Shown in pieces: positions 1-25,222 of a stretch of DNA of 25,222 nt. Within the stretch, counting starts at the first letter, position 1. Each line of letters starts with the position of its first letter. The DNA is from a virus. The stretch is from IMG/VR virus record IMGVR_UViG_3300000882_000020, positions 1-25,222 of that record; one strand, given 5' to 3'. Under the pieces are notes generated by a model. That model saw only the letters and a program-made list of their open reading frames with translations, was not told the origin of the DNA and made no database searches. A program made the translations under genes and the position numbers.

Positions 1-406
1 TTTTAGGTGTGAAATATTCTCCGCCTTCATGTAAATCTACATCTACTCTAGAAGCAACATAACAGTCGTGTTGAAAATCTTCTATTTCTTTTAAAAAGTT
101 TTTTTGTAAAATAATATCATCATTCAAAAAAACAAAATAATCACAGTCTTCACCAGACAACACATTAAAAATTTCTGAAACTATAGGAAATTTATAAGGT
201 GAATCTGTAATATAATTTTGGGAAGATTGTTGTAATTTTAATGTTTTATCAAAATCTTTATATTCAAAAAAATCATCAATGAATTGTAAATTTACAATAC
301 GATTATTATCGGAACATATTTTTTTTAAACTTTTAATACAAAGTTTTTGTCTTGCATTTAAATCAGAACTATCTTTGTAGGTATTGATTCCGAAAACTAG
401 TTTCAC
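1..406 (-). CDS. Glycosyltransferase-like protein, 3' end cut by window edge
   Basis: The first 135 residues are visible; the rest lies left of the window. The protein starts with a hydrophobic beta strand (KLVFGINTY) as in GT-A fold enzymes, and residues 93-100 read FLNDDIIL, an acidic pair of the kind that binds the metal-sugar-nucleotide in GT-A glycosyltransferases. The start is a GTG whose last two bases overlap the TGA stop of the upstream gene (GTGA), a translational-coupling arrangement that supports this start. It is the third of three consecutive glycosyltransferase-like genes in one leftward unit. The acceptor cannot be told from sequence: phage DNA, a virion protein or a host envelope sugar are all possible. 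Confidence is good that it is a gene and moderate for the family. Confidence 0.65.
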   Translation of the reverse strand, partial: MKLVFGINTYKDSSDLNARQKLCIKSLKKICSDNNRIVNLQFIDDFFEYKDFDKTLKLQQSSQNYITDSPYKFPIVSEIFNVLSGEDCDYFVFLNDDIILQKNFLKEIEDFQHDCYVASRVDVDLHEGGEYFTPK

Positions 407-1179
407 TTTTTATTTTTTAATAATTTAAGTTTCTCTATTACTAAAGATTTGTCTGTATCTGGTATTTGATTGACCATTAAACCGTGTTTAGCAATAAACA
501 ATTTCCATTGTTCTTGAATACGTTGTTCTCTATTTCCATCTGGCCTTTCTGCTTGAAGACGACTAACAGCCACTGGATTATTTTTAATATAAAAATCTGA
601 ATTAGTAATATCTGCAAACCACCAAAAAGGAGAGGCATAATTTTGTTGTGATTCTCTATAAGCCATATCAATATCAAACGGGTCTCTAAATTGAGAATCA
701 TAAAATCCTACCTTATCATAACAAGATTTATGGTGATATGTAAATTCATTACACATATTTTTATAAAAAGAAACACTGGTATTTTTAGAATATTCTACCA
801 CAAGACGAGGTGTTCTTTTTTCTGGTGTACCTGATTCCCATGAAGTACTAACAAAAGAAAAATATTTCAAACCTGATGTTTTAGAGGTCTCAATATACTT
901 TTGAAATATATGAGAGTCTTGAATAACCATATCATCTTCAATGATGAAAATGTGATCACAATTTTCTTTTAGCAGAGCAGTGATAGCATCATTACGACAA
1001 ACTGCAGGATATTTGTTTACTTTGTGTTGAATCCAATGATTTCCATATTGTTTAGAATATTCATCTCCCCCATTTACTGTAACTAAGTGATCAATTTTAG
1101 TTTGATCAATACTGTTAAAAAGATCTTTATAATAATTTTCTGAATTGTAAGTTACAATTCCTACACCTATTTTTTCCAT
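403..1179 (-). CDS. Glycosyltransferase family 2-like protein (copy A)
   Basis: A 258-residue protein of GT-A type. The N-terminal strand GVGIVTYN (5-12) is typical of family 2 enzymes, and residues 79-84 read IIEDDM, the probable metal-binding acidic motif. It is clearly paralogous to the next gene upstream: both have a xIFQKYIE segment after the acidic motif and a P-F-x-W-F-A-D-I segment in the C-terminal half. It shares a 4 nt overlap with the partial gene on its 3' side and a 13 nt overlap with its paralog, so the three are probably co-translated. No signal peptide or membrane segment is seen, which suggests a cytoplasmic enzyme. The substrate is unknown. The start is ATG with A-rich upstream sequence and no Shine-Dalgarno. 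Confidence 0.75.
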   Translation of the reverse strand: MEKIGVGIVTYNSENYYKDLFNSIDQTKIDHLVTVNGGDEYSKQYGNHWIQHKVNKYPAVCRNDAITALLKENCDHIFIIEDDMVIQDSHIFQKYIETSKTSGLKYFSFVSTSWESGTPEKRTPRLVVEYSKNTSVSFYKNMCNEFTYHHKSCYDKVGFYDSQFRDPFDIDMAYRESQQNYASPFWWFADITNSDFYIKNNPVAVSRLQAERPDGNREQRIQEQWKLFIAKHGLMVNQIPDTDKSLVIEKLKLLKNKK

Positions 1180-1970
1180 ATTTTTTTAATTTCTTTTAAT
1201 GATTGAATTACTTCTTCTTTACTAGCTATTTTAGTGTGTGGATTTCTCACATCAAAATTATTTTGTTTGGCAAAATAATCTGCCATATTGTGAAAATTTT
1301 GAATCCAATTTTGATCCTTTCTAATAGTAGACCCAGAATGATTAGAATCTTGTTCAGAAATATATTTAGAACTATCAGCAATATCAGCAAACCACCTAAA
1401 TGGGGGGTGCATTTGTTTTTGTATAATTTTATATGTATGATCTACGTGTTCTAATGCATTATAGTAATACTCATCCATATAACCACACTCTTCTATACAC
1501 TTACGAGTGTAAAAAGATAATGCCCCATAAACATTAGGATAAAGACAAACGGTACAATCTTTAGAATATTCTACTTGTAAATTAATAGCAGGTGAACCAT
1601 CTGATTTGTAATTGTCTGTACCGTGAAATGCAAAATTAAAATGTTGAATACCAGACAACCTTGAAGCTTCTATATATTTTTGAAAAATTTCTGTATCCTT
1701 AATAAGAATATCATCTTCTAAAAGAAACAAATAATCATAACCAATACCCATTAATTGTTTCAAGGCTATATTTTTAGCTCTACCCACACCACTTCTTGGT
1801 TTTTCTGTTTTTTTACAATGATGTGGTTTATTAATATCTATCAAATCCGATTTACCATCATTAATGATGATCGGTAGAATTTCTGATGGTGGTAAACAAT
1901 TTAATAAATTGTTTACATAATTTGATCTATCACAGGTAATGATAGCAACTCCAAAATTATTTTTACTCAT
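1167..1970 (-). CDS. Glycosyltransferase family 2-like protein (copy B)
   Basis: A 267-residue GT-A-type protein, paralog of the gene at 403-1179. The first strand reads FGVAIITCDR and the acidic motif is LEDDIL (84-89). The conserved FQKYIEASRLSG stretch follows as in copy A, and PPFRWFADIADS matches SPFWWFADITNS of the paralog. The two copies have diverged strongly elsewhere, so this is an old duplication rather than an assembly artefact. It overlaps gp47 by 8 nt at its 5' end. In T4 the alpha-glucosyltransferase gene that modifies phage DNA lies between genes 55 and 47; here glycosyltransferases lie just downstream of 47, an analogous but not identical position. DNA or virion glycosylation is inference only. 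Confidence 0.75.
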   Translation of the reverse strand: MSKNNFGVAIITCDRSNYVNNLLNCLPPSEILPIIINDGKSDLIDINKPHHCKKTEKPRSGVGRAKNIALKQLMGIGYDYLFLLEDDILIKDTEIFQKYIEASRLSGIQHFNFAFHGTDNYKSDGSPAINLQVEYSKDCTVCLYPNVYGALSFYTRKCIEECGYMDEYYYNALEHVDHTYKIIQKQMHPPFRWFADIADSSKYISEQDSNHSGSTIRKDQNWIQNFHNMADYFAKQNNFDVRNPHTKIASKEEVIQSLKEIKKIWKK

Positions 1971-3030
1971 TTTGTACTAAAGAAAGTTTATAAAATTCTA
2001 AACATTTATTTAAAATTTGTTCTTTAGGAACTTCAGTTTCCAAAAGACCAACAAATTCTTGTAATGCTTGATCTATATCAAAACTAAACTCTTCAATTTC
2101 TGTAGCAGATAACTGCATTTGTTCAAAAATATTAAAGTCTGTTCTGACATGTTTAGGTTGGTGTTGTGCAAATTTAGATATAATCAAATCTAATGTTTGA
2201 GTATCTATTTTTTTGTCAACATCTACTGCAATAAAATTATTGCGAAGAAGAGAAGGTAGTTCATCAGGTTTAATATTTCCAGACAACAAATCAGAAATTT
2301 TTATTTTGATATGTCTCGGTGTGTTATTATTTTCAATAAAACCCACTTCTAAATTATCTGTATCAAGAATATGAAATCCCTTTACTTGTCCTCTTTCACC
2401 GAAATCCATTTCATACGGAGAACCCAAATAAAGAATACTTTTACCATTGGGGTATTTTCTATGTTCTCTTAAATGAAAATGACCAGAAATAATGAAATTA
2501 GCTTTATCTAAAATAGAATCTGATCCAAGACCATGATCACACACTTTAAATTGATTCATTTTAAAATTTTGAATTTCAAAATGTCCTATCAAAAGATCAC
2601 ATTGAGGTATGGATTCTAATTCTGTACCCCAAGGACAAAGACAAATTTTTATTTTATCTTCTATGATAAATGGTGTTTCATCTACTACAAAAACATTTTT
2701 CTTTCCTTTAAATGGTGAGAGGGAATTAACTGAAGCGTTGTTCTTGTAATAACTATCATGATTACCTGCTATCATTAACAAATTAAAATCTTTTAATTTT
2801 TCAATAATTTTAGCACCAGTTTGAAGAGTGGTCAAATCTACAGAAGAACGATTATGAAAAAAATCACCACAAAATAAAATATTTTCAATGTTTCTGGATT
2901 TAACCTGATCAACAAACCAATCCACCCAATCTAAAGCAATTTGATGCCATAAAGGAGAATCACGATGAACTCCAATATGTATATCAGTAAAAACTGCTAT
3001 TTTTTTTTCTTTAAAAAAATCTTTAATCAT
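1963..3030 (-). CDS. 47: gp47-like recombination endonuclease subunit (SbcD/Mre11 family)
   Basis: A 355-residue metallophosphoesterase carrying the Mre11/SbcD signature in order: FTDIHIG (14-20), CGDFFH (54-59), AGNHDSYY (88-95), GH at 149-150 and SGHFHLREH (182-190). These residues coordinate the two catalytic metals. In T4, gp47 forms a complex with the SMC-like ATPase gp46 and resects double-strand ends for recombination-dependent replication. Length agrees with T4 gp47 (about 340 residues). It sits directly after gp55, with a TAATG overlap of stop and start, and before the glycosyltransferases. A gp46 gene is not adjacent in the visible sequence; it may lie left of the window. Confidence in family is very high, and in the gp47 role high because of the T4-like neighbours. 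Confidence 0.93.
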   Translation of the reverse strand: MIKDFFKEKKIAVFTDIHIGVHRDSPLWHQIALDWVDWFVDQVKSRNIENILFCGDFFHNRSSVDLTTLQTGAKIIEKLKDFNLLMIAGNHDSYYKNNASVNSLSPFKGKKNVFVVDETPFIIEDKIKICLCPWGTELESIPQCDLLIGHFEIQNFKMNQFKVCDHGLGSDSILDKANFIISGHFHLREHRKYPNGKSILYLGSPYEMDFGERGQVKGFHILDTDNLEVGFIENNNTPRHIKIKISDLLSGNIKPDELPSLLRNNFIAVDVDKKIDTQTLDLIISKFAQHQPKHVRTDFNIFEQMQLSATEIEEFSFDIDQALQEFVGLLETEVPKEQILNKCLEFYKLSLVQNE

Positions 3031-3554
3031 TAGCCTATAAAAAAGGAATTACTATCTTCACGTTCATACCTGGTATTTTTTTGAAATGGAATATTTCCTG
3101 ATTCGGTTAATACAGAATAAACTTCGTCTTGGTATCTATGTAAAGTGTCATGTTCTTTCTTTTCTTTTTTTATTCTATTTTGGAATGCTCGAAAAGCTAC
3201 TTTGGTAAAATAAGAAAATGGATTATATCCAGAATCACACATAAATCTTTTACGTTTAAGTGCTGTTATCATTTTAATGATAGCATCGCCTATCATTTCC
3301 TCTTTATAACTATATCTAATAAAATTATGAGCAAAACCCAATCTAGTAGCAATTTTTTGTATCATGTCCGCTAAATTAGGATCTAAAAAACCAGTATCAT
3401 AAAATGATTTAATAAGATTTTCCATTTCTTTAGGATCTACATAATTGGGTTTAAGTTCTTCCTTGGTTCTGCGAATTCTTTTTTTTGGTTTTTCGTCAAG
3501 AAATGATGAAATATCAAATTCGCCTTCTTCTAAATCTATTTTTTTAATTGCCAT
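3030..3554 (-). CDS. 55: gp55-like late-transcription sigma factor
   Basis: A 174-residue protein. Residues 82-92 (SYKEEMIGDAI) and 111-135 (NPFSYFTKVAF, then FQNRIKKEKKEH) align by eye with the T4 gp55 core (KQEMIADGI, NPHAYITQACF, FVQRIKKERKE), the minimal sigma-2 region that recognises the late -10 element TATAAATA. It also shares the YV-[DN]-x-KE start of the core. The C-terminus ends SNSFFIG, reminiscent of the hydrophobic tail by which T4 late factors bind the gp45 sliding clamp; that is inference. The N-terminal 35 residues are extra and basic. A sigma70-like promoter (TTGATA, 16 bp, TATAAT) lies just upstream inside the end of uvsW, consistent with expression before the late phase. 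Twelve NATAAATA sites in this window are its likely targets. Confidence 0.9.
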   Translation of the reverse strand: MAIKKIDLEEGEFDISSFLDEKPKKRIRRTKEELKPNYVDPKEMENLIKSFYDTGFLDPNLADMIQKIATRLGFAHNFIRYSYKEEMIGDAIIKMITALKRKRFMCDSGYNPFSYFTKVAFRAFQNRIKKEKKEHDTLHRYQDEVYSVLTESGNIPFQKNTRYEREDSNSFFIG

Positions 3555-3568
3555 AAAGGTTAGTCTGT

Positions 3569-3596
3569 ATTATACTTTGTTGTTGAATAATATCAA
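3569..3596 (-). promoter_or_regulatory. Sigma70-like promoter before gp55
   Basis: On the minus strand TTGATA (3596-3591) and TATAAT (3574-3569) are separated by 16 bp, a 5/6 and 6/6 match to the bacterial consensus. The predicted start of transcription lies only about 8 nt before the gp55 ATG, so the mRNA leader would be very short. It overlaps the last codon and stop of uvsW. Confidence 0.5.
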
Positions 3597-5038
3597 CTTT
3601 CTTTTATTTCTGTAATAGTTATGGGAATTTTTTCTTCTTCATACAAAGACATCCTTTCAATCATGTGGTTGTTTCCATATTTTAAATTGTCCCAAATATC
3701 AAAAATGGTTGCTCTTTTTTTGGATGCGTGTTTTCTTAAAGTTCGACCAATAGATTGTATGATTTTAATTTTAGCTTTTCCTATAGCTGCAAAAATAATG
3801 TTATGAAGATTTTTAATATTAATACCAGTAGAAAATATTTTAGAAATAGCAATACACACTATATTATCTTGTTGTTCCATTAAACTGCGAATTTTTTCTC
3901 TTTCTTCTATATCTACATTTCCGTTCACAAAAAATACTTGTTTGTCTGTGTTGGTTTGTAATACTCTTAAAAGTTCTTCACCGTGAATAATACGATCCAC
4001 TAAAATAAGAGTATTTTTATCCACTTTATTCACTAATTTAGTAATAATAGAATTTCTGAAATTATTAGTCTGAAGAAATTGAATCTCTTCTTCATAAGCT
4101 TGAATAGGATTAGTAGCAGAAGATTGAGAAAAACGAGGAAGATTGGTGTATAAAAGTTTTAATACAGCTACCACAACTTCTGTAATATAATTTTGTTCTC
4201 TCAAATCATATGACTTTTTTTTGTAAAGAATTTTACCAAATTTACCAAATATATTCCATTGATCTAAATTGTTATCTGGTAAAGTTCCTGTGAAACCAAA
4301 ACGATATTTAGCTTGAATTTCATCTAAAATTTTATTGATTAAATTAGATTTTTTACAAACATGAACTTCATCTACCACTAACAATCCTATTTCTTTTAAT
4401 AATGATAAATCTTGTTTTTCTGATTGTAAAATTTGAATATTGCATACTACAATTTTAGCATCTTTGTTTGGGATATGATTTCCAGTCCACATTGTTATGT
4501 CTTCTGGAGAGATTCCATATTCAATAAAATCAGAATGTGTTTGAGTTACTAATTGTATATTAGGTACTAAAATTAAAGTTTTAAGATTTTGTTGTTTTAA
4601 TATAGATAAAACAAGTGTAGCTATAACTAAAGTTTTTCCTGCAGATGTTGGTAATAAAATAATACCAGATTTAGCTTCTAATGCTTCTAAAATAGATTCT
4701 TCTTGATAGTCTCTTAAAGGAATGTTTAATTTAACTAGTTCTTTACCTAATGCTGGGGTTTGTAAGACCTTTTTAAAATTTTCAGTAATTTGAATATCTA
4801 AAGGGACATTTTGATCTTTTAAAAAATCTAAAATAGCAAAAAGCAAGCGAGGTTCAAATCGACCTTGTGGAGTAATAACATATTTCCTGGTTGGTGGTCG
4901 ATAACCCACAGAAAAGCGTCGCTTAAAAGCCTGATCTTTATCTTCTACTGAAAAATGTTCTCTTATAACGGGCAAATAATCAGTAATCAAAATACCTTTC
5001 TTTCTACCAGAATCATAATCTACTGTTAACTTTATCAT
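3593..5038 (-). CDS. uvsW: UvsW-like SF2 DNA helicase
   Basis: A 481-residue superfamily 2 helicase. Motif Q-like LRDYQEESI (108-116), Walker A LPTSAGKT (129-136), DEVH box (223-226), motif III FTGTL (249-253) and motif VI QSIGRTLRKH (428-437) are all present. The first about 95 residues form a small N-terminal domain as in T4 UvsW. T4 UvsW unwinds branched DNA and R-loops and drives the switch from origin- to recombination-dependent replication. It shares a TAATG overlap with uvsY upstream, so mediator and helicase are translationally coupled. Gene order uvsY-uvsW-55-47 groups the recombination-replication set with the late sigma factor. Confidence 0.92.
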   Translation of the reverse strand: MIKLTVDYDSGRKKGILITDYLPVIREHFSVEDKDQAFKRRFSVGYRPPTRKYVITPQGRFEPRLLFAILDFLKDQNVPLDIQITENFKKVLQTPALGKELVKLNIPLRDYQEESILEALEAKSGIILLPTSAGKTLVIATLVLSILKQQNLKTLILVPNIQLVTQTHSDFIEYGISPEDITMWTGNHIPNKDAKIVVCNIQILQSEKQDLSLLKEIGLLVVDEVHVCKKSNLINKILDEIQAKYRFGFTGTLPDNNLDQWNIFGKFGKILYKKKSYDLREQNYITEVVVAVLKLLYTNLPRFSQSSATNPIQAYEEEIQFLQTNNFRNSIITKLVNKVDKNTLILVDRIIHGEELLRVLQTNTDKQVFFVNGNVDIEEREKIRSLMEQQDNIVCIAISKIFSTGINIKNLHNIIFAAIGKAKIKIIQSIGRTLRKHASKKRATIFDIWDNLKYGNNHMIERMSLYEEEKIPITITEIKES

Positions 5039-5457
5039 TAAGTGGTCTCTAACTGTGTAATGGCTATAAGATTTTTAATGTCAAAACTAAGAGATCTAAA
5101 ATTAGCTTCAATCTTGGTAAGATATTCAATTAACAATTCATTTTCAGTTATTTGTTCATCTATTTTAATAATAACTGGGTGGTTATCTGATGCAGAATAC
5201 ACTGTTTTATGTGTTAATCCCACAGGAGATTCTTCTTGCATCTTTTCTGTAATTTTAACTTGAGCATGTTTGCGTAATTTTTTAAGTTTAATAATTTCTT
5301 GTTTGTGAAACATTAAACGACCCACCCAATAGTGTCTGGTGGCTGGTAGATCCATTTGAATCTGTTTCATATTAAATTCATCTACCGTTACATACTTTTT
5401 AATTTCCTGTTCATATTTCTCGAATAAAGAAACTGAAGATTCTTTTAGATCATCCAT
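5038..5457 (-). CDS. uvsY: UvsY-like recombination mediator
   Basis: A 139-residue protein, close to T4 UvsY (137). The C-terminal third, with IIKIDEQITENELLIEYL and then FRSLSFDIKNLI, aligns by eye with T4 UvsY (VLKVDTSLQYWGILLDFC and IKSRGFAIKHI). The central helix rich in K/R (KKLRKHAQVKITEKM) corresponds to the DNA-binding helices of the heptameric mediator that loads UvsX recombinase on gp32-coated ssDNA. The assignment is strengthened by its position immediately before uvsW, as in T4-like genomes. Its stop overlaps the uvsW start (TAATG). It is the first gene of the leftward unit; the 39 nt to the divergent gene at 5497 contain A/T-rich sequence only. Confidence 0.85.
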   Translation of the reverse strand: MDDLKESSVSLFEKYEQEIKKYVTVDEFNMKQIQMDLPATRHYWVGRLMFHKQEIIKLKKLRKHAQVKITEKMQEESPVGLTHKTVYSASDNHPVIIKIDEQITENELLIEYLTKIEANFRSLSFDIKNLIAITQLETT

Positions 5458-5462
5458 AAATA
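5455..5462 (+). promoter_or_regulatory. Late-type promoter CATAAATA
   Basis: CATAAATA matches the T4-family late element (TATAAATA; NATAAATA in marine relatives). It is 34 nt before the ATG of the tagged gene at 5497 and overlaps the uvsY start on the other strand. Confidence 0.4.
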
Positions 5463-5496
5463 GTTTATATTATTACCCCAAAATAAAAAATTTCAA

Positions 5497-5718
5497 ATGA
5501 ATTTAAATAATATTATTAATCAAATTTTAGAAGAAGAAAATGTAGCTGGGGGTGCAACATCTGCATTGGTTACCCCTGATAGTTCTTCAACTTCTAGTCA
5601 ATTCTCAGGTCCTAATATTTATAATCCTGGTGATAATAGAAGAGCTAAACTTTTATTAAAAAAAGTTCAAGTGAGACCTTGGATGAAAACACCTCGTAGA
5701 AGAAAAAACAAAAAATAA
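5497..5718 (+). CDS. Small basic-tailed protein with N-terminal head-targeting-like tag
   Basis: A 73-residue protein of unknown family. It begins MNLNNIINQILEE, matching the peptide found at the start of several other proteins in this window and containing an [LI]-x-E site. A Ser/Thr/Gly-rich middle follows, and the last 25 residues are strongly basic (RRAKLLLKKVQVR, then KTPRRRKNKK), suggesting nucleic-acid contact. In T4, small basic internal proteins carry an N-terminal capsid-targeting peptide that is removed by the prohead protease; this protein fits that pattern, but the role is inferred. Its stop overlaps the start of the GIY-YIG gene (TAATG). No Shine-Dalgarno is present. The start was chosen because it gives the shared tag. 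Confidence 0.65.
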   Translation: MNLNNIINQILEEENVAGGATSALVTPDSSSTSSQFSGPNIYNPGDNRRAKLLLKKVQVRPWMKTPRRRKNKK

Positions 5719-6137
5719 TGGATTTAGGACACTGGACATTATCGGAAGGAATTTATTGGCATGATAACGTCTTTGGGTTCATTTATGAAATTACTAATAA
5801 AGTAACCGGCAAATTTTATATTGGTAAAAAACAATGTTCACGTAAAATTAAAAGAAAACCATTAAAAGGTAAAAGTCGAAATAGAATTGACCATAAAGAA
5901 TCAGATTGGAAGGAATATTCTGGCTCTTCTAATGACTTACAAGAAGACATTAAAAAGTACGGTAAAGAAAATTTTAACCACGTTATTCTCAGATTATGTG
6001 CGTCAAAATGGGAATTAAGTTATTTTGAAGCCAAAGAACAAATGTTTAGAGATGTTCTTTTAATAGATAACTCATATAATGGTATTTTAAATTTACGTAT
6101 TGGAAAAGCACCAAAATCTTTCTTAAATATACAATAA
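5718..6137 (+). CDS. GIY-YIG family endonuclease-like protein
   Basis: A 139-residue protein with the GIY-YIG fold signature GFIYEITN (20-27) followed by KFYIGKK (32-38), a basic helix start (SRKIKRK), WKEYSGSS and a helix with the likely catalytic Glu (SYFEAKEQMF, E104). It ends in a YNGILNLRIGK motif typical of these phage proteins. GIY-YIG nucleases in T4-like phages include homing endonucleases and repair enzymes; this stand-alone form lacks an obvious extra DNA-binding domain, so the target is unknown. It starts on the last base of the previous stop codon and is followed with no gap by the gene at 6138, so it is part of a tight rightward operon. A selfish homing role is possible but unproven. 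Confidence 0.8.
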   Translation: MDLGHWTLSEGIYWHDNVFGFIYEITNKVTGKFYIGKKQCSRKIKRKPLKGKSRNRIDHKESDWKEYSGSSNDLQEDIKKYGKENFNHVILRLCASKWELSYFEAKEQMFRDVLLIDNSYNGILNLRIGKAPKSFLNIQ

Positions 6138-6749
6138 ATGAATTTAATTTGTGAAAAATCTTTAATAAAACAACAAATTAGTCGATGTATATATTGTAGT
6201 TCGACTAGTTATGGTAGAGGTTGCCGTTATGGTCCTAAAGGAGTACATTTTCATCCAGATGATGCTAAAAAATGTTCTTATTGTGGTTCTACTAGTTTCG
6301 GAAGAGGTTGCAAGGTAAATCCATTTGATGATTTACATCTTCATGGGATCAATTATAATTCTATGTTCAAAGAATCATTAAAAAATAACTTTATGATAGA
6401 ACAATTGAATAAAGATTTTAAAGATTACGAAGCATATAAGTTAGGAATCATCGACGAAAATGGCAATAAAATTAAAGAGCCTGTCACAGAAACAGAAAGG
6501 GCATCATATTCCTCTTCTACTAAAACACTTTTAAAAATCAAAAAACATTTAGGTTCTAAATGGGATTTAATTCAAAACACTATTGTTCTTGAGTCAGAGT
6601 CTAAAATAACATATAATAAAGAAACTCACCAAAAATTTTTGAAATACGAAAATCAAATACAAGATTTATTAACACAGTTACACGAATTAACTAATACTGC
6701 TTTAAGTGATGGGTTGAGTGTTGAGCAGTTAGAGTCTTTTTTTCATTAA
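6138..6749 (+). CDS. Protein with tandem Cys/His zinc-binding-like modules
   Basis: A 203-residue protein whose N-terminal third holds two copies of one module: C17-x2-C20, STSYGRGC29, H37-x-H39 and C46-x2-C49, STSFGRGC58, H67-x-H69. The spacing (3, 9, 8-9, 2) is almost identical, so each module probably binds one zinc ion. The remainder is charged, with no motif I recognise; residues 160-200 look helical and may form a coiled coil. The function is unknown; a nucleic-acid- or protein-binding role is a reasonable guess. It starts directly after the GIY-YIG stop codon and is followed after 5 nt by the gene at 6755. Confidence 0.7.
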   Translation: MNLICEKSLIKQQISRCIYCSSTSYGRGCRYGPKGVHFHPDDAKKCSYCGSTSFGRGCKVNPFDDLHLHGINYNSMFKESLKNNFMIEQLNKDFKDYEAYKLGIIDENGNKIKEPVTETERASYSSSTKTLLKIKKHLGSKWDLIQNTIVLESESKITYNKETHQKFLKYENQIQDLLTQLHELTNTALSDGLSVEQLESFFH

Positions 6750-6754
6750 AATAT

Positions 6755-7246
6755 ATGCACAAAGAATTTCCGTCTTCTAGGATTTGTGTCATTGATTACT
6801 ATCCTTTATTAAAATCTGCTGTTAAAGAGACTGTACATATTTGTAAAAAATACAACATTCCATTTATTACATCAGGAAGACAGTCAAAGGATGTTCATAA
6901 ATTCTTTTATCACTATTGTTTGGATAAATTTTGTTCTGAATATAAAAAATGCTCCAGTAAACATGAAAAGGTATTAGTATTTTACCCTATACCAAGAGAA
7001 CTACCATTCTCTGAAAAGTCTTTAGATAAGATACTAGCAGTTTTACCTATTCCTTACTGTAAAGTCAGTTCTTGGTACTCTCCTGATTTAGAATCAGCTG
7101 CATCTCGTGCACTAGTTTCTTCTAAAAACACCCATAAAACTACCAAATTTGCCAGCAAACATGATTTATTCAATGTATTGAAGGGATTACAAAAAAATAC
7201 AATTTTTTCAAAAGGAACCGTTGACTTTTCGATGGACATTGAATAA
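6755..7246 (+). CDS. Hypothetical protein
   Basis: A 163-residue protein that I do not recognise. It starts with a short strand (RICVIDYYPLL) followed by a helix and has alternating strand-helix character (IPFITSGR, KVLVFYPIPR), consistent with a small alpha/beta domain. It contains six cysteines but no clear metal-binding spacing. It has no signal peptide or membrane segment. It lies 5 nt after the Cys/His-module gene and is the last member of that short operon; a 70 nt non-coding stretch with a late-type promoter follows. The ATG is preceded by A/T-rich sequence without a ribosome-binding site. Confidence 0.65.
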   Translation: MHKEFPSSRICVIDYYPLLKSAVKETVHICKKYNIPFITSGRQSKDVHKFFYHYCLDKFCSEYKKCSSKHEKVLVFYPIPRELPFSEKSLDKILAVLPIPYCKVSSWYSPDLESAASRALVSSKNTHKTTKFASKHDLFNVLKGLQKNTIFSKGTVDFSMDIE

Positions 7247-7303
7247 ATGGAATAAGGTATCTGGGGTGGGGGATTTAAATTACAAATAAAAGTTTCGTCT
7301 CTA

Positions 7304-7311
7304 GATAAATA
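7304..7311 (+). promoter_or_regulatory. Late-type promoter GATAAATA
   Basis: GATAAATA ends 5 nt before the ATG at 7317. With the usual late-promoter geometry the transcript would start at or next to the initiation codon. It is the only candidate promoter for the tagged gene at 7317 and the downstream ligase-fusion gene. Confidence 0.55.
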
Positions 7312-7316
7312 AATTT

Positions 7317-7616
7317 ATGACTAAATTCGATCAAGTACTCAATGAATTAACGAACAACATGAATCCTGTTAATCCTGCTAATCAAGTACAACAAACACAA
7401 AATCCTGCACAACCCAATAATCAGGTAAAACCAGGTACACCAGTTCAAACTACTACACAGACCAATCAAGTAAATAAACCAGGACAACCTGTTGTTAATA
7501 ACAACCAACAAAAACCCAATTTTGATCAATTAATGAAGGATTTTAATGATCCTAATAAAAAAATTAATAATTTAACTGATTTAAAAAATTACGGTATTAA
7601 TATAGATCAAAAATAA
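7317..7616 (+). CDS. Q/N/P-rich small protein with N-terminal head-targeting-like tag
   Basis: A 99-residue protein starting MTKFDQVLNELTNN, a member of the shared tag family with an LNE site. The middle (about 17-66) is low complexity, dominated by Gln, Asn, Pro, Thr and Val, and is presumably disordered. Residues 68-75 (NFDQLMKDF) resemble the tag once more. No enzymatic motif is seen. It is separated by 1 nt from the 862-residue nucleotidyltransferase-ligase gene, and the two share one late-type promoter, so they are probably co-expressed. A role as a small virion or head-interior protein is inferred from the tag and promoter only. Confidence 0.65.
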   Translation: MTKFDQVLNELTNNMNPVNPANQVQQTQNPAQPNNQVKPGTPVQTTTQTNQVNKPGQPVVNNNQQKPNFDQLMKDFNDPNKKINNLTDLKNYGINIDQK

Positions 7617-7617
7617 A

Positions 7618-10206
7618 ATGCTAAAAACATCTTTTGCTTCTTTTTTTCATGAATCACATAAAAGACCAATTAAAAAAAAATATTGGTCTCCTAAAAAAAT
7701 AAAAAATGTAAAAGAAAATATTTTTACATTTAAAAATCACTATCAATTAATTTCAGAAGGGGGCCAAGCAGCCGAAAATCTTATTGTAGATTTAAAAAAG
7801 AATACTGGTAACGAAAATTTAAAGTATGTACGAGCCAATCCTACTCCTGAAGTCATTGACGAGATACAAAGACTTCTTACAATTTTAAGAAGTAAGGGGT
7901 TTGTAGATTCTAGAGAACCTTCTTATTATCTAGGTTCGAGTCGTTTATTTGCTATCAAAGCAGGTATTAGAGCACCAGAACCTAATGAAATAGAAACTAA
8001 AGAAATTATTCAAAAAGCTTTGGTTGCCAAAAAAGATTTTGGTGATATTGATTTAGATGTTTATTTCAAAGATGGGGTAACTACTAAAATAGTTAAAGAT
8101 TTTTTAAATTCAGAATTTCCGGGAAAATATGCTGCAGATACAGCAGCGGAAGAAGTTAATACTGCTGTAGTTGTAGGAAATTCTAATAATGTTATTCAAA
8201 TTGATATTGTTAACATTAAAGGTAAAGAAAAATACTTTGGAGTTTCTCAATTTGCTAGTATGGCAGACATGGCTCAAGGAATTAAAGGAGTAGTAAGAGA
8301 TCTTTTGATTAGAGGAATTGCTGCCTCAACTTCTATTAATCCGGAAAAAACAAAAATATTAGACCAAGCTATTGAAAATACCGAAGAGTATAAAAATTTC
8401 GTAGAGAAAAATAAAAAGAATGGCGAAATCACTTATGACATTCGTTATACCTTAGGTGGGGATGGATTAGCTTACAAGATTAATTGGATGGTTAATGGAG
8501 TAGCTAAGAGTTACAGTAAAGGGGGAGTAAAATTTGATCAATTACATCGATTTGTTAGCGGCAAAGAAGTAGACCCAGTCATCTATGATGATTTAGATAC
8601 ATTAGCTGCTATTTTAGGTTTTGCTAACCCAGATCATTTAAAACACGTGGTTAAAATGGCTGAATTAGTTTCCACTTTTGATTCAGAACGTAAACAAAAA
8701 CTTTGGGACAATTTGGTTAAAAATATTAAAACTAAAATTCCCAATTTAGCTACTGGTCGCACTCAAGGTCAAATTTCTAGTCAAGAAGCTAAAAGTGCTT
8801 TTGAATACCTTAAACCTTTCTTTGGTGATGTAAACACAGAAGAGTACACTCAATTATTCGGAGAAAGTTTAAATGAGGCCGTTAAAATGGTTTCTATTCC
8901 ACACATTGATCAAATGACTGCTAAGGATTTTTGTAATCTTTTTAGTGGAGGTGCTTGGGAGGTTTCTGAAAAATATGACGGTTCTAATGTTTCTTTTGGA
9001 TTAAATGAAGAAGGTCAAATTTTTGTTAAATCTAAAAAGGGAAATCCTGTTACAGATGCTTCTGAATTTTACCAACAAGCAAAACTTTATGATAATGATA
9101 TTTTTGAAGGGTTTGCGAGATTTTTAGAAACTCTAAAAAAAAGTAAATTAGAACGTCTTTTGGAACAATTTAATGGAATGATAGGTTCTCCTATTCAAAT
9201 TTTCGGAGAGATGTTCAGTAAAGCTCACATGAATGTTATTCCTTATGCCGAAGAATTAATTGGTAATGGGGCTGTTGTTATTTTCGGAATAGTAAAGTTA
9301 GATTCCCTCAGAGGAACAGATATTACTACTACCAAAGAAGGAAAAGTTATCAAAGATAAAATTTTAGAACTTCTTAATAATTCTACTGATTGGAAATTTT
9401 ACGATAAAAAACCTCTAGCTTTAGATATTGACGAGACTATTAAGTCACAAATTCAAAAGACATGTAGTGCAGAAAATATGGCGGTAATGGCTTCACGAAA
9501 AAGAACAGGCAATGAAGCTGAAATGAAAGCTAAAGCGGTTAAGGAGTTTGAAATTTTAAAATCCCTCATTAAAAAGACTCTTTTAGGTTCTTTAGGTACA
9601 GTTCCTTCTTCTTTAGGAGCTTCAGAAATTGAAGGCGCTATTATTCGTAATATGGAAACTGGGGCTATTGCTAAGTTGGTTGATCTGGAGGGTTTTGGTA
9701 GAAGAAGAGCAGAACAATGGGCTGGAGTAGATGCACTTAAAGACTATCGAAAAAATCTTTATAAACAACTTCAAGAAGATGTGTTAAAAAATGCTGATAT
9801 TTTTATTTTGGATGATAAACAAGTTCAAAAATTAACCAATGCAATGGAAACTAAGGGTTCTCGTTTTGGTTCTATGGATGAAATGTTGGATGTTCTTTAC
9901 GGTGATGCAGCTGAAGAAGTTCAATTTCAAGAAGCTAAACAAATGGTTTCTGATTTAACTAATTCTTTAAACAATTATAAAAGGAATATTGAAGAGGCTT
10001 TAACAAAAATCAACAAAGAAGATTCTAAAGCTTTAGAAGATACGAAAAAGGCTATTGAAGCAGAAAAAAGAAGAATTGATCAATTTATGTCTGAATTGAA
10101 TAAAAGAGTTTCTGATCAACAAAATCCTTACTTATCGATTATTCGATTTGTTTTAGGTCCTAAAATTTTAGAAGAATTGAGTAAAAAATTTACTCAAATA
10201 AAGTAA
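7618..10206 (+). CDS. Nucleotidyltransferase-ligase fusion protein, candidate packaged enzyme
   Basis: An 862-residue two-enzyme protein. The N-terminal part looks like a pol-beta-type nucleotidyltransferase: LGSSRL (105-110, the GS motif), FGDIDLDVYF (141-150, paired Asp) and IQIDIV (193-198, third Asp). The C-terminal part carries covalent nucleotidyltransferase (DNA/RNA ligase) motifs: EKYDGSN (451-457, lysine 452 as adenylation site), IFGEMF (528-533), AVVIFGIVKL (552-561), IEGAIIR (671-677) and AIAKLVD (683-689). Residues 765-830 are a probable coiled coil. Tag-like peptides with [LI]-x-E sites occur at 41-49 (HYQLISEGG) and at 411-422 (TQLFGESLNEAV), just before each catalytic region, suggesting two formerly separate tagged proteins. 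The combination could end-modify and seal RNA or DNA. It follows the gene at 7317 by 1 nt. Domain calls are by motif only. Confidence 0.75.
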   Translation: MLKTSFASFFHESHKRPIKKKYWSPKKIKNVKENIFTFKNHYQLISEGGQAAENLIVDLKKNTGNENLKYVRANPTPEVIDEIQRLLTILRSKGFVDSREPSYYLGSSRLFAIKAGIRAPEPNEIETKEIIQKALVAKKDFGDIDLDVYFKDGVTTKIVKDFLNSEFPGKYAADTAAEEVNTAVVVGNSNNVIQIDIVNIKGKEKYFGVSQFASMADMAQGIKGVVRDLLIRGIAASTSINPEKTKILDQAIENTEEYKNFVEKNKKNGEITYDIRYTLGGDGLAYKINWMVNGVAKSYSKGGVKFDQLHRFVSGKEVDPVIYDDLDTLAAILGFANPDHLKHVVKMAELVSTFDSERKQKLWDNLVKNIKTKIPNLATGRTQGQISSQEAKSAFEYLKPFFGDVNTEEYTQLFGESLNEAVKMVSIPHIDQMTAKDFCNLFSGGAWEVSEKYDGSNVSFGLNEEGQIFVKSKKGNPVTDASEFYQQAKLYDNDIFEGFARFLETLKKSKLERLLEQFNGMIGSPIQIFGEMFSKAHMNVIPYAEELIGNGAVVIFGIVKLDSLRGTDITTTKEGKVIKDKILELLNNSTDWKFYDKKPLALDIDETIKSQIQKTCSAENMAVMASRKRTGNEAEMKAKAVKEFEILKSLIKKTLLGSLGTVPSSLGASEIEGAIIRNMETGAIAKLVDLEGFGRRRAEQWAGVDALKDYRKNLYKQLQEDVLKNADIFILDDKQVQKLTNAMETKGSRFGSMDEMLDVLYGDAAEEVQFQEAKQMVSDLTNSLNNYKRNIEEALTKINKEDSKALEDTKKAIEAEKRRIDQFMSELNKRVSDQQNPYLSIIRFVLGPKILEELSKKFTQIK

Positions 10207-10207
10207 C

Positions 10208-10235
10208 TTGATTTAAAACAGTTAGAGGTTATTAT
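10208..10235 (+). promoter_or_regulatory. Sigma70-like promoter before the QueD/QueE unit
   Basis: TTGATT (10208-10213) and TATTAT (10230-10235) are 16 bp apart, with -10 only 7 nt from the ATG at 10243, so the transcript would be leaderless or nearly so. The match is moderate (4/6 and 5/6). Confidence 0.35.
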
Positions 10236-10242
10236 CCAATAC

Positions 10243-10521
10243 ATGGGCAATAAAATTTCTCTGGAACTTGATGTAGATCAAACTAACCGTATTATTGAAT
10301 CTTTACTTTTTGCATCTTCAGTGAGTGTGGGTGCAGATTGGAAAAAAGAAGATTGTGAGAGCATGTTAAACATTGCTAGACAATTAAAAAATGTTTTGAG
10401 TGATCAATTAAAATTGAATAATATTAATTTTTATAAAGAAGATTATTACGAAGATTCTTGTTCTGAAAATATATTAAATGAATTTGGAAATCAGTTTGAT
10501 ATTGTTTCTCTTAATCAATAA
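10243..10521 (+). CDS. Hypothetical acidic protein
   Basis: A 92-residue acidic protein that I do not recognise. Residues 5-60 look largely helical (ISLELDVDQTNRIIESLL, then SMLNIARQLKNVLSDQ), and the C-terminal tail is rich in D, E, N and Y. It has no membrane segment or metal-binding motif. It begins 36 nt after the ligase-fusion gene, with a moderate sigma70-like promoter in the gap, and lies 9 nt before QueD, so it may be the first gene of the QueD-QueE unit. No function is assigned. Confidence 0.6.
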   Translation: MGNKISLELDVDQTNRIIESLLFASSVSVGADWKKEDCESMLNIARQLKNVLSDQLKLNNINFYKEDYYEDSCSENILNEFGNQFDIVSLNQ

Positions 10522-10530
10522 TATATAAAT

Positions 10531-10962
10531 ATGCCTTTTACATCTACTAAAATTATAGAGTTAGGTTCTTGTGCTTTTAGACAATGGAAAGCATCTGATA
10601 CGCATTGTTCTAAAATTCACGGATATCAACTAAAAGCCAAATTTTGGTTTACGGGAGAACTAGATGAACGTAATTGGGTTGTTAATTTTGGCGGTCTTAA
10701 AGAATTAAAACATCAACTCCAGCAACAATTTGACCACACACTATGTATTGCTATTGATGATCCTTTATTATCAATATTTCAACAATTACACGAAGCAAAG
10801 GGATGTGATTTGAGAGTTATGGAAGCTGTGGGTATAGAAAAAACAGCGGAATGGTGTTTTAAGAAAGCAAATGAATATATTAAAAATCAAACAGATAATC
10901 GTTGCAAAGTTACTAAGGTAGAAGTTTGGGAACACGAATTAAATAGTGCAATTTACGTATAA
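10531..10962 (+). CDS. queD: QueD-like 6-carboxy/6-pyruvoyl-tetrahydropterin synthase
   Basis: A 143-residue protein of the PTPS/QueD fold. The catalytic segment is THCSKIHGYQL (23-33), with Cys four residues before His as in the family. FDHT (67-70) supplies the Asp-His pair, and the C-terminal VEVWEHELNSAIYV carries the conserved Glu and the A-x-Y ending. The usual H-G-H zinc site reads H-G-Y, and the N-terminal A-A-H motif is replaced by AFRQW, a pattern I recall from marine phage and cyanobacterial members; metal binding may therefore differ. QueD converts dihydroneopterin triphosphate to carboxy-tetrahydropterin on the way to 7-deazaguanines. QueE lies two genes downstream. FolE and QueC are not in the window. 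Confidence 0.82.
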   Translation: MPFTSTKIIELGSCAFRQWKASDTHCSKIHGYQLKAKFWFTGELDERNWVVNFGGLKELKHQLQQQFDHTLCIAIDDPLLSIFQQLHEAKGCDLRVMEAVGIEKTAEWCFKKANEYIKNQTDNRCKVTKVEVWEHELNSAIYV

Positions 10963-10963
10963 A

Positions 10964-11176
10964 ATGAAAAAACAATTAGAAATTATTAACACCACTTTTG
11001 AAAAGGTAGTTCCGAAAAATGAATCTGATAAAAGTAATTTTTGGACCTTTTTAACAACCACATTTTCTACATTTTTTGCATTTTTGTTCATTATGTTTTT
11101 TATGTTGTTTCTACACCCTTTTGGGTGGTTGAGTATTATTATTATGACTCTATTATATAAATTTGTTATTTCTTAA
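10964..11176 (+). CDS. Small membrane protein
   Basis: A 70-residue protein with a charged N-terminal half (KKQLEIIN, then FEKVVPKNESDK) and a hydrophobic C-terminal half with two likely membrane segments (about 24-44 and 48-68) separated by HPFGW. The start at ATG 10964 is preferred to an earlier in-frame ATG at 10946, which lies inside queD; this leaves 1 nt after the queD stop. It ends 4 nt before the QueE start. Its function is unknown; it may be an inner-membrane protein carried in the queuosine-type operon by position only. Confidence 0.6.
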   Translation: MKKQLEIINTTFEKVVPKNESDKSNFWTFLTTTFSTFFAFLFIMFFMLFLHPFGWLSIIIMTLLYKFVIS

Positions 11177-11180
11177 AATT

Positions 11181-11936
11181 ATGGAAGAAAATTATTTGCT
11201 TATAAGTGATGATGGTCCTGGGTTTCATACCATAGAAGGTGAGGGACGTCTCATCGGAACCCCTAGTATTTTTATGAGGTTGTTCGGGTGCAATTTGACC
11301 TGCAAGGGTTGGTCGTCACCAGACTCCCCTAATGGTTGTGATTCTTATATTTCTTGGTCAGTAAAAAACAAATATACATTTGATGAAATGTTTGGTTTTT
11401 ATGAAAGACAAGGATTTATTGAAAAATTAAAAAGAGGTGATGTATGGAAAATCACAGGAGGAGAACCCACTTTAAGACAAGACCCTCTTTTAGCCTTTGT
11501 ACGAATGTTTCAAGAAAAGTATCAATTTCAACCACGTATTGATTTTGAAACTAATGCTACTTTACCATTTAAGGATGATTGGATGAGTAAAGAGTTTAAT
11601 GTTAGTTTTACTACTTCACCAAAATTTTCTTCTAATGGAGACCCTGAAAATAGAACATATAACCCAGATGTTTTAAATTTTCACATCAAACAAAATTCTT
11701 GTTTTAAATTTGTAATTAGTAATCACGAAAAAGACATTGAAGAACTTTTCAGAAAATATATTGATTCAGAACGAGTTAAAATACCTAAACATTTAATTTG
11801 GTTGATGCCTTGTGCTGGGTCAAGACAGGAACATATTGAAAGAGCAGCAGGAGTGGCAGAATTAGCTAAAACTTTTGGTTTTAATTTTAGTGCTCGTTTG
11901 CATCTTTGTCTGTGGGATAAAGCTTTGAAAGTCTGA
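11181..11936 (+). CDS. queE: QueE-like 7-carboxy-7-deazaguanine synthase (radical SAM)
   Basis: A 251-residue radical SAM enzyme. The N-terminus GFHTIEGEGRLIGTPSIF is characteristic of QueE. The cluster motif is C37-x3-C41 followed by C53, with an 11-residue insertion before the third Cys (NGCDSYISW); QueE proteins are known to vary here. WKITGGEPTL (89-98) is the SAM-binding GGEP motif. QueE converts carboxy-tetrahydropterin to carboxy-deazaguanine. An upstream in-frame ATG at 11163 would overlap the previous gene; the ATG at 11181 aligns better with the family start. With QueD in the same unit the phage may boost host queuosine or preQ0, or modify its own DNA with a 7-deazaguanine. Confidence 0.88.
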   Translation: MEENYLLISDDGPGFHTIEGEGRLIGTPSIFMRLFGCNLTCKGWSSPDSPNGCDSYISWSVKNKYTFDEMFGFYERQGFIEKLKRGDVWKITGGEPTLRQDPLLAFVRMFQEKYQFQPRIDFETNATLPFKDDWMSKEFNVSFTTSPKFSSNGDPENRTYNPDVLNFHIKQNSCFKFVISNHEKDIEELFRKYIDSERVKIPKHLIWLMPCAGSRQEHIERAAGVAELAKTFGFNFSARLHLCLWDKALKV

Positions 11937-11947
11937 TAATTAAGAAC

Positions 11948-12565
11948 ATGAGAATAGCTATTATAGGATCCCAAAATTCAGGCAAGAGTCATTTGATTGG
12001 AGAATTTATTCAAAAATGGCCAATGTATAAAACTCCAGAAAAGACTTATAGAAACATTATCAAAAGTCGTAATATTAAAATTAATCAAGAAGGAGATGAA
12101 GAATCACAAAAAGTAATTCTCAATGCTTTAATTGATGAAGTTCAACAAGCTAGTGGAGATTTTTTAATTTTTGATCGTTGTGTGGTTGATAATATTGCTT
12201 ACACTCTTTGGTTGAATGCACATGATAAAGCATCTGATAAATTTGTCATGGATTCTAAATTTTTAGCTCTTCAAACATTAAAAATGTTTGATATTTTATT
12301 TTATATTCCTCTAAGAGACGAAATTAAAATAGAAGAAAAAGATAACAGAGACACTAATCCAGAATTTCGCAAAGAGATTGACAATATCTTTAAAGCTTTA
12401 GTTTTATCTTACGAAAAAGGTACTGGTGCTTTCTTTCCAACTGAAGATTGCCCTGCTGTTATTACTTTAGATGGGCCTCCTGATATTCGTTGTGAACAAA
12501 TTCGTCTCTATCTTAAAGATAATGGAAAGTTTTTTACAGATGAAGATGGTTCACTATTGAGCTAG
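11948..12565 (+). CDS. P-loop kinase-like ATPase (NadR/AAA_28 type)
   Basis: A 205-residue P-loop NTPase. Walker A is GSQNSGKS (7-14), and FLIFDRCVVDNIAY (72-85) corresponds to the D-R-x-x-x-D-x-x-x-Y motif found in NadR-type ribosylnicotinamide kinases and related AAA_28 proteins. FYIPLRDE after the middle helix is a further strand typical of the fold. It probably phosphorylates a small nucleoside-type substrate or senses nucleotides; phage members are often annotated only as ATPases. It follows QueE by 11 nt on the same strand, so a link to pterin or nucleotide metabolism is possible. The start is ATG without a Shine-Dalgarno. Confidence 0.75.
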   Translation: MRIAIIGSQNSGKSHLIGEFIQKWPMYKTPEKTYRNIIKSRNIKINQEGDEESQKVILNALIDEVQQASGDFLIFDRCVVDNIAYTLWLNAHDKASDKFVMDSKFLALQTLKMFDILFYIPLRDEIKIEEKDNRDTNPEFRKEIDNIFKALVLSYEKGTGAFFPTEDCPAVITLDGPPDIRCEQIRLYLKDNGKFFTDEDGSLLS

Positions 12566-12571
12566 TTTTGC

Positions 12572-12579
12572 CATAAATA
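12572..12579 (+). promoter_or_regulatory. Late-type promoter CATAAATA
   Basis: CATAAATA ends 12 nt before the ATG of the tagged 410-residue protein at 12592, in the 26 nt gap after the kinase-like gene. Confidence 0.55.
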
Positions 12580-12591
12580 ACCATATAATTT

Positions 12592-13824
12592 ATGGTTAAT
12601 TTTGATACATTAGTACAAAACATCTTGTTGAATGAAGCCGTTGTGGGTGTGCCTGATTGGTTTAATACACTTTTAGTCAAACATAAAGAATTGTTTAGTG
12701 TTGATATCACTGATGAAGATTTGAATGATTTTTTCAATCTGTTAGATGATACAAGAATTTCAGAGACTGAAGGTTTAAAAGATTTAAATAAAATTCGTAT
12801 TTTAGATCTTATGAAAACATTTTATGACTCTATGAGTCCTAAACCTAAAGATTTAAACGAATTTAAAACTAATATTACGGACAATTCAGATAAATTTAAA
12901 AATAAAATTTCAAACATTTTAACTTTAAACAAATCAAATCGTCTTAATTGGAAAATGTCAAATTCAAAAATTATTGAATTAAAACAAAGATCCAAAAAAT
13001 TAGCAGGTCAAAAAGGTGCAGATACTTTAATGGGGGAGTATGGGAATGATTTTATTATTCCTGCTGTTCAAAAAATTGTAAAAAAACGTGTTGATTTCTT
13101 TACAAGAGTACTCAACTTTAAAAGCCCAACAACACCGTTTACCAATTTAATTACAGATGTTTTTAAATATCCACTACAATACAAATCAGGAGCTAAAAAA
13201 TATACTAGTGATTTCGAGGAGGTAGATAAATTTTACATTGATAATTTAATTGAAATTGCATTAGCTGCTCAAGATTTTTATGTTAAAGAAATGACTCAAT
13301 TAAAATTAGCTAAACAAAATAATGCAGGATTAAATTTATTTGAATTAATTGTAGGACAAATATTAAACGAACAAACTCCGGGTTCAGTGTCGATTGGTAG
13401 AGGTGGTGAAACTACAACTTCTAGTGGATTGGTTGTACCGTCTTCTTATAAACCATCAGACGAAAAACCAACAACAACTCAACCAGTAGAAATACCAAAA
13501 GAAGTTATTAATAAATTAAAAGAAGAAATTTTATCAGAACAACAAATACCAAATAAAATTAATTTTTATTTGGGCAAGTCTATAGATTATAATTTAACAA
13601 ACCCAGAGACAGGAGAAAATACAGATAAAGTATTACAAACAGTTCCTGGGAATTATAAAGTAAATCAATTACAAAAAAATCCAAACGCCAAAACATTAAT
13701 ACAATCTTTAACCAGAGTGGCTGAATATACTAAAAAGAAACCAGGAGCAGGAGAAAGAATGAAGCAACTTGGAAATGCAGCAGATGCTACCTTAGCTGCA
13801 ATGGGGGTAAAACTTTATGGCTGA
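12592..13824 (+). CDS. Large protein with two head-targeting-like tags
   Basis: A 410-residue protein of unknown family. It begins MVNFDTLVQNILLNEAVVG, one of the clearest members of the tag family, with an LNE-A site that fits the T4 prohead-protease rule. A second tag-like peptide is internal: NLFELIVGQILNEQTPG (248-264). It is followed by a Gly/Ser/Thr-rich linker (265-300) and a distinct C-terminal domain. The protein may thus be two tagged modules joined. Residues 20-245 are mainly helical and charged. No enzyme motif was recognised. A late-type promoter lies just upstream, and the next tagged gene overlaps its end by 8 nt. A head-internal structural role is inferred. Confidence 0.7.
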   Translation: MVNFDTLVQNILLNEAVVGVPDWFNTLLVKHKELFSVDITDEDLNDFFNLLDDTRISETEGLKDLNKIRILDLMKTFYDSMSPKPKDLNEFKTNITDNSDKFKNKISNILTLNKSNRLNWKMSNSKIIELKQRSKKLAGQKGADTLMGEYGNDFIIPAVQKIVKKRVDFFTRVLNFKSPTTPFTNLITDVFKYPLQYKSGAKKYTSDFEEVDKFYIDNLIEIALAAQDFYVKEMTQLKLAKQNNAGLNLFELIVGQILNEQTPGSVSIGRGGETTTSSGLVVPSSYKPSDEKPTTTQPVEIPKEVINKLKEEILSEQQIPNKINFYLGKSIDYNLTNPETGENTDKVLQTVPGNYKVNQLQKNPNAKTLIQSLTRVAEYTKKKPGAGERMKQLGNAADATLAAMGVKLYG

Positions 13825-14053
13825 TAAATTCGACACACTTTTAGAAAATATTTTTCCTTCTACCATGAAAATGGTTAAGAGAATTCATTACCCCAAACAA
13901 ATTCAATTTTCAGAAACTTTTTTAAATGCTTTGTCTGAAGAATTTAAAAGACTCCAGACATTAGAAGAAAAGGAAATTGAAAATAAACCTATTAGAAATT
14001 ATAAAGAAAAGTTTTTAAAAGCTGTAGATTTTTGTGTTTCCAATTTTAAGTAA
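13817..14053 (+). CDS. Small protein with N-terminal head-targeting-like tag
   Basis: A 78-residue, mostly helical, basic protein starting MADKFDTLLENIFPS, close to the tag of its upstream neighbour (VNFDTLVQNIL), although the terminal [LI]-x-E is not as clear here (LLE lies inside). No other motif is recognised. It overlaps the end of the 410-residue gene by 8 nt and must be co-transcribed from the promoter at 12572. It ends one base before the convergent gene at 14055, and I see no terminator hairpin between them. Confidence 0.65.
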   Translation: MADKFDTLLENIFPSTMKMVKRIHYPKQIQFSETFLNALSEEFKRLQTLEEKEIENKPIRNYKEKFLKAVDFCVSNFK

Positions 14054-14054
14054 A

Positions 14055-14270
14055 TTACTTCATGTAACGGGAAATAAACCCCTGTAATTTTGAAATAATT
14101 TGTTCTCTTGAAGGGGCATTTTCTTCACCCTGGATATAATCTTCAAACTCTCTTCCATACCACCTCGCAAAATCTTGTGTGGTAATAATATTATGAAAAA
14201 CTTCAGCAATTTGTGAAGATTCTAAATTTTCATTGACTATTTGATTATAGAATTGATTAAAGTTATTCAT
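14055..14270 (-). CDS. Small acidic protein with N-terminal head-targeting-like tag
   Basis: A 71-residue protein starting MNNFNQFYNQIVNENLESS, closely matching the tag of the protein at 24864 (MKKFDEFYNNFINED). The rest is helical and acidic (FARWYGREFEDYIQGEE) with no motif I recognise. It is a single gene: gp61 ends just upstream, and a late-type promoter sits 5 nt before the ATG, so it is probably expressed late from its own promoter. A virion-interior role is inferred from tag and promoter. Confidence 0.68.
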   Translation of the reverse strand: MNNFNQFYNQIVNENLESSQIAEVFHNIITTQDFARWYGREFEDYIQGEENAPSREQIISKLQGFISRYMK

Positions 14271-14275
14271 TATTA

Positions 14276-14283
14276 TATTTATT
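14276..14283 (-). promoter_or_regulatory. Late-type promoter AATAAATA
   Basis: AATAAATA on the minus strand ends 5 nt before the ATG at 14270. It is the last of three overlapping ATAAATA copies (14276-14290). It overlaps the gp61 stop region. Confidence 0.5.
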
Positions 14284-15290
14284 TATTTATTAAATTTCAT
14301 TAAAGCTTCAATTCCAGTAAAGGAATTTTCTACTATAAACTTATAAGGAAATTCTGTCAAACCTAAAGAACAACAAATTTCATTAATATCCTTGTATTTG
14401 TCCATTTCTTTAGGCCAAATAAACATCTTTTTGTTTTGTTTAATGAGTTGTTTAATTTTCTTATCCATTTGTTTGTTATTTTTGTCATTATCATAAACAA
14501 AAATAATTTCATAACCAAAACACTTCTTTAAAAAGGTTTCTTGTCTTTCGGTCATAGTTGAACCTCCAATAGCTACTGCATTTTTAACAAACATAGCATC
14601 AATAGGTCCTTCAAAAACAAAAACATAAGGTATAGAAGAATCTAAATTATTTTCTCCATATAAACATTTTTCCCCGTATTTAGTAAGATACTTTGGATAC
14701 TCATTACCATCTAAAGAACGACTCTGATAAGATTCTATTTTTCCTGTTTCGGAATAGAAAGGAATAATCAAACGATTTTTATGAACATAATCTTCACAAG
14801 ACACATAAAGAGATTTGGGTCGATTAACAGCTTCTAAAATTTTTCTGCCTGTACAATAGTTAATAGCAGTTTGAATTGATTTGTATTCTTTTCCTTCTTT
14901 ATAAAACTCACATTCTTTGCTATTACATATATCAATACTATCTGTTGGAATAGAAGGTATCTCTACTTGCTTAGTTTCAGTTTGTTTTTCAATTTTTACA
15001 TTTAGGTCTACTGAACAAGTAAAATTAGAAGACTCTTTTAATATTTCATGATAGTTTTGATGGGTAACTTCTTGAATCCAATTAATTTCTTTCCAAGACT
15101 TACCACAATTAAAACAATAAAAATATCGATCATCTACGAAATAAAATAGACGTCTTTTTCTACCAGAAGAATCTCCTTCGTGACACACACAACACTCTGC
15201 ATTGTAGACTTTTTGATACTTTTTGTATGTAGGTCTTTTACAACGAGTGTAAATAGTCTGAATGACATAATCTTGAGGCAATCCTTCCAC
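14283..15290 (-). CDS. 61: gp61-like DNA primase
   Basis: A 335-residue DnaG-type primase. The N-terminal zinc-ribbon has C33/C34-V-C36 and C59-x2-C62 (CFNCGKSW). The central region includes HKNRLIIPFYSETGKIESYQSR, typical of the primase core, and the Toprim domain has FEGPIDA (226-232) and YDNDK (266-270), the catalytic Glu and Asp pair. In T4, gp61 makes RNA primers together with gp41 helicase, which is not in this window. The start is GTG at 15290 with AAAGGG directly before it; an in-frame TGA seven codons upstream excludes a longer form, and the TTG at codon 4 is an alternative. Length matches T4 gp61 (342). Confidence 0.88.
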   Translation of the reverse strand: MEGLPQDYVIQTIYTRCKRPTYKKYQKVYNAECCVCHEGDSSGRKRRLFYFVDDRYFYCFNCGKSWKEINWIQEVTHQNYHEILKESSNFTCSVDLNVKIEKQTETKQVEIPSIPTDSIDICNSKECEFYKEGKEYKSIQTAINYCTGRKILEAVNRPKSLYVSCEDYVHKNRLIIPFYSETGKIESYQSRSLDGNEYPKYLTKYGEKCLYGENNLDSSIPYVFVFEGPIDAMFVKNAVAIGGSTMTERQETFLKKCFGYEIIFVYDNDKNNKQMDKKIKQLIKQNKKMFIWPKEMDKYKDINEICCSLGLTEFPYKFIVENSFTGIEALMKFNK

Positions 15291-15327
15291 CCCTTTAGTA
15301 TAATATCAATAAAGAAAAATAAAAGGA

Positions 15328-15756
15328 TTATTTTTGACCGACAGAAATATCTCTTTGTCGTTTAGGGGCATTAAGAATAAAGCCTTCAAGAATGGTAGCA
15401 ATTTCTTTAGCATCACTAGAAATTTTAATAATACGAGAAGACAACTCTCTAGAAATACCCATAAAGAGACTTCCGGGGCGATCAATTTCACCTATCAATT
15501 TTTGTAAACAATCTGATTCGGTATTTTGCATTTCTTTAGCAAATTCCTGTAATTTAGAAATGTAATTTGCTAATCCACCATTATCACCAAAAGATTGAGG
15601 GACCGGAGCAGGCTCTACACCATAATCATCTGGACTAGCGACTCCACCTTCTTTAGGAGCAGCTTCTTCTTCTTCTTCGGGTGTTTGTATTTCTTCGGGC
15701 GCTACTTCGTCTTGTTCAAGTAAAAAAACTTGTTGGTATAAGGAATCAAATTTCAT
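15328..15756 (-). CDS. Acidic protein with N-terminal head-targeting-like tag
   Basis: A 142-residue protein starting MKFDSLYQQVFLLEQDE, a tag-family member with an LLE site. Residues 18-60 are strongly acidic and Pro-rich (EEIQTPEEEEEAAPKEGG), probably disordered. The C-terminal 80 residues are predicted helical (LANYISKLQEFAKEM, then SRIIKISSDAKEIATIL). No enzyme motif is found. Acidic, helical proteins of this kind occur among T4-type head core or scaffold components, but that is only a suggestion. A late-type promoter lies 13 nt upstream, arranged divergently with another that faces the membrane protein at 15783. Confidence 0.68.
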   Translation of the reverse strand: MKFDSLYQQVFLLEQDEVAPEEIQTPEEEEEAAPKEGGVASPDDYGVEPAPVPQSFGDNGGLANYISKLQEFAKEMQNTESDCLQKLIGEIDRPGSLFMGISRELSSRIIKISSDAKEIATILEGFILNAPKRQRDISVGQK

Positions 15757-15761
15757 AAATA
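15754..15761 (+). promoter_or_regulatory. Late-type promoter CATAAATA (rightward of a divergent pair)
   Basis: CATAAATA lies 21 nt before the ATG at 15783. It overlaps the start codon of the leftward gene at 15756. Confidence 0.4.
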
Positions 15762-15769
15762 AGTTTATA

Positions 15770-15777
15770 TATTTATG
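15770..15777 (-). promoter_or_regulatory. Late-type promoter CATAAATA (leftward of a divergent pair)
   Basis: CATAAATA on the minus strand ends 13 nt before the ATG at 15756, the start of a tagged acidic protein. Confidence 0.5.
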
Positions 15778-15782
15778 TAACT

Positions 15783-16130
15783 ATGATAAATTTTCTTTAC
15801 AGTTTAGGATTTATTGTCACTTTTTTGATATTATGGTTTCAAACTGATGCTTTTGTTGAATACTGTAAAGTGTTTGGTTTTAAGAAAATTTTGTTGGGTT
15901 ATGAAAATAATGAATTATCCTTCCCTCAACATCTTTATTCTAAGAGAAATGTTTTTTGTAAAAATAAAATTTCTCTTTTTTATATCAAATTAATTACTTG
16001 TCCTGTTTGTCTATCATTTTGGTTATGTTTAATAGCAGGAACTATAATTCATAATTTTTTAGCTATACCTTTACTTTACGTCACTAGCCTTTTCATTTAT
16101 TTAATTTTCAATAAACTTTTGAATCACTAA
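15783..16130 (+). CDS. Membrane protein with CPVC motif (DUF1360-like)
   Basis: A 115-residue integral membrane protein with a first hydrophobic segment at 3-20, a polar stretch, and a second hydrophobic region (about 77-111) introduced by TCPVCLSFW (72-80). The CPVC-x-S-F-W pattern at the membrane edge resembles the DUF1360 family of small phage and bacterial membrane proteins; a disulfide or metal role is possible but unknown. A rightward late-type promoter lies 21 nt upstream. Its 3' end overlaps the convergent nuclease gene by 30 nt. Confidence 0.65.
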   Translation: MINFLYSLGFIVTFLILWFQTDAFVEYCKVFGFKKILLGYENNELSFPQHLYSKRNVFCKNKISLFYIKLITCPVCLSFWLCLIAGTIIHNFLAIPLLYVTSLFIYLIFNKLLNH

Positions 16131-16892
16131 ATCAATTTCATGATTTAAATTTGAAAGGGGTATCAATTGATAATTGTCATTTTTTTTGTTTAACCATAGT
16201 ACGTAAATATTTTCTATTTTAATGGAAGTATGATCTTCAATAAACTTTTTGTAAAGACCCAATTGCAAACTGTATGTATTGTACTCACAAGTATCTAAAT
16301 GATTTAATGGGGGAAGAAACTTTTTATTAAACTTACTTGAGTAGTTAATTTCTTTATTAGTTTTAAAATCATAAATTTCAAAACATTCTTTTTTGGTGTT
16401 GTAACAAAGCATGTCTACCATACCACAAATCCGTGTGTTATTGATATCACCAATAACCAACTCATTTTTAATGGGGATCAAAAACTCTTTAGTATCATTA
16501 TAAAAATTATTGAATTGTTTTAAAAGGACTTCCAGTGTTTCTCTTAATTCACCGTGTTGTTCTGGGGTAAGTTGAGATGAAACCCATTCTTTATCATAAG
16601 GAACTACTTTATTATTATAATAATTTTCTGCATAATTGTGAAATACTGTTCCAAGTATTTTTGAATATAAATTTTTTTGATCCCAACCATCTTTAATTTC
16701 TTTTGATGACAATCCCCATTCATTACCTTTAATTTTAGCCCATTTTTCTTTATCAAATGGTTCTTTAAGTGATTCTAACAAACCAGTAACAGAATATTTT
16801 GCTGAAGGTTTGTTATCTATAAGATAGGTATGAGTCCTATCTATAAATGCAATTTTATTAAATACACAAAGTTCTTTTAAAATTTCAATCAT
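16101..16892 (-). CDS. PD-(D/E)XK nuclease, RecB/Cas4-like
   Basis: A 263-residue protein with the motifs of RecB-family exonucleases in order: GTVFHNYAE (81-89, conserved His), ELVIGD (144-149), CGMVDML (156-162, metal-binding Asp160), FEIYDFKTNK (171-180, the D-x-K core) and YSLQLGLY (207-214, the Q-x-x-x-Y motif). Such enzymes degrade or process DNA ends. No helicase domain is attached and no Cas1/Cas2 or CRISPR repeat is near, so a phage recombination or DNA-processing role is more likely than adaptation. Its ATG overlaps the TGA of the upstream Cys-rich gene (ATGA), so they are probably translated together. Confidence 0.82.
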   Translation of the reverse strand: MIEILKELCVFNKIAFIDRTHTYLIDNKPSAKYSVTGLLESLKEPFDKEKWAKIKGNEWGLSSKEIKDGWDQKNLYSKILGTVFHNYAENYYNNKVVPYDKEWVSSQLTPEQHGELRETLEVLLKQFNNFYNDTKEFLIPIKNELVIGDINNTRICGMVDMLCYNTKKECFEIYDFKTNKEINYSSKFNKKFLPPLNHLDTCEYNTYSLQLGLYKKFIEDHTSIKIENIYVLWLNKKNDNYQLIPLSNLNHEIDLVIQKFIEN

Positions 16893-17164
16893 TTTTTTCT
16901 TCTTCCTTTTGGTGAATCTCTTTTAATCATTTTTTTAATAGAGCATGCACAATTTTCATTCAAAGAACATTCTATACACCCTAAGTCCAAATAAATATCA
17001 GGCCTCCAACAACTAGATTTTGTAATTTCTCTACAAGCTTCTGCATTTGTATTTAAATTAATAATTGTTTTTGGTTTATATTCAAATATATTTTTTCCTG
17101 AAATTTCTTCAACTAATGTTCGAAGATTTCTGTTTTTACGTTTTTTAACTTCTCCTTTAGGCAT
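16889..17164 (-). CDS. Small Cys-rich protein with CWRPDIYL module (copy A)
   Basis: A 91-residue protein with highly basic ends (MPKGEVKKRKNR and PKGRRKK). Its C-terminal half holds a Cys-rich module: CWRPDIYL (52-59), then C63-x2-C66-x5-C72-x-C74 followed by SIKK. The same module ends the protein at 24012-24485, so these are paralogs or share a mobile domain. The Cys spacing suggests a zinc or iron-sulfur site; the family is unknown to me. It overlaps the nuclease gene by 4 nt. Its start codon lies inside the right arm of a perfect inverted repeat, which may control translation. Confidence 0.68.
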   Translation of the reverse strand: MPKGEVKKRKNRNLRTLVEEISGKNIFEYKPKTIINLNTNAEACREITKSSCWRPDIYLDLGCIECSLNENCACSIKKMIKRDSPKGRRKK

Positions 17165-17190
17165 TTGAGTTAATTATGTTAACTCAAATG
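17162..17190 (-). promoter_or_regulatory. Perfect 12-bp inverted repeat over a start codon
   Basis: CATTTGAGTTAA (17162-17173) and TTAACTCAAATG (17179-17190) are exact reverse complements around a 5 nt loop. In minus-strand mRNA the second arm contains the ATG at 17164, so the hairpin would hide the start. There is no following U-run, so an intrinsic terminator is less likely. A dimeric repressor operator is another reading. Confidence 0.55.
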
Positions 17191-17203
17191 ATAAAAAACA
17201 AAT

Positions 17204-17521
17204 TTATTTCTTTTTCGGGTTAATTTGTTTTTTAGATTCTGATTTTTTGACCTTTTTAAATCTTTTTTGGGCATCATCAAAATTCATACAAGTCCAACCT
17301 AAAGTCCCCCAATGATTAGCTGAAGGATACATTTCTGAAGGAACAATTTTATTGCCATTAATTTCATATCCATCATGAGATTTAATGATGATGACTTCGT
17401 ATCTTTTATTAGTAGCCCCATCATCAGTTAGACATTGTTCGTAAATGGCGACATTATCTTCACGAATGATTTGTTTATAAGAGAAGTTTTTATTGGTAAA
17501 TTTTTTTTCAAGAATTTTCAT
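17204..17521 (-). CDS. Hypothetical basic protein
   Basis: A 105-residue protein from ATG 17521. An in-frame GTG at 17593 would give a longer form but would run through the terminator hairpin of the upstream gene, so the shorter start is chosen. The core has alternating strands (KRYEVIIIKS, then YEINGNKIVP) and a conserved-looking HWGTLGWTCMNFDDAQKRF segment, which suggests a small folded domain. The C-terminal 20 residues are Lys-rich (KKVKKSESKKQ, then PKKK). It contains no motif I can name. Its stop lies just upstream of the inverted repeat at 17162. Confidence 0.6.
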   Translation of the reverse strand: MKILEKKFTNKNFSYKQIIREDNVAIYEQCLTDDGATNKRYEVIIIKSHDGYEINGNKIVPSEMYPSANHWGTLGWTCMNFDDAQKRFKKVKKSESKKQINPKKK

Positions 17522-17556
17522 ATTATTGTTATTAAAAGTATAAAGGTTTAAAATAT

Positions 17557-17585
17557 AAAAGCCCTCTTTTTTTAAGAGGGCTTTT
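17557..17585 (-). terminator. Intrinsic terminator-like hairpin
   Basis: AAAAGCCCTCTT (17557-17568) pairs perfectly with AAGAGGGCTTTT (17574-17585) around a T5 loop. It lies 24 nt past the stop of the leftward gene 17610-17831 and has a G/C core flanked by A/T runs, so it can act in both directions. Confidence 0.75.
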
Positions 17586-17609
17586 AATGACACACAACAC
17601 CAATTTTTA

Positions 17610-17831
17610 TTATTCTATTACTCGTGCAAAACGGCCATAAGAATCACGGACATTATGATATCGAGGGCGAAGGATTGCTGTATTAGAGCGATCTACAAAC
17701 CCAACAAATTCATATTTTGAAGGATTAATATACTTGTTAATAATGGTCTCTTTGATACTACGTGGGGCATCTGAATCTACGTAGAAACGAGAGATTTCAT
17801 TAATGTTTTTTGTTGTTACTGTATTACTCAT
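17610..17831 (-). CDS. Hypothetical small protein
   Basis: A 73-residue protein that I do not recognise. It has the pattern strand-helix-strand (RFYVDSDAP, RSIKETIINKYI, EFVGFVDRSNTAILRPRY) and ends with a short basic segment (RDSYGRFARVIE). It is flanked by its own promoter (TTGACA with a 16 bp spacer) and a strong hairpin terminator, so it is likely a single-gene transcript, possibly abundant. The -10 box lies 9 nt from the ATG, leaving almost no leader. No function is assigned. Confidence 0.62.
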   Translation of the reverse strand: MSNTVTTKNINEISRFYVDSDAPRSIKETIINKYINPSKYEFVGFVDRSNTAILRPRYHNVRDSYGRFARVIE

Positions 17832-17840
17832 AAGACTTAT

Positions 17841-17868
17841 ATAATATATAATTGTAAAAATATGTCAA
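17841..17868 (-). promoter_or_regulatory. Sigma70-like promoter TTGACA-16-TATTAT
   Basis: On the minus strand a perfect TTGACA (17868-17863) is followed after 16 bp by TATTAT (17846-17841), and the ATG is 9 nt further on. It overlaps the stop of the AAA ATPase gene. The predicted mRNA leader is only a few bases. Confidence 0.5.
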
Positions 17869-19013
17869 CGAAAACCCATTATTTTTTCTTCTAAAAGTTC
17901 AGAAGAGACTACTATGGAGCCCTCATCATCATTGTAAATATCAGCTAAAATCATAGGTTCACTAACTTGTTTTTTAATATCCAACTCATCCATAATTTTT
18001 TGGGTTTTATTGACAGAAAGTTTACCAAATTGATATTCTACTTTAAGGCGCCCCTTACGAAGAAGGGCCTTATCAATACTTTGACGAGAAGAGTTATATG
18101 TAGCAATAATAGCAATGTTAAAAACATTAGCCATAATACCATCTGTAATATTCAATATGGCAGAAACCACAGAAGAAGAATCACTCGGGTCTCGTGCTAA
18201 TAAAGCCTTTTCTGCATCTTCAATAACTAAAATACTATGTTTTTTGTGAAGAAGAGCAGGAAGAAATGAAGGATCTGATAAAGATTCTACAAATGCAGTA
18301 GGGACATAAATGATATCACGATCTACTAAAGAAGAGAGGTGTTTGATGTAGGTGGTTTTACCAGTTCCCGGTTCTCCATGGAAAAGATAAAGACCTGATT
18401 CATTTTTATTTAATGAATTGGTAATAGCATCATGTACTTTAACAAAGTCATCATTGTAACATTTATTAATATTAAAATTTTCAGGAACTTTTACTTCAAA
18501 CGGTTCAAATTTAACACAACCGTGTTCGTCTCTCATAATAGTAAAAATAACATTTTTAATATCTTCTTTTATAAAGAATTTTTCCAAATCTTCTATGGGT
18601 AGAGGGTTAGCAGAAGAGTAATAAATAGTCATTTTAAAATTACTCTTATCCAATTTAATTTTCCGGGAGTGTACTTTTTCTAAACAAATTACAACATTTT
18701 TGTAAAAGAAATTTTTAGATTGAGACATTTCTGACTCATCATAGATATCCGTAGTATTATACACAGAAGTAGATACAGGACCTTCACGGGGGATGCATGC
18801 TGTTTCGCAAATTAATTCCCCGTTTTTTTCCAAGAAAGATATAATATCTAAAGAAACCGGAGTTTCAAATTGAATATTTGAAGCTACTGTGTTGTACTTT
18901 TTTTGAAAATAAACAGTATATGGAAAAAAATGATGAGAATTACTGGGGGCGTAAAGTTCAATTTCTTTACCTAAATTGTGTGTTTTTACATCGGATGAAA
19001 TAGGAAGTTTCAT
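17865..19013 (-). CDS. BCS1-like AAA ATPase
   Basis: A 382-residue AAA+ protein. The first about 200 residues are a separate domain of mixed strands with no motif I know. The ATPase domain has Walker A GEPGTGKT (213-220), Walker B ILVIEDAE (261-268), sensor 1 ATYNSS (304-309) and the arginine segment LLRKGRL (317-323), an arrangement typical of the BCS1/FtsH-like AAA branch. It probably remodels or unfolds a protein partner as a ring. Phage members are widespread in large myoviruses, with no settled role. AGGA lies 10 nt before the ATG, one of the few Shine-Dalgarno-like sites in the window. bS21 ends upstream, 32 nt from its start. Confidence 0.82.
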   Translation of the reverse strand: MKLPISSDVKTHNLGKEIELYAPSNSHHFFPYTVYFQKKYNTVASNIQFETPVSLDIISFLEKNGELICETACIPREGPVSTSVYNTTDIYDESEMSQSKNFFYKNVVICLEKVHSRKIKLDKSNFKMTIYYSSANPLPIEDLEKFFIKEDIKNVIFTIMRDEHGCVKFEPFEVKVPENFNINKCYNDDFVKVHDAITNSLNKNESGLYLFHGEPGTGKTTYIKHLSSLVDRDIIYVPTAFVESLSDPSFLPALLHKKHSILVIEDAEKALLARDPSDSSSVVSAILNITDGIMANVFNIAIIATYNSSRQSIDKALLRKGRLKVEYQFGKLSVNKTQKIMDELDIKKQVSEPMILADIYNDDEGSIVVSSELLEEKIMGFR

Positions 19014-19045
19014 ATGAAAAAATCCTAAAGCTTTATATTAAAAAA

Positions 19046-19270
19046 TCACTGGTGTTTTTTGTTTGATTTTTTATTTTGTTTGAGGATTTTATGCATCCTT
19101 TTCAATTTTCGAATTTTAATTTGTTTAGGAGTTTCGAATGATCTTTTTTTTCGAACTGTCTCCATAATTTCTTCTTGATCTATTTTATTTTTTAAACGTT
19201 TTAAAGCAGAGTCTATATTTTCTCTACCGTAATGTTCATTTTTATTGAGTTTAATTGAAATATTAATCAT
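19046..19270 (-). CDS. rpsU: Ribosomal protein bS21 homolog
   Basis: A 74-residue, very basic protein. RENIDSALKRLKNKI (16-30) matches the bS21 N-terminal helix (ENEPFDVALRRFKR in E. coli), EIMETVRKKRSFETPKQIKIRK (34-55) matches [22 protein letters not shown], and a Lys-rich helix ends the protein. Length equals cellular bS21 (about 70). bS21 sits at the 30S platform near the anti-Shine-Dalgarno sequence and is the most common ribosomal protein found in phages, including marine T4-like ones. A phage copy could exchange into host ribosomes and favour phage mRNAs, which here mostly lack Shine-Dalgarno sequences. It lies between Hsp20 and the AAA ATPase in a leftward unit. Confidence 0.88.
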   Translation of the reverse strand: MINISIKLNKNEHYGRENIDSALKRLKNKIDQEEIMETVRKKRSFETPKQIKIRKLKRMHKILKQNKKSNKKHQ

Positions 19271-19321
19271 GAAATTTAATTATGTGAAATATCCCTAGTG
19301 TCCAACAGATTTTAGAAAATT

Positions 19322-19810
19322 TTAATCAACCTTAATATCTATGTTATAGACTTTTGATTGTTTTACTGGAACGGTTACTCGCAAAAGACCGTCAGTATAT
19401 GTTGATGTGATGTTTTTAGAATCAGTATTTTCATTCAAAGTAAATGAAAGACTTCCTTTACGTCGACTAATTCCTTTACGGACATAAGTCGAATCTAGGT
19501 CATCTATACTTTCATCTTTGTCTACATTAATGCAAAGTTTATTATCTTGAACTTTTACACTGATATTATTTTTACCCACCCCAGCTAAAGCGACTTCTAC
19601 AATATAAGAGATGGGTTCTCCTTTATCATTAGTTACCGCTTTTACGTTGTATGGGTATACTGCATTTGGGATCTCAAAAGCCTTTTCCAGATCTCCAAAT
19701 ATTGATTTAAACCAGCTATCGTTGAACAGTGCAGGAAGCTGGTTATATCCTGAACTATTATAGTGACCCACCGTATAAGTGGGATTGTATGTTGTTATTT
19801 TTGTTGTCAT
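19322..19810 (-). CDS. Small heat-shock protein (Hsp20 family)
   Basis: A 162-residue protein with an alpha-crystallin domain from about 55 to 155: VEVALAGVGKNNISVKVQDN is the A-x-x-G-V-x-K-x-x-I-x-V segment of the family, and GSLSFTLNENTDS with TYTDGLLRVTVPV is the closing strand pair. The C-terminal YNIDI may serve as the I-x-I anchor. It is an ATP-independent holdase; Hsp20 genes are common in T4-like cyanophages and relatives, where a role in virion assembly or host stress has been proposed. A late-type promoter lies 73 nt upstream, and AAAGGA lies 10 nt before the ATG. Confidence 0.88.
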   Translation of the reverse strand: MTTKITTYNPTYTVGHYNSSGYNQLPALFNDSWFKSIFGDLEKAFEIPNAVYPYNVKAVTNDKGEPISYIVEVALAGVGKNNISVKVQDNKLCINVDKDESIDDLDSTYVRKGISRRKGSLSFTLNENTDSKNITSTYTDGLLRVTVPVKQSKVYNIDIKVD

Positions 19811-19883
19811 ATATTATATTTTTCCTTTATTTTTTAAGCGAGAAATATATTTTCTAGTTTCTGTTGGAACACTAGGACAATAA

Positions 19884-19891
19884 TATTTATC
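19884..19891 (-). promoter_or_regulatory. Late-type promoter GATAAATA
   Basis: GATAAATA on the minus strand, in the 94 nt gap upstream of hsp20, leaves a leader of about 70 nt. It is the only candidate promoter in that gap. Confidence 0.4.
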
Positions 19892-19904
19892 CCCAAATAC
19901 TTCC

Positions 19905-20972
19905 CTATTTCAAGAAAGGATTTGGAGCTTGGAATGAAAGATCAGGACCTTTAAAAAACATTTCTGATGCCTGGTGATTCAATTGCATTCCTGTCCACTG
20001 TGGTAGACTGGCTTGATGTGAAACACAATGTGTCAATCTGTTGAAGAATTCGTATGAGTTTATATTAGAATTAGCGGAAGACAACCAACGACTATTTTTG
20101 TAACGAAGTTTATATGGCTTATAAGCTTCTTGGATTTGTTCATCATTAAAATAAGTGTCAGCCAATTCTTTAGAAATACTCAAACAAGTATCTCTTGCAT
20201 TAAAAAATTCACGAAGCGACACATTACATTTTTTCATACGTTCACAAGATTCTATCGTAACATTACGAAGATCACCAGAAAGAGTTTTATTAACCAATCG
20301 ATTAAATGATTTTTGCCGAAGTCCCTTGTTACTAAAATAACGTTGAGATACTTGATGAGTTGCCATCATACCATTAGAACAAATTAATCGAAGAAGGAAG
20401 GGGGAAATAATAGTTTTATTCAACCCATAAACAAAACTAAATCCACTATCCCACATATCTCTATTATCACCAAAAACATCAATTTGATTAGTTATGTCTC
20501 TAAAAGTACTCTCTAGCGAGAGATTTTCTTCATTAAAACGAAGCCCTTGAAGAGTTACATTTTCATTGGTTGTTTCTAGATAACCTTGTAAAATATTAAA
20601 TCCATGCCCCATATTCAACGGAGACTCCTCTTTGATGTCTTCTTTAATAAACTTAGTAATAACACGATTATCACCGTCTTGCTTTATTATACCAGTAATT
20701 ACACGATCATTCTTGATATTAGATAAACAACGTTGAAGAGGAAGCCATTGTTTTTCATCATCGTGGATTTCTCCAAGAAGATCATTTTTAATAGAAAAAA
20801 TATTAAGAAGATCATTTAAAGCAGAGGTACGAACTCTTTGCCCCTCATAAAGAAAAACTTTTCCTGTTTTATTAATTTTAAATAATTGAACAGGTACTTT
20901 ATAAAAAAAATTAATTTGTTCTTTGACTGATACAGACTGATTATGAAATTGTTCAAGTAGTACTGTATTCAT
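19905..20972 (-). CDS. DUF932-like phage protein
   Basis: A 355-residue protein. The segment SPFLLRLICSNGMMATHQVSQRYF (about 191-214, best recognised by RLICSNGM) is the signature of DUF932, a family common in phages and plasmids and of unknown biochemical function. The N-terminal half contains FNILQGYLETTNENVTLQG, which also fits the family layout. The end (LPQWTGMQLNHQASEMFF) is rich in aromatic residues. It follows the small gene at 20977 by 4 nt, so the two form one unit. DUF932 proteins are sometimes thought to bind DNA or act in replication, but that is not shown here. Confidence 0.65.
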   Translation of the reverse strand: MNTVLLEQFHNQSVSVKEQINFFYKVPVQLFKINKTGKVFLYEGQRVRTSALNDLLNIFSIKNDLLGEIHDDEKQWLPLQRCLSNIKNDRVITGIIKQDGDNRVITKFIKEDIKEESPLNMGHGFNILQGYLETTNENVTLQGLRFNEENLSLESTFRDITNQIDVFGDNRDMWDSGFSFVYGLNKTIISPFLLRLICSNGMMATHQVSQRYFSNKGLRQKSFNRLVNKTLSGDLRNVTIESCERMKKCNVSLREFFNARDTCLSISKELADTYFNDEQIQEAYKPYKLRYKNSRWLSSANSNINSYEFFNRLTHCVSHQASLPQWTGMQLNHQASEMFFKGPDLSFQAPNPFLK

Positions 20973-20976
20973 ATTT

Positions 20977-21255
20977 TTAAATTTCTGGTATTTTAGTTTT
21001 AAGAATTTCTACAGCTCGACCTAAAGCAATTTCATTACCAACTCTTCGATTAAAATTATCTTCTAAAGAACAAATCGCTTCACCGAACACATTATGTTGT
21101 TTGTCTGGAGTAGTTACCTCAATGGTTGTAGAACCACCTTTGGCACTAACTTCCTTACTCTTCCCACCAATTCGATCAAATTCATGAAAATGTCGAGAGT
21201 GAATTACTCTTACTTTGTAACCATTTTGGCGGAGATATTTAATAGTATATTTCAT
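20977..21255 (-). CDS. Hypothetical phage protein
   Basis: A 92-residue protein with a basic N-terminal strand-turn-strand part (YKVRVIHSRHFHEFD), a Gly/Thr stretch (GGSTTIEVTTPD) and a C-terminal helix region with CSLEDNFNRRVGNEIALGRAVEIL. The last segment (C-S-x-x-D-x-F-x-R-x-x-G-x-x-I-A-L-G-R-A) resembles a small family of phage proteins I have seen next to DUF932 genes, but I cannot name it. It lies 4 nt before the DUF932-like gene and is presumably co-translated with it. Confidence 0.62.
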   Translation of the reverse strand: MKYTIKYLRQNGYKVRVIHSRHFHEFDRIGGKSKEVSAKGGSTTIEVTTPDKQHNVFGEAICSLEDNFNRRVGNEIALGRAVEILKTKIPEI

Positions 21256-21269
21256 ATTTAAAATATAAT

Positions 21270-21277
21270 CATAAATA
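21270..21277 (+). promoter_or_regulatory. Late-type promoter CATAAATA (distal)
   Basis: CATAAATA lies 40 nt before the GTG at 21318, in tandem with the perfect site at 21305. Confidence 0.35.
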
Positions 21278-21304
21278 CAAAATTCACTTTCTCCACCTTT
21301 TTAT

Positions 21305-21312
21305 TATAAATA
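21305..21312 (+). promoter_or_regulatory. Perfect T4 late promoter TATAAATA
   Basis: TATAAATA, identical to the T4 late consensus, ends 5 nt before the GTG at 21318, the same spacing as at 7317 and 14270. The predicted transcript is leaderless. Confidence 0.55.
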
Positions 21313-21317
21313 ATTTT

Positions 21318-21494
21318 GTGAAGTTTGATGAAATAATTAAAAAGTGTTTAATAGAAGCCAAAAATTCAAAAGAAGAAATTCCAGATCAACCTTGGACAAT
21401 TGAAATCACTAAAGATTTAAATAAATCAAATGAATATAACACAATAGGAAAATTAATAATTCGATTAGCTTCTTTAAGGTCTAAAATGAATTAA
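21318..21494 (+). CDS. Short GTG-start protein with head-targeting-like tag
   Basis: A 58-residue protein easily missed because of its length and GTG start. It begins (M/V)KFDEIIKKCLIEA, a clear member of the tag family with an LIE-A site that fits the T4 prohead-protease rule. The rest (PWTIEITKDLNKS, then GKLIIRLASLRSKMN) looks like one strand and one basic helix. Support for it being real: the tag, a perfect TATAAATA promoter 5 nt upstream, and its position in an otherwise unexplained gap. Its stop overlaps the stop of the convergent gene at 21491 by 4 nt. If the tag is removed, a 45-residue peptide would remain. Confidence 0.55.
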   Translation: MKFDEIIKKCLIEAKNSKEEIPDQPWTIEITKDLNKSNEYNTIGKLIIRLASLRSKMN

Positions 21495-21736
21495 TCACAA
21501 GAATGAAGTTTATCAAAAACTTTTTCTGACTCTTGTTGAGCATTTTGTTCTGACATTCCTTGAGTCATTAAAAACCCTTTATATGCGGTTTGAAATTTTC
21601 CGGCGTAATATCGCGCGCATTCTTCCCATTTATTTTTGAGAGTAAAAATACTTTCTACTTGTTCTTCGAGACAAGTTATTTTTTCTTCTAATTTGGAATT
21701 TTTATTGGATTCAGAATTTTCTGTTATTTTAGCCAT
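21491..21736 (-). CDS. Hypothetical coiled-coil protein
   Basis: An 81-residue, mostly helical protein. Residues 15-40 (KLEEKITCLEEQVESIFTLK) show heptad spacing of hydrophobic residues and probably form a coiled coil; the second half (YYAGKFQTAYKGFLM and NAQQESEKVFDKL) is also helical. No catalytic motif is seen. It is a single leftward gene between a bidirectional terminator-like hairpin upstream and the convergent short gene. The start is ATG without a Shine-Dalgarno. Confidence 0.6.
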   Translation of the reverse strand: MAKITENSESNKNSKLEEKITCLEEQVESIFTLKNKWEECARYYAGKFQTAYKGFLMTQGMSEQNAQQESEKVFDKLHSCD

Positions 21737-21762
21737 ATAATTTTTACTTAAGAGTATAAATG

Positions 21763-21795
21763 AAAAAGGGAAGAACTTTTAATTCTTCCCTTTTT
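21763..21795 (-). terminator. Bidirectional terminator-like hairpin
   Basis: AAAAAGGGAAGAA (21763-21775) pairs perfectly over 13 bp with TTCTTCCCTTTTT (21783-21795) around a 7 nt loop. It lies 21 nt past the stop of the leftward gene 21817-22374 and has U-rich ends on both strands. Confidence 0.8.
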
Positions 21796-21816
21796 TTAAT
21801 AGTACACTAAAATATT

Positions 21817-22374
21817 TTATTGACCCATTGCAACTGGAGGTACTTCTTGAGAAATTTTATTAGAAAAATTTCCAGCTACGACATTAGATTCTAAATCATT
21901 TGTGTCTGAGTAAGAAGAATCACCATATTGATTGTCTGTGTTAGGATTAAAATCTGTATCAGGAAGGGGGTTTTCTTTCTCTTTTTTAATTAAAAGAGTT
22001 TCAAGGTCAGTAACAGATTTACCATGATCTTTTAAAATAGTCATTAAATCATCTCTTTCAGATTTGAGTTTTTGATAATCTTCCGAACCTACTTCTGCTT
22101 TTAGAAGAGCCGCGGTTACCTTGTTGTAACGACGAGCGAATTTTTTATTAATGTACTTACTTTCAAGAATTTTTTGATAAGCTTCTTGTAATTCTTCCTC
22201 ATCGCTTTTTTTGGATTTACCTTCTTTTTTTGCTTTAGCTTTTTTAATCGCCAAGTTTTTAGCTTTAAGATAATCATTAGAATCTACTTTACCATCTCCA
22301 GTCAAGTCTTTTTTCTTAGCTTCACTAATAGTTTGATAAGCTTCTTCTAATAAAATTTGATCATTAGTCTTCAT
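21817..22374 (-). CDS. Tagged protein with EF-hand/dockerin-like calcium loop
   Basis: A 185-residue protein. The N-terminus MKTNDQILLEEAYQTISEA resembles the tag family and contains LLE and ISE-A sites; a second similar peptide, LQEAYQKILESK, occurs at 62-73. Between them lies a calcium-binding loop DLTGDGKVDSND (23-34) with all coordinating positions of an EF-hand/dockerin loop filled, followed by DYLKAKNLAIKKA. Residues 74-135 are helical and charged; the C-terminal 50 are Asn/Asp/Ser-rich and likely disordered. I recall similar DGDG-type loops in tagged proteins of T4-like cyanophages. A late-type promoter lies 7 nt upstream and a strong terminator follows. Head-interior location is inferred. 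Confidence 0.7.
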   Translation of the reverse strand: MKTNDQILLEEAYQTISEAKKKDLTGDGKVDSNDYLKAKNLAIKKAKAKKEGKSKKSDEEELQEAYQKILESKYINKKFARRYNKVTAALLKAEVGSEDYQKLKSERDDLMTILKDHGKSVTDLETLLIKKEKENPLPDTDFNPNTDNQYGDSSYSDTNDLESNVVAGNFSNKISQEVPPVAMGQ

Positions 22375-22381
22375 TTGATTA

Positions 22382-22389
22382 TATTTATC
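22382..22389 (-). promoter_or_regulatory. Late-type promoter GATAAATA
   Basis: GATAAATA on the minus strand ends 7 nt before the ATG at 22374. It overlaps the last codon and stop of the TonB-like gene upstream. Confidence 0.5.
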
Positions 22390-23053
22390 AAAGAACTACC
22401 CGAGAACTGATAACTTGACGAGTTTCTTCTGTATTTTCTACTACAGTTCCATTAGATTCAATTACTATGTTTCTTATTTTTGTTTGATGTAGTGGTTCGG
22501 GTATAATAGGTATTTGATTAATTTTTTGTTGTGGTGTGGGAGTTGATTTAACCAATGAAACCGGTAATTTTTGAATTGGTTTAGGTTGGGGGGTTGTAAT
22601 TGGTGTTGGTTTAGATGGTATGTTTTTAACTAATGTATTGAATGTAACATTATGAGAAGAAGATTTTGGTGTTGCTAATTTGATTTCTTTAGGTAAACAA
22701 TTATCAATTTTTTTAATTTGAAAATTGTTTTTAATATATTCAAAAGAACCCAAAACATTATTAACACCTTTAACAGATTCTGCTACCATTTTTTTAATTT
22801 TAGGTTGAGAAGAAGTATTTTGTTTTTGTGGCACAGGTACTGCAACTATTTTAGGTATAATGTGATTATTATTCCATCCTGGTTTTGATTTTTTCTCATT
22901 ATAAAGTTTTTCTCTACTATCTTTCAATTCTTGTGTTAATCTTTTTTTATAAGAACTATACTGGGTAATAGCACCATAGACTGCTAGGTGAAGGAAGACG
23001 ACTACCCCAAAAGCCGTCTTCCATGAAATACTTTTATGTTTTTTAAAATTCAT
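22388..23053 (-). CDS. TonB-like single-pass membrane protein, Pro-rich
   Basis: A 221-residue protein with a short basic cytoplasmic N-terminus, one membrane helix (12-29, TAFGVVVFLHLAVYGAI) containing an intramembrane His, a charged helical stretch (31-55), and a long Pro/Thr/Lys-rich extension (KPTPITTPQPKPIQ, then STPTPQQK). This layout resembles TonB-like energy-transducing proteins: signal anchor with His plus periplasm-spanning linker. No TonB C-terminal fold is evident. It is translationally coupled (TAATG) to the LysM protein upstream, whose membrane helix has a similar LIHLSV segment, so the two may pair in the inner membrane. The role is unknown; envelope interaction or lysis are options. 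Confidence 0.62.
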   Translation of the reverse strand: MNFKKHKSISWKTAFGVVVFLHLAVYGAITQYSSYKKRLTQELKDSREKLYNEKKSKPGWNNNHIIPKIVAVPVPQKQNTSSQPKIKKMVAESVKGVNNVLGSFEYIKNNFQIKKIDNCLPKEIKLATPKSSSHNVTFNTLVKNIPSKPTPITTPQPKPIQKLPVSLVKSTPTPQQKINQIPIIPEPLHQTKIRNIVIESNGTVVENTEETRQVISSRVVL

Positions 23054-23601
23054 TACAGAAACCGAAGTTTTTGACCGACTACAACCTTATTAGGGTCTTG
23101 GATGTTATTGATCTTAATAAGACGATCATAATTTAATTTGTATTTTTTTGCAACACTAAACACAGTATCGCCAGATTTAATTACATATTCTTTTATCAAT
23201 TGATTTTTAACTTCTGTTTTAACTTGAGGTACTGGTGGTTTAACTTGAGGTACTGGTGGTTTAACTTGAGGTACTGGTGGTTTAACTTGAGGTACTGGTA
23301 GTTTTGTTTCTTCTTTCAGTGGTTCTGGTTTACTATCCATTGGTACATCATTTGATGGGCTCGGTGTTGGAGTAGGTTTTTGTTCTTCTGTTATTGGTGG
23401 TTCTTTTATATTTGTTTCTTTTTTAGGAGCAGCTATAGCCAATATAGAGAAGACACTCAAATGAATTAATACTACAGACCAAAAGATCCAATTTTTAAAA
23501 AGATTGTATTCAGTTTTTATGTTTTTATTGTTTTGAGGAAGTTTATCTTGAAAAAGAATATCTTCTTCGGTACTTACATCGATGTGGTATTGATTATTCA
23601 T
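23053..23601 (-). CDS. Membrane-anchored LysM protein with Pro-rich repeats
   Basis: A 182-residue protein with an N-terminal cytoplasmic part (1-37), a single membrane helix (38-58, IFWSVVLIHLSVFSILAI), a Pro-rich linker with four copies of the heptapeptide PPVPQVK (about 102-128), and a C-terminal LysM domain (139-182; YVIKSGDTVFSVAKKY and VVVGQKLRFL) that binds peptidoglycan. It would anchor in the inner membrane and reach through the periplasm to the wall. It is coupled to the TonB-like gene by a TAATG overlap. A phage product of this type could act at lysis, block superinfection or hold the envelope during infection; none is proven. Confidence 0.8.
   Translation of the reverse strand: MNNQYHIDVSTEEDILFQDKLPQNNKNIKTEYNLFKNWIFWSVVLIHLSVFSILAIAAPKKETNIKEPPITEEQKPTPTPSPSNDVPMDSKPEPLKEETKLPVPQVKPPVPQVKPPVPQVKPPVPQVKTEVKNQLIKEYVIKSGDTVFSVAKKYKLNYDRLIKINNIQDPNKVVVGQKLRFL
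23218..23301 (-). repeat. Four tandem 21-bp repeats in the LysM gene
   Basis: The unit TTTAACTTGAGGTACTGGTGG on the plus strand occurs four times in a row, the last copy with one substitution. It encodes the Pro-Val-Gln-Val-Lys heptapeptide linker. Near-identity at the DNA level implies recent slippage or recombination, so copy number may vary between relatives. Confidence 0.9.
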
Positions 23602-23638
23602 AGATTTTTAATGTTATGGGTTTGTTGTTAAAATGCAA

Positions 23639-24007
23639 CTATATTTTTTCAAAAAAAGAATCCATCAAATGGCAACAAGTTTTAAATTCTTCATAATTCC
23701 AAATACGACATTCTGTAATACCAGAAATATGGTCTTTTTCGTACCAATTATGAAAATATTTTTCTTTTTGTTTAATGTTGTCCATAATATATTTTTCTAA
23801 TTTTAATGCTTGGTTTTTGTCTGACATCCAACGTGTCTTCATGACTTTAATGTCAGAAAAATAATTTTTAATAGGGTGAGGTTCATCTGGACCATCATAT
23901 GTGAGTCGATCCATAGCATCCGAAGAACTAGTAATACCCACTTTATAAACTACTCGAGGTTTCAAATCAACTCGTTTAAGTTTAGCAATATATACTTTAT
24001 AACGCAT
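23639..24007 (-). CDS. GIY-YIG superfamily protein (T5orf172-like)
   Basis: A 122-residue protein with VVYKVGITSSSDAMDRL (19-35), the diverged GIY-YIG pattern Y-x-V-G-x-T with a downstream R seen in T5orf172/MUG113-type domains. A helix with a conserved-looking Glu follows (QALKLEKYIMDNI), then NWYEKDHISGITECRIW. The function of this branch is unsettled; some are DNA nucleases. It lies 4 nt after the Cys-rich copy B gene, and 37 nt separate its stop from the start of the LysM gene further along the strand. It is distinct from the canonical GIY-YIG gene at 5718. Confidence 0.68.
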   Translation of the reverse strand: MRYKVYIAKLKRVDLKPRVVYKVGITSSSDAMDRLTYDGPDEPHPIKNYFSDIKVMKTRWMSDKNQALKLEKYIMDNIKQKEKYFHNWYEKDHISGITECRIWNYEEFKTCCHLMDSFFEKI

Positions 24008-24011
24008 ATAA

Positions 24012-24485
24012 TTAAATGGAATGTTTACTTTTTTTGTTTGAGAATTTTTTACAAGAACATAAACAAAAATCAGACAGATTACAATTGTCGCATGTTCTCC
24101 CCGAATTCAAATAAATATCAGGTCGCCAACAAGCACCTAAAGTGTGTTCTGGGTGGTCCTTAAGATTTAAAGTGGTGTGAGGTTCATTTTTAAAAATAGG
24201 AATGTCATAAATCTTATTTTCTACTCTTTCAAAAAAATCATTTTTCTTTTCTTTTTTAGGTTTACTAACTTTTTGTGGTTTTGAGGCTGATTTAGCTTTA
24301 CGACTTACAAAGGTTTGAAGAAGATTTTCTAGACCACCATGTCTTTCAATTTTCTTTTTGAGCATGGGCCCAAAAGCCATAACCTTCTCTCCAGTGACTG
24401 TACAAGTCAAATATGGATGAGACGTTAGTTTGTCTGTGGATTTATAATGTTTAACTTCTTTTTGGATTTGTTCTTGTGTCATCAT
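24012..24485 (-). CDS. Cys-rich protein with CWRPDIYL module (copy B)
   Basis: A 157-residue protein. The N-terminal part (YLTCTVTGEKVMAFGPMLKK) looks like a small DNA- or protein-binding domain, residues 62-82 are Lys/Ser-rich, and the C-terminus carries the module shared with the protein at 16889: CWRPDIYL (119-126), C132-x2-C135-x5-C141-x-C143-x-C145. Similarity extends before the module (PHTTLNLKDHPEH here, PKTIINLNTNAEA there). The Cys residues probably bind zinc or an iron-sulfur cluster. Two ATGs in a row form the start; either may be used. It is followed after 4 nt by the T5orf172-like gene. Confidence 0.68.
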   Translation of the reverse strand: MMTQEQIQKEVKHYKSTDKLTSHPYLTCTVTGEKVMAFGPMLKKKIERHGGLENLLQTFVSRKAKSASKPQKVSKPKKEKKNDFFERVENKIYDIPIFKNEPHTTLNLKDHPEHTLGACWRPDIYLNSGRTCDNCNLSDFCLCSCKKFSNKKSKHSI

Positions 24486-24531
24486 CCTATAAGAATAAAG
24501 GATGTTTTGTTTTTAGTCAAGGAAATAAAAA

Positions 24532-24560
24532 AAAAATCCCCTCTAAAAGAAGGGATTTTT
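24532..24560 (-). terminator. Intrinsic terminator-like hairpin
   Basis: AAAAATCCC (24532-24540) pairs with GGGATTTTT (24552-24560), with an inner TCT/AGA stem and one C-A mismatch. On the minus strand it is followed by a run of about ten T, a good terminator for the tagged gene ending at 24586. Confidence 0.8.
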
Positions 24561-24585
24561 AAAACAAATAAATTTATGACAGATA

Positions 24586-24864
24586 TTAAATTTTTGGATT
24601 TTTATACTCAACTGTACGAAGAAAGTCTTCAACTGCTTCGTTTGGGCTTGGGAAATTGTCCCAAAAAGCTTCTCCATCTTGATGTTCACCTTCTTTAATC
24701 CATGATTTCAACATTTGGAGCATTTCATCTTTAACGGTGTGTTTAAGAGTATCAAATTCATGTTTACTAGAAGATTGCTCTTCTTTCATTTTTTGATCAT
24801 GCCACTGATCTAAACTTTCATCTTCGTTAATAAAATTATTATAAAATTCATCAAATTTTTTCAT
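24586..24864 (-). CDS. Acidic protein with N-terminal head-targeting-like tag
   Basis: A 92-residue protein starting MKKFDEFYNNFINEDESL, one of the best tag-family members (INE-D site), nearly parallel to MNNFNQFYNQIVNEN of the gene at 14270. The rest is acidic and helical (KHTVKDEMLQMLKSWIKEG) with a C-terminal DGEAFWDNFPSPNEAVEDFL segment. There is no enzymatic motif. A late-type promoter is 8 nt upstream and a strong terminator 26 nt downstream, so this is a single-gene late transcript. A head-interior role is inferred. Confidence 0.7.
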   Translation of the reverse strand: MKKFDEFYNNFINEDESLDQWHDQKMKEEQSSSKHEFDTLKHTVKDEMLQMLKSWIKEGEHQDGEAFWDNFPSPNEAVEDFLRTVEYKNPKI

Positions 24865-24872
24865 ATATTTTA

Positions 24873-24880
24873 TATTTATT
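24873..24880 (-). promoter_or_regulatory. Late-type promoter AATAAATA
   Basis: AATAAATA on the minus strand ends 8 nt before the ATG at 24864, in the 17 nt gap between two leftward genes. Confidence 0.5.
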
Positions 24881-24881
24881 G

Positions 24882-25112
24882 TTAAATGTTGTTTTTTTCG
24901 AAAATATTTTTCAACGACTCATACAATTCTTTAGCAGATGAAATACTTAAAATTTCTTCAGAAAGAACCGACCCAACATGAAAATTTAAAGTAACTGTAG
25001 GTACTGGAATGTCTGGACCATTTTTTGCTGGAACTGGTGTTTGGGTTTTAAATGCAGTTGCTTTTTGACATACCTTACCGTGTGTAGTTTTAATTTCCAT
25101 AGTCTTTATCAT
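24882..25112 (-). CDS. Hypothetical small protein
   Basis: A 76-residue protein from ATG 25112 (a TTG at 25136 and an ATG at 25100 are alternative starts; the ATG at 25112 is chosen because the sequence before it is a T-run and poorly coding). It has a strand-rich first half with a Pro-rich loop (TPVPAKNGPDIPVPTVTLNF) and a C-terminal helix (SAKELYESLKNIFEKNN). I do not recognise it. It is a leftward gene directly before the promoter of the tagged gene at 24864. Confidence 0.55.
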   Translation of the reverse strand: MIKTMEIKTTHGKVCQKATAFKTQTPVPAKNGPDIPVPTVTLNFHVGSVLSEEILSISSAKELYESLKNIFEKNNI

Positions 25113-25144
25113 AAGTTTTTTTTTAATTTTAGTCAACCTAAAAG

Positions 25145-25152
25145 AATAAATA
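25145..25152 (+). promoter_or_regulatory. Late-type promoter AATAAATA
   Basis: AATAAATA ends 6 nt before the ATG of the partial gene at 25159. Confidence 0.45.
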
Positions 25153-25158
25153 TATTAT

Positions 25159-25222
25159 ATGCCTATTAATAACACCGATGAAATTTTGGATGATGATGAT
25201 GTAGTACCAACTCCTGTAGTAC
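25159..25222 (+). CDS. Partial protein, 5' end only
   Basis: Only 21 residues are visible before the window ends: MPINNTDEILDDDD followed by VVPTPVV. The acidic run and the Pro/Val end suggest an exposed N-terminus. It might be another variant of the shared tag (N-x-x-D-E-I-L-D), but the fit is weak. A late-type promoter 6 nt upstream and no overlap with another gene support it as a real late gene. No family can be assigned. Confidence 0.45.
   Translation, partial: MPINNTDEILDDDDVVPTPVV

What the first reader, a model, noticed from the sequence alone, without database searches (positions are those of the whole stretch)
7618..10206. Nucleotidyltransferase fused to a ligase, each preceded by a tag-like cleavage peptide
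The 862-residue protein joins a pol-beta-type nucleotidyltransferase (GSS at 106-108, D-x-D around 143-147, Asp196) to an ATP-dependent ligase-like domain (K452 in EKYDGSN, IFGEMF, IEGAIIR, AIAKLVD). Tag-like peptides with [LI]-x-E followed by G or A sit at 41-49 and 411-422, exactly before each region. This suggests two packaged enzymes fused into one polypeptide that the prohead protease could separate again. An end-extending plus sealing enzyme carried in the head could repair the genome at entry, or repair or sabotage tRNA. I know of no described phage system with this set-up.
Basis: partly seen in the sequence, partly recalled or inferred. Interest (0 to 1): 0.74.

Follow-up and report, generated by a model that had tools for sequence, protein, structure and literature searches.

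The report
Self-splitting nucleotidyltransferase–RNA ligase phage protein
A T4-like phage encodes a nucleotide-adding enzyme and an RNA-ligase-like sealing enzyme as one chain, with a phage head-protease site in front of each half, so the pair is probably loaded into the virus head, cut apart and injected to mend damaged RNA, a layout that recurs in many environmental phages.

Summary
The 862-aa ORF (7618-10206 +) joins a pol-beta-fold nucleotidyltransferase (48-420; GSSR106, D143/D145, D196) to an Rnl-type ligase (421-862; K452). About 20 fused relatives were found. Of all positions, only three carry [LIVM]-x-E| in every relative: 48, 421 and the ligase motif-I lysine site. The first two are the module starts, and lie in the length-variable stretches. 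A distant NTase/ligase pair occurs in many viral contigs. Jumbo phages encode the two as separate neighbours, and their NTases start M|GG, the residues that cutting would expose here. Other environmental phages have [LI]xE|GGN[VI]F N-termini (13/13 distinct) and, when fused to ligase, [IV]xE|[AGS]AR at the junction (10/10). In phage PA5oct the standalone NTase is recorded as a virion protein by mass spectrometry. Most likely this is a head-packaged, prohead-protease-separable RNA end-repair pair. Domains and sites are shown; packaging, cutting, injection and RNA substrate are inferred. RlaP+RNA ligase pairs and T4 capsid-targeting peptides are known; their combination was not found in the papers searched.

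The parts
7618..10206 (+). Whole ORF: propeptide + NTase module + cut site + ligase module (862 aa)
   Evidence: ~20 fused relatives
7618..7758 (+). N-terminal propeptide (aa 1-47), ending FTFKNHYQLISE|GG; CTS-like core at aa 35-47 (7720-7758)
   Evidence: [LI]xE|GGQAA in 13/13 non-redundant relatives, propeptide length 13 to ~52 aa
7759..8877 (+). Pol-beta-type nucleotidyltransferase module (aa 48-420), including the C-terminal linker
   Evidence: invariant GSSR, GDxDLD, QxD
7933..7944 (+). GSSR motif (aa 106-109)
   Evidence: invariant in A3
8044..8058 (+). D143-x-D145-x-D147 (GDIDLD), metal-binding carboxylates
   Evidence: invariant in A3
8203..8205 (+). D196, third carboxylate (IQIDIV)
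   Evidence: invariant in A3
8842..8877 (+). Length-variable linker ending LNE| (aa 409-420), predicted cut 420|421
   Evidence: [LIVM]xE|A before AVKM in 12/13 relatives, one residue off in L008 (IEEK|A); linker length varies by up to 8 residues
8878..10203 (+). Rnl-type ligase module (aa 421-862)
8971..8973 (+). K452 in EKYDGSN, predicted AMP-accepting lysine (motif I)
   Evidence: invariant; aligned to T4 Rnl2 EKIHGTN
9199..9216 (+). Motif III IFGEMF
   Evidence: aligned to Rnl2 VFGEFA
9628..9684 (+). Motifs IV (IEGAIIR) and V (AIAKLVD)
   Evidence: conserved in complete relatives
7305..7311 (+). Late-promoter-like ATAAATA before tagged gene 7317-7616, which ends just before this ORF
   Evidence: 7/8 tagged versus 1/32 other window genes, Fisher 3e-6

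Best explanation
The ORF encodes a late, head-targeted polyprotein of a T4-like phage. Its N-terminal propeptide takes it into the prohead core. The phage's gp21-type protease removes the propeptide after L/I-x-E47 and also cuts after L-x-E420, releasing a pol-beta nucleotidyltransferase (starting GGQAA) and an Rnl-type, ATP-dependent RNA-ligase-like enzyme (starting AVKM) in equal numbers inside the capsid. Both are then delivered with the DNA. The NTase restores nucleotides at broken RNA 3' ends and the ligase seals them, most likely to undo host tRNA or other RNA cleavage at the very start of infection. Shown: domains, conserved catalytic residues, conserved cut motifs at both module starts, the protease in relatives, the late-like promoter element, and the widespread fused or neighbouring NTase-ligase pair. 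Inferred: packaging, cutting, injection, substrate.
For: Folds and active sites. Only the two module starts keep the gp21 motif in all relatives within length-variable sequence. gp21 consensus L/I-x-E, 10-residue CTS, propeptides from 7 residues (PMC9026906); T4 IPII/IPIII MKTYQEFIAE|A. Peptidase S77 and gp23 in relatives, with LTE|A in G002 gp23 at the T4 site. ATAAATA upstream of tagged genes and directly before the fused gene in L021, L027, L029, L033. Unfused homologues: jumbo-phage ligase and NTase neighbours in Atu_ph07, Phosso and PA5oct, with NTases starting MGG/MSG and ligases starting near KHL, i.e. at the module starts predicted here; ligase profile match 9.8e-6. PA5oct NTase EST35_0231 noted ESI-MS/MS structural protein. 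Wide family: 13/13 distinct N-termini [LIVM]xE|GGN[VI]F and 10/10 distinct fused junctions [LIVM]xE|[AGS]AR. Two near-complete relatives carry 17 and 29 tRNAs. NTase+RNA-ligase cooperation in phage RNA repair is an established proposal (PMC7824862).
Against: No virion proteomics for this lineage. The internal segment scores below most N-terminal tags as a targeting helix. Distant homology is modest: hhalign E 1.8e-4/1.5e-4 with probabilities near 50%. The PA5oct ligase is not flagged by MS. Three standalone cyanophage ligases show no obvious propeptide (S-CAM4, P-HM2, Syn33), whereas Melnitz-3 has FSKYITE|D. No S77 protease was seen in the marine fragments, which are incomplete. The RNA substrate is inferred from fold only. 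No kinase/phosphatase partner was looked for.
Confidence: 0.62

Rival explanations
1. The protein is packaged and the propeptide removed, but the NTase and ligase stay joined as one bifunctional end-repair enzyme; the L-x-E at the junction is a linker feature.
For: Fusion retained in every relative of this family. Weak tag score at the junction. L008 has the motif one residue off.
Against: The junction is length-variable yet keeps [LIVM]xE just before an invariant block in all members, and again in a distant fused family. Jumbo phages encode separate proteins.
Confidence: 0.2
2. It is a DNA end-processing enzyme (gap-fill or end-extend, then seal), in effect a packaged end-joining pair that protects or circularises the entering genome.
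For: Pol beta/lambda/mu are top fold matches of the NTase; ASFV and other DNA ligases are among ligase matches. In G001 no PF01068 DNA ligase was found.
Against: RNA ligases lead in Foldseek and VIA; T4 Rnl2, TbREL1 and Trl1 lead in VIA. PHROG, Pfam and TIGR hits are RNA ligase. The predicted C-terminus is helical, not an OB fold (low confidence). T4-type phages recombine through terminal redundancy (general knowledge).
Confidence: 0.15
3. It is not packaged. It works in the infected cell as an ordinary RNA-repair fusion, and the L-x-E motifs are chance or structural.
For: Other phage RNA-repair enzymes are described as acting in the infected cell (PMC7824862). Some standalone ligases lack a propeptide.
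Against: Motif conservation at both boundaries in two divergent clades, late-like promoters, many tagged neighbours, PA5oct NTase in virions.
Confidence: 0.15

Closest known systems
RlaP (PF10127) NTase + Rnl1/Rnl2 RNA-ligase repair pairs of phages and bacteria (PMC7824862)
   Same: A pol-beta NTase partnered with an ATP-dependent RNA ligase, proposed to restore lost nucleotides and seal RNA.
   Different: No PF10127 match in the NTase or in carrier records. One polypeptide, with head-protease sites and a propeptide.
T4 internal proteins IPI/IPII/IPIII and Alt with capsid-targeting sequences (PMC9026906)
   Same: Short N-terminal peptide ending L/I-x-E, removed by gp21; late head cargo ejected into the host.
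   Different: Cargo is a repair enzyme pair with a second, internal cut site between two enzymes.
T4 Rnl2 / PF09414 RNA ligases
   Same: Motifs I, III, IV, V; nucleotidyltransferase fold; best VIA match.
   Different: Motif I EKYDGSN instead of EKIHGTN, a long insertion before motif IV, a longer C-terminal region, fused NTase.
Polyvalent proteins (PMC5512222) and N4/phage P1 packaged proteins
   Same: Multidomain proteins injected with the DNA, sometimes processed before packaging.
   Different: Here the modules act in one likely pathway and the cut sites match the prohead protease instead of an internal metallopeptidase.
PA5oct EST35_0231 + EST35_0228, Atu_ph07 AUZ94877 + AUZ94878, Phosso XYS97604 + XYS97603 (annotated only as hypothetical or structural proteins)
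   Same: Distant NTase and ligase homologues encoded as close neighbours; NTase in PA5oct virions.
   Different: Separate genes in ligase-first order, without an N-terminal L/I-x-E propeptide.

Membership tests
Pol-beta superfamily nucleotidyltransferase | GS, DxD and third Asp | tested here: met
   GSSR106, D143/D145, D196 invariant
Pol-beta superfamily nucleotidyltransferase | Pol-beta fold | tested here: met
   All top VIA rows are pol X/TUT/OAS, Z 7-8, about 92-174 residues; model confidence moderate
RlaP (PF10127) | Match to the RlaP profile | tested here: not met
   No hit at E<=1; no PF10127 in carrier records
Rnl2-like RNA ligase (PF09414/TIGR02307) | Profile match and motifs I, III, IV, V | tested here: met
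   PF09414 28.1 bits versus cut-off 27; TIGR02307 in 7/14 members, best 1.2e-4; motifs aligned to T4 Rnl2
Rnl2-like RNA ligase (PF09414/TIGR02307) | RNA nick sealing | not testable with these tools
   needs assay
T4-type capsid-targeted head protein | N-terminal propeptide ending L/I-x-E| | tested here: met
   13/13 relatives; consensus from PMC9026906
T4-type capsid-targeted head protein | gp21-family protease encoded by the phage | tested here: met
   PF03420 in 5 of 6 relative records; the window itself is a 25-kb fragment without it
T4-type capsid-targeted head protein | Present and cut in the virion | not testable with these tools
   no proteome; only the distant PA5oct NTase is MS-noted
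Polyvalent protein | Several unrelated activities in one injected chain | tested here: inconclusive
   two modules, but of one likely pathway; injection untested

The most novel reading that the evidence does not exclude
T4-like phages of several environmental lineages pre-load their capsids with an RNA-repair kit made as a polyprotein that the head-maturation protease splits into a nucleotidyltransferase and an RNA ligase. Repair of host-cleaved RNA then starts at the moment of DNA entry, before any phage gene is expressed.
Probability: 0.5. Interest if true: 0.87.

Novelty: new variant of a known kind. Interest (0 to 1): 0.75.

Why it matters
If true, a prohead protease makes two enzymes from one chain inside the capsid, and a phage counters RNA-cleaving defences with enzymes carried in the virion. 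It also gives a testable function to a protein family annotated only as hypothetical in roughly 240 cyanophage and related records (ligase module) and to hundreds of NTase relatives in environmental phages.

Tried and rejected
tblastn of the whole protein, and of each half of the distant member L028, against INPHARED gave no close relative; the only meaningful weak hit was one Serratia phage RNA ligase at 6e-3. PDB sequence searches: nothing. GTDB genomes: no relative. RlaP: rejected by profile. Internal re-initiation at M424: no Shine-Dalgarno-like sequence seen before it, but not excluded. Exact TATAAATA is not enriched in the window; the shorter ATAAATA is enriched before tagged genes in the window and in G002, not significantly in G001. 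A PSSM scan for internal tags gave no clear enrichment in tagged proteins. Simple [LIVM]xE counts at N-termini of all G001/G002 proteins were only mildly raised. The Lak phage NTase has no ligase-like ORF within 4 kb.

Full report
Observation. The window is a 25-kb fragment of a T4-like phage: UvsY, late sigma factor, SbcD-like, helicase and primase match PHROGs. Two near-complete relatives, G001 (198.8 kb) and G002 (195.9 kb), carry gp21-type protease and gp23. G002 gp23 is about 34% identical to the best-listed named phages, so the lineage is deep and has no close isolate.

Domains. AlphaFold models were made from 13- and 14-row alignments; confidence is moderate (69 and 65), best in the catalytic cores. 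The first half matches only pol-beta-type enzymes among its top VIA rows. The second matches RNA ligases first: T4 Rnl2 Z 9.2, TbREL1 9.0, Trl1 8.9. GSSR, GDxDLD, QxD, EKYDGSN and FGE are invariant. Pfam RNA_ligase and PHROG RNA ligase agree.

Cut sites. All relatives of this family are fused. In the full alignment, [LIVM]-x-E ends just before residue 48 and just before residue 421 in all 13 non-redundant members, with one residue of slack at 421 for L008. The only other such place is motif I of the ligase. Both boundary sites sit in variable sequence: the propeptide is 13 to about 52 residues long and the linker varies by several residues, yet the motif stays attached to the invariant GGQAA and AVKM. 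T4 gp21 cuts after L/I-x-E, and the T4 capsid-targeting peptide of IPIII is 10 residues (PMC9026906). T4 IPII/IPIII start MKTYQEFIAE|A, and G002 gp23 has LTE|A aligned to the T4 maturation site SFLTE|A. Short relatives such as MINFKTYFRMLLE|GGQ look like T4 tags. The internal segment is weaker as a helix, so it is best called a cut site.

Expression. Seven of eight tagged genes in the window have ATAAATA within 50 nt upstream, against one of 32 others (Fisher 3e-6). The fused gene directly follows a tagged gene (7317-7616). In L021, L027, L029 and L033 the element is directly before the fused gene.

Wider family. A fold search of viral models gave 657-, 633- and 277-aa phage proteins. The last is Agrobacterium phage Atu_ph07 AUZ94877. 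Its gene overlaps AUZ94878, which carries ligase motifs (LLEKLDGS, IEGVVF, KIFD). The same neighbours occur in Sinorhizobium phage Phosso and in the Pseudomonas PA5oct group. These NTases begin MGGRAF, MGGAAF or MSGNAF, which is where the cut at E47 would leave GGQAA; the Phosso ligase begins MKHLCDLP, close to the IPHIDQM that follows the cut at E420. Profile comparison supports the ligase link (E 9.8e-6); the NTase link is weaker (0.025 with four sequences; 1.8e-4 with the wider set).

A scan with the jumbo NTases found 329 relatives in viral contigs. Among the 80 fetched, one large group starts with short peptides (MELFE, MILLE, MSGNELLNE, MNQINE and so on) before GGN[VI]F: 13 of 13 distinct N-termini end [LIVM]xE. 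Where the NTase runs into a ligase-like domain (KWDGKPA, EGYV...KYVDRLRF; about 600 or 800 aa), the junction is [LIVM]xE|[AGS]AR in 10 of 10 distinct sequences. Three loci have a separate ligase near the NTase. The ligase module is also a standalone hypothetical protein in about 240 cyanophage, pelagiphage and methylophage records, labelled T4-GC 71 in P-HM2 and Syn33. In three cyanophages it has no obvious propeptide; in Melnitz-3 it does. So the pair exists separate, tagged and fused, as expected if two tagged genes were joined with the second tag kept as a cut site. This is inference; no tree was made, and that these marine contigs are T4-like was not shown (no S77 protease in the fragments).

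Function. Sequence and fold point to RNA ends. Phages use NTases with RNA ligases to restore nucleotides lost from cleaved RNA (RlaP; PMC7824862). This NTase is not RlaP by profile. G001 and G002 carry 17 and 29 tRNAs. DNA end repair remains possible.

Second example. The tagged protein 12592-13824 also has a second, stronger tag inside (NLFELIVGQILNE|Q), kept in three relatives. The tag-module-tag-module layout is therefore not unique to this ORF.

Verdict. Packaging and cutting are likely but unproven; RNA repair on entry is the best reading.

Noticed in passing
12592-13824 (+): A 410-aa protein with an N-terminal tag (MVNFDTLVQNILLNE|A) and a second, well-formed internal tag near aa 248-260 (NLFELIVGQILNE|Q), both kept in L003, L005 and L006 relatives: a second tag-module-tag-module chain.
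   Followed up: partly
5497, 7317, 12592, 14055, 15328, 21817, 24586: Seven tagged genes each have ATAAATA 12-41 nt upstream, a probable late promoter element of this lineage.
   Followed up: partly
NC_031900, GU075905, NC_015285 and ~240 other records: The ligase module is an unnamed hypothetical protein (T4-GC 71) of cyanophages with KWDG and EGYV...KLVDR ligase motifs.
   Followed up: partly
7618-7653: In the window's clade the propeptide starts with a further T4-tag-like stretch, MLKTSFASFFHE|S, followed by a basic linker before the second tag.
   Followed up: no
21817-22374 (-): Tagged protein with a repeated tag-like helix, EEAYQTISE|A and QEAYQKILE|S.
   Followed up: no
10531-12565 (+): QueD-like, QueE-like and thymidylate-kinase-like genes directly downstream, with similar genes downstream in G001: a preQ0-type pathway fragment.
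   Followed up: no
5718-6137 (+): SegE-like GIY-YIG endonuclease; a similar gene lies close upstream of the fused gene in G001.
   Followed up: no
23053-23601 (-): Protein with a hydrophobic segment, VPQVKPP repeats and a LysM domain.
   Followed up: no
L124, 4001-4510: Prevotella Lak phage carries a standalone relative of the NTase without a ligase-like neighbour within 4 kb.
   Followed up: partly
G002:174292-176053: Tandem paralogous genes starting MKIIDEINIS with internal short repeats.
   Followed up: no
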